Source: a virus
Virus record (IMG/VR): IMGVR_UViG_3300043570_000565
Coordinates: 1-54,717 of that record
Strand: one strand, 5' to 3'
Length of the DNA stretch: 54,717 bases
Part shown: positions 1-54,717 of the stretch, one piece after another
Layout of the letters: the number at the start of each line of letters is the position of its first letter
Numbering within the stretch: position 1 is the stretch's first letter
Notes under the pieces: model-generated
Database searches by the model: none
Seen by the model: the letters and a program-made list of their open reading frames with translations, nothing else
Told to the model about the DNA's origin: nothing
Translations under genes and position numbers: made by a program

Positions 1-1
1 T

Positions 2-754
2 GACCAGCGTGGTCGGTTCTTAATTAGCTGGGTCCCTCCTACTAATATGCAGAACAATGTGATAACCAGAAATGGAATGAAGTACCCTGGGAATGAACAC
101 CTTGGATCATTTGGCTGTGACCCGTATGATATCTCTGCCGTAGTAGGTGGGAGAGGATCTAATGGATCGTTGCATGGTATGACTAAGTACCACATGGACG
201 ATGCTCCTGCCAACCAGTTCTTCTTAGAGTACATTGCTAGACCACAGACTGCTGAGATATTCTTCGAGGATGTGCTGATGGCATGTATCTTCTATGGTAT
301 GCCAGTGCTTGCAGAGAACAACAAGGCACGTATACTGTACCACTTTAAGAACAGGGGCTACAGAGCGTTCTCATTGAACAGGCCCGACAGGGTACTAAAT
401 AAGCTCAGTAAGACAGAGCGTGAGCTTGGGGGTATACCTAACTCATCTGAAGAAGTTAAGCAGGCCCACGCCTCTGCAATTGAGTCCTACATCGAGAAGT
501 TTGTTGGGTTCGATATGACATCTACTTATAGACCTGCTGATGAGATAGGCACCATGCCATTCATTAGAACACTTGAGGACTGGGCCAAGTTTGATATTAA
601 TGATAGAACGAAGCACGATGCATCAATCAGTTCTGGCTTAGCTATAATGGCAAATCAAAAACATGTATATTTACCAGATAAAAAAGAACCGAAAATTAGT
701 GTTAATTTCGCGAAGTACGCTAACACTGGAAATCAAAGTCAAATTATTAGATGA
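2..754 (+). CDS. terL: Terminase large subunit, C-terminal part (5' truncated by window edge)
   Basis: The frame is open from base 2 through the first internal ATG at 47, so that ATG is not the true start and the ATPase half lies outside the window. The visible part resembles the nuclease half of terminase large subunits of Bacteroidetes podoviruses: a GCDPYD segment followed by a block reading AEIFFEDVLMACIFYGMP and then AENNKARILYHF. Terminase docks on the portal, pumps DNA into proheads and cuts the concatemer. The stop codon overlaps the portal ATG (ATGA at 751-754), the usual terminase-portal coupling. Recognition is by family resemblance; the catalytic aspartates are only partly visible. 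Confidence 0.82.
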   Translation, partial: DQRGRFLISWVPPTNMQNNVITRNGMKYPGNEHLGSFGCDPYDISAVVGGRGSNGSLHGMTKYHMDDAPANQFFLEYIARPQTAEIFFEDVLMACIFYGMPVLAENNKARILYHFKNRGYRAFSLNRPDRVLNKLSKTERELGGIPNSSEEVKQAHASAIESYIEKFVGFDMTSTYRPADEIGTMPFIRTLEDWAKFDINDRTKHDASISSGLAIMANQKHVYLPDKKEPKISVNFAKYANTGNQSQIIR

Positions 755-3186
755 AAGATGTCGTAGTCAATATATTATCCACAGCTTTTCCTAGTCAATT
801 CGTGTCTGATGCTGAGAAGGCATCTTCTGAATTTGGGCTTCAGGTTGGTCAAGCCATACAGTACGAATGGTTTCGGAAAGATGGCAGCAATTGCAGATAC
901 TATAACCAGTGGGCTGAGTTTCATCGCTTGCGTTTGTACGCACGTGGTGAGCAGTCCATTCAGAAATATAAGAATGAGTTAGCCGTAGATGGTGACTTGT
1001 CTTACCTGAATCTAGACTGGACTCCTGTACCTATCCTACCAAAATTTGTTGACATTGTCGTTAATGGCATGTCTGATAGACTATTTAAGGTTAAGGCATA
1101 TGCACAGGATGCTATGTCTCAGTCTAAGAGAAGTAAGTATCAGGACATGATTGAGGGCCAGATGGTTGCTAAGGATGTCTTGACTACAATACAGAATGAG
1201 ACAGGAGTTGATCCGTTTGTAATGAACCCTGATGAGCTACCTCAGACTGATGAGGAGCTATCACTATACATGCAGCTTAAGTATAAGCCTGCGATTGAGA
1301 TAGCTGAAGAGGAGGCTATCAATACAATTTTTGATGAGAACCACTATCAGGATACACGCAAGCGTATTGACTATGACCTTACAGTAATTGGCATTGGTAT
1401 AGCTAAGCATCAGTTCCTGCTAGGGTCTGGTGTTGAGGTGTCATATGTTGACCCCGCGAATGTTGTGTACAGCTACACTGAAGATCCATTCTTTCAAGAC
1501 TGTTTTTATTGGGGAGAGATAAAGACCCTACCTATTACAGAGCTTTTAAAGATTGACCCAACTCTTACAAATGAGCAGCTAGAAGAAATATCTAAGTACT
1601 CTCAGAGCTGGTACGACTACTACAATGTAGCTAGGTTCTATGAGAACAGTATGTTCAGTAGAGATACCTGCACACTCCTTTACTTCAACTACAAGACCAC
1701 TAAGAAGATGGTCTACAAGAAGAAGATTCTTGAGGGTGGCGGTACTCGTGTTATAGAGAAGGATGACAAGTTCAATCCTCCTACAGAAATGATGGAGGAA
1801 GGTAAGTTTGAGAAGATAGAGAAGACTATTGATGTCTGGTATGATGGTGTCATGGTGATGGGTACCAACTTCTTATTGAAGTGGGAGATGTCCGAGAACA
1901 TGGTTAGACCAAAGTCCTCTTCTCAGCATGCTATACCAAACTATGCGGCCTGTGCACCACGAATGTACAAGGGTGCCATTGAGTCGTTAGTTAGAAGGAT
2001 GATACCTTTTGCTGACTTGATTCAGATCACTCACTTAAAGCTACAGCAGGTCATTGCACGTACGGTACCTGATGGGGTGTTCATTGATGCGGATGGATTG
2101 AATGAGGTTGACCTGGGAACAGGTGCAGCTTACAACCCAGAGGATGCGCTAAGACTATACTTCCAGACCGGTAGTGTTATTGGACGTAGCTACACTCAGG
2201 ATGGTGAGTTCAACAATGCACGAGTTCCTATTCAACAGCTTACATCTAACTCAGGTGCTGCTAAGACTCAGATGTTGATTGCTAACTACAATCACTATCT
2301 AGAAATGATTAGATCTGTGACTGGTCTCAATGAGGCTAGGGATGGATCTACTCCTGATCCTAATGCACTAGTAGGTGTACAGAAGCTTGCAGCACTTAAC
2401 TCTAACACAGCTACCCGACACATACTTGAGAGTGGTCTATTTATCTATAGGTCACTTGCTGAGGCACTTACGTACCGTGTTGCTGACATTCTTCAGTACG
2501 CTGACTTCAAGGATGACTTTGCCAATAAGATTGGTAAGTACAACGTGTCTATCTTGAATGACATCAAAGATTTGTACATCTATGACTTTGGCATCTTCAT
2601 TGAGATTTCTCCAGACGAGGAGCAGAAAGCACAGCTAGAGCAAAATATTCAGATGGCATTATCTAAAGGAGATATTAATCTTGAGGATGCTATTGATATT
2701 AGAGAGATAAAGAATCTTAAACTTGCCAACCAGCTACTTAAACTTAAGAGAGTAAAGAAGCAGGAGTATCAAGAAAAGATGCAGATGCAACAGCAGGCTA
2801 TGATGGCTCAGCAACAACTGCAATCTCAAGAGATGGCATCTAAAGCAGCTATACAACAAATACAATTGGAGGCTCAAGCTAAGATGCAGTTTAAACAAGC
2901 AGAGGTGGCGTTCGATATTGAGAAGCTAAAGGCAGAGGCAGAGCTTAAGAAAATGCTAATGGCTGAAGAGTTTGGTTATCAGATGCAGATTGCTGGTATC
3001 AAGGAGACTGCACTTGCAGATAGAGATACGATGAAGGAGGACTCTAAGGCCAAACGTATTAGTCAGCAGAACAGCGAACAATCTAAGTTGATTAATCAGA
3101 GGAAGAATAACTTACCTCCATTAAGCTTTGAATCTAACGAGGACACGCTTGATGGGTTTGACATGGCTCAGTTCGAGCCACGTTAA
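751..3186 (+). CDS. Portal protein
   Basis: 811-aa protein directly after terminase. Its size, its position and its C-terminal third (about residues 625-770, very rich in Gln, Met, Lys and Ala and predicted to be helical coiled coil) fit a podovirus-type portal with a long barrel or helical C-terminus. The portal forms the dodecameric ring at one capsid vertex, nucleates prohead assembly and is the DNA channel to which terminase and then connector proteins bind. Translation is coupled to terminase by the ATGA overlap. Called from synteny and overall resemblance, not from a catalytic motif. Confidence 0.8.
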   Translation: MKDVVVNILSTAFPSQFVSDAEKASSEFGLQVGQAIQYEWFRKDGSNCRYYNQWAEFHRLRLYARGEQSIQKYKNELAVDGDLSYLNLDWTPVPILPKFVDIVVNGMSDRLFKVKAYAQDAMSQSKRSKYQDMIEGQMVAKDVLTTIQNETGVDPFVMNPDELPQTDEELSLYMQLKYKPAIEIAEEEAINTIFDENHYQDTRKRIDYDLTVIGIGIAKHQFLLGSGVEVSYVDPANVVYSYTEDPFFQDCFYWGEIKTLPITELLKIDPTLTNEQLEEISKYSQSWYDYYNVARFYENSMFSRDTCTLLYFNYKTTKKMVYKKKILEGGGTRVIEKDDKFNPPTEMMEEGKFEKIEKTIDVWYDGVMVMGTNFLLKWEMSENMVRPKSSSQHAIPNYAACAPRMYKGAIESLVRRMIPFADLIQITHLKLQQVIARTVPDGVFIDADGLNEVDLGTGAAYNPEDALRLYFQTGSVIGRSYTQDGEFNNARVPIQQLTSNSGAAKTQMLIANYNHYLEMIRSVTGLNEARDGSTPDPNALVGVQKLAALNSNTATRHILESGLFIYRSLAEALTYRVADILQYADFKDDFANKIGKYNVSILNDIKDLYIYDFGIFIEISPDEEQKAQLEQNIQMALSKGDINLEDAIDIREIKNLKLANQLLKLKRVKKQEYQEKMQMQQQAMMAQQQLQSQEMASKAAIQQIQLEAQAKMQFKQAEVAFDIEKLKAEAELKKMLMAEEFGYQMQIAGIKETALADRDTMKEDSKAKRISQQNSEQSKLINQRKNNLPPLSFESNEDTLDGFDMAQFEPR

Positions 3187-3195
3187 AAAAATATA

Positions 3196-3203
3196 TATAT
3201 TTG
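3196..3203 (+). promoter_or_regulatory. Bacteroidetes-type -7 box (TATATTTG)
   Basis: TATATTTG matches the TAnnTTTG -7 consensus and lies 19 nt before the ATG at 3223, in the only gap between portal and the next gene. No good TTTG -33 box is seen at the expected spacing, so it is a candidate only. Confidence 0.55.
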
Positions 3204-3222
3204 TAACATAAAATCTAATTAA

Positions 3223-4314
3223 ATGGAAATCAAAGTAAGATCACTAGATGGGATTGAGCCCAAGAGTGTACAAGAAGTAGAGAAAGAGCTACTTGAAAAA
3301 CATGAAAGGGAAATTAGCGGTGAAGTACAGTTGGATACTTCTAGTATTGACAATGCAGTTCAAGACAGTGCTCCTCAAGAGGAGGAGTTATCTGAAGAAA
3401 AAGTTCTTTCATATATTGGAAAAAGATACAATAAGCAAATCAATTCATTTGATGATTTGATGGAGCAGAGACAGAGCAATGAGGAATTGCCTGAGGATGT
3501 TGCAGCTTATTTGAATTACAAGAAGGATACCGGTAGAGGTTTTGAAGATTTCCTAAAGCTTAGGAAAGACTATGATGCCATGGACCAGAATCAACTTCTT
3601 AAAGAGTACCTTGCAGATACACAGCAGAATCTAGATGACGAGGACATTGAAGTCTTGATGGAGGATTACACCTACGATGAGGACCTAGATGATGAGTCAA
3701 AGATTAAGCATGTAAAGATTGCAAGAAAGAAAGCTATTGCCGAGGCTAAGAAATACTTCAATTCTCAGAAAGATAAATATAAGCTTCCGCTTGAGTCAAG
3801 TGGGATGGGCTTATCTTCAGAAGAGAAAGAAGAATTCGAAGCCTATCGTCAGTATACAAAACAGTCAAAGACTGTAGAAGAGGAAAGTAATCGAAAGCGT
3901 AATTGGTTCAACCAAAAGACAGATGAGGTTTTTAGTAAAGACTTCAAAGGATTTGAGTTTGACATTAACGATAAAAAGATTTTATTTTCTCCGGCATCTG
4001 GTTCAGAATTAAAGAGTGCTCAGTCAAGTCCAATGAACTTTATTAATAAGTACTTGGATGAGAGTGGGTTAATTAAGGATGCATCTGGATACCACAAGTC
4101 TTTGTCTATCGCAATGAATCCTGAGAAGTTTGCCAAGTTCTTTTATGAGCAAGGGCAAGCGGATGCTACCGATGACGTTTTACGAAAGACCAAAAATATA
4201 AATATGTCTGAGCGTAGAGCTCCTGAGGTTGTTAATAAGGGTGGAATGCAGGTGAAGGCGATTGCGCCAGACTCTGGAAGGGGTCTAAAAATTCGCAGTA
4301 TTAAAAAAATATAA
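3223..4314 (+). CDS. Probable capsid scaffolding/assembly protein
   Basis: 363-aa, strongly charged protein (many Glu, Asp and Lys) with long helical stretches and no membrane segment. It sits exactly between portal and major capsid protein, where tailed phages keep the scaffold or head-assembly protein. The C-terminal about 60 residues are basic (GGMQVKAIAPDSGRGLKIRS region), as in scaffolds that dock on the coat protein through a basic tail. No protease or other catalytic motif seen. The function is inferred from position and composition. Confidence 0.5.
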   Translation: MEIKVRSLDGIEPKSVQEVEKELLEKHEREISGEVQLDTSSIDNAVQDSAPQEEELSEEKVLSYIGKRYNKQINSFDDLMEQRQSNEELPEDVAAYLNYKKDTGRGFEDFLKLRKDYDAMDQNQLLKEYLADTQQNLDDEDIEVLMEDYTYDEDLDDESKIKHVKIARKKAIAEAKKYFNSQKDKYKLPLESSGMGLSSEEKEEFEAYRQYTKQSKTVEEESNRKRNWFNQKTDEVFSKDFKGFEFDINDKKILFSPASGSELKSAQSSPMNFINKYLDESGLIKDASGYHKSLSIAMNPEKFAKFFYEQGQADATDDVLRKTKNINMSERRAPEVVNKGGMQVKAIAPDSGRGLKIRSIKKI

Positions 4315-4333
4315 CAACTAAAAAAACAAAACA

Positions 4334-5755
4334 ATGCCAGTATTAAACTCCCCTGGGTTCCAATTACAGCCAAGTGCTGAGCAGGTCCCTTTGTCAACTA
4401 ACTACATTACCAACTTTGATTTCTTGAACCAGTATCTACCTGATACTTACGAGAAAGAATTCGAGCGTTATGGTAATCGTACTGTAGCTTCCTTCCTAAG
4501 AATGGTAGGAGCTGAAATGCCATCCAACTCTGACATGATCAAGTGGGCTGAGCAAGGTCGTTTGCATACTAAGTATGTGAACTGTGATTCATCTGCGGCT
4601 GCGGCTGCTGACTCTGCAACTATTACTGTTTCTGATTCTAACGTAACCGGTATTGCGATCCGTGCTGGACAGACTGTATTTATCTCTGATAACGCTACAG
4701 GTCTTTCTAACAAGGGTATCGTTACTGCTGTTAACACCGCTGCTGATACTTTCGATGTTGCTTATTACGAAGCTGGAGGACAGACTTTCTCTGGAACTGC
4801 TGTTCTTTCAGTATGGATCTATGGTTCTGAATTTAAGAAAGGAACTGTTGGAATGATCGGATCTTTGGAGGCTGAAGATGAGTTCTTCGACAACTCTCCA
4901 ATCATCATCAAGGACAAGTACGCAGTATCTGGTTCTGACATGGCTCAGATTGGATGGGTAGAAGTAACTACCGAGAATGGTGCAACTGGATACCTTTGGT
5001 ATTTGAAGTCTGAGCACGAGACTCGTCTACGTTTCGAAGACTATCTTGAGACCGCAATGATTGAAGCAGTTCCTGCTGAGGCTGGGTCTGGTGTAGCTAA
5101 CGCTTCTTTGAACCCTACCTATGGTAACAAAGGTTCTGAAGGTATCTTCTACGCTGTTAACAATCGTGGTAACGTATGGGGTGGTGGTAACCCAACTACT
5201 CTATCTGACTTTGATAGCATCATCTCTCGTCTTGATAAGCAGGGATCTATCGAAGAGAACGTAATCTTCTTGAACAGAGCATTCAGCTTTGACATTGACG
5301 ATATGTTGGCAGCTCAGAACAGCTACGGTGCAGGTGGTACTTCTTACGGTCTATTTGACAACGATGAGAAGATGGCCTTGAATCTTGGATTCACTGGATT
5401 CCGCAGAGGTTATGACTTCTACAAGTCTGACTGGAAGTACTTGAACGATCCTACCATGCGTGGTGGTTTGCCTACTGGTGCATCTGCAACTGGTACTGTA
5501 ACTGGTCTATTGGTACCTGCTGGTTCTACTACTGTGTACGATCAGATCCTTGGTAAGAATGCTAAGAGACCATTCTTGCACGTTCGTTTCAGAGCTTCTG
5601 AGACTGAAGATCGTAGATACAAGACTTGGATCACAGGTTCTGCCGGTGGTGCACAGACTAGCGATCTTGATGCAATGGAGGTCAACTTCTTGTCTGAGCG
5701 TTGTGTATGTACCTTGGGTGCAAACAACTTCGTATTGTTCAGATACGGAGCATAA
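4334..5755 (+). CDS. Major capsid protein
   Basis: 473-aa protein with an N-terminal segment (residues 1-80, including QYLPDTYEKEFERYGNRTVA) that resembles capsid proteins of Bacteroidetes phages. Its codon use is visibly more biased than that of its neighbours (AAC, TTC, TCT, GGT, CGT), as expected of a very highly expressed gene. It lies after portal and scaffold and is followed at once by a strong terminator hairpin, giving a separate abundant transcript end. Probably HK97-fold, forming the icosahedral shell; the fold is inferred. Confidence 0.85.
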   Translation: MPVLNSPGFQLQPSAEQVPLSTNYITNFDFLNQYLPDTYEKEFERYGNRTVASFLRMVGAEMPSNSDMIKWAEQGRLHTKYVNCDSSAAAAADSATITVSDSNVTGIAIRAGQTVFISDNATGLSNKGIVTAVNTAADTFDVAYYEAGGQTFSGTAVLSVWIYGSEFKKGTVGMIGSLEAEDEFFDNSPIIIKDKYAVSGSDMAQIGWVEVTTENGATGYLWYLKSEHETRLRFEDYLETAMIEAVPAEAGSGVANASLNPTYGNKGSEGIFYAVNNRGNVWGGGNPTTLSDFDSIISRLDKQGSIEENVIFLNRAFSFDIDDMLAAQNSYGAGGTSYGLFDNDEKMALNLGFTGFRRGYDFYKSDWKYLNDPTMRGGLPTGASATGTVTGLLVPAGSTTVYDQILGKNAKRPFLHVRFRASETEDRRYKTWITGSAGGAQTSDLDAMEVNFLSERCVCTLGANNFVLFRYGA

Positions 5756-5768
5756 TTGTAAGTAATAT

Positions 5769-5796
5769 GGAGGGGCCGATTGGCCCTTCCTTTTAT
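5769..5796 (+). terminator. Rho-independent terminator after the capsid gene
   Basis: Stem 5769-5777 pairs with 5782-5790 (nine pairs including one G-T) around a GATT loop and is followed by TTTTAT. It sits 14 nt after the capsid stop. Confidence 0.8.
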
Positions 5797-5816
5797 AACT
5801 TTAAACAAACAAGACC

Positions 5817-6080
5817 ATGATTAAGAAAAAAATAGGAGATCCAATCCTAAAGAAAAAAGGAGGAGACCCAGTAAAAAAAGAAACAGGTCCAGTTAAAGAG
5901 GGGTACACAATGCCTGAGTTTACAAAAACTGCTTCTAGAATTGTTGACAAGCCTTCAAAGCCTGCAAGAGTAAAAGACTACACTAGAAAGGTTTCAAGAG
6001 TTAATAAGGCTGCATTAAAAAGATCTGGTGCGGCAGCTGGAAAGTCTACCAATATTTTTGGTATGAGAAAAGGACGTTAA
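5817..6080 (+). CDS. Small basic protein, paralogue A of a post-capsid pair
   Basis: 87 aa, very rich in Lys, Arg, Pro and Gly. It shares two blocks with the next gene: KKKGGDPV near the N-terminus and a TxTASRI motif near residue 40 followed by a Pro-Lys stretch. The likeness is visible in the DNA too (aaaaaaggaggagaccc and actgcttctagaatt occur in both). Placement between capsid and connector genes suggests a minor virion or head protein. The TASRI block recalls the N-terminal TonB-box/plug signature of outer-membrane receptors, which is speculative. No known function recognised. Confidence 0.65.
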   Translation: MIKKKIGDPILKKKGGDPVKKETGPVKEGYTMPEFTKTASRIVDKPSKPARVKDYTRKVSRVNKAALKRSGAAAGKSTNIFGMRKGR

Positions 6081-6092
6081 ACAAATAAGACA

Positions 6093-6419
6093 ATGGCTAT
6101 TAAGAAAAAAGGAGGAGACCCTGTCCCCAAGAAGGGCCCAGGTCCAAGAACATTGCCTCAGGTTACAGTAACTGCTTCTAGAATTTATGATACCCCAGCA
6201 AAGAAGCCTGCTGCTAAAAGAGCAACAATGGATGTTAATCTTACCAAAGGATATAAGATGTCTATTGATACTACAAATATGAAGAACCCAGATAAAGACA
6301 CTTATAACTACATGATTAAGGATGCAAGTGGTAAGGTTACATCAAAGGGAAACATAGCAACTAGTGAGAGTAAGTTTGGAGCTAGTCAATTAGTTAAAAA
6401 GCTTAAAGCAGGAAAGTAA
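6093..6419 (+). CDS. Small basic protein, paralogue B of a post-capsid pair
   Basis: 108 aa, 12 nt after its paralogue. It keeps the N-terminal KKKGGDPVPKKGPGPR block and the motif LPQVTVTASRIYD, then has its own polar C-terminal domain of about 60 residues (MDVNLTKGYKMS to the end), probably beta-rich. Probably a minor structural protein like its neighbour. A hairpin follows the stop. Function unknown. Confidence 0.65.
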   Translation: MAIKKKGGDPVPKKGPGPRTLPQVTVTASRIYDTPAKKPAAKRATMDVNLTKGYKMSIDTTNMKNPDKDTYNYMIKDASGKVTSKGNIATSESKFGASQLVKKLKAGK

Positions 6420-6428
6420 CAATTAACT

Positions 6429-6457
6429 GAGGGGGTCGCTGTGGCTCCCTCTATTTT
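6429..6457 (+). terminator. Probable terminator hairpin
   Basis: GAGGG (6429-6433) pairs with CCCTC (6447-6451), with an internal GTCGC/GTGGC region and a short TATTTTAAA tail. Weaker T-run than the hairpin at 5769. Confidence 0.5.
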
Positions 6458-6477
6458 AAATCTTTAAATCTAATCAA

Positions 6478-7227
6478 ATGAAAAAGCAATCAATAAGCTC
6501 TGACAAAGTTTACAAACTCAAGGGAGAGTCTGCTCCTTTATCATTCACCCTACCATCAAGAAACACTAGAAGGTATCCACTCCTTTACTTTGATGAAGAA
6601 AATAATGTCAACAGGACATTAAGGTATGCCATCAATCAGAAGTCTCCCTTTGAGGATGAGCAAGATGGCAACGCAATTGTAGAGCCAATCGTATTTGAGA
6701 ATGGCTTCCTATCAGTTCCAAGAACCAACCCTGTACTCCAGCAGTTCCTTCACTACCATCCACTTAATGGTTTATCATTTATTCAGGTTGATTATGAGAA
6801 GGATGCAGCCAAGGAGGTAGAGCAGCTTACATCTGAAGTAGATGCGTTGATTGAAGCACGTCAACTTAGTGTTGATCAGATGGAGACAATCGCTAGAGTA
6901 CTGTTCAGTAAAGATCCAAACAAGTTCACAACATCTGAGCTTAAGCGTGATATCTTGATTTATGCAAAGAGAGATCCAAGGGGATTCTTAAATATCCTAC
7001 GTGATCCAATGCTAAAACTTCAAGCAAATATCCACGTGTTCTTTGAGAACAAGTTACTGGCATTCAGAAATAATAACAAAGAAGTGTGGTTTAATACACC
7101 TTCTGTAAAGAAAAAGATGCTTACTGTCTCTTATGGTGATGACCCATACTTTGCCGTGGCTCAGTTCCTAAAGACAGATGATGGCATCGATGCTTTGAAA
7201 ATGTTAGAAAATAATTTAGATTTGTAG
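6478..7227 (+). CDS. Conserved hypothetical virion-module protein
   Basis: 249 aa, no membrane segment. The N-terminal 110 residues look beta-rich (FTLPSRNTRRYPLLYFDEE region); the rest is helical with a charged coil around residues 115-140. Similar proteins occur in the structural block of Bacteroidetes phages between capsid and connector genes, but I know no assigned function. It has its own terminator downstream, so it is transcribed as a monocistronic unit or with the two basic genes by read-through. Confidence 0.65.
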   Translation: MKKQSISSDKVYKLKGESAPLSFTLPSRNTRRYPLLYFDEENNVNRTLRYAINQKSPFEDEQDGNAIVEPIVFENGFLSVPRTNPVLQQFLHYHPLNGLSFIQVDYEKDAAKEVEQLTSEVDALIEARQLSVDQMETIARVLFSKDPNKFTTSELKRDILIYAKRDPRGFLNILRDPMLKLQANIHVFFENKLLAFRNNNKEVWFNTPSVKKKMLTVSYGDDPYFAVAQFLKTDDGIDALKMLENNLDL

Positions 7228-7259
7228 ACATAGTTTTTTTTGGGCTTAAGTTTAAAAAT

Positions 7260-7288
7260 GGGGGTGTAATAACACCCTCTTTTTTTTT
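7260..7288 (+). terminator. Strong rho-independent terminator
   Basis: GGGTGT (7262-7267) pairs with ACACCC (7272-7277) around AATA, followed by a run of T to 7288. Confidence 0.85.
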
Positions 7289-7291
7289 GTT

Positions 7292-7299
7292 TATATTTG
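7292..7299 (+). promoter_or_regulatory. Bacteroidetes-type -7 box (TATATTTG)
   Basis: Sits directly after the terminator at 7260 and 13 nt before the ATG at 7313, so it would start a fresh transcript for the connector-tail genes. Confidence 0.6.
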
Positions 7300-7312
7300 T
7301 AAAAAGACTAGA

Positions 7313-8056
7313 ATGATCAACTCAGTTCGAAATACCGTATTGGCAATTCTGAACAAGAATAATTACGGATACATCTCCCCCTCTGACTTTAACCTGTTTG
7401 CCAAGCAGGCTCAGCTAGAAATATTTGAGGAGTACTTCTCTGAGTATAACGATGCTATTAATAAAGAGAATGCTCGTGTTTCAGGTACTGACTATGCCAA
7501 TGTTAGAAAGGCTTTAGAGGAAGCGATTGAACTATTCGCTATGACATCTACGCTCACTCAGTTTGCTGCGGCTTCAAATAGATATTATCTGCCATCAGTA
7601 ACAACGACTGGCTTTGATTACTTTATGATCAATAAGATTCTTGTGTATGATGGATCTAGTAATCCTAGAGTATTCAAGGGTGAGGCAGACAAGGTAACTC
7701 ATGGTAAGATTACTATGCTAATTAACTCTAACTTGACTGCTCCAACAGAAACATATCCAGCTTATACTCAGGAGGGTAGCGTACTTACTGTATACCCATC
7801 AACCATTAATCTGGCTAACGAGGTGGATGCCAGTTACTTCAGATATCCAAAGGACCCTAAGTGGACATTCACTACACTAACTAATGGTGAGCCTGTGTTC
7901 AATCAGTCGGCTGGCTTAGGATACCAAGACTTTGAGATACCTATAGAGGATGAAATAAAAGTAGTAGTAAAGATTCTTCAGTATGCCGGCATGTCCATTC
8001 GTGAGATTGAGGCAGTTCAATTTGGTGGAGCTGAAGAACAAAAACAATCACAATAA
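7313..8056 (+). CDS. Probable head-tail connector/ring protein
   Basis: 247 aa. A helical N-terminus is followed by a mixed region, as in ring (adaptor) proteins that extend the portal in crAss-like and related podoviruses. First gene of the transcript that begins at the box at 7292, followed after 2 nt by the second connector-like protein. Assignment rests on order and general resemblance. Confidence 0.5.
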   Translation: MINSVRNTVLAILNKNNYGYISPSDFNLFAKQAQLEIFEEYFSEYNDAINKENARVSGTDYANVRKALEEAIELFAMTSTLTQFAAASNRYYLPSVTTTGFDYFMINKILVYDGSSNPRVFKGEADKVTHGKITMLINSNLTAPTETYPAYTQEGSVLTVYPSTINLANEVDASYFRYPKDPKWTFTTLTNGEPVFNQSAGLGYQDFEIPIEDEIKVVVKILQYAGMSIREIEAVQFGGAEEQKQSQ

Positions 8057-8058
8057 TC

Positions 8059-8982
8059 ATGGCATACATCACTCAAGAAAAGTACTACGAAAATAATGGA
8101 GTAACTCCTGTAGATGCAAACTGGGGATCATACCAGTATGTTAGCTTACAGGACATTGTCAATAACTTCTTGTTGATGTACTCTGGCAACCACTCATTGG
8201 TAAATAATGAGGAGCGGTATAAGATTTTGTTTCATGCCAAGAGGGCAATACAGGAACTGAACTATGATGCGTTCAAGCAGGTAAAGGTTCTTGAACTCAC
8301 TGTAAATGATACACTTAAGTATATCCTACCATCTGACTATGTCAACTGGGTTAGGGTAAACCTATACAAGGATGGGTATCTAAGGCCATTAACTGAGAAC
8401 ATCCAAGTCCTTTCTTCATTGGCTTATCTTCAGGATAATACCGGAAGGATATTGTTTGATCACGAGGGCAATGCATTGTCTCCTGAGTTTTCTGAGATTG
8501 ACTTACAGAGATTAGAGGGTGTCAAGAGAAGTATTTACTTGAATCCTCAGAGCCCGTACGATGGTCAAGAAGGATGGAACGTGGGGGGAAACTGGTACTT
8601 TGACTACGGTATTGGAGCCAGATATGGATTGAATACTGAGACTGCTAACTTCAACCCTACATTTAATATTGATGCCAAGAGTGGTGTGATTAACTTTAAC
8701 TCAGACATGTATGGCGAATCAGTGATATTGGAGTACATATCTGATGGGCTTGAGAATGGGAATGATGCAAGTGTTAGTGTAAATAAATTGTTTGAAAAAT
8801 TTATTTATGCGTACATTACGTATGAAATATTAAACTCTAAGCTTGGTGTACAGGAGTACATTGTGAACCGTGCCAGAAAAGAGAAGACTGCTCTTCTGAG
8901 AAATTCTAAAATAAGATTGAGTAACATCCACCCAGGCAGACTATTAATGAATCTACGTGGCATGGACAAGTGGTTGAAATAA
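8059..8982 (+). CDS. Probable ring/head-tail adaptor protein
   Basis: 307 aa. Contains a segment VILEYISDGLENG followed by a helical NKLFEKFIYAYITYEIL stretch, a pattern I associate with the conserved tail-adaptor proteins of Bacteroidetes podoviruses. It ends one base before the next start. Probably binds the preceding ring protein at the portal vertex. Exact position in the connector is not determinable from sequence. Confidence 0.55.
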   Translation: MAYITQEKYYENNGVTPVDANWGSYQYVSLQDIVNNFLLMYSGNHSLVNNEERYKILFHAKRAIQELNYDAFKQVKVLELTVNDTLKYILPSDYVNWVRVNLYKDGYLRPLTENIQVLSSLAYLQDNTGRILFDHEGNALSPEFSEIDLQRLEGVKRSIYLNPQSPYDGQEGWNVGGNWYFDYGIGARYGLNTETANFNPTFNIDAKSGVINFNSDMYGESVILEYISDGLENGNDASVSVNKLFEKFIYAYITYEILNSKLGVQEYIVNRARKEKTALLRNSKIRLSNIHPGRLLMNLRGMDKWLK

Positions 8983-8983
8983 T

Positions 8984-11900
8984 ATGGCGAATATTACAAG
9001 AAACTTCACAGCTGGTAAGATGAATAAGGTCGTTGATGAACGACTTATTCCTGATGGACAATATGTTGATGCGTTAAATATTCGAATGGGATCTACAGAG
9101 AACTCTGAGATTGGGGTCATTGAAAATACTAAGGGTAACAGCAGATTAACTACGATTAAGTATATAAATGGAACAGCACTTAGCTCTTCCGCTAGATGTA
9201 TTGGGACTATATCCGACAACACAAGTGAGACTATCTACTGGTTTATCCATGACTCCAACTTTGCAGTAGGGGCTACAGGTAAGCTTGATATGATTGTATC
9301 CTTCAATGTGTACAACAACATATTGACCTACCACTTGATTAGTATCAACGATGGGGCCGGTATTAATACTACGCTAAACTTTAACTCTGAATATCTAATT
9401 ACAGGAGTAAGCATCATTGATGATTTAATATTCTTTACTGATGACTATAACCCACCAAGGGTAATAAACAGATTTAAGAACTATCCCGATCCTGTTGGCA
9501 ACATTGACCAGTTTAGTGCTGAGTCTATTCTTGTAATTAAGAAGCCACCTATTGAGTCTCCTAGTATTCAGCTTATAAATAGTGGCAACGAAGAGAACTA
9601 CTTAGAGAACAGGTACATATGCTTTGCTTATAGATATCAGTACGCTGACGATCAGTATTCAGCTACGTCTCAGTGGTCTCCTCCTGCATTTCAGCCAAGG
9701 CCTTTTGACTTTAGTTTAAATAGCTACCTTAATGAAGGTATGCAGAATCAGTTCAACACTGCTATCATAACTTACAATACAGGTGGGCCACTTGTGGTTG
9801 GCATTGACCTATTGTTTAAGGAGATTGACAACAATACAATCAATGTAATTGAGAAGCTTAATAAGGCTGATCTTGGATTTACAAATAACACCAACCGTAC
9901 ATACACATTTACTAACAGCAAGATATTTACCACATTAGATGAGCGAGAGCTATTTAGGCTTTACGACAATGTTCCATTATTAGCGAAAGCACAAACAATA
10001 ATGGGTAACAGATTAATGTATGGCAACTATGTTGAGGGGTATGATATGATTGACATCCTTGGCAACCCAATCAATCAAATATATTCTACTGCATTAATAT
10101 CTGAAGAGATTGATAACACTGACATCATTGATTTTCTTAACTCAGGAACTTATAATTTTGGAGGTCCTCAAACTATTCCTAACTCAGTAGTATACTTAGA
10201 CCTATCACCATTTGAGCTTGTCACAGGGGCCTCTATTACGGTTGATATGAGATTGGATCATGAGGACTTTGCAGGAGACACTCCGTTTCCTACAGCAACT
10301 ACTCAGAATGTATTCCTTAGCTTTTTATTTGTGCTACCTAGGTCTTATGGATCAGTATATGAACTTGCTAGTAGTGTAGAGTTTCAAGATGCTATTGGCA
10401 ATTCTTTTAATATAGAGACTGTAGCCAACTCATGTAATGGAACAACATTCACAGACCAGTTTAACTGCGCTCTTCCTAATAATTTAGCAGGGACCCCTAC
10501 CGTTCTAAAATACCAGAGTGGTATTGGATCTGCTGGTCAGGGTCTAGGGATTATTACATCACCTGGAAGCCCATACGTAGGTATACAATTGCTTACAATG
10601 AGGTACGTCAATAATACAACTACCCCTACAGTAAACGTATACGAGTACTATTCATATAGTTTTGTTGAAGCATTCTATCAGAAGGTAAACTCTCCCAGAA
10701 GCTTGCATAGCAACAGAGGATATGAGATTGGTATCGTGTACATGGATGACTTTAACAGATCAACAACTGCTTTAGTTAGTCCAAACAATACTGTTCATGT
10801 ACCTTGCTCTGCATCTAATAGTAAGAATTCTATTCGGGTTACCATCCCACCGGGGCAAGCAGCTCCGTACTGGGCTACACGATACAAGTTTGTGATTAAA
10901 CCTGATGAAGAGAACTACGATACAATATATAGTAGCATATTCTTCAATGATCCATCGAGTAACAATGTTTACTTACTGCTTGAAGGTGAGAATGCCAGAA
11001 AGGTTCAGCAGGGGGACAGATTAATTGTAAAGGCTGACACTGATGGGCCTACTACTAGATGTGTTTACACCACTATACTTGAAAAGGAAGCGAAGGCTGA
11101 AGGATTTATTGAAGTGCCAAGTACTATAGACCCAGCAGAAAATATACTTGTCCCCTCTGGATTATATATAAAGATTAATCCAAATAACTTTGCTGTCGTT
11201 AGGGATGATTTAGCTATTATTTCTCCAGGAAGCGTAACTATTTCTGAAAGGAATGCAGGAGACTTTCCTAAATTAAACTATCCTATGAACAGGTATGATA
11301 CTGCCACCTCAAGATGGGAAGACTATGATGTTCCTATTGGTAGTAGGATAAAGATGAACTTTAAGTTCGAAAGAGATGGCACAAAAGATGGGGGTGCAAA
11401 TTGTGAAAGAAGGATTTATACTCTTGAAAAAACAATGACTGCATCTGCTGACTATGGTAACATGATGGATTGGTGGAATGGAGACAATGTTGAAGTCGTT
11501 CTTAATGAAGGTATACAAGATGTTGGTGGAGGGGGGCCTGATATTAATAATGAGTACATGACCACTATTGCTTCTAGCCCAACAAATATTGACACATCAT
11601 TATCTACTAACTACTATAGATTCTATAGATATCCAGATGTAGCAGGTGCAAATAGAAATAAGCTTATACTTATTGTTAGCGGAACTAGAAGCTGTGGACG
11701 TAGTGATAAAAGAAGATCTACTGTTAATGTAAATATTGAGGTATTTAGAGCTGGTAGTACTTTAATATTTGAAACTCAAGCATCTCCTGCTTTGCCTGAT
11801 ATATTCTTTGAGAATGAATTGTCATTTCCTATTGTTAATGGATACTATACTGGTAATGTTCAAACTCAAACATCTTCATTGCCGGCTATTGTTGACACTA

Positions 11901-13381
11901 ATTTCTTTAACTGTTTTTCTTTTGGAAATGGGGCAGAGAGTTACAAGATATTGGACTCCATTATTGGAAGACCACTCGCATTTGGTAATAGGGTTACAGC
12001 AGTAGCTGCTCAAGATTACAAAAGAACAAGGAGATTTGCAGACATTACCTATAGTGGGATATATAATTTTGAGTCTAATGTTAACAAGCTTAATGAGTTT
12101 AATCTTGGCTTGTTCAACTACAAGTACTTAGAGGTAGCATTTGGTCCAATCTATATATTGGATGGCCGTGAGACTGATATTCTTGTTCTTCAAGAAGATA
12201 AGATTTCTTATGTGTTATCTAGTAAGAATTTAATATCCGACTCTACAGGTGGAGGCGCAATTGCATCTGTACCAGAGATACTAGGAACTCAAATTGCTAG
12301 GACAGAAGAGTTTGGGATTAGCTTTCATCCTGAGAGTTATGTGCAGTGGGGATACGACAGATTCTTTACAGACGTAAAGCGTGGTGCGGTTATTCAATTA
12401 AAAGGTAATGAGCTTGCTGTAATCTCTGAGATGGGCATGAGGACTTGGTTTAGAGATGAGTTTATTGACTCATTTAATACTCAGAAGCTAGGTGGATATG
12501 ATCCGTATCTAAATGAATACGTGTTAAGTACTAACTCTATTGAGTTGCCTAGACCAGTTGATTGTCTTTCTTGTGGTATTGCTCAGACATTTACTATACC
12601 TACAGGTAATACACAAACTTACTGTGTTGACTTAAACGACCCTGTTGGTATTACAACAGTAACTTATAGTGTTCCGGCAGGATCTACAGCATCGTTTACT
12701 GTATCAGTAACTTACAATGGAGTTACTCAGACATCTGGTGCTGTAACTACATCAGGATCATTACAGTTTAATAAGAACTCTAACTCTGTTAACGTAGCCA
12801 CGGTTACGATAACTGCATCTAATCCATTAGAGATAACTGTAACGCCTAGCTGCCCTGCTCAGGAGTCGCTTACTATTGTAAGTGTAACTCTTACTAGTGT
12901 AGTAGACGCAGGCAAGTTCATACACAATCAGTACAAATATACTGATGGAGCTTTTGTGTCACCATTACAGTCAACTCTTATTACATTTGCTACAGGAAGT
13001 GCAAGCCCTATAGTTTCTCAATACAACCAAGTAACAGGTGCAATGGGATCTCCTGGGATACCAACAGCAGGATCTACCTTACAGATTATATCGAATAAGA
13101 TTAACTTTGATACATTTGATTTTGTATTAGGTGAGGATAAGTTTAGATATATTCGTAGCAATACGCTATATCCAAATACTTCTGTAGGAATTTCAAACTT
13201 AATTGCAGCATCTACTTTGGTTTCACCAATAACAGGAGCCGCTGGATTATATTCAGGATCTTTCGTTGTTCCCGGCAGTGGACAATATCTTTACTTAATT
13301 TGGGACTACAGAAATTCAGCACCTATAACTCTTTGTTACTCTAATACAAATACTCTAGCTGCATGCTGCGGCTGCGCATAA
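8984..13381 (+). CDS. Large tail tube/stabilisation protein
   Basis: 1465 aa. The N-terminus (residues 5-45: FTAGKMNKVVDERLIPDGQYVDA split over two motifs) carries the K-M-N/E-R-L-P-x-G-x-Y-x-D-A signature of podovirus tail-nozzle or stabilisation proteins (P22 gp10-like and the crAss 'stabilization protein'). The middle is beta-rich; residues about 1190-1300 form a Thr/Ser-rich Ig-like region. The protein ends LAACCGCA, and the next gene starts with a domain that often follows such a Cys cluster in related phages, so the two may be a split version of one protein. Acts in the short tail, closing the channel and carrying fibres. Confidence 0.7.
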   Translation: MANITRNFTAGKMNKVVDERLIPDGQYVDALNIRMGSTENSEIGVIENTKGNSRLTTIKYINGTALSSSARCIGTISDNTSETIYWFIHDSNFAVGATGKLDMIVSFNVYNNILTYHLISINDGAGINTTLNFNSEYLITGVSIIDDLIFFTDDYNPPRVINRFKNYPDPVGNIDQFSAESILVIKKPPIESPSIQLINSGNEENYLENRYICFAYRYQYADDQYSATSQWSPPAFQPRPFDFSLNSYLNEGMQNQFNTAIITYNTGGPLVVGIDLLFKEIDNNTINVIEKLNKADLGFTNNTNRTYTFTNSKIFTTLDERELFRLYDNVPLLAKAQTIMGNRLMYGNYVEGYDMIDILGNPINQIYSTALISEEIDNTDIIDFLNSGTYNFGGPQTIPNSVVYLDLSPFELVTGASITVDMRLDHEDFAGDTPFPTATTQNVFLSFLFVLPRSYGSVYELASSVEFQDAIGNSFNIETVANSCNGTTFTDQFNCALPNNLAGTPTVLKYQSGIGSAGQGLGIITSPGSPYVGIQLLTMRYVNNTTTPTVNVYEYYSYSFVEAFYQKVNSPRSLHSNRGYEIGIVYMDDFNRSTTALVSPNNTVHVPCSASNSKNSIRVTIPPGQAAPYWATRYKFVIKPDEENYDTIYSSIFFNDPSSNNVYLLLEGENARKVQQGDRLIVKADTDGPTTRCVYTTILEKEAKAEGFIEVPSTIDPAENILVPSGLYIKINPNNFAVVRDDLAIISPGSVTISERNAGDFPKLNYPMNRYDTATSRWEDYDVPIGSRIKMNFKFERDGTKDGGANCERRIYTLEKTMTASADYGNMMDWWNGDNVEVVLNEGIQDVGGGGPDINNEYMTTIASSPTNIDTSLSTNYYRFYRYPDVAGANRNKLILIVSGTRSCGRSDKRRSTVNVNIEVFRAGSTLIFETQASPALPDIFFENELSFPIVNGYYTGNVQTQTSSLPAIVDTNFFNCFSFGNGAESYKILDSIIGRPLAFGNRVTAVAAQDYKRTRRFADITYSGIYNFESNVNKLNEFNLGLFNYKYLEVAFGPIYILDGRETDILVLQEDKISYVLSSKNLISDSTGGGAIASVPEILGTQIARTEEFGISFHPESYVQWGYDRFFTDVKRGAVIQLKGNELAVISEMGMRTWFRDEFIDSFNTQKLGGYDPYLNEYVLSTNSIELPRPVDCLSCGIAQTFTIPTGNTQTYCVDLNDPVGITTVTYSVPAGSTASFTVSVTYNGVTQTSGAVTTSGSLQFNKNSNSVNVATVTITASNPLEITVTPSCPAQESLTIVSVTLTSVVDAGKFIHNQYKYTDGAFVSPLQSTLITFATGSASPIVSQYNQVTGAMGSPGIPTAGSTLQIISNKINFDTFDFVLGEDKFRYIRSNTLYPNTSVGISNLIAASTLVSPITGAAGLYSGSFVVPGSGQYLYLIWDYRNSAPITLCYSNTNTLAACCGCA

Positions 13382-13391
13382 ATAATTTAAT

Positions 13392-15041
13392 ATGGCAACA
13401 TCAGGAACATTTTATTTAGATGCCCCATCACTTAGTACCGCTACGGTGGTATACTCAAATGCTGCACTAACTACAGTAGCTGCAAATGGTTTCTATTCTG
13501 AGGGCTCTATTGTTAGAGAGCAGGCATCTGGAGTACTATTACCTCAGCAATCTTGTCCTGCCTGTGCTGTACCTTGTGGAGGAACTATAAGTGAGGATGG
13601 AGCTCAGGGTATATACTATTTAAATGTAGACCTTGGTACTCCTACAGGAGCTGTACTAATTGAGTTTGATCCTCTGTTTGTGCCTGATGGCATTAAGGCT
13701 GTTTATAATAGCGTTGTATATAATGGTGTATCTTCACCAGTATACGGATGGCTTCAGGGGAGTGCTGGCCTTCCTACCTATATTGGAGAAGCGGCATCTG
13801 ATTGTGGTATGGTTGCGGGTTCACCTTATACACTTAATGAGTTCCAATATGATGGAAGCGATTTTATTTCTTTAGGAACAACTACACCTGTAACTGTATT
13901 AGCAGGGCAATTGGATTTAACAGTATTGGCCCCTGGGAATACGTTGATGGTAATACCAAAGACAGCAGCTAGTCCATCTATATTGAATCTTGAATTTATT
14001 GGACCATGCTCAGGAACTGTTTTTAATGTTTCAGTAACCTGTCCTGCTGCACTACCATCGTTTGATTCAAGCACAATGCATGCAACCAGCGTACTAGCTT
14101 GTGCTGCTGCTATAGGCTCAATATACTACGTGGCTCACGTTAATGGAGCTGCTGGTGTTCTTGGATTATACGACTTAGTATTTAGTGATGCCAATGGTCA
14201 GTCTAAGTTATCAGCAGGGTTTTACAAGACTAATGACGCAGGTGCTAACGATTGGTATCAAGTGGATGCCAATGGCGTAATTATTGCATTTGGAACTTGT
14301 GCTGTAGCTTGCGGAGGCATAATAACTGGTAGTGGTACTCAGGGTGTATATTATGTTGAGACAAATTTAGGTACAGCTACAGGGGCTGTTATTGTTAAAT
14401 TTAATCCTCAATCCATACCTGATGGTATATTGGCCACATATAATAGTGTAAACTACAACGGTGTATCTTCACCACTATATGGTTGGCTTCAGGGGACAAT
14501 TGGTGAGCCTACTTACATTGGTGCACTTGGAGATGACTGCGGTATAGTTGCAGGGTCTCCATATACTCTTAACGAGTTTGAGTATAATGGAAGTGCTTTT
14601 GTTTCATTAGGTACAACTACTAGTATTTCAGTAGGCGCAGGTCAAATGGAGTTAACAGCATTGCCTCCAGGTAATACTGTAATGGTTATCCCAAAGATTG
14701 CAGCTAGTCCATCTCTGCTGAACCTTGAATTCATTGGTGTTTGCGGAGACACTGGGTTCACTATAGATGTAACCTGCCCAGCCGCTTTGACATCATTTGC
14801 ATCTAGTACTGGTAATGGTGATAGCGCATCTGCTTGTTCTGCTACTATAAGCCCAACATACTATGTTGCTCATGTAACGGGATCTGGTGGCGTACTTGGT
14901 ATATATGACTTAGTATTTAGTGATGCCAATGGTCAGTTTAAACTTGGTTCAGGATACTATAAGACCACAGCAGCAGGAGCTAACAACTGGTATCAAGTAG
15001 ATTTTAACGGGGTAATTATTGCATTTGGAACTTGTCCTTAA
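13392..15041 (+). CDS. Tail protein with a 245-residue tandem duplication
   Basis: 549 aa. Residues 1-61 hold a short domain with GFYSEGSIVREQ and CPAC; the rest is two head-to-tail copies of about 245 residues beginning at Cys62 and Cys307. Each copy starts CGG, contains YNGVSSPxYGWLQG and AGSPYTLNEF, and ends YQVD-x-NGVIIAFGTC. Strongly beta, rich in Gly, Ser and Thr, and likely surface exposed on the tail. The genes on either side are tail genes and the gaps are 10 nt or less. Function beyond structure is unknown. Confidence 0.65.
   Translation: MATSGTFYLDAPSLSTATVVYSNAALTTVAANGFYSEGSIVREQASGVLLPQQSCPACAVPCGGTISEDGAQGIYYLNVDLGTPTGAVLIEFDPLFVPDGIKAVYNSVVYNGVSSPVYGWLQGSAGLPTYIGEAASDCGMVAGSPYTLNEFQYDGSDFISLGTTTPVTVLAGQLDLTVLAPGNTLMVIPKTAASPSILNLEFIGPCSGTVFNVSVTCPAALPSFDSSTMHATSVLACAAAIGSIYYVAHVNGAAGVLGLYDLVFSDANGQSKLSAGFYKTNDAGANDWYQVDANGVIIAFGTCAVACGGIITGSGTQGVYYVETNLGTATGAVIVKFNPQSIPDGILATYNSVNYNGVSSPLYGWLQGTIGEPTYIGALGDDCGIVAGSPYTLNEFEYNGSAFVSLGTTTSISVGAGQMELTALPPGNTVMVIPKIAASPSLLNLEFIGVCGDTGFTIDVTCPAALTSFASSTGNGDSASACSATISPTYYVAHVTGSGGVLGIYDLVFSDANGQFKLGSGYYKTTAAGANNWYQVDFNGVIIAFGTCP
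13575..15038 (+). repeat. Tandem intragenic duplication, two units of about 735 nt
   Basis: Unit 1 is 13575-14309 and unit 2 is 14310-15038. They encode about 245 and 243 residues with the same order of motifs and clear amino-acid identity, but the DNA has diverged, so the duplication is not recent. Confidence 0.85.
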
Positions 15042-15046
15042 TAACT

Positions 15047-15853
15047 ATGGCAAACTATACACTATCGTACAGCGAATCAGCACAGGGGTGGCCTTCATTC
15101 TACTCCTTCTTTCCCGACTACATGATTGGGATGAACAACTACTTCTACACATTCAAGGGAGGGAACTTGTTTCGTCACAACGTGAATGAGACCAGAAACA
15201 ACTTCTATGGTACTCAGTACACATCTATATTAAAAAGCGTATTTAATACATCTCCTCTTGAGAATAAAATATTCAAGACTCTTAACTTAGAGGGCAGCAA
15301 CAGTTGGGCCACACTAATGGAGACAGACATTCAGACCTCAGGCTTTATTGAAGCCGCATGGTATGAGAAGAAGGAGGGATCTTTCTTTGCGTTTGTAAGG
15401 AACGCAGGTACGGTACCAGCACAGCCATCAGAGTATGCACTTAGATCGGTGAATGGCATTGGCTTAAGTCAGAACGTGACAGGATCTGCGCCAGCATTAA
15501 CTGTATCGTTTCCTATTAGTCCAGACCTAACAGAGATAGGCAGCATAGTAAGTGTAGGGGATTACTTATACTACAGCTTGCCTGCAACATATTCAACACC
15601 GATATTGTGTGGTCAGATCACCAGCATTGTAGTGGACTATCCAACTAGTATCAATAGGATAGTTGTGAATGCATCAATAGCCGGGGGTGGTATCCCTCCT
15701 ATAACTACCCCGTTCTTTATGTATATTAAGGGGTCGGTAGCGGAGTCTCACGGAGTACTAGGACATTATTGTATATTTACACTAGAGAACAATAGCACTA
15801 CTAAGGTTGAGCTATTTGCAGTGGAGTCTGAAGTAATGAAAAGTTATCCTTAA
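15047..15853 (+). CDS. Conserved tail protein
   Basis: 268 aa from the ATG at 15047. An in-frame ATG at 15032 would overlap the previous gene, whereas 15047 gives the TAATAACTATGGCA context seen at neighbouring starts. The N-terminus, SYSESAQGWPSFYSFFPDYM then YTFKGGNLFRHN, resembles a conserved tail component of Bacteroidetes podoviruses. No enzymatic motif. Probably part of the tail hub or nozzle with the 1465-aa protein; exact role unknown. Confidence 0.6.
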   Translation: MANYTLSYSESAQGWPSFYSFFPDYMIGMNNYFYTFKGGNLFRHNVNETRNNFYGTQYTSILKSVFNTSPLENKIFKTLNLEGSNSWATLMETDIQTSGFIEAAWYEKKEGSFFAFVRNAGTVPAQPSEYALRSVNGIGLSQNVTGSAPALTVSFPISPDLTEIGSIVSVGDYLYYSLPATYSTPILCGQITSIVVDYPTSINRIVVNASIAGGGIPPITTPFFMYIKGSVAESHGVLGHYCIFTLENNSTTKVELFAVESEVMKSYP

Positions 15854-15863
15854 ATTTGCATTC

Positions 15864-16274
15864 ATGGGGATCTTAGTAAGACAACTAAATGAAAGTGACT
15901 ACGATGACATCCTAGTAAAGTGGTGGAATGACTGGGCTTGGGTCGCACCTCAGAGAGATTTCTTACCTGAGAACGGGACCGGTGGCCTAATAGTATTCGA
16001 TGGTGATGAACCAGTTTGTGCAGGGTACATGTACACCACCAACTCAAGTGTTGCTTGGGTGGATTGGATAGTGTCAAGCAAGACATATAGGACAAAGCCA
16101 ACCCGAAAGGAGTGCATAGACTTATTGATCTACACCCTTACTAACATTTGCAAAAACAGTGGGCATAAATATGTATACGCCTTAATAAAGAACAAGAACC
16201 TTGTCAGTACCTACGAAAGTTTTGGATACATTAAAGGGGATTCATATACAGGAGAAATGATAAAAGTATTATAA
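15864..16274 (+). CDS. GNAT-like acetyltransferase-fold protein in the virion block
   Basis: 136 aa. The pattern of beta strands and helices, a central AYMYTT-like strand before SVAWVDWIVSS, and the C-terminal ALIKNKNLVSTYESFGY segment fit the GNAT fold, including the typical helix and strand that close the acetyl-CoA site. It lies between tail and internal-virion genes, where small GNAT proteins are common in phages with unclear substrate; it may be a virion component or modify host protein on entry. A TAAATTTG box overlaps the previous stop (15851-15858) and could start transcription here. Catalytic activity not proven. Confidence 0.6.
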   Translation: MGILVRQLNESDYDDILVKWWNDWAWVAPQRDFLPENGTGGLIVFDGDEPVCAGYMYTTNSSVAWVDWIVSSKTYRTKPTRKECIDLLIYTLTNICKNSGHKYVYALIKNKNLVSTYESFGYIKGDSYTGEMIKVL

Positions 16275-16275
16275 T

Positions 16276-17157
16276 ATGGCAATAATAACGTCAGCAGCAA
16301 TCGCAGGAACAGCAATAACAGCAGGAACAATCGCATCAGGGGTTGGTCTAGCTACTGCTGTAGGAAGTGCTGGAGCATCTTTTAGAAATGTTAAAAAGTT
16401 TCAAGATCAACAGGCTGAAGCCAATGATGCAGCTATGAAATCTCTAGCTGAGGCTAAGAAAAAAATGAATGTAAACTACTATGAGCAGCTAGGAATAGAA
16501 ACCGGAGCTTATGAAATGGCTAGTAGACAAGCCAAGAGCACAGCGGCAGATTTAACTAGAGCTGCTCAGCAGGGAGAGGGGCGTGGCGTTGGTGCTGCGG
16601 CAGGTCAAATTTATGCGGCTGGACTACAAGGTCAGGAACAAGTTAGGGCTTCAATGGCTGAGGATCTAATGGGTCTTGATAAGTTAGTTGCTGCTGAAGA
16701 TTCTAGAATTGCTGGAGCTTTAGCTGGCCTAGATTTGCAGGCTGCTGAGGGGGCTCAGCTTGCCGCTAGAGATGCTCAACAGGCTGCGGCTGCATCTACT
16801 GCTCAAGGGTTTCAATCATTACAGTCAGGGGCTCAACAGCTCTATGAGGCAGCTCCTTTGTTTGATAAGTCTCAAGGTATGAAACAGTACGAAAAGCTAA
16901 AGGGTTTGGCTAGTAAGTATAACCTTACTCAAGAACAACTTCAGAATGATTTGGTTGAATTTGGAAAGAGTGCAAACTTTGGTCAATTGTCAGGCGTTGG
17001 ATATTCGGCCACAGGTGTTGATGCACTAGGCAAACCTGTTCAAGGAGTAATGACTTCTCCTGCATTCCAAGATTACTATGCTACTCAAGGCAAGCAATTT
17101 GGTCAGTCAGTATACGATCCATTTGGTCAATTTTTACAAAAGAAATATCCTAAATAA
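16276..17157 (+). CDS. Internal virion protein (gp14-like, predicted)
   Basis: 293 aa. An N-terminal hydrophobic Ala/Gly/Ile/Thr segment (residues 2-35) is followed by a long Ala/Gln-rich helical region (residues 40-195), the layout of T7 gp14-type ejection proteins that insert into the host outer membrane on infection. Starts one base after the previous stop and is followed by another internal virion candidate and the giant cargo protein, so it fits a DNA-ejection apparatus. No sequence-specific motif to confirm. Confidence 0.55.
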   Translation: MAIITSAAIAGTAITAGTIASGVGLATAVGSAGASFRNVKKFQDQQAEANDAAMKSLAEAKKKMNVNYYEQLGIETGAYEMASRQAKSTAADLTRAAQQGEGRGVGAAAGQIYAAGLQGQEQVRASMAEDLMGLDKLVAAEDSRIAGALAGLDLQAAEGAQLAARDAQQAAAASTAQGFQSLQSGAQQLYEAAPLFDKSQGMKQYEKLKGLASKYNLTQEQLQNDLVEFGKSANFGQLSGVGYSATGVDALGKPVQGVMTSPAFQDYYATQGKQFGQSVYDPFGQFLQKKYPK

Positions 17158-17159
17158 TA

Positions 17160-18599
17160 ATGGCAACCTACTACAAATATGCTGAGAGGCAGGCTGATAG
17201 TTTTGTAAACTGGGCAGAGATCGGTAAGGATATTACCGAAATGCTTAAGACCGAGACCAATATCCGAGAGGAGAAGAAAGAAGCTATTGACAAAGCATCA
17301 AGGGAATATGGGGAGAAGCTATCTAATGCTCCAACAGGAGAGCATGGGGGAGCTAATCGCTGGACATTAGGATTTGCTAGTGATGCACAGCAAGCACGAT
17401 TACTTCAGGACCGACTACTTAAGTCTGGTGGTCTTAGTGTAAAAGACTATACTGTGATGAGACAAAATATAAGTGATGGTACTGCTAGGTTATTTAATCT
17501 ATCTAAAGAATACCAAGCCCAGTATAAGGAGAAGATGGAGAGGGCTAATAGTGCAGATCCTGCAACTAGGTCTCAGATGTTAGAAACTTTTTTTATGGAG
17601 ACAGCTGAAGGGTTTGCTAACTTCTCAAAATCAAAACCATTAATTAACCCTACAGACTTTTCAATCAGCATTGGTATCATGGAGCCAGACCCTGAGAACA
17701 AAGGAGTCATGAAGCTTACTGATAATGTTCAGACTGTTGAGTACTTAAGCGGTATGATTAATACTAAGTTTAATTACTTTGATATAAATAAATCATCAGA
17801 TGAAATATCAGGTGGATTTGCTAAGTACATTACAGCAGACATAAAAGCTGATAATTTAAATGGAGTTATTACTACTATTGAAGATGCGTTAGCAAGACCA
17901 GCCGCTAAAGAAATACTTAAGAAAAAGGTTAATGCATATCTACAGAATCCATACAACATAAGTTCAATCCTTACTAATGATATCGGAGGATATACATTTT
18001 CTTTTACCGACAAATCTGGAGGTAATGTTATATTTTTAGAGCAGGACCCAGCATCAAAATCAGTAACACCAATATTTACAGATGAACAAAAAGCTGTAGC
18101 ATCAGATTTCTTGACAGGCATATCTATTCAGAAGGTTGCATATGAGGAGCAGTTAAAACCTTTTTCTCTTCAGCAAAGACAAGTAGTAAAGGCTGAAGAC
18201 CCCAAACCTAGTGGGCCTCCTATTAATGTTCAGGAAGCATATTTATCAAGGGTTAAAGAAAAAACAGGATTGAGTGAAGATACTTTTTCAAATAAAAGAT
18301 TAGAGACTGCAAATAACATGAAATCAATTCTTTCTAAAATTCCTAATGGAACTCAACTATCTGTTGAACTAGATAAAGATCCAGAATCTGGGATAATTAA
18401 TCTTAAGGATGGAGATAATGTTATTAAATCATTTTATGTCTATGAAACTAATCCAGAAATTCGTAAAGGATATTTGAATGAATTTACAGAAATCATTTCT
18501 AACTTAGCCGGTACTGATGGGATGATTGACTACCTTGGAAGGACAGGAGGAATGGGACAATCAGGATCAGGTGGAGCAACTGGAGGAAGTTCTAGATAA
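17160..18599 (+). CDS. Probable internal virion/cargo protein
   Basis: 479 aa, mostly helical and polar, ending in a low-complexity Gly/Ser-rich tail (residues about 460-479). Starts 2 nt after the gp14-like protein and precedes the 3054-aa cargo protein. Such proteins travel in the capsid or tail lumen and are ejected with DNA. No catalytic motif recognised. Role inferred from neighbours. Confidence 0.5.
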   Translation: MATYYKYAERQADSFVNWAEIGKDITEMLKTETNIREEKKEAIDKASREYGEKLSNAPTGEHGGANRWTLGFASDAQQARLLQDRLLKSGGLSVKDYTVMRQNISDGTARLFNLSKEYQAQYKEKMERANSADPATRSQMLETFFMETAEGFANFSKSKPLINPTDFSISIGIMEPDPENKGVMKLTDNVQTVEYLSGMINTKFNYFDINKSSDEISGGFAKYITADIKADNLNGVITTIEDALARPAAKEILKKKVNAYLQNPYNISSILTNDIGGYTFSFTDKSGGNVIFLEQDPASKSVTPIFTDEQKAVASDFLTGISIQKVAYEEQLKPFSLQQRQVVKAEDPKPSGPPINVQEAYLSRVKEKTGLSEDTFSNKRLETANNMKSILSKIPNGTQLSVELDKDPESGIINLKDGDNVIKSFYVYETNPEIRKGYLNEFTEIISNLAGTDGMIDYLGRTGGMGQSGSGGATGGSSR

Positions 18600-18607
18600 T
18601 AAAAAAA

Positions 18608-21600
18608 ATGGAAGAACAACTATTAAAAGATTACGTAGCAACGTATTTAAATCCTAAGTATAATGGTGATTGGGATTTAGTTAATTCAAAGTTCCCTGAG
18701 TTATCTGGACTTGACAAGCAATTGTTAAAAGACTATGTAGCAACGTATACAAATCCAAAGTATAATGGAGATTGGGATGTGGTAAACTCAAAGTTCCCGG
18801 AACTATTCCCAGCAGGAGAAACTTCTTCCGAGCCAGTAAAAAAAAAAGATACGGTATCACCATTTGTGGATGGTGGTTCGGAGCTTACAAGATTTGATCC
18901 TGCAAGTGGGCAGGTTGTACAGGAGACTCCTGAGTTTGCCACATCTAAGCCTGAAGTAAAGATCCCTGAGCAGAAGCTACCTGCACGTACTGAGTTCCAA
19001 TACCAGCCTGGCAAGCCTTTGCCTGAGCAGAAGACAGCACCACTCCCTAAGTTTGTTGAGGATCAGTTATCCACTGTTAAACCAGAGCTTATAGGGAAGA
19101 CTGAAGAGAATGTTGTACCACAACTTAAGTATCAGTTCGGTCCACTAGGATTTAAGTTCGAGGAGACTAGAGCTGGAGATTACATGATGGCTACATCTCC
19201 ATCTGGAGAGTCTATTTATATTTCTTTAGACGTTGTAGATAACAAGGATAAGGAGATAGAAGCCAATAAGCTAAACGCATTTTTAAGAAAGGGTGCCACC
19301 ACTGTAAAGAACTTATCTACTCTACAGAAGCAATACACGGACGCTAATAAAAAGATTGTATCTCAGAAAGAACTTGATGAGTCTCTGGCAAGCATCAATG
19401 CAGAGGAGACCAAAATCATGGCAAGGAACGCTGAGTTTGTTAAGGCACAGAATAAACTAGAGGCAGAGAAAGCACAACTAGAAAGTGTTCCTGTACAGCA
19501 AAGAAACAATCCAGCTTACATTGCTAGAGTAAATGACTTTATTGAAAGAGCTGATCAGTTTAGTGGTGAGTTCCAGACATTCGTAAAAGATGCTGAAGAC
19601 TTATCAAAGAGAGGCCAGCAATTAAATAAGTCTATAGGCAAGTACACTGAGATGAAAGCAGAGCAAGGCACATGGTATGGTGCTGGTTTAAATGCATTTG
19701 CTAACAAGTCATACTATAATATGGCTAAGGGATTCACCGGACTTACTATTGATTTGCTAGGTGAGTTTCTTCCAAAAGAAGCCTTGATGAGTCAAGATGA
19801 TTACGAGAAAAACTTTGTTGATCAAGCCAAGAAGGAGGGTATAGCGATACCTGAAGGAGAGGATTTTGCTGATCTTACTAGCAAAATGGATGCAGAGACA
19901 ATCGCAAGGATTGAAAATAAGGTTAGGGACTTATCGAAGAAGATTGTCAAAGGAGATATGATGGAGTCCTTAGGAGTCACATCAGACATGATGATGAAGG
20001 CTAGTGGGGTTTCTCCAGAATACTATAAATCAATTGAGAATAATTTTGTAGGCGGTGCTTTACTTGGCACACTATCATCTATACCGGCAATGGCTGGTGG
20101 ATCATTAACAAGAACTGTATTAATGGGATCTCAAATATTGGGTGGTATAGATGAGGAGATGTCTAATGATCCTGCGTTTGAAGGGATATCAGAGAATGAG
20201 AAGTACCTTGTTAAGGGGCCAATAACAGTAGCTGTTGCCCTGCTTGAGAAGGCTGGATTAAGCAACTTATTAAATCAAAAAGGTTTCTTAAATGGATTGG
20301 TACTTAAGGCATTAGGAAAGGCTAGTGCAGGAGCGAGTTATAAAACTCTAGGTGGATTGATTAGTAATGAAATAGATAATGTTGCTGCTAGAGGTGCTTT
20401 GACATTAGGGGCTGGTTTCCTAGCTGAGGCTGAGACAGGTGCATTACAGGAGGTAGCTGACATCACGGCCAAAGAAATTTACAATATGGCTAAGGAGAAG
20501 GAGATGTTTGATACTCCTGATTCGGTAGTCCAATTCATAGAGCAGGTAGGCAAGGCTGGTTTACAAGAAGGTATTGGAGCTGGTGTACTTAGTGTCCCAG
20601 GATCTGTATCTGCTGCCTATACTGGTAAAGGATTCTTGGGAATGGACGATACTCAGTTTGCTATGTTTGAAAAGATGGCGAACGACTCAAACATTCAGAA
20701 GGGATTCGTTGCTAGGCTCAAGTCTAGAATTAATAACGGTGAGATTACTGCTGCTGAAGGCAAGGACATACTTAATAATTACAGAAATTCTGTAGGCTTA
20801 TTTAACTCATTACCTGAGAACCTTGACATGCAAGGTAAGAAGGAGGCGATGAATTTACTTAAGGAGAAGCGTGACTTGGAGCGTCAGATTGATGGCAAGG
20901 ATCAGGCATTAACTACTCCTCAGCGTAATAGAGTAAACGAAATAAATCAACAACTTACTAAACTATCAGAAGATGCCGTTCAAAAGCAAGCAGCAGGTGA
21001 AGTACCTGTACAGCCAGGAGCCACAGTTGGCCAAGAAGTGGCGCAAGGAGAACCCCAAGCAGAACCTCAAGGCATTGCCCAAGAAGGTCAAGAAGTAGTA
21101 AGCCCTACGTTAGACTTAGATGGAGAGGTATCCTTACTTGAGCAGTTACTTGCACAGGAGGAGACTGCACCTACTGTGTCCGCTGGTATATCAATCTCAA
21201 GTGATACTGATGTTGAGGAGTTGAGAAATAGAACTCAGTCAAGGTCTCAGCAGGCAACAACAAAAGAAGATAAGGAATCTTCTAGTACAAGGTTGAGTAT
21301 TATTGATACCGCTAAGAAGGCCATCAATACATTGAAGTCAGTGTTCCCTAATCTTGATATTGTGATGCATGAAGATGAAGGCAGCTACAATGCTTCTATG
21401 CAAGAGATAGGTGGGAGGGCTGGATCTAGAGGAAACTTCTTTACTGATACTGATCAAGATGGTAATACAACAGGTAGGATCGATATCAATCTATCTAAAG
21501 CTAACTCTAGAACAGTAGCTCATGAGATTGCTCATGGCATACTAATAAATACTTTTGGAGACAATGTAAACTTATTCAATGACTTTAGAACAAGGTTGTC

Positions 21601-24600
21601 TAAGGTCCTTAAGGGAGACGTAAACAAGAAGTTAAATGATTTTGCTAATCAGTATGTTGATAAAAAGACAGGTAAGTTATTAGATGTAAACCACGAGGAG
21701 TTCTTAGCTGAGCTTACTGGAGCACTAGAACAACAGGAGGCCAACTTGTCTGTAACTACAATTCAGAAAGTTGCTGCGTTAATTAATGAGTTTGTGTCTA
21801 AGATTACAGGGGGTAAGTTTACCCCATTTGAGGACATAAAGAATACCAAGGATGTAGTTGACTTCTTTAACACCATATCTGGTGCTATCAGAGAAGGTAA
21901 TCAGATACAACAACTAAATAGTCAAGAGCCATATACTTCAGGTGTAGCACTACCTGTAATTAATCCTAATGAATTTGTTGGTAAGAAGTTTAGATCTCAG
22001 CTTGAGATAGGTGATTATAAATTCCCCTCTGGCATAGACATTCTTAGAATAGCTGATCTTCCTATAAAGAATTTAACCGAATTGGTAAAGCAATATGAAG
22101 GTAAAGTTGTTATTATTACTAGTGATGCCACTGGATATGGTGTAGATAAAAATGGAGATCCTATCTTAGGTGGATTTGGATTTGCTTCAAACAAAAAGAA
22201 TGTTGATGATGGTATTGGATTCGCAAGTCTGGGGACTGGTACAGTAAGTGGTACTTATACAGCAGCTGATAAAGCTTATGGTACAGGAAAGACTCTTGTA
22301 CTAGTAATGATTCAACCACCTCATACAACAATTAATAATTCGTATGGTGCTAAGTATATTGTCAGAGGACTAAAAGAAATAGCTGCATCTTCTAAAGAGG
22401 AGTTAGCAAAAACCAAAGAGTCAATTAAGACCTTTATAAAAGATTCTACGGTTATTCAAGACGAATTAAAAAAGATTAAAGGATCAGAGAAAAGATTGTT
22501 TGATTTTATTGATAGCATAAATGAGAACACCAATATAGATGATGCTGTTAAAGAATTCCTAAATGATACTACTTTTACTGTAAGAAAATTACTTGGTCAG
22601 GGTATATTGTTTAAGAATAAAGATATAAGACCTGATTCAAGTACCACGTATAGTAAGATTGCATTTAATAATATTGGATATAATATCTATGATTTCTTAA
22701 AGGAGTATGGTGACAATACAATACTCACAGATGATTTAATACTAAATGATATTGGAGGATATGTTGTTGGTGGATTTGAATTAGATGTAGTTCCTAATGA
22801 TCAAAGAGAAAATATAATAAATGATATTCAAAACAAAGGTATAGTTCATCCATTATTCAACGCTAAACTTCCTGGCACTAATCACTTTAGATTAGATGCT
22901 CTTTATGATGTTGAAGAAAACTTTGCTCAGTACGCAGTACCTGATACTCAGATATCTATACCTAAAGAAGAGAGAGATGCTTTGGTAAGAGAACTTTACA
23001 AAGATGATAGATTCTACTTAGCTAAAAATAGATCTATACCTTTAGAAGAAAGGACATACACTCATCTAACTGTTCCAGCCAAAGTTGAATTTAAGGATAC
23101 GTATTTAAAACCTAGGGGACTACTAATTGAAACAGCTCCAAAAGTTTCAACAAAGGTAGCTAGAGGAGAAGGCTTTATCCCTATAGAAGGTGCCGCTGAA
23201 CAAATGGCGAAGAGAAATTTTGTAAGCAGATCACAGATAAATGAAGAGCTATCAAAGGCATCTGGATCAACACAAGTTGCAACTACAAAGGGCAGTTATA
23301 GAAAGGCTGCAAATATTTTAAAGAATATTGGTGTAGATGGTGAGGTCCTAGACTATGGAGCAGGGCTTGGATTAGGTACTGATGCCATGAGTGAGGTCCT
23401 TGATAAGCCTGTTGATTCATTAGAAATTAATCCAGAAAGATGGAAGGGAATTAGGCCAGTAAAATATACTGATGCCAATCAAATAGATAAGAAGTATGAT
23501 GGAATAGTATCCTTGAATGTAGTAAATGTAGTTCCAAAAGAAGTAAGGGACTTCATTGTTCTTGACATATTTAATAATCTTAAAGAAGGTGGAACTGCTA
23601 TTATAAGTTCAAGAGGATTTAAAGGAGACATTGATGGTGCTAAAAACTTTGTCGATGGAGGTGAAGAAAAAAGTTACATAATAAAAAAGAGAGAGAAGGG
23701 CAAATTTATTTATGTATTCCAAAAGGGATATGATGGTAATGAGTTGTTTGAATATGTTCAAGGTTTATTAGGAGACTCTGCATTAGTATTGCCTAACAAT
23801 ACATTCGGTAAAAGAGGAGTTGTAATAACTAAACTTAGCAATGTAAAAAGCAGATCTCAATTACCTGGCAATGATGCACAGAGAATAGTTAATCTAGGAC
23901 GTGCTAATGGTTTGTCTGATCAAGCGATATCAAATGTATTAGAGAAGCGTGGCTTCACTCAAGAAGCCATTGACACTGCAATAGGTAAGGCTGAGCCTGC
24001 CGCTAAGAAGGTTGAGGTAACTGAGGAGTTTGCTCCGGGGTATGACCGAATGATTGATGAGCTTGAGGGTGTGGTTGAGAAGTCATTAAATCGTGGTACC
24101 ACTGAGGATAGAGCAATGGAAAATGCCATAAACTATCTACAGGGTACTAAGGTATACGAGAACGCTACTGACGTACAGCGTGAGGCTATGGTCCGTGATG
24201 TACGTAAGCGATTCAAGAAGCGTGAGAAGCGTGCTCCTAGTGCTGAGAAGGTAGTAGGTAAGCCAAAGAAGAAGGAGGTTACTGTCGATGAGATGGTAGC
24301 ACTGAAGGACCAGATTAAGCTTGAGGCAAGAGCTGCTCGTGAAGCTAAGGGAGACCTTAATACCAAACGAAAAGCATTGGCTGCTAAGGTGTCTGCATTG
24401 AAGGGTAAGGGAACGGTTACTACTAACCAGCTTGATACTATTATAAGAAGGATTGAGAGAACTAATCTTGACAATCCTATCATGGTAGATAGGTTGCTTG
24501 CATACATTGAGAAGGTGTTTGATAATGCCAACTATGCAGCGGACATGGCTGAGTTAAGAAAGCTACAACGTCAGGCAAGAACCAAGAAGCATACATCAAT

Positions 24601-27600
24601 GAAGGACTTTGTTGATAGGTTTACTTTTATTAATCCAGAGCTTATCCCACTTGATAGACTACAAGACTACAAGGAAGCACTTGACTTCTTGAATAACCTA
24701 ACTCCTTCTTATGCTAGGATGAATGAGATGCTTCCTGAGATTGAATCTTATCAGGTATCTGAAGAGTTTGATGCAGCTAAGACCTTTGATGGTCTTATGA
24801 GTAAGTATGAAAGCATAGCATTGAATGAGGTTGGTAGTGTAGAGGATTATGTTAATTTAATAAAGGACATAAACTCATTTAAGAGAAAGGCATTTCAGTT
24901 ACTACAGAACGAAGCGATTACTCAGGAAGAATATGACAACCTAATTGATATGGTTGGAAAGGATCAGGCTGAGATAGAGAAGAGATATGAAAAAGAAATC
25001 ACTCAGATAAAGAAGGACTTGATTGCTGAGATAAAGAATCAGAGACCAAAGACTAATCCTGAATTCACTAAGGAAGAGAATGATTTAATCAAAGAATACC
25101 TAGAGCTTAGCGATGCTGACCTTGAGAGTCTATCTCCTGAGGACTTGTTTGTACTAAATGATTTGCTTGAGAACGTAAGCAATGGAGAGATTGACTACTA
25201 TAGATTTAAGAACGTAGTGTCAAAGGCAGCCAATAACAAGGCTGGTGTTGAAGTTGGTAAGCAGTTAAAAGCATCTAAGTTAAGTCTTGGGTCGGCAGAA
25301 TTGAGAAAGAAGATGGCTCAGTTTGAAAGCTCATTCTGGGAGGGGCTTCTTGGTTTAGGTAGAGCCACATCAGGTCCACTACAAAAGTTTATTATCTCTC
25401 CTTTCAATAGAGCAATTGGATCATACGAAAAGTTTTTAAGAGATGGATACAATGATTTCTTAAAGCTTAAGAAGAAGTATAAGATTGATGATTCTAAGTT
25501 TATAAAAAGCACTAAGCAAATGAGCAAGATTGGTATGCTAACCACATACCTTCAAGAGTACATGGCTCAGTTTGACCCTAAGAACAAAGGCATTAAGGAT
25601 ATCGGTAAGCGTGATTGGTTCAAGGAAATATTAGACACCGAAACCATGAGGGACGATTACTCCCCTGAAGAGCTTAAGATTATTGAAGAGATTCATAAGA
25701 GTCTACCTAAAGATAAGGATGGTAATGTAGATCCTAAGGCGGTATACGATAGCTACATAGCTAACGATGGTAAGTTCTTTACCAAGAATGAGAAGGGATT
25801 CTTTGATGCAGTAATGGAGTGGAAGAAGAATAACTCAACATCAAAGCAGAAGGCAGCTAATGAAATGAGTGGCAATGCATTTAAGGAGATTCCTTTTCAC
25901 ATGCTTAGATCAAGATACTCTGGCCAGACTTCACAGATTACCCCATCAACATCTGGTGATAATGGTATGATACGAATCAAGGCTGGTACCGGTAAGGAGA
26001 GAGCAAGCGAAGCAGTAGGTGCTATCAATACAAACTTTGAGAAGCTATTCATCAAAGGACTTGAGCAGACTGGAAGAGATTACTTCTTATCCAAGGCACT
26101 AAAGGATATCAACAACGTGTTGGCATCTGCTAAGAAAGAACTTAATGGAGATAAAGATCCGCTAGTTAAGGCTATATCTTATACGCTATCTGATGCATTA
26201 GCTTATGAGTTTAGTGATACAGCTAGTCAGAACATATTGAAGAGATTGGTTCAGGCAAGAGCTGCTATGACATTGTTCGATCCTATCAGAGCAGGAGTTG
26301 AATTTACATCTACTCTACTATCCTTTGGTCTAAGAGCCAGAACATTATCTGGATACAAGAACTTATTCGGTAGTCAGGGAGATATGAGAAATCTACTTGA
26401 GTTCACGGATAGCCCACTAAGACTACGTCAGAATATCAACAATGCAATTGATATCAATGATGGAAGGATAGAACCACAGGGGATGCTTACGAAGTGGACA
26501 ACATTCCTATCTGGTCTACCAGAAAGAACAATGATGGTTACCTCATGGATGCCAACATTCACTAGTGAGTTTCAGAATATCACGAAGGAGAAGTTTGACA
26601 TGAAGAAGTTTAATGATAGCGAAGCATACAGAGAGAAGTATGGTAAGGCAATCAAAGAAGCTTCTGCTGTGGCTGATGCTCAGACTGAGAAGATTATTGG
26701 TCCAACAACAAAGGCAGGACAGAGAAGAGACATTGTAATTTTCCCTGGTAAAACTGTTGGCAGGGACACGGTGTCTGGTCAAATCCTTGGCTTCTTTAGC
26801 AACTATCCTTATCGAGAAGTAACTGAATTTGTAAATGGATTTAAGGAAGCAGGTGAGGTATTAAAGAAAGGTGATACAGTAGAAGCAATCAGTCAGTTGC
26901 AAAAGCCACTGGGTATTGCATTGAACGTGGCTGCCTACGGATTCTTATCCTCAGTAGTATACGCATCCAGATTAATACTTCTTGGAGACGAGGATGAAGA
27001 GGAGAGAGGCAACAAGTTACTTGAGGAGTTGATGACTTCTAAAGGATTCATTGAGGAGACAGCGGCAAATGCAGCAGCATTAGCAGCAAGTAAGTACGCA
27101 GGTGGAGGTAGAGCTATGCTACAGGTGTTAGGCACTTTAGGTATGATGCTGACTGACAATGAGGAAACAAAGACTACAATTAAAAAGATGCTAAAGGGAA
27201 GTGTCTACGTAGATCCTCTACCTACTCAGAAGTTAAGTGGATATGGTACCGCAGATAAAGTAAATACAGCAATACTAAAATACATTCCTCAGCTTGTGGT
27301 GCTTGGAAATATAATTATAGATGGTATTGGGGCTATTAACGAAGTTAAAGCTATATACGACAAGGTAGAAAGCAAAGGAGTGAATGCACTAACAGAAGAT
27401 GAGGAGCTAAGAGTATTAGCATTGAGTGCAATGTTTACAGCAACTCAATTGTACTTAAATTATAAGGGAACATCATTACCATCTTACAACACCTTGAAGG
27501 CAGGAATGAAAACAGTAAAGGAGGAAGCAGGAGTCGCTGATATATCTGCTGGAAAAGTACCTGCCAAAAAGAAATCATCTAGTGGTGGTGGAGGTGGTAG

Positions 27601-27772
27601 AGCTAAGACAATGAACAAGACTGACTTGAAGAAATATAACCGTGAGTTATATGATCAGATGTATGGATCTGGGTCTGCTACTTATGAGATAGAGCAGGAG
27701 ATAAAAGCATTCGAGAAGGAACAACGAGAATTTAAAAAGGATATCAAGGATAGAGTTTTTGGTGGGGACTAA
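18608..27772 (+). CDS. Giant multi-domain virion cargo (polyvalent) protein with zinc protease and methyltransferase domains
   Basis: 3054 aa. Order seen: two N-terminal 34-residue repeats (from residues 5 and 39); coiled regions to about 800; a Pro/Gln/Glu linker near 800-840; a gluzincin-like zinc peptidase with HEIAH at 972-976 and HEEFLAE at 1029-1035; an unassigned 400-residue domain; an SAM-dependent methyltransferase (motif I VLDYGAGLGLG at about 1580); then helical domains, a hydrophobic segment near 2767-2793 and a Lys-rich end. The tripeptide RSQ occurs at 879, 1129, 1541 and 1749, exactly at domain borders, so the chain may be cleaved. Probably packaged and ejected with DNA to act in the new host cell. 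No D-x-D-x-D polymerase motif was found. It overlaps the opposite-strand gene by 4 nt. Confidence 0.75.
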   Translation: MEEQLLKDYVATYLNPKYNGDWDLVNSKFPELSGLDKQLLKDYVATYTNPKYNGDWDVVNSKFPELFPAGETSSEPVKKKDTVSPFVDGGSELTRFDPASGQVVQETPEFATSKPEVKIPEQKLPARTEFQYQPGKPLPEQKTAPLPKFVEDQLSTVKPELIGKTEENVVPQLKYQFGPLGFKFEETRAGDYMMATSPSGESIYISLDVVDNKDKEIEANKLNAFLRKGATTVKNLSTLQKQYTDANKKIVSQKELDESLASINAEETKIMARNAEFVKAQNKLEAEKAQLESVPVQQRNNPAYIARVNDFIERADQFSGEFQTFVKDAEDLSKRGQQLNKSIGKYTEMKAEQGTWYGAGLNAFANKSYYNMAKGFTGLTIDLLGEFLPKEALMSQDDYEKNFVDQAKKEGIAIPEGEDFADLTSKMDAETIARIENKVRDLSKKIVKGDMMESLGVTSDMMMKASGVSPEYYKSIENNFVGGALLGTLSSIPAMAGGSLTRTVLMGSQILGGIDEEMSNDPAFEGISENEKYLVKGPITVAVALLEKAGLSNLLNQKGFLNGLVLKALGKASAGASYKTLGGLISNEIDNVAARGALTLGAGFLAEAETGALQEVADITAKEIYNMAKEKEMFDTPDSVVQFIEQVGKAGLQEGIGAGVLSVPGSVSAAYTGKGFLGMDDTQFAMFEKMANDSNIQKGFVARLKSRINNGEITAAEGKDILNNYRNSVGLFNSLPENLDMQGKKEAMNLLKEKRDLERQIDGKDQALTTPQRNRVNEINQQLTKLSEDAVQKQAAGEVPVQPGATVGQEVAQGEPQAEPQGIAQEGQEVVSPTLDLDGEVSLLEQLLAQEETAPTVSAGISISSDTDVEELRNRTQSRSQQATTKEDKESSSTRLSIIDTAKKAINTLKSVFPNLDIVMHEDEGSYNASMQEIGGRAGSRGNFFTDTDQDGNTTGRIDINLSKANSRTVAHEIAHGILINTFGDNVNLFNDFRTRLSKVLKGDVNKKLNDFANQYVDKKTGKLLDVNHEEFLAELTGALEQQEANLSVTTIQKVAALINEFVSKITGGKFTPFEDIKNTKDVVDFFNTISGAIREGNQIQQLNSQEPYTSGVALPVINPNEFVGKKFRSQLEIGDYKFPSGIDILRIADLPIKNLTELVKQYEGKVVIITSDATGYGVDKNGDPILGGFGFASNKKNVDDGIGFASLGTGTVSGTYTAADKAYGTGKTLVLVMIQPPHTTINNSYGAKYIVRGLKEIAASSKEELAKTKESIKTFIKDSTVIQDELKKIKGSEKRLFDFIDSINENTNIDDAVKEFLNDTTFTVRKLLGQGILFKNKDIRPDSSTTYSKIAFNNIGYNIYDFLKEYGDNTILTDDLILNDIGGYVVGGFELDVVPNDQRENIINDIQNKGIVHPLFNAKLPGTNHFRLDALYDVEENFAQYAVPDTQISIPKEERDALVRELYKDDRFYLAKNRSIPLEERTYTHLTVPAKVEFKDTYLKPRGLLIETAPKVSTKVARGEGFIPIEGAAEQMAKRNFVSRSQINEELSKASGSTQVATTKGSYRKAANILKNIGVDGEVLDYGAGLGLGTDAMSEVLDKPVDSLEINPERWKGIRPVKYTDANQIDKKYDGIVSLNVVNVVPKEVRDFIVLDIFNNLKEGGTAIISSRGFKGDIDGAKNFVDGGEEKSYIIKKREKGKFIYVFQKGYDGNELFEYVQGLLGDSALVLPNNTFGKRGVVITKLSNVKSRSQLPGNDAQRIVNLGRANGLSDQAISNVLEKRGFTQEAIDTAIGKAEPAAKKVEVTEEFAPGYDRMIDELEGVVEKSLNRGTTEDRAMENAINYLQGTKVYENATDVQREAMVRDVRKRFKKREKRAPSAEKVVGKPKKKEVTVDEMVALKDQIKLEARAAREAKGDLNTKRKALAAKVSALKGKGTVTTNQLDTIIRRIERTNLDNPIMVDRLLAYIEKVFDNANYAADMAELRKLQRQARTKKHTSMKDFVDRFTFINPELIPLDRLQDYKEALDFLNNLTPSYARMNEMLPEIESYQVSEEFDAAKTFDGLMSKYESIALNEVGSVEDYVNLIKDINSFKRKAFQLLQNEAITQEEYDNLIDMVGKDQAEIEKRYEKEITQIKKDLIAEIKNQRPKTNPEFTKEENDLIKEYLELSDADLESLSPEDLFVLNDLLENVSNGEIDYYRFKNVVSKAANNKAGVEVGKQLKASKLSLGSAELRKKMAQFESSFWEGLLGLGRATSGPLQKFIISPFNRAIGSYEKFLRDGYNDFLKLKKKYKIDDSKFIKSTKQMSKIGMLTTYLQEYMAQFDPKNKGIKDIGKRDWFKEILDTETMRDDYSPEELKIIEEIHKSLPKDKDGNVDPKAVYDSYIANDGKFFTKNEKGFFDAVMEWKKNNSTSKQKAANEMSGNAFKEIPFHMLRSRYSGQTSQITPSTSGDNGMIRIKAGTGKERASEAVGAINTNFEKLFIKGLEQTGRDYFLSKALKDINNVLASAKKELNGDKDPLVKAISYTLSDALAYEFSDTASQNILKRLVQARAAMTLFDPIRAGVEFTSTLLSFGLRARTLSGYKNLFGSQGDMRNLLEFTDSPLRLRQNINNAIDINDGRIEPQGMLTKWTTFLSGLPERTMMVTSWMPTFTSEFQNITKEKFDMKKFNDSEAYREKYGKAIKEASAVADAQTEKIIGPTTKAGQRRDIVIFPGKTVGRDTVSGQILGFFSNYPYREVTEFVNGFKEAGEVLKKGDTVEAISQLQKPLGIALNVAAYGFLSSVVYASRLILLGDEDEEERGNKLLEELMTSKGFIEETAANAAALAASKYAGGGRAMLQVLGTLGMMLTDNEETKTTIKKMLKGSVYVDPLPTQKLSGYGTADKVNTAILKYIPQLVVLGNIIIDGIGAINEVKAIYDKVESKGVNALTEDEELRVLALSAMFTATQLYLNYKGTSLPSYNTLKAGMKTVKEEAGVADISAGKVPAKKKSSSGGGGGRAKTMNKTDLKKYNRELYDQMYGSGSATYEIEQEIKAFEKEQREFKKDIKDRVFGGD
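18620..18809 (+). repeat. Two tandem 34-codon repeats at the N-terminus of the giant protein
   Basis: 18620-18707 and 18722-18809 are 102 nt apart and encode near-identical units (LLKDYVATY, NPKYNGDWD, VNSKFPEL). Silent changes outnumber replacements, so the peptide is under selection; a packaging or targeting tag is possible. Confidence 0.85.
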
Positions 27773-27966
27773 AAGTCCTCATCATATTCTATTGTCTTGA
27801 TGATATCCCTAAGATCCTTGATAAGACTCTTGACATCTTCCTTAACTGATCCGTACTCCCTGTCCACGAGCTTCTCGTAGATCTCAGCAACGCTGGCATG
27901 GAAGCCTTCTGTAGTGAAGGCTATCCTTGCAGCTCTGTCTCTTTCCTGTTGGAGTCTTGCATCCAT
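27769..27966 (-). CDS. Small charged helical protein, last gene of the leftward operon
   Basis: 65 aa, strongly charged, one predicted long helix (residues 1-60), ending YDEDF. Overlaps the upstream operon gene by 46 nt and, tail to tail, the giant cargo gene by 4 nt, so no intergenic terminator separates the two transcription units. Function unknown. Confidence 0.6.
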   Translation of the reverse strand: MDARLQQERDRAARIAFTTEGFHASVAEIYEKLVDREYGSVKEDVKSLIKDLRDIIKTIEYDEDF

Positions 27967-28406
27967 TCCTTCTCTGTTATAAAATTGTAAATAGGTTTCA
28001 TTCTTTCTTTGAGTAATCTGATCTCCTGCTTAAGTGCCTCATTCTCTTGTACTAATCTACCAACAATATTGTATGAATCAACTGGTTCGTCCCTAAATTT
28101 ATTCATAACCACCATCTCCTTGCACTTCAGATATAAACTTCTAAATTTTGAATCCAGTTCAACAAGGTCATTGAATCTTTTAAGGTAGTACTCAGCAGCG
28201 TATCTGCTCTTCTTTAAGTTGTATGCTATGCTCTCAACGTGCATGCCTGTGTCCTTTAGTAGTGAGGAGAATATCATTCTGGCTTCCACCTCACCACGGT
28301 ACCTTGTGGTAGATAGGATACGTTCTCCTGTTACTAGTTCAACGATGTTCCGTAGATTATCAATCCTCTTTCTCTCTTCCGTAAAAGAGCTCTGCTTTGA
28401 TTCCAT
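27921..28406 (-). CDS. DnaA domain IV-like DNA-binding protein (first of two)
   Basis: 161 aa from the ATG at 28406 (the frame is open further upstream, but that would overlap the nuclease gene by about 150 nt). Residues about 28-75 contain RYRGEVEARMIFSSLL then a helix-turn-helix and YAAEYYLKRF, resembling the arginine-containing double-stranded-DNA-binding domain of DnaA (Bac_DnaA_C). The C-terminal half is a coiled coil (ENEALKQEIRLLKERM). Could recognise the phage origin or act as a regulator without an ATPase domain. Confidence 0.55.
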   Translation of the reverse strand: MESKQSSFTEERKRIDNLRNIVELVTGERILSTTRYRGEVEARMIFSSLLKDTGMHVESIAYNLKKSRYAAEYYLKRFNDLVELDSKFRSLYLKCKEMVVMNKFRDEPVDSYNIVGRLVQENEALKQEIRLLKERMKPIYNFITEKEWMQDSNRKETELQG

Positions 28407-28614
28407 GTTTCTGTAGTTCTTTGATTCTATATTCCTGTAGTTTACTTGGCTTACCTGTCGCTCGCTTAACTTCGTAGAACTCAACGTCAGAGTCCTTAGG
28501 GATAGCAATTAGGTCAGGGATACCGTTCTTGTTGGTCTTAATCAACTTGATTACATAGTACCCCTGATCCTCCAGGTCCTTCATTAACTTAGTCTGTACC
28601 TGCTGCTCTGTCAT
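28360..28614 (-). CDS. VRR-NUC domain nuclease
   Basis: 84 aa from the ATG at 28614 (MTEQQ start typical of the family). Shows the VRR-NUC form of the PD-(D/E)xK site: GIPD with Asp34, then EVK with Glu48 and Lys50, and the downstream helix QEYRIKELQKHG. VRR-NUC proteins are structure-specific nucleases, often acting as Holliday-junction or flap resolvases in phages. Overlaps both neighbours in the operon, so it is translated with the DnaA-like protein. An alternative start at 28638 is possible. Confidence 0.8.
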   Translation of the reverse strand: MTEQQVQTKLMKDLEDQGYYVIKLIKTNKNGIPDLIAIPKDSDVEFYEVKRATGKPSKLQEYRIKELQKHGIKAELFYGREKED

Positions 28615-28807
28615 AGGGCCTAAAGTTTCTCTTAGCAATCATCAATGATTCTGCCTCAGTGTCAGCGAACCCTGTATCGTATGTGAACCCATCGCTGTAC
28701 CAGTACAGCCACTCCCCTACGTGTGATTGGAACACGCCTATAGATCCTACAGGAACCTCCCTCATGTAGAATAACTTCTTTGCTTGATCTCCGATGTAGA
28801 TTGTCAT
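28589..28807 (-). CDS. Hypothetical early protein
   Basis: 72 aa with many Trp, Tyr and Phe (WLYWYSDGFTYDTGF) and a short helical end. ATGA overlap with the upstream gene. No family recognised. Confidence 0.6.
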   Translation of the reverse strand: MTIYIGDQAKKLFYMREVPVGSIGVFQSHVGEWLYWYSDGFTYDTGFADTEAESLMIAKRNFRPYDRAAGTD

Positions 28808-28995
28808 TTCACTATCTCTTTAAGTTGATTCCAGATACTCTCTGCATTCTCACCCCAGTAGTATTCACACTTACCATCCTTGATAGGTGGATTCATGAAG
28901 TAAGATTGGTAATCGCTAGGCTTAGCTTTAAACCTATAGCACTTTTCTTTGTGGGGACAATCTGTCCCCGGGCACATCGTTATGTCTGGACTCAT
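28804..28995 (-). CDS. Small cysteine-rich putative zinc-binding protein
   Basis: 63 aa. CPGTDCPHKEKCYRF plus a later Cys in KCEYYW gives four closely placed cysteines and a His, a likely metal site. Similar small proteins are frequent in early operons of Bacteroidetes phages. Joined to both neighbours by ATGA overlaps. Function unknown. Confidence 0.6.
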   Translation of the reverse strand: MSPDITMCPGTDCPHKEKCYRFKAKPSDYQSYFMNPPIKDGKCEYYWGENAESIWNQLKEIVK

Positions 28996-29216
28996 AGTTT
29001 CTCTAGTTCTTGTTTAACTTCTTTCCAATACATTAAACCCTTATATGCTGTATTTTCGTGCAACAAATAATTTTTATAATAACTTAATATTTCATCTACT
29101 GCAATCAATGCACATCTTATAGCAGAGTGTATATCTCTGACATCATTGTATCCATCTTGGGATTCACTATGTATGAACTTATCTATCAGTTCTTCTGCTT
29201 TTTCTTTAGGTGTCAT
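28992..29216 (-). CDS. Conserved small early protein
   Basis: 74 aa from the ATG at 29216 (MTPKEKAEELIDKF); the further start at 29264 would overlap the upstream gene by 59 nt. The pattern KEKAEELIDKF ... IRCALIAVDEIL is common in Bacteroidetes phage and prophage small proteins. All-helical, probably a protein-binding module. Function unknown. Confidence 0.6.
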   Translation of the reverse strand: MTPKEKAEELIDKFIHSESQDGYNDVRDIHSAIRCALIAVDEILSYYKNYLLHENTAYKGLMYWKEVKQELEKL

Positions 29217-29427
29217 CTCCGTAGGTTTCTTTGTAGTATTGTTCTGAATTAATTTCTCCGACATCTGAATACTGAATCTCTAAATCACATGCTCCACATT
29301 TGTAAGCATCTTTAATCTGCTCCTTCTCCATTTCTTTGGCTTTCTTTAAAACATCTGTACCACTTACCTTGTCGAACCAAGTTGAAGTAAGCTGATCATA
29401 TAACCATTCTACTGCTGTCTGTTTCAT
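29206..29427 (-). CDS. Conserved small early protein (AKEMEKEQI family)
   Basis: 73 aa with the order MKQTAVEWLYDQL ... AKEMEKEQIKDAY, a widespread hypothetical family of Bacteroidetes phages and prophages. Overlaps the upstream 54-aa gene by ATGA. Two cysteines (CGAC) follow the helix. No known function. Confidence 0.65.
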   Translation of the reverse strand: MKQTAVEWLYDQLTSTWFDKVSGTDVLKKAKEMEKEQIKDAYKCGACDLEIQYSDVGEINSEQYYKETYGDDT

Positions 29428-29588
29428 TTCTTTAATTCATTGATAGCAATCTCTGCTAATCTCTCTGCATCTTTCCTAACTCTGTTATGATAATCTGAGT
29501 TGTCAGAAAATGGGGACTGCCACTTTGTGCTTGATACCTGATCATAGATTAAGGCATCGTAGAATCTTTCTGTTAGTAATTTTTTCAT
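29424..29588 (-). CDS. Small early protein, 54 aa
   Basis: Reading from the ATG at 29588 gives MKKLLTERFYDAL followed by a polar middle and an ERLAEIAINELKK helix. ATGA overlaps at both ends tie it into the operon, strong evidence that it is translated. No family recognised. Confidence 0.6.
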   Translation of the reverse strand: MKKLLTERFYDALIYDQVSSTKWQSPFSDNSDYHNRVRKDAERLAEIAINELKK

Positions 29589-29746
29589 GTGTTTGTTAGT
29601 TTGATAATTAAATTGTTTATGTCCTCATCTGATAGGAAGTTATCCTTGTCAGTACTCCAATACTCTAGGTACCTGTCCCTGTGTACAGCATACCACCTCT
29701 TTGTGTATTCATTCCAATGAAATACGTAGTTCCAAATCTTATCCAT
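29585..29746 (-). CDS. Small early protein, 53 aa
   Basis: Begins MDKIWNYVFHWNEY and contains many aromatic residues, ending in an NNLIIKLTNT helix. First gene after the tRNA-like region; its stop overlaps the next ATG. The KRWYAVHRDRYLEYW segment suggests a small beta-sheet fold. Function unknown. Confidence 0.55.
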   Translation of the reverse strand: MDKIWNYVFHWNEYTKRWYAVHRDRYLEYWSTDKDNFLSDEDINNLIIKLTNT

Positions 29747-29765
29747 GTTGTTTTGTTTTAATGAG

Positions 29766-29825
29766 AAAGGCTACCTGCTAACAACTCACACCCTAATTGC
29801 AGGCAGGTAGGGTCCCTTAGCCTTT
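29766..29825 (-). ncRNA. Structured RNA hairpin with tRNA-acceptor-like end stem
   Basis: On the minus strand AAAGGCTA (29825-29818) pairs with TAGCCTTT (29773-29766), and directly inside, CCTGC (29807-29803) pairs with GCAGG (29778-29774). A 10-nt linker separates the two 5' strands and none separates the 3' strands, the same layout as the minihelices at 40454 and 41109. The 24-nt loop can form a further CAATT/AGTTG stem. It is the 5' leader of the gene at 29746. Not assigned to a known family. Confidence 0.5.
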
Positions 29826-29828
29826 TTG

Positions 29829-29932
29829 TAGTCAGGGCAGGCTATGATCCTGCACGCACATCTAAGGGTATCTCAATGTGCCATTACTTTTACAAGCAGT
29901 TCCAATGTGTGTCTCCATTCCACCACCTGACT
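29829..29932 (-). ncRNA. tRNA-like RNA element with long variable arm (possible degenerate class II tRNA)
   Basis: Minus strand. A perfect 7-bp end stem AGTCAGG (29932-29926) with CCTGACT (29836-29830), then TG, a D-arm-like GTG GAATGGAGA CAC, a stem-loop CATT(GGA)ACT-GCTTGTAAA-AGTAATG in the anticodon position, a long arm GCACAT...ATGTGC, and a T-arm-like GCAGG ATCATAG CCTGC directly joined to the end stem. The D-region matches tRNA-Leu well. Against a normal tRNA: 104 nt, a bulged and over-long anticodon arm, and a T-loop lacking TTCRA. Its first base is the A of the helicase TAG stop. Confidence 0.45.
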
Positions 29933-31298
29933 ATGTATTCTTAAAATGATTAACTGTGTAGTCCTTCTTCTTTATCACAGCCTTGTATACGTCATGCTCA
30001 ATGCCTCCCTTACTGAAGACCCAGTACACATGGTTGAACGAACGATCCTTTGTTGTCATCCTATCCCTGCTCTGCCAATAACTCGTAGCACTGAAGTCAA
30101 TGTTGTAGTACACCAAGTACTTGGCATGCCTAAGACTGATCCCCTCCCTGCCGCTAACTATCTGAAGAGCAATGCTTTTATCTGTGCTCTCAAATATACT
30201 AAGATCAGTTGTAAGATCATCACCAAACACATCCTTCAGGGCAGACAACTCTTCCTTAAATTTATAGAAGATGCCTATCTTACTTCCTTGAAATTTTTGT
30301 TTAATGAACTCAGCCTTGCTAGTGTCCAGCACCATGCTGTTGCCACTCTCAAACTTAATAGTCCCACTGCATAGCTGGTGTACCTTCATCATCAACTTCA
30401 CTGCCGTGTCGGCCAGTATCACCTCAGTCTTACCCTCAATCACGAGGTCTCTCTTGAGTCTCTTGATCATGTCGTAGGTGACATCCTTCATCTCCACCTC
30501 TAGGATCTCCTCAGTAACTGAAGACACGAACCCTGCCTCCTTCTGTGAGAAGTTTATCATGTGTGGCTTCATCCTCTCAATGATGCTGTCCAACCCATCG
30601 CTGTAGTCATTGACGAATAGACCGTTGATGTTCTTCTGCTTTACCTTGACATACTTGTCGCAAAATTTGTAGAAATTTGAGAACTCTCGAAAGGGATTGT
30701 TAGGTATCGCATACACCTGATGGTACATCTGTGAGTAACTCTCAGGTGTTGGTGTGCCAGACATGAGTATCACCTTAGGCTTATACTTAGAGATGGCGTG
30801 TCGCATCATTACAGCCCGATTGCTGGGCTTTGGGAACGCACCTATACTATGTGCCTCATCGATGACTATCAGGTCAAATTTGAAGCTATCTACCACGTTG
30901 TGGAGGCTCTCATAATTGATCACCTTTATCTGGTAGCTAGGCTTCAGCAGATCGTAGTCCTTCTCGATGCTGCCGATGGCCTTCTTCTTGGTCACGAACA
31001 GCACTGACTTAGCTCCGCACTGACTTGCTATGCCTAGGCTAGTCAAGGTCTTGCCTGTCCGCACCTCCATCGCTAGGTACACGAAGCCATGTGTCTCAAT
31101 GGCTCGTGCCCCCTGCGATATTATATCCTTCTGGTATGGTCTAAACTGCATGCTATATGTCCCGTAATAAGATAGACTGTTCTTTATTTTAGTTACTACA
31201 TCTGGATCAACGAACTTACTCTTTGATACTACATCGTAAAGTGTACCGCAGTATCGTAGCATCTGCTCATCCGAGTACCCAGGTACCCTGTCAATCAT
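29931..31298 (-). CDS. SNF2-like superfamily 2 DNA helicase/translocase
   Basis: 455 aa. Motif Q-like region QFRPYQKDI (51-59), Walker A VRTGKT (Lys83), Walker B DEAH (147-150), motif III SGTPTP (180-185) and a motif VI variant QSRDRM near the C-terminus, in the order and spacing of compact phage SNF2-type helicases. These hydrolyse ATP and move on duplex DNA in recombination and replication-fork repair. Its start overlaps the stop of the primase-helicase gene by 8 nt. The stop codon is part of the following RNA element. Confidence 0.85.
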   Translation of the reverse strand: MIDRVPGYSDEQMLRYCGTLYDVVSKSKFVDPDVVTKIKNSLSYYGTYSMQFRPYQKDIISQGARAIETHGFVYLAMEVRTGKTLTSLGIASQCGAKSVLFVTKKKAIGSIEKDYDLLKPSYQIKVINYESLHNVVDSFKFDLIVIDEAHSIGAFPKPSNRAVMMRHAISKYKPKVILMSGTPTPESYSQMYHQVYAIPNNPFREFSNFYKFCDKYVKVKQKNINGLFVNDYSDGLDSIIERMKPHMINFSQKEAGFVSSVTEEILEVEMKDVTYDMIKRLKRDLVIEGKTEVILADTAVKLMMKVHQLCSGTIKFESGNSMVLDTSKAEFIKQKFQGSKIGIFYKFKEELSALKDVFGDDLTTDLSIFESTDKSIALQIVSGREGISLRHAKYLVYYNIDFSATSYWQSRDRMTTKDRSFNHVYWVFSKGGIEHDVYKAVIKKKDYTVNHFKNT

Positions 31299-33681
31299 TC
31301 GAATGAATTATGATCCACCTGCCCATCATGTCACGACCCTCCTCAGGTGCAACGCCATACTTGAACAGCCCGTAGGCAGCCAACCACTTGTAGAACTTGG
31401 TCCTGCTGATGGTCATCTTAGACTTTGGTCCGTAGTCAGGATACTCGTTGACGAAGTCATTGTACAGCTCGTTCTTGTACAGCCTTGTGTCTGTCTCCAG
31501 AGTGTTGTTCGTAGGCTGACCCTCCACTAGACCACACCACTCGATGAAGTCATGAGCGGTCTCCGCAGATAGCTGTCTGATCTTTAGGTTCACGAAATTA
31601 CTCTTCACTATCCCTGTATGTAGGTATCTGGATAGGCACCCGATCATGTAGTTGTCAAACTCACACCAGTCATCATCGTTCCAGTCACCAAACATTAGCT
31701 TACCAAACTCATCCAATGGCGTGAATGACTTGGAGTAGTACTGGTGTAGCTCCAGCTCAGACTTACGTCTTGCAAAGCTGTTGCCCGATCCCTTGATGGC
31801 ATAGTTAGTAGTGATGGCAATCTTTGGTGACTTGCTGAATGGGATCTTAATCGCATCCTTGTTCTTCTTCTCCAAGGTCAAGCCTTCAGTCACCACGCTA
31901 AACAAACGCTCAAATTCAAAGTACTTCTTCACATCATCGAACACTAGTATCTGGGTATCAGCAGACACCAGCTGGTATGCGAAGCTACGCTCAAATGTGA
32001 ATGACTTGCCATCAATCGTTACCACCTTCTTCATCTTTGCTAGTGCGTTCATGAACAGACCCTTGCCTGTGCCACCCTCAGGGTTGTCGCTAATCACCTC
32101 ATCGTTAAGGATCACTGCCGGACAGAAGCTTAGGTTCTTGTAGCCATGCATTAGGAACCCTATGTTACTCTCCATCGCCTGTACCCTACCATCATCATCC
32201 CCACAGATGTTGCGTATGAACTTCTTGTAGTTACACGCATCTGTTACATCACACATGATGAAGTTGCGGTCAATCACGTGGTCATTCCAGACGTATCCAC
32301 CCAAGTCAAGGTAGTCAATAGCCTTAACACCTGTCTTGGTAACCTGCACAGCACAGTTCTTGTAGTACAGGTAGGAGGTGTCCTTGGTATCCTCAATGAA
32401 TAAGATGTCTATGGTTGACAGCATGGACAGGAACTCCTCCTTGAAGAACCTAGTGTTGTCAGCGAAGTAGTTGTACACGCCAATGTCATCCAGCTCCATC
32501 AGGTGGGTCAGCACGTAGTCCTTCATCTCCTTCTCAGAGGTGTGGTCAATCAAGTTGTTGGTGACCTTGACGAACACGTAGTTCTTTCCTCCCTCAGGGC
32601 AGAACTTATAGAACCCATGGTCCTCAAGAAACTGCTTGAATAGAATGTGTACTATTCGAATGACTCCCTTATCGCTCTTTTCCCAGAATGTTTTCTTTGC
32701 GTTCTCCTCCTCCACCTTGGTCAAGACTGCTTCGATAGTATCCGTATCCAGTTGAGAGTCCTGTAGCTGAATACGTATTTCTTTTTTTGATACACCCCTT
32801 CTTAGCTTGGCCTTGATGGAGTTGACCCTCTCCTCGTCCTCGTAGTACTTGGTGCCAAAGTTGGCCGTGTGCCGATAGGCTGAGTCAATTGCCGTACCTA
32901 TCTCACTTACTGGGAAGTCCTGAGTAGCGTACTGGTTCAGCATACGTGATGCAAGACTCTTGTTTATCCCGAAGTCATTGAACGCCATCGCTAGGATGTA
33001 CACGTTATGGTTACGCTGTCCCTCAACCATTGGGTACTTCTTCATCCACCACTTCACCAAGATGTCAACCACCTTGTTCTCATCAGTGATTGGTATGGTT
33101 AGCTTGTCCTTAATCTTACTCACCTCCGTGTACTCAAGATCCTCTATGGTGTTCCAGATGGATGAGTTCTCGTTAACGAATATGAGGGCATCGTATGACT
33201 CGTAGCATACACGTGATACGTTCTTGCTAGTCTTGTCGAAGTAAGGGCTATTGAAGTGCTTCTCTAGGCTGTTGAAGTAGTTGATGTGGTTGTCTTGATC
33301 TGCTGGTATCTTTACCAGTACCTTTAGGCCATTGCCAGAGGGAGAGATGAATACGGAGTACACGTACTTGTTCTTGGACAGCCTCTCCTTGTCATCGGTT
33401 AAGTCCTTAGTCTTTTGGTAGCCATCAAAGTCTAGGCAAATCAAACCTGAGTGCTGCATCAGAGAGGCATCTGTTCTCTTGTTGAATGTACCGCTGAAGC
33501 ATATGGCAGGAAGTAACTTCTTCAAGTCATTCCTCTCCTGCTTATTCTTCTCTGCTCTGATTCTTTTGATCAGATCCTTGGATGACCCCGATCTAATTCT
33601 GTCAAGGATTAAACCCACATTCCTGTGGAATGGAGTATCCGTGTCCTTGATGCTTGAGAATATCGTTACTTGATATGTCAT
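31291..33681 (-). CDS. Bifunctional primase-helicase: BT4734/VirE-N primase-like domain plus D5-type SF3 helicase
   Basis: 796 aa. Residues about 45-180 match the BT4734/VirE N-terminal family: CFSGTF, then ICLDFDG with Asp84 and Asp86 (metal-binding DxD of archaeo-eukaryotic primases), then FISPSGNGLKVLV. A helical PriCT-like linker follows (about 210-320). The C-terminal half is an SF3/D5 ATPase with Walker A GGTGKG (Lys540), Walker B LVFDD and an arginine-rich sensor region. It would prime and unwind at the phage origin. Upstream there is a 200-nt gap with repeats that may form the promoter or origin. Confidence 0.85.
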   Translation of the reverse strand: MTYQVTIFSSIKDTDTPFHRNVGLILDRIRSGSSKDLIKRIRAEKNKQERNDLKKLLPAICFSGTFNKRTDASLMQHSGLICLDFDGYQKTKDLTDDKERLSKNKYVYSVFISPSGNGLKVLVKIPADQDNHINYFNSLEKHFNSPYFDKTSKNVSRVCYESYDALIFVNENSSIWNTIEDLEYTEVSKIKDKLTIPITDENKVVDILVKWWMKKYPMVEGQRNHNVYILAMAFNDFGINKSLASRMLNQYATQDFPVSEIGTAIDSAYRHTANFGTKYYEDEERVNSIKAKLRRGVSKKEIRIQLQDSQLDTDTIEAVLTKVEEENAKKTFWEKSDKGVIRIVHILFKQFLEDHGFYKFCPEGGKNYVFVKVTNNLIDHTSEKEMKDYVLTHLMELDDIGVYNYFADNTRFFKEEFLSMLSTIDILFIEDTKDTSYLYYKNCAVQVTKTGVKAIDYLDLGGYVWNDHVIDRNFIMCDVTDACNYKKFIRNICGDDDGRVQAMESNIGFLMHGYKNLSFCPAVILNDEVISDNPEGGTGKGLFMNALAKMKKVVTIDGKSFTFERSFAYQLVSADTQILVFDDVKKYFEFERLFSVVTEGLTLEKKNKDAIKIPFSKSPKIAITTNYAIKGSGNSFARRKSELELHQYYSKSFTPLDEFGKLMFGDWNDDDWCEFDNYMIGCLSRYLHTGIVKSNFVNLKIRQLSAETAHDFIEWCGLVEGQPTNNTLETDTRLYKNELYNDFVNEYPDYGPKSKMTISRTKFYKWLAAYGLFKYGVAPEEGRDMMGRWIIIHSND

Positions 33682-33694
33682 AAATGTATAATGA

Positions 33695-33834
33695 ATGTCG
33701 TTTATTTGTCAGGTTAACTTACTGATACTTAGATGTATGTCGATTATGTTAATTTAACCCCCGTTTACTAGTCAAAGAAACAATAAGTAAACAAGTAGTA
33801 TATATATATATATAGGGAAAAATAAAAACGACAT
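33695..33834. promoter_or_regulatory. Control region upstream of the primase-helicase: inverted repeats, TGTCG motifs and TA run
   Basis: ATGTCGTTT (33695-33703) and its complement AAACGACAT (33826-33834) flank the region. Inside are ATGTCGATTATGTT (from 33737) and a TA run ending in TAGGGAA (33799-33817). The pair TGTCGATTATGTT plus TA-run-GGGAA recurs at 42573-42655 with almost equal spacing (65 and 66 nt). This may be a regulator-binding region or an origin with an unwinding element. Confidence 0.5.
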
Positions 33835-33843
33835 GGTCTGGAG

Positions 33844-33872
33844 AAAAAAAAGAGGGGGAATTTTACCCCCTC
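33844..33872 (-). terminator. Rho-independent terminator of the leftward transcript
   Basis: On the minus strand GAGGGGG pairs with CCCCCTC (33866-33872 with 33852-33858) around a 7-nt loop, followed by eight T. It ends the transcript of the recombination genes just after the gene at 33881. Confidence 0.85.
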
Positions 33873-33880
33873 CCTTCTTA

Positions 33881-34144
33881 TCAGAAAGGCATCTGGTTGC
33901 TTGGTTCTTTCTTCTTATACTCAGGCTTGGTTGCCTGATAGGTGTTGAGAGTTACGTTCAGCTTTCCAGGAGTTTTGCTATTTTTAATCTCAAGGCTCAA
34001 CCATCCCTCAGCATTTGCATGCTTGTTGATGAATGCGATGGCATCATCTTTAGTAATGTATAGTCTAGCGACTACAAATTCTGGATCTTTTTCGTTTTTC
34101 TTACCGACAAATCCGTTTGCGTAAATTGTTTCTTGCTTTTCCAT
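33881..34144 (-). CDS. Possible single-stranded-DNA-binding protein
   Basis: 87 aa, compact alpha/beta, with a Lys-rich C-terminal stretch ending NQMPF. The last residues Met-Pro-Phe recall the Pro-Phe tip by which SSB proteins bind partners, though the acidic residues before it are missing. It lies directly after a RecE-like exonuclease and a Sak-type annealing protein, where phages keep an SSB. Fold not recognised, so the SSB idea is inference. Followed by a strong terminator. Confidence 0.4.
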   Translation of the reverse strand: MEKQETIYANGFVGKKNEKDPEFVVARLYITKDDAIAFINKHANAEGWLSLEIKNSKTPGKLNVTLNTYQATKPEYKKKEPSNQMPF

Positions 34145-34148
34145 TTGA

Positions 34149-34883
34149 TTAAAGTGTTTCGTTTATAAAGTAATTGTCAATGTCATCTGTTGGATTCGGT
34201 CCGTAGTACCTGTAGTACACCTCCATTGCTCGCTCTACCTTGGCCTCGCCTCCGCTTACGAACTCTTCGGATGGCCTGAACAGACCAAGCTGCTCAGATT
34301 CCTTGTCAATAACGTAAAAGTACAGCGGTTTTCCAAATAATTTCTGGTAAATGTAGCACTGAGAGTCGTAGTTGTAGCTTTTTGCAGACCACCTGAACTT
34401 GTTTATGTCTGATGTGGTCTTCAGATCTATGATTGAATCCGCAGTTACGATGTCAGCCTTCGCCTTCCATTGCAGTCCCTTGATCTCACCAATGATTGGC
34501 TCCTCGTATAGGTTGCCCTCCCTGTAGATGTCATCATAGAACTGGATGTTGGACTTCATTACACTCGCCAGATGCACGATCTCCTCGTACTCCTTGGTCA
34601 GCATGGCGAACTCAAGGTCGTTGTCAGCACAGAAGGTCTTGTACTCCTTTGTATTCCGTGTACTAACGTCCACCTGTGGCACAATTACAGCCTTCTCAGG
34701 CTCAAGTATTAGCTGGTGGAATAGTCTACCCTCATGGAAGTGTTTTGAGTCGCTCTTATGGGCTCTAAATAGCTTCGGGTTTGTAAGCAATGCATAGATG
34801 TCTGAGTTGGACAGGTAGTACTTGCCCTTACCATTGTAGTACTCATCATCATTCCTTAGTTCTTCAATAATTTGATTCATCAT
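34149..34883 (-). CDS. RecE-like PD-(D/E)xK exonuclease
   Basis: 244 aa. YLSNSDIYALLTNP near the N-terminus and, at residues 139-156, KAKADIVTADSIIDLKTT, giving Asp144, Asp153 and Lys155 of the PD-(D/E)xK nuclease centre, then a QCYIYQKLFGK helix. This is the order of exonuclease VIII-type proteins (PDDEXK_3/DUF3799 group). Such enzymes digest one strand of a DNA end for the partner annealing protein. ATGA overlap with the upstream gene, and two genes downstream of the Sak-type protein. Confidence 0.85.
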   Translation of the reverse strand: MMNQIIEELRNDDEYYNGKGKYYLSNSDIYALLTNPKLFRAHKSDSKHFHEGRLFHQLILEPEKAVIVPQVDVSTRNTKEYKTFCADNDLEFAMLTKEYEEIVHLASVMKSNIQFYDDIYREGNLYEEPIIGEIKGLQWKAKADIVTADSIIDLKTTSDINKFRWSAKSYNYDSQCYIYQKLFGKPLYFYVIDKESEQLGLFRPSEEFVSGGEAKVERAMEVYYRYYGPNPTDDIDNYFINETL

Positions 34884-35080
34884 AGTTTTTTAAATGTTAC
34901 ATCATAGTCAGATAGATAACTATATACCCCACTTAGTTTCGCAAACTTTATGAAGTTCCCATCCACATCATTCACCCTTACTTGGTGTATAATAATCTTT
35001 GGATTGTTATTGATATGCTCAAAGGTATATCTGACAATCTCAAAAGACCCAACCTCTCTATCGTTTATAATTAGTCGCAT
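34880..35080 (-). CDS. Small protein between annealing protein and exonuclease
   Basis: 66 aa, predicted mostly beta (LIINDREVGSF, KIIIHQVRVNDVDG), overlapping both neighbours (10 nt and 4 nt). Coupling to the recombination genes suggests a small accessory factor. No family recognised. Confidence 0.55.
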   Translation of the reverse strand: MRLIINDREVGSFEIVRYTFEHINNNPKIIIHQVRVNDVDGNFIKFAKLSGVYSYLSDYDVTFKKL

Positions 35081-35691
35081 AGGGAGGCTATCTCCTTCTT
35101 CAACTCTACAGATATGTCATACTTGGTAGTCAACTGCTTGCCAATGAACGATAGTCCCTTGCTTTTGTTGTCAACCACATACTTAAGCACCTTCTTCCAC
35201 TCATCGCTGTCCTTAACCAATGCCACCAACCTAGTAGGTGGTTTGCTCTGCTCCACGACCCTTGGCTCACTCTCTGGAAGATCCTCTCCGGCATAGATGT
35301 AGATCCCCAATCCAAACATCGCCAAGTTCTTAACCAAGCAACGCATCAGGGTCTTGTTGATGTCGAACGTAGTCGCTGCATCCACCTGCTTGTCTCCGTA
35401 CTTGGTAGCATATGAGTACGCCTTCTTCTTCATGCTCTTGTTCTTCCCATCCATGACAGGCAACCACATCTCCAATGTCTGTCCCTCGATTGTCACTGAC
35501 GTGTGGCACATGAACCCAAGGTCCTCATCGTAGTCCGTAGTTAGGATAGTGTACGATGCATCTGGGCACTCCTTCTTTGTCACTGACCATGCCCATGCCC
35601 ACGATAGGTAGGTAAGGTTGTCCTTCTTCTCAACATGTTCGTTCACATTGATGGCTGATAGCCTGTCGAATACTGATTTTTCTGATTTCAT
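35071..35691 (-). CDS. Sak-type single-strand annealing protein (DUF1071/SSAP_Sak family)
   Basis: 206 aa. The N-terminal LSAINVNEHVEKK-NLTYLSWAWAWS block followed by CPDASYTI is the signature of the family formerly DUF1071, now grouped with Sak/Rad52-like annealing proteins. It binds single-stranded DNA and anneals complementary strands in phage recombination. The residues after position 140 are a variable linker and helical tail. It forms a recombination module with the exonuclease and the possible SSB. Coupled to the DnaA-like gene by ATGA. Confidence 0.8.
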   Translation of the reverse strand: MKSEKSVFDRLSAINVNEHVEKKDNLTYLSWAWAWSVTKKECPDASYTILTTDYDEDLGFMCHTSVTIEGQTLEMWLPVMDGKNKSMKKKAYSYATKYGDKQVDAATTFDINKTLMRCLVKNLAMFGLGIYIYAGEDLPESEPRVVEQSKPPTRLVALVKDSDEWKKVLKYVVDNKSKGLSFIGKQLTTKYDISVELKKEIASLCD

Positions 35692-35978
35692 TTCTCTAGA
35701 TTTTTAATGATTTGTTTGTAGTCTGTGTCAGCTTGTGCTTTACTCTCGATTGATTTGATCCCATGGATAATGGATGAGTGACCTATCACGTACCCATTCA
35801 TGTCCATGTACCTCTGGATGTAGCTCACAGGGATCTTCCTGTTGGAACACAGGTAGTAGAGCATGTGTCTTGCATCTACCACCTGCATCTTTTTATTCTT
35901 CGAGAAGATCCAGTCCCTAGGGATGGAGTAAAGCTTGATGATGTTGTCTAAATAGTTATTGAAGATTTCAACTTTCAT
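35688..35978 (-). CDS. DnaA domain IV-like DNA-binding protein (second of two)
   Basis: 96 aa. Residues about 30-80 hold VVDARHMLYYLCS, a turn, and GHSSIIHGIKSIE, very close to the C-terminal DNA-binding domain of DnaA (the D-H-S/T-T-x-x-x-A motif becomes GHSSIIHG). There is no AAA+ domain. Probably binds DnaA-box-like sites at the phage origin or represses/activates early genes. ATGA overlaps at both ends. Confidence 0.75.
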   Translation of the reverse strand: MKVEIFNNYLDNIIKLYSIPRDWIFSKNKKMQVVDARHMLYYLCSNRKIPVSYIQRYMDMNGYVIGHSSIIHGIKSIESKAQADTDYKQIIKNLEK

Positions 35979-36154
35979 GATGTTAGAATTATATAAATAA
36001 TAAATGATACTATAAGCAGTCCAAGACTTGCCACCTCAATCAGAAACTTACCCCTCTTAGTGGAGTCATCAATGTCTCTAATCATCCTTGATACGACAAG
36101 GTTTGCTAAAAGAACTAGCATTCCAGATAGGAACATCACATCTAGTTCATTCAT
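35975..36154 (-). CDS. Small two-span membrane protein, 59 aa
   Basis: Read from the ATG at 36154: hydrophobic segment about residues 5-23, a charged loop RMIRDIDDSTKRGK, then a second segment about 41-58. ATGA overlaps at both ends confirm it lies in the operon. Function unknown; such early membrane peptides may act on the host envelope or superinfection. Confidence 0.65.
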   Translation of the reverse strand: MNELDVMFLSGMLVLLANLVVSRMIRDIDDSTKRGKFLIEVASLGLLIVSFIIYIILTS

Positions 36155-36408
36155 AAGCCTTTGATTATCTGCTCTATAAGACCATGCATATGGTCTTGTG
36201 TAGGTGTGATATTATTCCAATCATCACCATCGTGTTCGGACAGGCGAATAGTAGAAAGGATATTAATCTCAACCTCACCCATTCCCATACAATCCCAAGT
36301 GGATTCCTCACCATACTGGTGAACCTCGTAGCTTCCTACCCACATGTAGTCCTTGTCATCAATGCTGAACTCAACTTCCTCATTGATAAATACTTCGCTA
36401 TCTTCCAT
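36151..36408 (-). CDS. Acidic hypothetical protein
   Basis: 85 aa, very acidic, with a DKDYMWVGSYEV beta segment and a C-terminal helix. The acidity could fit a DNA mimic or nuclease inhibitor, but no family is recognised. Shares one base with the upstream gene (TAATG) and ATGA with the downstream one. Confidence 0.6.
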   Translation of the reverse strand: MEDSEVFINEEVEFSIDDKDYMWVGSYEVHQYGEESTWDCMGMGEVEINILSTIRLSEHDGDDWNNITPTQDHMHGLIEQIIKGL

Positions 36409-36716
36409 TAGATTTCAACCCAATCTTTAACGGGCTTTAACACCTTGTAACCTAGGCTCTTTAGTAACTCTGTAGCGTTGTGCTCATTGAGAACTGGCTG
36501 CTCAACTACCTGCTGTTCTAACTCAAGCTGAACAGGTTTTGGTCGCTTCATGTACGTCCTATTGCTTACCCTGTGGCACTCGTTCTTGATGAACTTGATG
36601 TGCTTGCCACCACTAACATCATCTTGGCTAGTAGCAACTCTCTTTAGCCTCACCAGATACTGGTTCGTTGAGAACATCTGGGGCATTGTACTCAGTACTC
36701 TCTCGTAAATTTCCAT
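36408..36716 (-). CDS. Conserved small DNA-binding-like protein
   Basis: 102 aa. The N-terminal ERVLSTMPQMFSTNQYLVRL block is typical of a small helical family common in Bacteroidetes phages, with a basic centre (KHIKFIKNECHRVSNRT) that could bind nucleic acid, and a C-terminal ATELLKSLGYKV helix. Upstream is a 56-nt AT-rich gap with a TATATTG box, one of few non-overlapping junctions in this operon. Function unknown. Confidence 0.6.
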   Translation of the reverse strand: MEIYERVLSTMPQMFSTNQYLVRLKRVATSQDDVSGGKHIKFIKNECHRVSNRTYMKRPKPVQLELEQQVVEQPVLNEHNATELLKSLGYKVLKPVKDWVEI

Positions 36717-36772
36717 AGTAGATTTGATTTAAATTTGATACAATATAAGACAATAAATAAACAATTAATAAT

Positions 36773-36961
36773 TTAAGCACATTTTTTTTCAAGCATCTTA
36801 GCTTCTGCTCCATACCTCACCTCTCTGGGGCATGGATAGGTTTGAAATAAGTTCTCAATCGCATTGACAAACTCTTCCTTGCTCTTCTCATCTAGGTATA
36901 GCAACCTGTCATTCATTGCATGGATCATGTCCATCATCTGTAGTCTTCCTTCTAGTGTCAT
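36773..36961 (-). CDS. Hypothetical early protein, 62 aa
   Basis: Helical, Met-rich N-terminus, two cysteines near the end. ATGA overlap with the upstream gene. Nothing further recognised. Confidence 0.55.
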   Translation of the reverse strand: MTLEGRLQMMDMIHAMNDRLLYLDEKSKEEFVNAIENLFQTYPCPREVRYGAEAKMLEKKCA

Positions 36962-37368
36962 TTTAGTTTTTCGTTTACAAAATCAATAATAGTATCAATC
37001 CAGTCCCCATCCCACTCCCTATCCTTGTAGGTGTTGCAGAAATCTGTAGTCAATTCAATGCCCAAGTCATACAGACCAGCAAAATCTACCATGCCTATGA
37101 TGTCACTGAGTTTTTTTGGAATTGTTTTATTGTCAATCATCGCATGGATGGTACAGACCATCTCATGGTGGGTCTCTACCCAGTCTCTGAAGCCATTGGG
37201 TAATAACTTCTTGTTCTTCTTTGAAGCCAACTGATTGAGCATACTTGCTACCATAGTATACTCTAACTGAGTTACATTCTGGGGCAGGTACATTGCATCT
37301 GTCACTGACTGGTACGCATGGTCGAGATCCACTCCCTCCGGTACGTTTACTTCGATTGTAATTTTCAT
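36958..37368 (-). CDS. Hypothetical early protein, 136 aa
   Basis: Starts with a beta strand (KITIEVNVPEG), then helical segments; the end DWIDTIIDFVNEKLK is amphipathic. ATGA overlaps at both ends. No family recognised. Confidence 0.6.
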   Translation of the reverse strand: MKITIEVNVPEGVDLDHAYQSVTDAMYLPQNVTQLEYTMVASMLNQLASKKNKKLLPNGFRDWVETHHEMVCTIHAMIDNKTIPKKLSDIIGMVDFAGLYDLGIELTTDFCNTYKDREWDGDWIDTIIDFVNEKLK

Positions 37369-37586
37369 AGTTGAATTGTTAAGGTGTCACTTAAGTTTGA
37401 ATAGATTTGCTTACTCGGATATGCATCCTCCAATGCATGTATGTAGTCCTCGATAAAGTACTTCATCTCATCATGCTGATTCGACATAGGCTCTGTCACC
37501 TTTCTGATTTGCTCCTCCGACAGGCTAGTGTACAAGGTACACTGGTCACCATCCCATGTTCCTATTTTTAATTTGAATACATTCAT
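37365..37586 (-). CDS. Small early protein, paralogue of the gene at 38347
   Basis: 73 aa from the ATG at 37586; the ORF is open to 37631, but that would overlap the upstream gene by 44 nt. Shares the order EEQIRKVTEPM ... DALEDAYP-like ... QIYS with the 74-aa protein at 38347 (EIQIKKVIEPI ... DALVDAYP ... QFYS). The shared helix-plus-AYP layout shows a duplication within the operon. Function unknown. Confidence 0.6.
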   Translation of the reverse strand: MNVFKLKIGTWDGDQCTLYTSLSEEQIRKVTEPMSNQHDEMKYFIEDYIHALEDAYPSKQIYSNLSDTLTIQL

Positions 37587-37587
37587 C

Positions 37588-37830
37588 TTAGTTGTCTGAT
37601 AAGTCTGTAAATTGATTAAAGGTATCTGCAATCTGAAGCAGGTGATTGGTTGCTAGTAGCAGTAGTATGTTGTAGTCTACACACTTGTGCATCATCTCGC
37701 TTACTTTACTCACCTTATCCATCTCCCCACTAGACAGTAGGGTTAGGATTGTGGCTAACTGGGCAGCATACTTGTGTTGCTCCACTCCTAGTGACTCCAC
37801 TAGGGAGTTTGCTTCGTGATTGAATTTCAT
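37588..37830 (-). CDS. Hypothetical early protein, 80 aa
   Basis: Nearly all helical, with HEANSLVESLGVEQHKYAAQ and an LLLLATNHLLQIAD stretch. ATGA overlap upstream. No family recognised. Confidence 0.55.
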   Translation of the reverse strand: MKFNHEANSLVESLGVEQHKYAAQLATILTLLSSGEMDKVSKVSEMMHKCVDYNILLLLATNHLLQIADTFNQFTDLSDN

Positions 37831-38210
37831 TTGTCTATTAAGTTTGAGAATTGTGCAACAATAAACTGCTCGTAGTTAAACATACTATCCTTCATTGGGA
37901 TGGACTCATACATCTCCCTAAGTTTATGACCATTATGTCCCATGTATTCATACATCACTTCTAGTACATCCAGATCCAAATCGTCAACCCATAGCGGAGT
38001 ATTTTCCCCTACATAAGCATTAAAAGTATTATACTCTAAGTAATCTATTGCATCTTCATAAGACATGCCTTCGTTCTGAATCAAAATATCTACACATTTC
38101 CTCCTAGAGTATACCACCTTCCACATGTTAGGCTCGAACCCAATGATTGCATCATCAAATCCATCTGCAAATAGTACCTCATCGTATGATTCTAAAATCT
38201 TGTCTCTCAT
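37827..38210 (-). CDS. Conserved early protein (ADGFDDAIIG family)
   Basis: 127 aa from the ATG at 38210, chosen because that ATG overlaps the upstream stop (ATGA); an upstream in-frame ATG at 38228 would add six residues. Residues 1-70 contain ADGFDDAIIGF, VVYSRRKCVDIL and SYEDAIDYLEYNT, a widespread phage family; the C-terminal half (from LWVDDLDLDVLEVM) looks like an added helical module. Function unknown. Confidence 0.65.
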   Translation of the reverse strand: MRDKILESYDEVLFADGFDDAIIGFEPNMWKVVYSRRKCVDILIQNEGMSYEDAIDYLEYNTFNAYVGENTPLWVDDLDLDVLEVMYEYMGHNGHKLREMYESIPMKDSMFNYEQFIVAQFSNLIDK

Positions 38211-38350
38211 TTGATTTTTCTTTTCCATTCTGCTACAATTTTAGTTGCCTCGTATAGTGCATCCGCACATTCACCCATGCCCATGTCCTCATTCGCCATG
38301 ATCCACTGGTAGATTTCTTCCACCAGTAATTCCTCTTGTTCCTTTGTCAT
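38207..38350 (-). CDS. Small early protein, 47 aa
   Basis: Read from the ATG at 38350: MTKEQEELLVEEIYQWIM, then GECADALYEATKIVAEWK. ATGA overlaps at both ends. A recurrent small helical family in phages; function unknown. Confidence 0.6.
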   Translation of the reverse strand: MTKEQEELLVEEIYQWIMANEDMGMGECADALYEATKIVAEWKRKIK

Positions 38351-38571
38351 ATGCTGATTAGTTTAGGTGTTGTGTATGAATAGAATTGATTCTCTGGATA
38401 GGCATCCACTAGGGCATCGATGATCGTATCGTTCGTGTACTCCTCACCATGCTCTCGCTCCCGATTAACTATGGGCTCAATCACTTTCTTAATTTGAATC
38501 TCATTCAAGTCTGTGAGGATCACAAAGTTCTCCTCATCATAGGCAGTTGTGTTAATCTCGTATGCTTTCAT
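38347..38571 (-). CDS. Small early protein, paralogue of the gene at 37365
   Basis: 74 aa; alignable over its length with the 73-aa protein encoded 0.8 kb downstream in the operon. Overlaps the upstream gene by 20 nt and the downstream gene by ATGA. Function unknown. Confidence 0.6.
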   Translation of the reverse strand: MKAYEINTTAYDEENFVILTDLNEIQIKKVIEPIVNREREHGEEYTNDTIIDALVDAYPENQFYSYTTPKLISI

Positions 38572-38737
38572 TTTGTGTTTCGTATAATGCTTCTACTTGT
38601 ATGTCATCCACAAGGATGTGATAACCTTCTATTGTTACAAATAACCAACCCTCTTCTGCATGGGCGTCAATACCTTTTGAGATTAAATAATCCCTTGCTA
38701 ATTCTACAACTTCATCTTCAAATACTTTCTTTCTCAT
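38552..38737 (-). CDS. Hypothetical early protein, 61 aa
   Basis: Alpha-beta layout: ELARDYLISKGIDAH helix, GWLFVTIEGYHILVDD strands. Could be a small regulator. Overlaps the next gene by 20 nt. Confidence 0.5.
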   Translation of the reverse strand: MRKKVFEDEVVELARDYLISKGIDAHAEEGWLFVTIEGYHILVDDIQVEALYETQNESIRD

Positions 38738-38738
38738 A

Positions 38739-38975
38739 TCAACAAGTCATTAGGTGTCCCATTCTATCCCAATTCCTACTCTCTGTAGGTGTTGCCTTGT
38801 GTAGTGTATCGTAGTTAACTACACCACTAGGAAACTGCCTCTTGAGTTCTGATTTAAACTCCACCAGATCCTTTGCCCAGATGTCGTTCCATCCACCACC
38901 TACCCAATTGAATAGGTATCTGTACTGCCCTCTTGAATTCTTCAGTAGGCTTTCTCTTTTGATTGTCTTTCTCAT
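38739..38975 (-). CDS. Conserved small early protein
   Basis: 78 aa with RYLFNWVGGGWNDIWAKD then ELKRQFP, a pattern seen in small proteins of Bacteroidetes phages. Starts 5 nt after the upstream stop. Function unknown. Confidence 0.55.
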   Translation of the reverse strand: MRKTIKRESLLKNSRGQYRYLFNWVGGGWNDIWAKDLVEFKSELKRQFPSGVVNYDTLHKATPTESRNWDRMGHLMTC

Positions 38976-38980
38976 AGTTT

Positions 38981-39265
38981 TTAATAAGTTGTCATTGAAC
39001 TTATATAATCCTCATTATTTCTTAATGCATTTCTACATTCACTTTGTAACTCTGAATCCAGAATTTGAATCCCTCTGAATGTACCTAGTCTACCACCATA
39101 GGTTGATATACTTATCAAAGTTTTATTTTCTTTGGCGTACTCCTGCACATCATCTGTGAGATCCTTGAATACATCGTATGCTCGAATCACTCCCACTTGC
39201 CCGTACCTATCTACACTACACTCTCTGTAGTACTCTACTAATTTTTCTCTGATTAAATTTTCCAT
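38981..39265 (-). CDS. Hypothetical early protein, 94 aa
   Basis: N-terminal helix, then IRAYDVFKDLTDDVQEYAKE and a strand-rich ISISTYGGRLGTFRG segment. Four bases after the upstream 44-aa gene. No family recognised. Confidence 0.55.
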   Translation of the reverse strand: MENLIREKLVEYYRECSVDRYGQVGVIRAYDVFKDLTDDVQEYAKENKTLISISTYGGRLGTFRGIQILDSELQSECRNALRNNEDYISSMTTY

Positions 39266-39269
39266 AGTT

Positions 39270-39404
39270 TTATTCTTCTATATCTGCTTTGATTACCCAG
39301 TTATCTAAATCACCCACATTTGGATGCTGATTTTTAAATTCTTCAAGAATTAAAAGGTATAATTCTTCACTGATTAGGTCGATGTTTAATTCAATTGTCT
39401 TCAT
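39270..39404 (-). CDS. Small acidic early protein, 44 aa
   Basis: MKTIELNIDLISEELYLLIL followed by a polar segment ending DIEE. Fits exactly between its neighbours with gaps of 4 and 2 nt, which is the main evidence. Confidence 0.5.
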   Translation of the reverse strand: MKTIELNIDLISEELYLLILEEFKNQHPNVGDLDNWVIKADIEE

Positions 39405-39406
39405 AG

Positions 39407-39556
39407 TTATATTATTTTAGTTCCAATTACCTTAACTCTATTCTGATTCTTGTCCATCCATGACAGCCAATTGTCTAGATGTTTGTCATCTTTGAACTCC
39501 TTGGTTTGACTGAATGTCCCTCCGTAGATTCCTCTCATGTGTATTACTGCTTTCAT
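39407..39556 (-). CDS. Conserved small early protein, 49 aa
   Basis: Starts at 39556 (MKAVIHMRGIYGGTFSQTK), where the ATG overlaps the upstream stop; a longer in-frame start at 39637 lies inside the upstream gene. HLDNWLSWMDK follows. Similar short proteins recur in Bacteroidetes phages. Confidence 0.6.
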   Translation of the reverse strand: MKAVIHMRGIYGGTFSQTKEFKDDKHLDNWLSWMDKNQNRVKVIGTKII

Positions 39557-39720
39557 AACTTTTCTTTTATTGTGTTGTATAATAAATCTAAACCATACCT
39601 TGTCAATCCATTTGTCTTGAATGGATATGCAATCCATAAATCTTCAGAGGAAATAATTCTATTCTGAGTTGTTAAAATTTGCACAATCCAATCATAGGAT
39701 TCGCTTAATCTTTTGTCCAT
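39553..39720 (-). CDS. Small early protein, 55 aa
   Basis: From the ATG at 39720: MDKRLSESYDWIVQILTT, a middle with LWIAYPFKTNGLTRYG, and a helical end. The stop overlaps the next ATG; 4 nt lie between it and the upstream gene. Function unknown. Confidence 0.55.
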   Translation of the reverse strand: MDKRLSESYDWIVQILTTQNRIISSEDLWIAYPFKTNGLTRYGLDLLYNTIKEKL

Positions 39721-39724
39721 AGTA

Positions 39725-40432
39725 TTAGTGTTCTAAGATTTGAATATTTGTTTTACCTTTTCTCATTCCGCTACATAGTCCACATTTCTCACATGTAGAT
39801 TTGTATCCCATTTCTTTACTGGCAGGACATTGGACTGCATTTTCAATCTTATTTTTTACTGCCATGAATGACCTGTATCCTAGTTTTTTAGCCATTTCTG
39901 ATTGGCCATCACTATGTGTACTTGCCATGAAGTACTTATGGTACTCAGGCTTTCTTGCCCATTGATGCGTGTATCCTGTATGTGATTTGGATAGACCAAT
40001 CATGTTGGATACCATGTCAATTGGAATCAAAGATGGCTCACCATATGTACCAAATCTGATGTACCTATCTTTGGACATCTTCATGACCTTTGTCCAGACA
40101 TCATCCAAGCTAGGGATTTCTTTGTCTTTGAACTCCTTTACCAGACTTTTAAACATGGAACAGAATCCTGCATACTGCTCGTACTTATGTGTATAGCATT
40201 TCAGATATCCTCTGAATGGGCAGTCAAAACAGACTGCATCCGCTAGGTCAAAGAACTCTTTAGGAATCATCTTCTCACCATTGGAATACTTTTTACTGGC
40301 GTACTCCAATTGTGATTTGCTGAATGAATAAACTTGCAAGATTTTTTCTTTGCCAGATGTTATCTTGCCATTGGTACTTTTGTCCAATCGGAATACAATA
40401 ATTGCATCCTTGATTTGTGCAGTTACTCTCAT
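39725..40432 (-). CDS. Conserved cysteine-rich phage protein (DUF7227-like)
   Basis: 235 aa. CFDCPFRGYLKCYTH (residues about 68-82), FGTYGEPSLIP, HTGYTHQWARKPEY and a C-terminal CEKCGLCSG are the landmarks of a phage family I recall as DUF7227, in which conserved cysteines may bind a metal or iron-sulfur cluster. Biochemical role unknown. Its leader (40433-40495) holds a tRNA-like minihelix, so its mRNA may be processed. The family name is from memory and only moderately sure. Confidence 0.6.
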   Translation of the reverse strand: MRVTAQIKDAIIVFRLDKSTNGKITSGKEKILQVYSFSKSQLEYASKKYSNGEKMIPKEFFDLADAVCFDCPFRGYLKCYTHKYEQYAGFCSMFKSLVKEFKDKEIPSLDDVWTKVMKMSKDRYIRFGTYGEPSLIPIDMVSNMIGLSKSHTGYTHQWARKPEYHKYFMASTHSDGQSEMAKKLGYRSFMAVKNKIENAVQCPASKEMGYKSTCEKCGLCSGMRKGKTNIQILEH

Positions 40433-40453
40433 TTTTTTTGGGGTTTAAGTTTG

Positions 40454-40497
40454 AGACCATGGCAGAAATCGAATCTGCCTGTACTCCAAGATGGTCT
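40454..40497 (-). ncRNA. Minimal tRNA-like minihelix with perfect T-loop (element A)
   Basis: Minus strand: AGACCAT (40497-40491), an 11-nt linker, GGCAGA (40479-40474), loop TTCGATT (40473-40467), TCTGCC (40466-40461), then ATGGTCT (40460-40454) closing a perfect 7-bp end stem. T-stem and end stem abut with no gap, as in a tRNA T-arm plus acceptor, and the loop fits TTCRANY. The D and anticodon arms are replaced by the linker. It starts at the A of the upstream gene's TAG stop and lies 22 nt before the next ATG. RNase P accepts such minihelices as model substrates, so an mRNA-processing site is plausible. Confidence 0.6.
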
Positions 40498-40708
40498 AGA
40501 TATTATTTTGGTAGCAAAAGTTATCAAAGTATGCATCCTCGTTTGCTTTGATGTGAGCGAAAGTCTGGTTTGCTTCCTTTCTATCTCTGTATGCTTTTGA
40601 TGATTCGCAGTATGCTTTGCCATCGTAGTAGATGGATTCACCTTTGCCAATTACCTTGCCTGTCTCGGCACAATTGCTTTTGAATCTAGATGTAATAAAT
40701 CGTCCCAT
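40496..40708 (-). CDS. Small cysteine-containing protein
   Basis: 70 aa. SNCAETGKVIGKGESIYYDGKAYC resembles a small zinc-binding fold of phage early proteins with a treble-clef-like Cys pair. The stop codon TAG supplies the first base of the minihelix. Starts 2 nt after the upstream 52-aa membrane gene. Confidence 0.6.
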   Translation of the reverse strand: MGRFITSRFKSNCAETGKVIGKGESIYYDGKAYCESSKAYRDRKEANQTFAHIKANEDAYFDNFCYQNNI

Positions 40709-40709
40709 G

Positions 40710-40868
40710 TTATTTCCAAATTTTAGTTAGTATTACAATTGAGAATGCTACATAAACTTTCATTATCAATAGTACTACAGCATCGTCTATTGATATTATC
40801 CATAATGCTCCCATTACCCATAGGTAAGCAATTAAAAAATTCGATAAGTAATTATATGCTTTTGTCAT
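40710..40868 (-). CDS. Small two-span membrane protein, 52 aa
   Basis: MTKAYNYLSNFLIAYLWVMG, then ALWIISIDDAVVLLIM and a third hydrophobic stretch. Gaps of 1-2 nt to both neighbours. Function unknown. Confidence 0.55.
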   Translation of the reverse strand: MTKAYNYLSNFLIAYLWVMGALWIISIDDAVVLLIMKVYVAFSIVILTKIWK

Positions 40869-40870
40869 TT

Positions 40871-40960
40871 TTATAGTAGTTTAAGTCCAAGCATGTATCC
40901 AAGTATAAATATTGGGAGTAATGCCACAATCGTGTAGATAATTAATCCTAATGTTCTCAT
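40871..40960 (-). CDS. Very small membrane protein, 29 aa
   Basis: MRTLGLIIYTIVALLPIFIL then GYMLGLKLL: a single hydrophobic span filling the gap between two other membrane genes with 1-2 nt spacing. Short, so only moderate confidence. Confidence 0.45.
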   Translation of the reverse strand: MRTLGLIIYTIVALLPIFILGYMLGLKLL

Positions 40961-40961
40961 G

Positions 40962-41081
40962 TTAGTAGGTGTTTGATATGTAGAAACTTTTTTCCAATTG
41001 TACTCCATAAAGAAGTCCAATTACTATGATTACTACCATTATCCCAATGGCAAGTAGTGTTCCTTTTGTGTTGCTGTTCAT
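40962..41081 (-). CDS. Small single-span membrane protein, 39 aa
   Basis: MNSNTKGTLLAIGIMVVIIV then IGLLYGVQLE and a polar end. Leader contains minihelix B. First of three adjacent tiny membrane genes. Confidence 0.5.
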   Translation of the reverse strand: MNSNTKGTLLAIGIMVVIIVIGLLYGVQLEKSFYISNTY

Positions 41082-41108
41082 CTTGTTTTAGTTTAGGGTT
41101 AAAGTTTG

Positions 41109-41149
41109 TTCCATGTCGCAATCGAATGCCACATCCTAGATGCATGGAA
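41109..41149 (-). ncRNA. Minimal tRNA-like minihelix (element B)
   Basis: Minus strand: TTCCAT (41149-41144) pairs with ATGGAA (41114-41109), an 11-nt linker follows, then GTGGC (41132-41128), loop ATTCGATT and GCGAC (41119-41115), pairing at four of five positions. Same plan, linker length and TTCGAT(T) loop as element A, but with different stem sequences, which argues for conserved structure. Lies 28 nt before the 39-aa membrane gene and 15 nt after the stop of the 90-aa gene. Confidence 0.5.
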
Positions 41150-41163
41150 TGTATACTATTTTC

Positions 41164-41409
41164 TTACCAGTCTATTTCAATCATTACTTTCTCCAACAAT
41201 CTAGATGGCTTGATGTCATTCTCTAAGCATAGGTTGAATACAAATAGTAAGCAATCTACCTTCTTTTTTGGTGCTTCTGGGAATACTTCTCTGAATTTTG
41301 TGAATGGGTTATAGTTACCCAAATTGGTATTGTACTTGTAGTTCATTACCATTTCTCCTTGAATTGCAGTAAACCATAATGCGTTCACTTCTTTTTGTAC
41401 TAATGCCAT
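41164..41409 (-). CDS. Hypothetical early protein just downstream of the hammerhead ribozyme
   Basis: 81 aa from the ATG at 41409 (MALVQKEVNALWF). A longer start at 41436 would lie inside the ribozyme. Residues 40-70 are a helical region with AAs EAPKKKVDCLLFVFNLCLENDIK. Ribozyme cleavage would leave a 21-nt 5' leader before this ATG. No family recognised. Confidence 0.6.
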   Translation of the reverse strand: MALVQKEVNALWFTAIQGEMVMNYKYNTNLGNYNPFTKFREVFPEAPKKKVDCLLFVFNLCLENDIKPSRLLEKVMIEIDW

Positions 41410-41424
41410 AGTTTTGTGTTTTTT

Positions 41425-41478
41425 GGTTAAGACCAATCCGTAGATTGGTTTCGTCTATTCAAGACTCGTCAGTTAACC
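41425..41478 (-). ncRNA. Type I hammerhead ribozyme
   Basis: Minus strand, all core elements in order: stem I GGTTAA (41478-41473) with TTAACC (41430-41425); core CTGACGA (41472-41466); stem II GTCT/AGAC with a TGAAT loop; core GAA; stem III ACCAATC/GATTGGT with a TACG loop, opened by the A-T pair next to the core; cleavage nucleotide C at 41431. Cleavage would fall between 41431 and 41430. Stem I uses the last Gly codon and TAA stop of the gene at 41473. No nucleotide of the required core is missing. Hammerheads are known in phages, but here one separates two operon genes. Confidence 0.88.
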
Positions 41479-41721
41479 TTTGATCGCTTCCAATATTTCT
41501 TCCAATTGGGATCTCATTGATGTAGCATTACCTTGGATTCCAAAGTAGTTTTTAACATCTGAGATCTTCCATCTGCTATGTGGTTTCATTCCAAACTCAT
41601 AAAGTTTTAGATCCCTTATTGATACAATTAAATTGTACCATCCTCTATTCGTTCCATTGGTCTCCTTAATAAGATCAGCATAGAATTGGCTTTGTCCGTT
41701 GATAATTTGCTTGGTGTTCAT
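41473..41721 (-). CDS. First gene of the leftward operon, hypothetical
   Basis: 82 aa, MNTKQIINGQSQFYADLIKE... with RWKISDVKNYFGI and a C-terminal MRSQLEEILEAIKG helix. The stop codon forms stem I of the hammerhead. Upstream lies the strand-switch region. The centre (LIVSIRDLKLYEFG) looks like a short alpha/beta domain. Function unknown. Confidence 0.6.
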   Translation of the reverse strand: MNTKQIINGQSQFYADLIKETNGTNRGWYNLIVSIRDLKLYEFGMKPHSRWKISDVKNYFGIQGNATSMRSQLEEILEAIKG

Positions 41722-42244
41722 AGTGTATGTTGTTTTAGTGGTTTTGCTTATTGCATGTACAATATTAAATCATTTCTAGTTCATAATCTAATACTCGTTC
41801 AATTTATTTTCATTATTGAATAACATTTTATGTAAGTGATTGATAATCAGCGACATTAATTTTATTGTGGATCTTATATATTATTTGTTCGTACAATCTG
41901 GGTGATGGGGATAAAGCAAAAGATCATGGCATGTGATCTCCTGGTGTTGGATCTCCTGGGGATGATCTCCTGGGGATCTTTCTCTATGCATTGACTATGA
42001 GTCAAGTTTATCTGGAAGGAATGTAGCTAGGTAGATCATGGAAGGAAGGATAAGCTAGGGCATAGGTGTTCGCAATGGCTGGCCATGGCCATGTCATGCA
42101 GTCCCTAGCAAAAAGCCAAAAAATCCGAGGGGATCGGAGATCATGCCTACCCCCCATGCCGAAAAAAAAATCGTTTCCGGTTCGGGCCGGCTGTCGTAAT
42201 TTGGTGGTATTACCCAACCACTCCTATCATCTAAAGTATTATAT
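41722..42244. promoter_or_regulatory. Strand-switch region, candidate replication origin and early promoter region
   Basis: About 520 nt without a credible gene between the leftward and rightward units. It holds an AT-rich block (41750-41890), hairpin GATCA/TGATC (41922-41938), three GATCTCCTGG iterons, palindrome TGGCCATGGCCA (42080-42091), hairpin TCCGA/TCGGA (42124-42138) and CCGG-TTCGGG-CCGG (42177-42190). Two short overlapping ORFs here (42008-42217 minus, 42066-42254 plus) look like chance reading frames. Origin function is inferred from position, iterons and the two DnaA-like proteins. Confidence 0.5.
41935..41973 (+). repeat. Three GATCTCCTGG iterons
   Basis: Exact 10-bp repeats at 41935-41944, 41950-41959 and 41964-41973 (periods 15 and 14 nt), followed by a partial GATCT at 41975. 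Regular spacing of this kind is typical of initiator-binding sites. Confidence 0.85.
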
Positions 42245-42247
42245 TTG
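42240..42247 (+). promoter_or_regulatory. Bacteroidetes-type -7 box (TATATTTG)
   Basis: Rightward promoter of the strand-switch region. Its position means the real start of the next gene must lie downstream of 42250, which decides the start at 42269. Confidence 0.6.
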
Positions 42248-42268
42248 TGCATGATTGATGGACTAACA

Positions 42269-42448
42269 ATGAAGAACGGTCGTTTGATAAATGATCGTCC
42301 TAACAGCGTAACAGGAATTCAAAAGGCTATCGATATTAAGAGAACCTTGAAGAAAGCAGAGAAGCTTGAGATGTATTCTGAAGCTGTGTCGCTAGGTATT
42401 CAGAGAGCAGGCAATGACGATAACATCAGAGGGATGTTCTTGAAGTAG
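42269..42448 (+). CDS. Small basic hypothetical protein, first rightward gene
   Basis: 59 aa starting MKNGRLINDRPNSVTGIQ, then a KRTLKKAEKLEMYSEAV helix. In-frame upstream starts (TTG at 42245, ATG at 42251) overlap or touch the promoter box and are unlikely. A strong terminator follows 22 nt after the stop, so it is probably a single-gene transcript. Function unknown. Confidence 0.55.
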   Translation: MKNGRLINDRPNSVTGIQKAIDIKRTLKKAEKLEMYSEAVSLGIQRAGNDDNIRGMFLK

Positions 42449-42470
42449 TAGCTTTTTGAGTTTATTGGAG

Positions 42471-42498
42471 AGAGGGATTTTATGGTCCCTCTTTTTTT
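42471..42498 (+). terminator. Rho-independent terminator
   Basis: AGAGGGA (42471-42477) pairs with TCCCTCT (42486-42492), followed by a T run. Confidence 0.85.
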
Positions 42499-42572
42499 GT
42501 ACCCCTCATGCCAGATAAACTGTCATGGACTGTACGAAATTATGTCGTGTAACTAGCTGATATCTAGAGTCC

Positions 42573-42655
42573 TGTCGATTATGTTGATTTTTAAAATGAG
42601 TTGTAGTGAGAAAAATATAAAAGAGAGATATTAATATATATATATATATAGGGAA
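42573..42655. repeat. Second copy of the TGTCGATTATGTT / TA-run-GGGAA module
   Basis: TGTCGATTATGTT at 42573-42585 and a TA run ending in GGGAA at 42635-42655, with the same order and nearly the same spacing as at 33738-33819. Another ATGTCG is at 42542-42547. It may be a second regulator or origin element. Confidence 0.6.
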
Positions 42656-42674
42656 GAAGAAGTTTGTCATTCAA

Positions 42675-42702
42675 TTTGATATTCCATTTTTCATTATCTT
42701 TG
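42675..42702 (+). promoter_or_regulatory. Promoter of the 96-aa gene
   Basis: TATCTTTG (42695-42702) matches TAnnTTTG, with TTTG (42675-42678) 16 nt upstream, slightly short of the usual 19. The ATG is 27 nt further. Confidence 0.6.
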
Positions 42703-42728
42703 TCTGAACAAACTAAACAAACAAAAAA

Positions 42729-43019
42729 ATGGAGAAATTTTTAAGTATCCCCGTAACCGACCAGCAGAATCAATTGCTTTCTGCAACAGGTATTGTATTA
42801 ATTTCGCAAGCGTCAACAACTACTGTGACTGTGAACTACAAGTCAAGCACAGGTACTGATGTTGTAACAATTACTCACGCTACAGCTGGTGCTGGTGACG
42901 AGAGTATGCGTGACGCTATTCAGGCTGCTGTTGTCAGTGCATTGACTACATCATGGACGTATGTAGCATTTCAGGTTGAGAACCTACCGTTTGCGGTGTC
43001 AGGTATTGCAATTGCATAA
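42729..43019 (+). CDS. Small conserved protein, possible virion decoration protein
   Basis: 96 aa. Beta-rich with MEKFLSIPVTDQQNQL, VLISQASTTTVTVNYKSS and a C-terminal FQVENLPFAVSGIAIA; I recall similar short proteins in Bacteroidetes phages. Own promoter and a strong UUCG terminator, so it is made as a monocistronic and probably abundant transcript. The strand-rich pattern fits a head decoration or small secreted structural protein, but function is not established. Confidence 0.55.
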   Translation: MEKFLSIPVTDQQNQLLSATGIVLISQASTTTVTVNYKSSTGTDVVTITHATAGAGDESMRDAIQAAVVSALTTSWTYVAFQVENLPFAVSGIAIA

Positions 43020-43039
43020 TATTCCTGAGCTTATTGAAA

Positions 43040-43068
43040 GGGCCATTCTTCGGGATGGCTTTTTTTTT
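43040..43068 (+). terminator. Rho-independent terminator with UUCG tetraloop
   Basis: GCCATTC (43042-43048) pairs with GGATGGC (43053-43059) around TTCG, followed by about nine T. Confidence 0.9.
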
Positions 43069-43083
43069 GTAAAAATTATTTTA

Positions 43084-43091
43084 TAGATTTG
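43084..43091 (+). promoter_or_regulatory. Promoter box (TAGATTTG) of groEL
   Basis: TAnnTTTG match between the preceding terminator and the groEL ATG at 43108. No well-spaced -33 box. Confidence 0.5.
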
Positions 43092-43107
43092 GTAAAATTT
43101 AATTCAA

Positions 43108-44709
43108 ATGGAACCTAAAGATTTATTTTTCGCCCAGGAGGGCAGGCTAAAGTTAATCTCTGGCATCAAGAAGATTGCTGGAGCGGTCAAGAGTACGTTG
43201 GGGCCATATGGCAACACAGTACTAATTGAGAGTCCTAATCACACGCATGGTATTACTGTAACTAAGGATGGGGTGACTGTCGCTAAGGCTGTTGACCTGA
43301 TTGACCCTGTGGAGAACCTTGCTGTGAAGATGATGAAGGAGGCGGCTGATAGAACGGCTACTGCTGCTGGTGATGGCACGACTACTGCCATAGTGTTGAC
43401 AGAGGGGTTGGTGCTTGGATGGTTGGAGCACATTGGCACTGAGCAGTTAAATAACACTGAGGTGCTGCGCAACATATCTGAGCTGAGTTCAAAAGTGATT
43501 GAGGGGTTGAAGAGGAAGGGCAAGAAGGTGACTAACTCAATGCTGCTTGACGTAGCGACTATCTCTGCGAACAATGACAGTCACATAGGTCGGATCATTG
43601 CTGATGTGTACAAGGAGGTGGGGAAGAATGGCATAGTAACGGTGGAGCGAAGCCAGACTGCTGACACGTATGCTGAGACCACTAGAGGGTTAAAGATTGA
43701 CAGGGGTTACACAAGCCCACTGTTCATCAACGATCAGAGTAGGGACGAGTGCGTGTTTGAGGATGTGCTGGTGCTGGTGGCTGACATTGAGATAAGTAAT
43801 GTGTTGCAGATTGAGAACGTGCTGAAGCCAATCATCCAGGAGGGGAAGAAGCTACTGATCGTATCGCCATGCCACGTGAACGTGGTGAACACCTTGGCGG
43901 CAAACGTGATGAAGAGTAACCTAAAGATGTGCGTGGTTCAACCACCTAGCTTCGGGTACCGACAGCATGAGCTGATGCAGGACCTGGCGGTGAGTGTTGG
44001 GGCAACATACTTCAGTGAGAAGACCGGGGATGACCTGAGTCAAATTACTATTGCTGACCTAGGGCATGCAGCCAGAGTAGTGGTTGGCAAGGACAAGACC
44101 ATCATACTCAAGAGTGACCTCAAGCTCGACACAGTAAAGATTGAAGAGAGGGTACAGCAGCTATGGCAGGCGCATAAGATTGCTAAGAAGAAGGCTGACA
44201 AGGACCATCTGTTGGAGCGAATCGCCTCCCTTACGGGAGGGATAGGTGTGATATACGTAGGTGGGCAGACTGACCTGGAGCAGAAGGAGCTGTACGACCG
44301 TGTTGATGATGCGGTGTGTGCGGTACGATCCGCTCTGGAGGAGGGCATACTACCAGGTGCAGGCAAGGCATTGCTTGACGAGAGTGCAGCACTCATTCCT
44401 ACTGGCAGCTTTCACTATAGCCCTGAGCTGAGTGTGGCGATTAAGATCCTATCCAATGCGATGATGGCACCATTCCAGCAGATCCTAGCAAACGCTGGGC
44501 TCAAGCCTAGTGACGTGTACAAGGAGGCGATGCCTGTGGGGCATGGGTACAACCTAAAGACTGGACAGATGGGTGACCTGATTAAGATGGGTGTGATTGA
44601 CCCGTTGAAGGTGACACGCAGTGCGTTGCAGAACGCTGTGAGTGTAGCGACAACTATATTGAGCACTAACGCCATCATAACTATGGCACGATCATACGAG
44701 ACCAGATAA
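43108..44709 (+). CDS. groEL: Phage-encoded GroEL chaperonin (Hsp60)
   Basis: 533 aa, near full length. ATP-site motifs are in place: LGPYGNTV (residues 31-38), DGVTVAK (54-60), GDGTTT with Asp89 (88-93), ATISANND, and RVDDAVCAVRSALEEG for the catalytic Asp region near residue 380. The C-terminal Gly-Gly-Met tail is missing (ends YETR) and GVVAGGG is changed to GILPGAG. GroEL folds proteins in an ATP-driven chamber with GroES; phage copies usually serve capsid or tail folding. The gene uses many GTG and CTG codons, unlike the rest of the window, and is not in one operon with groES (47385). Confidence 0.95.
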   Translation: MEPKDLFFAQEGRLKLISGIKKIAGAVKSTLGPYGNTVLIESPNHTHGITVTKDGVTVAKAVDLIDPVENLAVKMMKEAADRTATAAGDGTTTAIVLTEGLVLGWLEHIGTEQLNNTEVLRNISELSSKVIEGLKRKGKKVTNSMLLDVATISANNDSHIGRIIADVYKEVGKNGIVTVERSQTADTYAETTRGLKIDRGYTSPLFINDQSRDECVFEDVLVLVADIEISNVLQIENVLKPIIQEGKKLLIVSPCHVNVVNTLAANVMKSNLKMCVVQPPSFGYRQHELMQDLAVSVGATYFSEKTGDDLSQITIADLGHAARVVVGKDKTIILKSDLKLDTVKIEERVQQLWQAHKIAKKKADKDHLLERIASLTGGIGVIYVGGQTDLEQKELYDRVDDAVCAVRSALEEGILPGAGKALLDESAALIPTGSFHYSPELSVAIKILSNAMMAPFQQILANAGLKPSDVYKEAMPVGHGYNLKTGQMGDLIKMGVIDPLKVTRSALQNAVSVATTILSTNAIITMARSYETR

Positions 44710-44712
44710 TAT

Positions 44713-44955
44713 ATGGAGACAATACTAAACCCATTTGGCTACGGCCAAGCGACAAAAGTCGTTGACGAGAACCGAAAGACCGCTGAGATGTGGCTAGAGT
44801 ATTTTGGCCTACACCAAGTGTTAGTTGAAAATGAATTCTATGTGCTGTTCGAGGGGGGCCTGCTAGTGAAGAAGGGTCGGTCTAAGTTCAGTACAAGCCA
44901 GTACCTCAAGGGCGAGCGGTTCAAAAATTTCATAGGGCACTATGAGACCGCTTAA
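44713..44955 (+). CDS. Hypothetical protein after groEL
   Basis: 80 aa starting 3 nt after groEL. ILNPFGYGQATKVV, then a helix with RKTAEMWLEYFG and a strand-rich YVLFEGGLLVKKG. Likely cotranscribed with groEL. No family recognised. Confidence 0.6.
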   Translation: METILNPFGYGQATKVVDENRKTAEMWLEYFGLHQVLVENEFYVLFEGGLLVKKGRSKFSTSQYLKGERFKNFIGHYETA

Positions 44956-45037
44956 GAGCTGGGCGATTATTGTGGGCCTAGCGATAGTGTTCGCATTGCT
45001 AGTGATATGGTGGTATGAGACTAATAAATTAAATTAA
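44942..45037 (+). CDS. Tiny single-span membrane protein, 31 aa
   Basis: MRPLKSWAIIVGLAIVFALL then VIWWYETNKLN: a clear transmembrane helix with positive charges on the N-terminal side. Overlaps the previous gene by 14 nt and ends one base before the next start, typical of a translated operon member. Confidence 0.5.
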   Translation: MRPLKSWAIIVGLAIVFALLVIWWYETNKLN

Positions 45038-45038
45038 G

Positions 45039-45296
45039 ATGGAGGCACCATTTGCAATTAAGGTAGGCGAGGTACTGGAGCAGATTGAGCGTATGCTCAT
45101 TGAGAAGAACCGCAGGTACGGCAACTCAGCACTAGAGCCGATTGGTGTGTTCAGTCAGTTGTCCGCAAAAGAAGGACTACTGATCAGAATAGATGACAAG
45201 CTTAAGCGAATCAAGAACGGCAGCCTTGAGAAGGATGATGAGGACGTGGTGAACGACCTGATTGGGTACCTAGTGCTGTTAAAAATTCATGCATAA
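45039..45296 (+). CDS. MazG-like/DUF1599-type protein
   Basis: 85 aa. EQIERMLIEKNRRYGNSALEP, then KEGLLIRIDDKLKRI and DEDVVNDLIGYLVLL is the pattern of small MazG-superfamily phage proteins (DUF1599/nucleotide-modification-associated group). MazG proteins hydrolyse nucleoside triphosphates, and the EKN...Y and RIDDKL segments fit the metal-binding helices. Starts one base after the small membrane gene. Substrate unknown. Confidence 0.7.
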   Translation: MEAPFAIKVGEVLEQIERMLIEKNRRYGNSALEPIGVFSQLSAKEGLLIRIDDKLKRIKNGSLEKDDEDVVNDLIGYLVLLKIHA

Positions 45297-45297
45297 C

Positions 45298-45530
45298 GTA
45301 AAACATATTTTACAAATGAGTGAGATATCATTCATTGTGGTTTACATTATGCGTAAATGTAGTAGATATACTACTATATTACGGCACTCTTTACCATAAG
45401 CTGCCAAATGTCTCCATTTTGTCTACATTTGGAGACTAATGTTGTCGATTTTTGGGACGAATATTTGTAAAATTGTGACAACCAATTCGGATAATTTCCG
45501 AATAACAACCTATAAGTTCACAGGTTGGGA
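45298..45530. repeat. Intergenic region between converging genes, several palindromes
   Basis: GTAAAA/TTTTAC (45298-45313), GCATAA (45291) with TTATGC (45346), GTAGTA/TATACTAC near 45360, GTCTCC/GGAGAC (about 45411-45436) and TTCGGA/TCCGAA (about 45488-45504). TTGTCGATT at 45442-45450 matches the TGTCG motif found at the two TA-run modules. Probably bidirectional termination plus a regulator site; no gene seen. Confidence 0.4.
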
Positions 45531-45544
45531 ACTTTTGTTAACCT

Positions 45545-46081
45545 TTAGAATAACTTTTTGCTTACACCTATCTGGTGAATATTCTGTAGTGGCTGGTACT
45601 GGTACTCAAAGATGTACTTGTTGTCCAGGTAGGCTACTGCTGCGCCTGGTTGTAACAGAGAGTTCACCGTTGCGCCTAGATATAATCCTTTGCTCTTCTT
45701 TATAATTGTCTTAGTCTCTGTGTTCGTAACCGTGTTGGTTACCACAGGTATTTTAAAATCGTTCGTAACGCTCATTTTAAGTACCTCTCCGAGGACTTCT
45801 CCACTAACGTAGGTGTTACCATACTCGAAAGGAGTCGTGGTGCTGAACAAGCTTATAGTAGGCTTATATTCTTCTAGGACTGTATCCCTAACAAACTGTG
45901 ATTTTATCCACATTTTCGGCACATAAACTGTGTCCTTGACCTCGATAATCAAAGTGTCCGTATTTGTCACGCTTTCAAACTTGTATACCGTTTCCGATTC
46001 AGGCTTTGGCATTATAAGAAATGCTAAAATGATTCCTGCTATAAAAGAAATGATCGATGTAAGTATTCTCTTGTCTTCCAT
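45545..46081 (-). CDS. Membrane-anchored periplasmic protein (DUF6808-like)
   Basis: 178 aa. N-terminal membrane anchor (residues about 7-24), then a TDTLIIEVKDTVYVP beta segment, a VRDTVL-like repeat and a C-terminal strand-rich YLGATVNSLLQPGAAVAYL region. This resembles a short family in Bacteroidetes phages I recall as DUF6808. The inner-membrane anchor with a long periplasmic domain could be an i-spanin-like or envelope factor, but no partner o-spanin is recognised. One base overlaps the upstream gene. Confidence 0.5.
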   Translation of the reverse strand: MEDKRILTSIISFIAGIILAFLIMPKPESETVYKFESVTNTDTLIIEVKDTVYVPKMWIKSQFVRDTVLEEYKPTISLFSTTTPFEYGNTYVSGEVLGEVLKMSVTNDFKIPVVTNTVTNTETKTIIKKSKGLYLGATVNSLLQPGAAVAYLDNKYIFEYQYQPLQNIHQIGVSKKLF

Positions 46082-46302
46082 TATTGTTCGATAAAAAGGT
46101 TATCCTGTTCTAATATTTTTCTTAACTCCTTGCGGCAGTAGTCATACGCTTTGTAGGTCTCATCAGATAACTCCTTGTACTTCATTTCAGAACGAAGTAA
46201 TTGGTCAAAGTCCCAGATGGCACTTTTGTAGTTATGCCCGTTAATAGCTGCTTGAAAATCTGTGTTATCTTCAGGCAAATCAAATTCTAGTATTGCTTTC
46301 AT
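46081..46302 (-). CDS. Conserved small protein (MKAILEFDLPED family)
   Basis: 73 aa. MKAILEFDLPEDNTDFQAA then AIWDFDQLLRSEMKYK and a charged helix; a recurrent small phage protein. ATGA overlap with the metallophosphoesterase. Function unknown. Confidence 0.6.
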   Translation of the reverse strand: MKAILEFDLPEDNTDFQAAINGHNYKSAIWDFDQLLRSEMKYKELSDETYKAYDYCRKELRKILEQDNLFIEQ

Positions 46303-47180
46303 AGGGGAAATTTACAACTGTCTACTAATAATTCGTAACTTCTAAAGTCTTTTTTGTGTGTGTCCTTACCATATAGGTTAAGTATCCTTCCACCAATAGG
46401 TTTTATAGGAGCTCCTCGTTCAATATGCCAACCAAAGGCTCCATCTTGGTACTCTTCCTTATAACTTCCTGTTATAGCTAGGTGAATCTGCTTGTGAACT
46501 ATCTCGTGTACATGCTTACCAGGGTTAAACTGGATAGTATCACGTACATCGTTACGACTAGAGTTCTCATGTATGTGTCCCATGATGAATATGTCCATGT
46601 TCTCGTACATTTCTAGGGCTCTTGTCAAATTTATAGCTCCCTTTGTAACTATTCCACCCCCACCACTACCATGAAAGTACTTTAAATTTTTTGACAGTAT
46701 AGTGTTGGCGTGTATTTTATACTTAATCACTAACCATCCCCCATATCCACCAGTATAAACATCAGTCTTGTTGGTATAGTTTAGCAAGTCAACGAATCTT
46801 TGTAGAGGATCAGTCTCTAGATTCTTAATGATTGCTGTCTCGTGGTTGCCATATCCAATAACTGTTAGCAGATTAGCGTAAGGAGACCAATAATCTACTG
46901 CATCTTCAATAACAGCGTCTATATAATTTGCTTTATTGTGTTCAGGCAAAATATCTTTCTTGTTTCTTCTTGGATCATACTTGCCCTGCATCAAGCAGAA
47001 GAAATCACCATTGATTAAGATTGGGATATCATTTTTTTTGCAGTACTCTAGGTGATCTTTTAGTTTATTTCTATCGCATTTTGGGTTGTCCCAGTGAATG
47101 TCTGATAGTAGAGCTATTTTTGTCTCTGATTTCTCTAGATCAATGACGTGAACATTTCTGCTAACCTTTTTTAGATTCAT
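46299..47180 (-). CDS. Calcineurin-like metallophosphoesterase
   Basis: 293 aa. All five metal-site blocks occur in order: LLSDIH (Asp27, His29), INGDFF (Gly58-Asp59), GYGNHE (Asn112, His113), a FHGSGG block (His170) and GHIH (201-204). Such enzymes hydrolyse phosphodiesters or phosphomonoesters with two metal ions. Phage members may act on nucleic-acid ends, nucleotides or cyclic nucleotides. The leader holds a TTTG-N18-TAACTTTA promoter candidate. Substrate unknown. Confidence 0.85.
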   Translation of the reverse strand: MNLKKVSRNVHVIDLEKSETKIALLSDIHWDNPKCDRNKLKDHLEYCKKNDIPILINGDFFCLMQGKYDPRRNKKDILPEHNKANYIDAVIEDAVDYWSPYANLLTVIGYGNHETAIIKNLETDPLQRFVDLLNYTNKTDVYTGGYGGWLVIKYKIHANTILSKNLKYFHGSGGGGIVTKGAINLTRALEMYENMDIFIMGHIHENSSRNDVRDTIQFNPGKHVHEIVHKQIHLAITGSYKEEYQDGAFGWHIERGAPIKPIGGRILNLYGKDTHKKDFRSYELLVDSCKFPL

Positions 47181-47201
47181 CAGAAGCTTATTTGTTGTCC
47201 A

Positions 47202-47231
47202 TAAAGTTACTATTATTTTTTATTTTTCAAA
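47202..47231 (-). promoter_or_regulatory. Leftward promoter of the metallophosphoesterase cassette
   Basis: Minus strand: TTTG (47231-47228) and TAACTTTA (47209-47202) are separated by 18 nt, close to the -33/-7 spacing; the -7 box differs from TAnnTTTG in its last base. Confidence 0.45.
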
Positions 47232-47266
47232 TTCGTTTATTATATTGGCAACACAAAAATAATCTT

Positions 47267-47371
47267 ATGGCACTAAACGAAAGGGATTATCGGAACTTCA
47301 TAGATGGGCTTCTGATAGGGGTTGTATTTGGGGTAGTTGTTTCCAGTATTTTGTTTCTGGTCTTTACATAA
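47267..47371 (+). CDS. Small single-span membrane protein, 34 aa
   Basis: MALNERDYRNFIDGLLIG then VVFGVVVSSILFLVFT: a polar start and one hydrophobic helix. The groES promoter -33 box lies inside this gene and the -7 box directly follows its stop. Confidence 0.45.
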   Translation: MALNERDYRNFIDGLLIGVVFGVVVSSILFLVFT

Positions 47372-47380
47372 CTATCTTTG
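47350..47380 (+). promoter_or_regulatory. Promoter of groES with canonical spacing
   Basis: TTTG (47350-47353), 19 nt, then TATCTTTG (47373-47380). This is the best match in the window to the full Bacteroidetes -33/-7 promoter. The groES ATG follows 4 nt later, implying a very short or leaderless mRNA if transcription begins about 4-7 nt after the box. Confidence 0.7.
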
Positions 47381-47384
47381 TAGT

Positions 47385-47642
47385 ATGAAAGCTATAGGAA
47401 AAAATATTGTAATCAAATCAATTGACGAGGAAGTAAAGACTTCTTCAGGATTAGTCCTATCTGGTGAGGATACCAACCAATTACGCTACAAGCGTGGAGT
47501 AGTAATCAACTCAGGGACAGAGGTAAGTGCAATCAAGCCAGGAGACAACGTGTACTACGACAAGGCTAACAGCTATGTGATGATCATCAATGATGAGCAC
47601 TGCGTAATTATTCAGGAACGTGACGTAGTTCTTGTCCTGTGA
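47385..47642 (+). CDS. groES: GroES-like co-chaperonin (Cpn10)
   Basis: 85 aa from the ATG at 47385 (the ORF is open upstream, but the promoter box lies there). KNIVIKSIDE then SSGLVLSGED gives the mobile loop with the hydrophobic Leu-Val-Leu tripeptide that binds GroEL, followed by the barrel (KRGVV, IKPGDNVYYDK) and the last strand ERDVVLVL. The roof loop is shorter than in E. coli GroES (85 against 97 residues). Makes a phage chaperonin pair with the GroEL at 43108, though on a separate transcript. Overlaps the converging regulator gene by 35 nt. Confidence 0.88.
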   Translation: MKAIGKNIVIKSIDEEVKTSSGLVLSGEDTNQLRYKRGVVINSGTEVSAIKPGDNVYYDKANSYVMIINDEHCVIIQERDVVLVL

Positions 47643-48084
47643 GTCTATTCTCCTTTAGTTCCTGATTCATAGTAATAATCATGTTCCTGTAGACTTTGTC
47701 CGAGAACCTTACGTTCTTCTTGAACATTGGGTTGTTGCACATTGTCTCAGGAATCTCTTCTCCCTCTAACTTTTTGTAGATTGAGTTAACCATTCTCTTT
47801 GCTTTATAGGATAGTGAGTACAATGCCTTAGACCTCATGGCAGGTCTACCCTTCTGTCTGCTAGAAAACAGTTCAATCCATCCTTCTTTAATTAATCTGT
47901 AGAACCTCTGCTTATCCCAGGCAAATATCTTTTCGTATTGCTTGAATGTGGTGATGTTGAAGTAGCGTTCTGAGTATAGGTACAGCAGCATGTCTAGATC
48001 TGCTTGGCTGAGATTGTGCCTTACCTTGAAGTATTCACGGATTACTTTCCAGAATTTAAGGTAGTCTCTTTTATTTGATTTCAT
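47608..48084 (-). CDS. Winged-helix (MarR-like) regulator
   Basis: 158 aa from the ATG at 48084; an upstream in-frame start at 48117 lies inside the divergent promoter region. A helical N-terminus with LSQADLDMLLYLYSERYF and a WDKQRFYRLIKEGWI recognition-helix-like segment is followed by RQKGRPAMRSKALYSLSYKAKRMV, the wing and a basic linker, as in MarR/PadR-like DNA-binding proteins. It likely binds the palindrome at its own promoter. Overlaps groES at the 3' ends, so transcription of one may affect the other. Confidence 0.65.
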   Translation of the reverse strand: MKSNKRDYLKFWKVIREYFKVRHNLSQADLDMLLYLYSERYFNITTFKQYEKIFAWDKQRFYRLIKEGWIELFSSRQKGRPAMRSKALYSLSYKAKRMVNSIYKKLEGEEIPETMCNNPMFKKNVRFSDKVYRNMIITMNQELKENRLTGQELRHVPE

Positions 48085-48093
48085 TTTTATTAT

Positions 48094-48113
48094 TACATTT
48101 GTAAACAAAGGTA
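48094..48113. promoter_or_regulatory. Back-to-back divergent promoters with palindromic operator
   Basis: TACATTTG (48094-48101, +) and TACCTTTG on the minus strand (48113-48106) are four bases apart and are centred on TTTGTAAACAAA (48098-48109), a perfect palindrome. One TTTG at 48074-48077 lies 16 nt before the + box. A regulator binding the palindrome would block both promoters. Confidence 0.6.
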
Positions 48114-48134
48114 CCACATTTAAACAACAAGAAT

Positions 48135-48194
48135 ATGCAACCTTGCACTCAAAAAGTTAAATCCGCAACCTCTTACAAACCAAAGAAAAAATGA
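48135..48194 (+). CDS. Very short basic peptide, 19 aa (tentative)
   Basis: MQPCTQKVKSATSYKPKKK, whose TGA overlaps the next ATG (ATGA at 48191). Short, so the coupling is the main evidence; it may instead be a leader peptide. Confidence 0.35.
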   Translation: MQPCTQKVKSATSYKPKKK

Positions 48195-48331
48195 AGGGAG
48201 ATCAAATGATGGCTATGGGTATGCCCAAAGCCGCTGTCCTATCTGGACCAAAGAAAGCAATGGCTAAGAAAGCTGTTAAAGCAGTAGCCAAGAAGATGGT
48301 AAAAAAAGCTGTCGCTAAGAAAAAGTATTAA
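48191..48331 (+). CDS. Histone H1-like Lys/Ala-rich peptide
   Basis: 46 aa. After a Met-rich start (MKGDQMMAMGMPKAAVL) the chain is almost pure Lys, Ala and Val in AKK/AVK repeats, as in bacterial H1-like DNA-binding proteins. Would bind DNA or RNA non-specifically, perhaps in the capsid. Stop and next start share a base (TAATG). Confidence 0.55.
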   Translation: MKGDQMMAMGMPKAAVLSGPKKAMAKKAVKAVAKKMVKKAVAKKKY

Positions 48332-48621
48332 TGGCTGAGAAGTCTACAATGAAATGTAACCGTGTCGTTGCTTCTGACAGGCCCGGCAAGAAGAGGATGG
48401 TAAAGGCTTGTGCTAATGGACAAGAGAAGCTAATTCACTTTGGTGCCGAGGGGTATGGTCATAACTATTCAGCAGCGGCACGGTCTTCATTTAAGGCTCG
48501 TCACAAATGTGACAGTGCTACAGATAAATTATCTGCTAAGTACTGGGCATGTAAGAACTTATGGGCAGGTCCTGGAGGATCTACCAAATCATCACCTAAG
48601 AGCAAGAGAGGGAAGTACTGA
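48331..48621 (+). CDS. Conserved phage virion-type protein (DUF5872-like neighbour)
   Basis: 96 aa. KCNRVVASDRPGKKRMVKACANG, then KLIHFGAEGYGHNY and SFKARHKCDSATDKLSAKYWACKNLW: Cys and aromatic pattern of a small basic protein found beside the DUF5872 family in phages, likely a metal-binding fold. Probably a virion component. Followed directly by the gene at 48621 (one-base overlap). Confidence 0.6.
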   Translation: MAEKSTMKCNRVVASDRPGKKRMVKACANGQEKLIHFGAEGYGHNYSAAARSSFKARHKCDSATDKLSAKYWACKNLWAGPGGSTKSSPKSKRGKY

Positions 48622-48956
48622 TGAAAGACTCTTGCTACAAAAAGGTAAAGGCATCGTATGATGTGTTCCCTTCTGCTAGGGCATCCCAGGCTATTGCTAA
48701 ATGTCGTAAGGCATCTGGCAATGTCGTTAAGTCTGAGAAGGGCTCTAGTCTAAAAAGATGGGAGAAAGAGAAGTGGCAGGACACCAAGAGTGGTAAAGCC
48801 TGTGGCGCAGGTGGACGTAATGAGTACTGCCGACCAACATTGAGAGTATCAGAAGAGACACCAAAGACTAAGAGTGAAATAAGTCCATCAAAACTTTCTG
48901 CTAAAAAATTAGAGAAGGCTAGAGTTGGTATGGGCAAAAGAATTTCCAAAGTTTAA
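48621..48956 (+). CDS. DUF5872-like small virion protein
   Basis: 111 aa. CYKKVKASYDVFPSARASQAI, then KWQDTKSGKACG and NEYCRPTLRVSEETPKT, matching the DUF5872 family seen in phages and giant viruses, then a Lys-rich tail. Basic throughout. Function unknown but usually a packaged protein. Confidence 0.65.
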   Translation: MKDSCYKKVKASYDVFPSARASQAIAKCRKASGNVVKSEKGSSLKRWEKEKWQDTKSGKACGAGGRNEYCRPTLRVSEETPKTKSEISPSKLSAKKLEKARVGMGKRISKV

Positions 48957-48957
48957 C

Positions 48958-48965
48958 TATATTTG
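48958..48965 (+). promoter_or_regulatory. Bacteroidetes-type -7 box (TATATTTG)
   Basis: Overlaps the preceding stop region and lies 23 nt before the ATG at 48989. Confidence 0.55.
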
Positions 48966-48988
48966 TTCATCATTAAAAATCAAATCAA

Positions 48989-49390
48989 ATGGCACAGAAA
49001 GTATTAAAGACAAACGCTGAATTGCTAGAGCTAGTTAGAGCGTTAAATGTAACACCTACTGAGAAAGGTAGTAAGGCAGAGGCTAAGCTCAAGAAGATTG
49101 TAGACAAGATTAAGCCTCTATTTGAGCAGTACAATGAGAAGAGAGAAGACATTCGTCTTGACCACGCTCATACTGAATCGAATGGTGTACTAGAGTTGAA
49201 TGAGAAGGGTGAATACAAGTTTACCAAGGAAGGAATCAAGGCTATGTCCAAGGACATGAAAGCATTACTTGATGAATCGTTTGAGTTCTATCAGTTTACT
49301 TTCTCAAGTGAGGGTATTGAGGACTTTAAGTTCTTAGCAGGATGGGTTGAAAGTATTGAGGCCGAGCAATCTGCTGAAGAAGTTGAATAA
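48989..49390 (+). CDS. Hypothetical charged helical protein
   Basis: 133 aa, mostly helical (LLELVRALNV, KLKKIVDKIKPLFEQYNEKRED), followed by a beta-containing C-terminus and a Glu-rich end. Conserved-looking phage protein between small virion genes. Function unknown. Confidence 0.6.
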   Translation: MAQKVLKTNAELLELVRALNVTPTEKGSKAEAKLKKIVDKIKPLFEQYNEKREDIRLDHAHTESNGVLELNEKGEYKFTKEGIKAMSKDMKALLDESFEFYQFTFSSEGIEDFKFLAGWVESIEAEQSAEEVE

Positions 49391-49414
49391 ATTATTCATC
49401 TAAATCATAAAGAG

Positions 49415-49450
49415 CGGCATCAGTCTTAATTGGTTGGTGCCATTCTTTCT
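49415..49450 (+). terminator. Probable terminator hairpin
   Basis: GGCATCA (49415-49421) pairs with TGGTGCC (49435-49441), one G-T pair, followed by a T-rich ATTCTTTCTT. Medium strength. Confidence 0.5.
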
Positions 49451-49460
49451 TATAAAGACT

Positions 49461-49619
49461 ATGAAAAGCAAAGGACTAGGAGATACTATTGAAAAAGTAA
49501 CTACAGCTACTGGGATCAAGAAGGTAGTTGAAACTGTTGCTAAGGCCGCAGGCAAAGATTGTGGCTGTGGAAAAAGAAAAGATGCACTTAACCGTGCTTT
49601 CCCATATAACGAAGATTAA
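49461..49619 (+). CDS. Small conserved protein with C-terminal Cys-Gly-Cys cluster
   Basis: 52 aa from the ATG at 49461 (MKSKGLGDTIEKVTTATGIK). A frequent phage family (GLGDTIEK...TGIKK...DCGCGKRKDALN..FPY), probably a small virion or assembly factor. An upstream in-frame ATG at 49434 lies in the terminator stem and is unlikely. Confidence 0.65.
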   Translation: MKSKGLGDTIEKVTTATGIKKVVETVAKAAGKDCGCGKRKDALNRAFPYNED

Positions 49620-49630
49620 TTAATAAGATC

Positions 49631-49888
49631 ATGGCATATCAAAAATTACAACAATCAAGAGCGGCAGTAGTAACGAAGAGCGATACTGTTGACATTCCAA
49701 ATCCAGGAAATGGAGAGGTAACAGGATGTATATTGTACGTAGGTACCGGAGGAATCCTTCGAGTGCTAACAGCAGGGGGAGATGACATTACATTCCAGAA
49801 TGTACCAAATGCATTTGTTACTAGCTTTCAAGTAGTTAGAGTATTTGCTTCTACTACAACAGCTTTAAACATTGTAGCTCTCTGGTAA
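49631..49888 (+). CDS. Conserved small protein (MAYQKLQxSRAAVVTKSDT family), probable virion protein
   Basis: 85 aa, beta-rich. SRAAVVTKSDTVDIPNPGN then GCILYVGTGGILRVLTAGGDDITF and a terminal ALNIVALW are landmarks of a family found in many phages beside small head genes. Likely a trimeric virion decoration protein; function not proven. Confidence 0.65.
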   Translation: MAYQKLQQSRAAVVTKSDTVDIPNPGNGEVTGCILYVGTGGILRVLTAGGDDITFQNVPNAFVTSFQVVRVFASTTTALNIVALW

Positions 49889-50173
49889 ATGAATCCTCAC
49901 GAGAATAGTAGGCTTGATTATATGGCAGCAGAATTGGATGCGTTAAAGAATGACGTGTCTGAAGTGAAAGCTATAGTTAAAGATATGCACACGTTGCTTT
50001 CAGGTAATCCCATTGACAAGGACTCTAATGGAATGATTGGAGACTTGAGGACAATGAAGAAAGAAGTTTACGAATTGAAGTCTGAATTAAAGAAATACAA
50101 GAATTATTTTTATGCGCTTGTCACACTTGTTGGATTGGGGGCATTAAAAGTTATTGTTGAAATATTGAAGTAG
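49889..50173 (+). CDS. XhlA-like coiled-coil membrane protein
   Basis: 94 aa. N-terminal 70 residues are a coiled coil (ELDALKNDVSEVKAIVKDM, LRTMKKEVYELKSELKK), then one membrane span at about 74-93. This matches haemolysin XhlA-type lysis accessory proteins. Starts right after the previous stop and is followed 2 nt later by the zinc peptidase, placing it in the lysis cassette. Confidence 0.65.
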   Translation: MNPHENSRLDYMAAELDALKNDVSEVKAIVKDMHTLLSGNPIDKDSNGMIGDLRTMKKEVYELKSELKKYKNYFYALVTLVGLGALKVIVEILK

Positions 50174-50175
50174 TA

Positions 50176-50634
50176 ATGAACCAAGGCTTAAAGATAATAA
50201 GTAAGTCTCCAAGTTTTAAAAAAATTGACATGGGAGATTACATCCTTGTAATAGGCAAGGATGCTACTGATATATTTAAGTTTTACAATGTAGAAGAAAT
50301 GCATGGGCTAAATTTAAAAGATGCTCAAGCAGAAGAGGTTGACAAGACAAAAGGTAACGGAGTCTACATCTATGGTCTTACAAACTATGATCCAGATGAT
50401 AAAAAACTTACAGCAAAAAATCCATACAAGCCTTTTATTTTCTTGAATATGGGTGCGTTTAAGAGATACAGTGCTGATGAGCAGAAGACAGCTATTATGC
50501 ATGAGACTATGCATCTAGCTATTTTGCTTAACAACTGGGACATAAAAGATAAAGAAGAAGAGGCAATAACTTTTGCTGAAGATGAGGCTAATAAAATTAT
50601 AAAAAAACTTAAAACTCTAGCTCTTATAAAGTAA
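50176..50634 (+). CDS. Zincin-type metallopeptidase
   Basis: 152 aa. HETMH at residues 109-113 with a downstream KEEEAITFAEDEA (Glu128-130) fits a gluzincin-type Zn site. No signal peptide, so it likely acts in the cytosol or is a virion/lysis-related peptidase. It ends overlapping the next ATG by one base. Substrate unknown; short peptidases of this type are found near phage lysis genes. Confidence 0.65.
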   Translation: MNQGLKIISKSPSFKKIDMGDYILVIGKDATDIFKFYNVEEMHGLNLKDAQAEEVDKTKGNGVYIYGLTNYDPDDKKLTAKNPYKPFIFLNMGAFKRYSADEQKTAIMHETMHLAILLNNWDIKDKEEEAITFAEDEANKIIKKLKTLALIK

Positions 50635-50771
50635 TGGCAAAGGCTAAGATTTCAATCGCAAACACATACGTCAAGAAGTCTAACAGTAAAGGCGTAGCTG
50701 CCAAGACCAAGACTAGTACAAGTAAAGGAAGTATTCTTTATAAGAAGCCATATAAAGGCCAAGGACGATGA
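50634..50771 (+). CDS. Small basic protein, 45 aa
   Basis: MAKAKISIANTYVKKSNSK and a Lys/Ser/Thr tail ending GQGR. TAATG overlap upstream and ATGA overlap downstream make it a clear operon member. Function unknown. Confidence 0.6.
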   Translation: MAKAKISIANTYVKKSNSKGVAAKTKTSTSKGSILYKKPYKGQGR

Positions 50772-50992
50772 AAAAATTATTTGATTGGTTAAAAGGCTTC
50801 TTGTCTGAAAATGGAGAAGCATCTTCTAAAAGATTTGTTGGAGTATTTGCTGCAATAGCTTTGTGCTATACGCTTTATGCCAACCATGATTCGGCTAACG
50901 AACCATCAGAAGCTTTAGTTTATTCGGTTGCTGCTTTATCTGCTGCTGCTTTAGGTATTACGGCAGCTGAGAAGATATTCAAGAAGGAATGA
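50768..50992 (+). CDS. Holin-like two-span membrane protein
   Basis: 74 aa. Amphipathic N-terminus MKKLFDWLKGFLSENGEAS, then spans at about 22-40 and 49-67 and a KKE end, typical of small holins or holin-like factors. It sits between the peptidase and the PAS protein, with ATGA overlaps. Holins form the membrane hole that times lysis. Confidence 0.65.
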   Translation: MKKLFDWLKGFLSENGEASSKRFVGVFAAIALCYTLYANHDSANEPSEALVYSVAALSAAALGITAAEKIFKKE

Positions 50993-51741
50993 AGAACTTA
51001 AGCAAGGAGGAACTACTAAGTCGAATGGAGGCAATTAATCGTAGCAATGCGATTATTTACTTTGACTTAAATGGTTTTATCCTTGGAGTAAACGCTATCT
51101 TCTTAGAGGCTATGGGCTTGGGTGAAGATGAGCACGATAAACTTATTGGAAAGCATCATTCGATTTTTGTTAGCTACGAGTATTCTAAGTCTGAAGACTA
51201 CACAAAGTTCTGGGAAACGCTTAGGGCTGGAAAATTTTACGAAGGTGAATTTGAAAGAAGAAAGATAGATGGTAGCCCTATTTATTTGCAGGCTACATAC
51301 AATCCTATCTTTGACGAAAGCGGTACTATCACTAAGATAATGAAGATAGCTACCGATATTAGCCAAACTATTGTAAGTAAAAATAAGATTGGTGAACTAT
51401 CTAAAAGTTTGCAGGCTGAGTTAGAAAACTCAAATAAGTTAAGGGCAGCGATTGAGATTGAAAAGGATGCAGCAGTTAATGACTTGGATGCAACAATTAA
51501 GAAAAGTCAAAACGAACTGATTAAGGTAATTGTAAAGTCTGCCTTATTCGTGATTATGTCGGTAGGGTTTATTACTACTATCATGTACTCGTTTGCTATT
51601 CTTTCGAATAAGGATACGCAAATCATTGGATCTACTTGGTCAAATATGTTTTCGGTTTTATTGACGAATGCCTTCTCTATTGTCGGCACAATCATGGGAA
51701 TTAAATACGCAACTTCAGAAGATAAAAAAAATAAGGAATGA
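50989..51741 (+). CDS. PAS-domain sensor fused to a two-span holin-like membrane segment
   Basis: 250 aa. Residues about 15-125 are a PAS domain of the type in chemotaxis receptors: YFDLNGFILGVNAIFLEAMG, KHHSIF, FWETLRAGKFYEGEFER, IYLQATYNPIFDESGTITK, IATDIS. A coiled coil (133-178) leads to two membrane spans (about 179-203 and 216-241) and a charged end. The genes on both sides overlap by ATGA: holin-like before, M15 endolysin after. PAS domains bind haem, flavin or small ligands, and in this order they would gate a membrane pore. I know no such phage protein. Cofactor and pore activity are not shown by the sequence. Confidence 0.75.
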   Translation: MKNLSKEELLSRMEAINRSNAIIYFDLNGFILGVNAIFLEAMGLGEDEHDKLIGKHHSIFVSYEYSKSEDYTKFWETLRAGKFYEGEFERRKIDGSPIYLQATYNPIFDESGTITKIMKIATDISQTIVSKNKIGELSKSLQAELENSNKLRAAIEIEKDAAVNDLDATIKKSQNELIKVIVKSALFVIMSVGFITTIMYSFAILSNKDTQIIGSTWSNMFSVLLTNAFSIVGTIMGIKYATSEDKKNKE

Positions 51742-52199
51742 AAATTAGTCAACACTTAAATCTATCAGAGCTCACTAGAAGTGACTCTGCAAAGCGTCAC
51801 GGCATTGACAACACTCCTACTGCTGAGCATTTAGAGAACTTTAAGTTACTAGCGGAGAAAGTATTTGAGCCTATCCGCGCACACTTTGGAGTTCCTATTC
51901 ATATCAGCTCTGGGTACAGGTCAGAGGCTCTCAATAAATTCATTAAGGGAAGTGCATCCAGCCAGCATTGTAAGGGCGAAGCGATTGACATCGACATGGA
52001 TGGCAGTAGTAGTGGGGTTACTAACAAGATGGTCTTTGACTTTATTGTTGCTAACCTTGATTGGGACCAGATTATATGGGAGTTTGGAACTGACTTTAAT
52101 CCAGACTGGGTACACGTATCATATACTAAAGGCAAGAACAGAAAGCAAAAGTTAAAAGCTGTGCGTACGAATGGTAAGACTTCTTACCTTAATCTTTAG
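51738..52199 (+). CDS. M15-family peptidase endolysin (D-Ala-D-Ala-type)
   Basis: 153 aa. HISSGYRS, SQHCKGEAIDID (His77, Asp84) and DWVHVSY (His126) give the zinc ligands of M15A peptidases, which cut peptidoglycan stem or cross-bridge peptides. No signal peptide, so release depends on the holin-like partners upstream. Coupled to the PAS gene by ATGA. The next promoter box directly follows. Confidence 0.85.
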   Translation: MKISQHLNLSELTRSDSAKRHGIDNTPTAEHLENFKLLAEKVFEPIRAHFGVPIHISSGYRSEALNKFIKGSASSQHCKGEAIDIDMDGSSSGVTNKMVFDFIVANLDWDQIIWEFGTDFNPDWVHVSYTKGKNRKQKLKAVRTNGKTSYLNL

Positions 52200-52207
52200 T
52201 ATATTTG
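52200..52207 (+). promoter_or_regulatory. Bacteroidetes-type -7 box (TATATTTG)
   Basis: Directly after the endolysin stop and 20 nt before the fibre ATG at 52227. Confidence 0.55.
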
Positions 52208-52226
52208 TTCAATTACTTAATAGCAA

Positions 52227-54717
52227 ATGGCAAAGATAAGTACATACCCAATACTATCAACACCTACAGTCAATGACATATTAATTGGAACTGATGTAGA
52301 TGACTTGAATATCACCAAGAACTTCTCGATAGGTTCGATAATAGGGATAGTTGGTAATCAGTTTGTGCCATACACTGGTGCAACTGGGAATGTAAACTTA
52401 GGTGCTTTCAGCATTACTGCCGATTCTTTTATTGTTGCAGGAGGACTTGCTACTCAGTTTGTAAAGGCTGATGGAAGCCTAGACAGCACAGTCTATGTAC
52501 CTGCTAGCAGAACACTTACGATCAATTCTGTAACATTTGATTTAAGTGCTAACAGATCTTGGGATCTAAACACAATTAATTCTTTAACAACCACTGGTAC
52601 AAGCGGTCCTGCCACCTATATTGGCAAGACTCTTAATATTCCACAGTACCAGGCTCAGGGCAACTACATCACTCAGCTTAGTGGTGAGGCTACTGCTATG
52701 GGCCCGGGTAACGCTACAGTTACATTAAGCAACCTGGCTGTAATCAGCAAGATACTAACAGGGTTGAATATTACTGGTGGTACTATTGTCGATACAGACA
52801 GCATCCTTACAGCATTTGGCAAGGTACAAAACCAGCTAAATGGATTAACTGGTGGGGTTACTTACCAAGGAACTTGGAACGCTGCTACTAACACGCCAAC
52901 TTTAACTAGTTCAGTAGGAACAAAGGGATACTACTACGTAGTAAATGTTGCAGGTAGTACCAACCTAAATGGTATTACTGACTGGAAGCTTGGTGATTGG
53001 GCCATCTTTAATGGCTCGACTTGGGAGAAGGTAGACAATACCGATGCAGTCGTTAGTGTTAACGGCTACACGGGTGCTGTTGTGCTTACGTTCAGTGATG
53101 TCGGAGCACCTCCAGCAACAAGAAATCTTACTATCAATGGAGTCCAGTTTGACTTGACTGCCGATAGAACATGGACGGTAGGTGATGTACGTACAGACCA
53201 GAGCTATGCTAACCCGACATGGATTACTGCACTTGCATGGTCCAAGATTACAGGAACACCTACTACTCTTGCAGGGTACGGCATTACTGATGGTGCTTTA
53301 AAGACAACTACACTTACTATAAACGGTGTAACATTTGACTTGTCTGCTAATAGGAGTTGGAGTGTAGGTACAGTTACGTCAATTGCCACAACTGGACCGC
53401 TTACAGGAGGAACTATTACAGGTTCAGGCACAATTGGAATCACACAGGCAGGTGCAAGCTCAGATGGATATCTATCTAGCACTGACTGGAACACGTTTAA
53501 CAACAAGCAGAACGCATTAACCAATCCTGTAACAGGGACTGGTACGATTTTTACTTTGCCCATGTGGGGTGGTGCTACATCTTTGATCGATAGCCCACTA
53601 TCCTATGGATCAGATAACTTTAACTTTCAGTACAATAGTGCAACTGGTGGATCAGTAACCTTTACGAATAGTGGGTTGACTGCTTATGCGTACACTATAC
53701 AGATGAACAACTTCGGTTCTCCTAGATCAACTGTACATGGCTACACTGATGGGATTGTCGTTCAATCTATAGCTGGAACTCAGGTATCTAGGATGTTTGC
53801 CAATGGTAATCTAATTCTAGGTACAGGTACTGTAGAGACTGGTCATAAGCTAACTATTAGTGGAGACTTATTTGTAAATACAATTATTAATGCTGTCACA
53901 GATACAGATAGATTTATTGTAAGTGATGGAGGAATAATTAAGTACAGAACAGGTGCTCAGTTATTAAGTGACATTGGAGCACAGGGTTCTTTGACTTTAA
54001 CTACAACAGGCACAAGTGGAGCGGCAACATTAATTGGCAATACATTAAATATCCCTCAGTACACTGACCAATTTGTAGGTACGGTTACTAGTGTAGGGCT
54101 TAGTATGCCTATTGCATTTACTGTATCAAACAGCCCTGTAACAAGTGCTGGTACACTTACTGTTGTAGGTGCAGGTTTAGCATCTCAGTATGTTAGAGGT
54201 GATGGTACTCTTGGAGACTTTCCAAGTGGCGGAGGTGGCGGAGGCTCATCTGTATCTTACTACTTAAATGGCTCTATAAATCAAGGGACATTTGCAGGCA
54301 ACACGTACTATGAGATGAGTAAGGTTCCAGTATTTGGAGCTGGCACTGATTTTAATATTGCTACAGATGGATACGTTGCTCAGTTTATTACTGATGCCAA
54401 TGACCCTGAATCATTATTAATTCCAGCAGGAAACTGGAACTTTGAGCTTTATTTCTCTGCATCATCTAGTGGGGGGACTCCATCATTCTATGTTGAGTTG
54501 TATAAGTACGATGGTACCACATTCACTTTGATTGCAGACAACTCTGCTAACCCTGAGTTGATTGCTTTTGGAACTATCATCAATCCTTACTTCTCACCAC
54601 TGGCTGTTCCTGAGACTGTGTTGGCTATTACTGATAGACTTGCTATTAGAGTGTATGTCAATAACTCAGGAAGAACAATTACGCTACATACTGAGAATAG
54701 TCACCTTTGCCAAATCA
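52227..54717 (+). CDS. Tail fibre/receptor-binding protein, 3' truncated by window edge
   Basis: Open from the ATG at 52227 to the last base, at least 830 codons and no stop. Three copies of an LTINxVxFDLxAxRxW unit (codons about 97, 301 and 362) and two of an L-TTTGTSG-A-LNIPQY unit alternate with Gly/Ser/Thr-rich beta segments, including PLTGGTITGSGTIGIT, GYLSSTDWNTFNNKQ and a GGGGGGSS linker. The C-terminal visible part (from FAGNTYYEMSKVP) looks like a jelly-roll-type tip. Attaches the phage to host surface sugars or proteins. Antisense ORFs here are chance frames. Confidence 0.75.
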   Translation, partial: MAKISTYPILSTPTVNDILIGTDVDDLNITKNFSIGSIIGIVGNQFVPYTGATGNVNLGAFSITADSFIVAGGLATQFVKADGSLDSTVYVPASRTLTINSVTFDLSANRSWDLNTINSLTTTGTSGPATYIGKTLNIPQYQAQGNYITQLSGEATAMGPGNATVTLSNLAVISKILTGLNITGGTIVDTDSILTAFGKVQNQLNGLTGGVTYQGTWNAATNTPTLTSSVGTKGYYYVVNVAGSTNLNGITDWKLGDWAIFNGSTWEKVDNTDAVVSVNGYTGAVVLTFSDVGAPPATRNLTINGVQFDLTADRTWTVGDVRTDQSYANPTWITALAWSKITGTPTTLAGYGITDGALKTTTLTINGVTFDLSANRSWSVGTVTSIATTGPLTGGTITGSGTIGITQAGASSDGYLSSTDWNTFNNKQNALTNPVTGTGTIFTLPMWGGATSLIDSPLSYGSDNFNFQYNSATGGSVTFTNSGLTAYAYTIQMNNFGSPRSTVHGYTDGIVVQSIAGTQVSRMFANGNLILGTGTVETGHKLTISGDLFVNTIINAVTDTDRFIVSDGGIIKYRTGAQLLSDIGAQGSLTLTTTGTSGAATLIGNTLNIPQYTDQFVGTVTSVGLSMPIAFTVSNSPVTSAGTLTVVGAGLASQYVRGDGTLGDFPSGGGGGGSSVSYYLNGSINQGTFAGNTYYEMSKVPVFGAGTDFNIATDGYVAQFITDANDPESLLIPAGNWNFELYFSASSSGGTPSFYVELYKYDGTTFTLIADNSANPELIAFGTIINPYFSPLAVPETVLAITDRLAIRVYVNNSGRTITLHTENSHLCQI
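52517..53360 (+). repeat. Three LTINxVxFDLxAxRxW repeats inside the tail fibre
   Basis: Copies near 52517, 53128 and 53311; the protein motif is conserved while the DNA differs at many silent sites. Regular beta repeats of fibre shafts of this kind are a substrate for recombination and length change. Confidence 0.75.

Follow-up and report, generated by a model that had tools for sequence, protein, structure and literature searches.

The analysed stretch of viral DNA (hereafter the window; IMG/VR record IMGVR_UViG_3300043570_000565, 54,717 nucleotides) belongs to a phage of Bacteroidota type, whose portal protein groups it with Flavobacterium (Elemovirus), Cellulophaga, Maribacter, and Tenacibaculum phages and the spring-water genome MW202828. 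On the minus strand, a leftward operon begins with an open reading frame (ORF) for an 82-amino-acid protein of unknown function (41721–41473), continues with an ORF for an 81-amino-acid protein, also of unknown function (41409–41164), and runs into DnaA-like, SSAP, PD-(D/E)XK, primase, and helicase genes. The first junction of this operon is occupied by a complete type I hammerhead ribozyme of 54 nt (41425–41478, minus strand). A sequence-only reading of the window had placed the element exactly at a gene junction of an early mRNA, with the upstream stop codon inside stem I and a 21-nt leader left for the next ORF. Each of these points was borne out: the ribozyme lies between ORF 41721–41473 and the next ATG at 41409, the upstream ORF ends with the TAA at 41475–41473 within stem I, the leader predicted on the downstream mRNA after cleavage spans 41430–41410 (21 nt, minus strand), and the transcript is very probably early, given the DnaA-like, SSAP, primase, and helicase genes of the operon. 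No relatives of the locus were found through the downstream protein. The upstream protein occurs at 16 loci in viral contigs, of which only one among those searched (L010) clearly carries hammerheads, and cultured phages contained no relatives of this protein and no DNA-level relatives of the junction.

The window also encodes a GroEL (43108–44709, plus strand; phrog_5725, E 1e-132). Relatives of another ORF (47385–47642, plus strand) adjoin groEL in three genomes (G008, G009, and G002), and MW202828 has an annotated 10-kDa chaperonin beside its groEL; the window ORF may code for GroES. An intergenic repeat of about 112 nt (42550–42661 and 33715–33825, minus strand; 70% identity) contains a (TA)n tract and the shared sequence AACATAATCGACA. 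One copy lies before the early operon and the other before the primase gene, a location at which relatives have the repeat too; it may be a phage promoter or regulatory element present in two copies.

As read from the minus strand, the ribozyme consists of the 5' strand of stem I (GGTTAA, 41478–41473, pairing with 41430–41425), the catalytic core CTGACGA (CUGACGA, C3–A9; 41472–41466), stem II (GTCT-TGAAT-AGAC, 41465–41453, with GUCU and AGAC paired around the loop UGAAU), the core segment GAA (G12–A14; 41452–41450), stem III (ACCAATC-TACG-GATTGGT, 41449–41432, including the A15.1–U16.1 pair), C17 at 41431, and the 3' strand of stem I (TTAACC, or UUAACC in RNA; 41430–41425), which provides the first bases of the 3' cleavage product. 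The predicted type I cut falls between C17, the nucleotide on its 5' side, and 41430. All positions of the hammerhead consensus core are present (C3, U4, G5, A6, N7, G8, A9, G12, A13, A14, A15.1, U16.1, and H17, here C17) and are surrounded by three helices in type I topology, stems I, II, and III being perfect over 6, 4, and 7 bp, respectively. The minimum free energy (MFE) structure is exactly the hammerhead fold (−16.4 kcal/mol, z −3.3, equaled by 1 of 200 shuffles), which persists in 135 nt of context. A permissive finder covering three topologies returned a single match for the window, whereas 10 shuffled windows gave none, and a covariance model built from 44 family members with the window excluded scored the element at 66.1 bits (E 6e-13) and detected no second hammerhead in the window at E ≤ 10. 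With every core position and all three stems in place, the earlier claim of a complete minus-strand hammerhead was confirmed. The core plus GAAA pattern alone was rejected as a significance test, as it gave 6 matches against 5.3 expected; the significance of the element derives from its three stems and its family. A reading as terminator was also discarded: stem III is followed by CUUAACC rather than by a run of T, and no site resembling a terminator was reported at this position.

At gathering thresholds, Rfam gave no match for the window element. Its best Rfam match at E ≤ 10 was RF03152 (RAGATH-1-hammerhead) with 26.9 bits versus a gathering threshold of 56.3, and RF00163 (Hammerhead_1), with which it has the type I hammerhead core and stems in common, reached only 9.9 bits, also below its gathering threshold. 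RF03152 is alike in its type I-like arrangement and core, but its consensus differs in the stem II region, has a stem I of 5 bp, and includes an additional hairpin at the 5' end; the corresponding letters before stem I do not pair in the window, and such a hairpin was not seen in the family alignments. In ten genomes with these elements, RF00163 had no match over the cut-off and all RF00163 and RF03152 matches stayed below threshold. Likewise, a search of 135 kb containing dozens of these hammerheads at gathering thresholds gave no match, and seven loci of the window's own clade yielded no Rfam hammerhead. A large, strongly covarying phage hammerhead family is thus missed by the gathering thresholds of Rfam 15. 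The weak Rfam score and the single copy in the window would fit a chance or decayed, inactive element, which we regard as extremely improbable because the core is intact, all pairs are standard, the covariance model recognized the element without having been trained on it, and a compensatory change separates it from its closest relative (see below). Judged from its sequence, the element has everything a hammerhead needs for catalysis, and its pairing is maintained by selection.

The family was delineated by two pattern scans. The first pattern prescribed the core, the three inner pairs of stem I and, in stems II and III, only the flanking G-C/C-G pairs. It had at least 120 matches in IMG/VR and 36 stretches in 84,980 species genomes, many of the latter in Legionella and others in Pedobacter, Mucilaginibacter, and Aquimarina; three of these 36 (L152, L159, and L172) form no stems and look like chance. 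All three stems were formed in 168 of the 193 distinct matches listed, compared to 0.02% in shuffles. Covariation in related phages, proposed as a check by the sequence-only reading, proved overwhelming: among the 193 matches listed, the pairs left unfixed by the pattern (I4–5, II2–4, and III3–6) were paired in 93–99% versus 38–57% after reshuffling of partners, and all four Watson-Crick pairs were used. One alignment (A1) had been picked for having stems, and its pair counts were therefore not used as evidence. The pattern of the second scan specified the core and loop II alone and left the stems free. It yielded at least 129 distinct matches, of which 126 had a paired stem II and 121 the full type I fold. 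The resulting geometry is strict. In the first scan, the seventh position of stem I was an A.A opposition in 159 of the 193 matches listed, so that the stem ends at 6 bp; among the matches listed in the second scan, stem I measured exactly 6 bp in 120 of 121 and was bordered by an unpaired A on both sides (5', 119 of 120; 3', 120 of 120). Stem II has 4 bp and a loop with the consensus UNANU, and stem III is often long (5–15 bp). The invariant A flanks, the exact length of stem I, and the UNANU loop suggest that loop II makes a tertiary contact with the A-flanked end of stem I. The idea that all family members have a UAA in this stem was rejected, since the TAA had been imposed by the first pattern and occurred in only 36 of 121 matches listed in the unconstrained scan. 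Several matches in Legionella and its relatives (L154, L163, L158, L167, and others) combine a longer loop on stem II with a short stem III and seem to follow another sub-architecture than the window's phage family. In three cases (L018, L127, and L128), near-identical hammerheads, partly with near-identical leaders, are found at several junctions within a genome, a pattern suggesting that ribozyme-leader units were duplicated or underwent gene conversion.

The intergenic position is fixed as well. Among the matches listed in the second scan, an upstream stop codon lay between −12 and +8 of the stem I start in 89 of 104 (8% for random points), the commonest stop of the upstream ORF being the UGA of the CUGA core, and an ORF starting with ATG began at most 60 nt from the cut in 94 of 110 (31% for random points; median distance 27 nt). 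In 16 loci with several copies the strands were never mixed. Grouping of the 119 downstream proteins gave 106 families; the proteins have a median length of 84 amino acids, and nearly all lack a known function; the few with an identity are GP88, MazG, and anti-restriction proteins. A link of the ribozyme to one gene family was rejected on these numbers. The position of the stops, often on conserved ribozyme bases and in the window inside stem I, would suit a translation-coupled switch, in which a ribosome that finishes translating the upstream gene opens stem I together with the core and blocks cutting, so that cleavage affects mainly messages whose upstream gene is poorly translated and the ribozyme acts as a translation sensor. 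However, tight gene packing alone would place stops there, not every family member has the UAA in stem I, and no feature ties cutting to a particular gene or signal. Such a sensor therefore appears unlikely, though it is the strongest of the alternatives considered.

To cover the window's own clade, 80 primase relatives were fetched regardless of ribozymes, 44 of which included at least 7 kb upstream of the primase gene. In these 44 loci the permissive finder detected 36 matches on the coding strand and one on the other strand, compared to two in shuffled DNA. Two of the 36 (L344 and L350) were discounted as they lie downstream of the primase gene, seemingly in coding sequence. About 34 hammerheads remained (27 of type III and 7 of type I), all on the early coding strand, and the non-coding strand of the 44 loci contained no credible hammerhead; by our count of finder and covariance model matches, 19 of the 44 loci have at least one. 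The type III copies have a stem I of 8 bp in all 24 distinct cases and mostly NAAA as loop II, and the first ATG follows the ribozyme at a median distance of 23.5 nt. A genome syntenic with the window (G008; portal 80%, primase 71%, and GroEL 66% identity) contains eight consecutive type I copies between groEL and the replication genes. L010, which was found via the upstream gene, carries one type I copy, additional copies whose stem II is weaker at two more junctions according to our reading, and a type III copy with an extra U after the core (RF00008, 32.2 bits, below the gathering threshold of 48.5). This type III copy directly follows the homolog of the window's upstream gene, and the two topologies thus occur at the same joint.

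These type III copies bear on the proposal that the ribozyme stabilizes 3' ends, with stems II and III replacing a terminator and shielding the upstream mRNA from 3'–5' exonucleases. A type I ribozyme does leave both hairpins on the upstream product, and stem III is often 5–15 bp long, but in the type III copies of this clade the catalytic hairpins stay with the downstream product, so that 3' stabilization cannot be the shared function; for the window element we rate this explanation as improbable, somewhat more so than the translation sensor. Six close relatives of the window (L277, L279, L281, L283, L284, and L285) and MW202828 lack the element. Its absence from near relatives shows that the element is dispensable, and ribozymes of the window type are easily gained or lost. 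The loss of stems I–III in related genomes had been named beforehand as an observation that would speak against the ribozyme; the stems are kept via compensatory changes where the ribozyme is present, although several near relatives lack it altogether.

The closest relative of the window (L276, primase 97%) aligns with it up to 41731, then only over 41479–41411 (88.9%), and again from 41093 on. This island comprises the ribozyme and the leader and ends 2 nt before the ATG, whereas both genes flanking it differ. It is also present in two other loci (L278 and L309), where tblastn found neither of the window's neighbor genes. Stems I and III are identical in the window and L276, the window's stem III being identical only in L276 among the loci compared, and in stem II a U-A pair is replaced by A-U with pairing retained. 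Homologous islands were found at 30 of 38 hammerhead junctions versus 43 of 251 others; as the motif itself is conserved, these numbers are no proof of orthology. An isolated homologous island between non-homologous genes, together with the near-identical copies that recur within one genome, could also mark a recombination joint or mobile repeat, where the ribozyme persists as a short stretch of homology or a mobile unit and cleavage is incidental. DNA homology would not need stems kept by compensatory changes, however, and the occurrence of two unrelated topologies at equivalent joints, the strands that are never mixed, and the intact cores, which are the rule, further argue against this origin, which we deem very unlikely.

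Among cultured phages, Flavobacterium phage elemoF_6-3D (NC_055853) has a type I match between gp65 and gp67 (16041–16105, E 3.5e-6) and a type III copy (RF00008, 36.3 bits) before gp59, the first gene of a leftward operon. The Elemovirus ribozyme region is present in 68 records. Depending on the strain, stem II reads GACU/AGUC (as in elemoA_7-9A), GGUU/AACC (as in elemoC), or, mismatched, GACU/AACC (elemoF). These differences among near-identical phages amount to compensatory evolution. An ORF, gp66 (16030–16137, plus strand), is annotated antisense over the type I ribozyme of NC_055853. Most Elemovirus records checked have an ORF annotated over the ribozyme, the elemoB record has none there, and gp66 and its counterparts probably are not genes. 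A long, structured-looking 5' leader (L183 5422–5600, minus strand; about 17921–18100 in NC_055853) separates a Bacteroidota-like promoter (TATATTTG) from the type III hammerhead; this leader had no convincing match among Rfam families.

The downstream genes are unrelated and the type I and III copies leave their hairpins on opposite products, so that the common denominator is the cut together with a constant leader. This favors constitutive segmentation of the transcript with insulation of exchangeable early genes. Under the proposed mechanism, the 54-nt element would fold during early leftward transcription and cut its own transcript between 41431 and 41430. By hammerhead chemistry, a 2',3'-cyclic phosphate would follow the ribozyme hairpins at the end of the upstream message; the downstream message would begin with a 5'-OH and the constant, A-rich leader of 21 nt before the AUG. 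The ribozyme would serve as a joint at which the polycistronic early message is split into independent units, and the 5' end of the next gene would be standardized whatever gene lies upstream. With its single copy, the window element alone does not divide the operon gene by gene. The sequence-only reading had envisaged an expression switch; no sign of ligand- or protein-dependent control was found, and the joints precede more than 100 unrelated downstream gene families. Many unrelated families and two topologies at like places fit constitutive cutting better than gene-specific switching. We thus consider it probable that the element cuts itself co-transcriptionally and constitutively and thereby splits and insulates early-gene cassettes; cleavage in vivo and a benefit from insulation are inferred, the insulation from conservation and by analogy.

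The early genes of phage T7 are transcribed into a polycistronic RNA, from which defined mRNAs arise when the host enzyme RNase III cuts it between genes. These sites likewise divide an early transcript between genes, but T7 employs a host protein for this purpose, whereas the window RNA would cut itself. RiboJ, a self-cleaving ribozyme placed upstream of a gene in E. coli, insulates this gene and raises its expression (PMC6206723). It is an engineered part in front of a gene, whereas the window element, a putative insulator, is natural and lies inside an operon between genes. By this analogy, the window ribozyme would be a natural counterpart of both the RiboJ insulator and the RNase III cuts of T7. 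Prophage hammerheads of types I, II, and III that flank single genes or short blocks of varying genes have been described, arrays of them cut themselves while being transcribed in vitro, one of these arrays in E. coli as well, and the processing of long phage transcripts was proposed as their role already in 2011 (Perreault et al., 2011; PMC3088659). What hammerheads do in prokaryotes and their phages was called an open question in a review of 2017 (PMC6155905). The flanking of variable prophage genes, the transcript-cutting proposal, and the activity as such are therefore already known since 2011. The prophage hammerheads and the window family both flank variable genes in phage DNA, but the latter belongs to Flavobacteriia phages mostly not reported as prophages, has a 6-bp, A-flanked stem I and a UNANU loop II, conserves the ribozyme and leader between swapped genes, and interchanges types I and III at one joint. 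Some overlap of its members with Dataset S1 of the 2011 study (PMC3088659) is possible. A literature search of partial coverage revealed no later description of the family, and as far as checked, the strict architecture, the ribozyme-leader island between swapped genes, the interchange of types I and III, and the Elemovirus case are new.

The window thus leads to a hammerhead family with strict geometry, strong covariation, and a fixed intergenic place. Elemovirus on Flavobacterium sp. BAL314 offers a cultured host-phage system in which the role of such hammerheads is directly testable, with strains that differ by compensatory change and one that has a mismatched stem. A broader reading, which we put forward tentatively and at somewhat less than even probability, is that early-gene modules of these phages are joined by self-cleaving ribozymes, so that the ribozyme and its leader stay while genes are swapped and types I and III interchange, and each incoming gene would obtain a defined 5' end independent of host factors. 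If this is true, natural ribozyme insulation underlies the turnover of early-gene cassettes.
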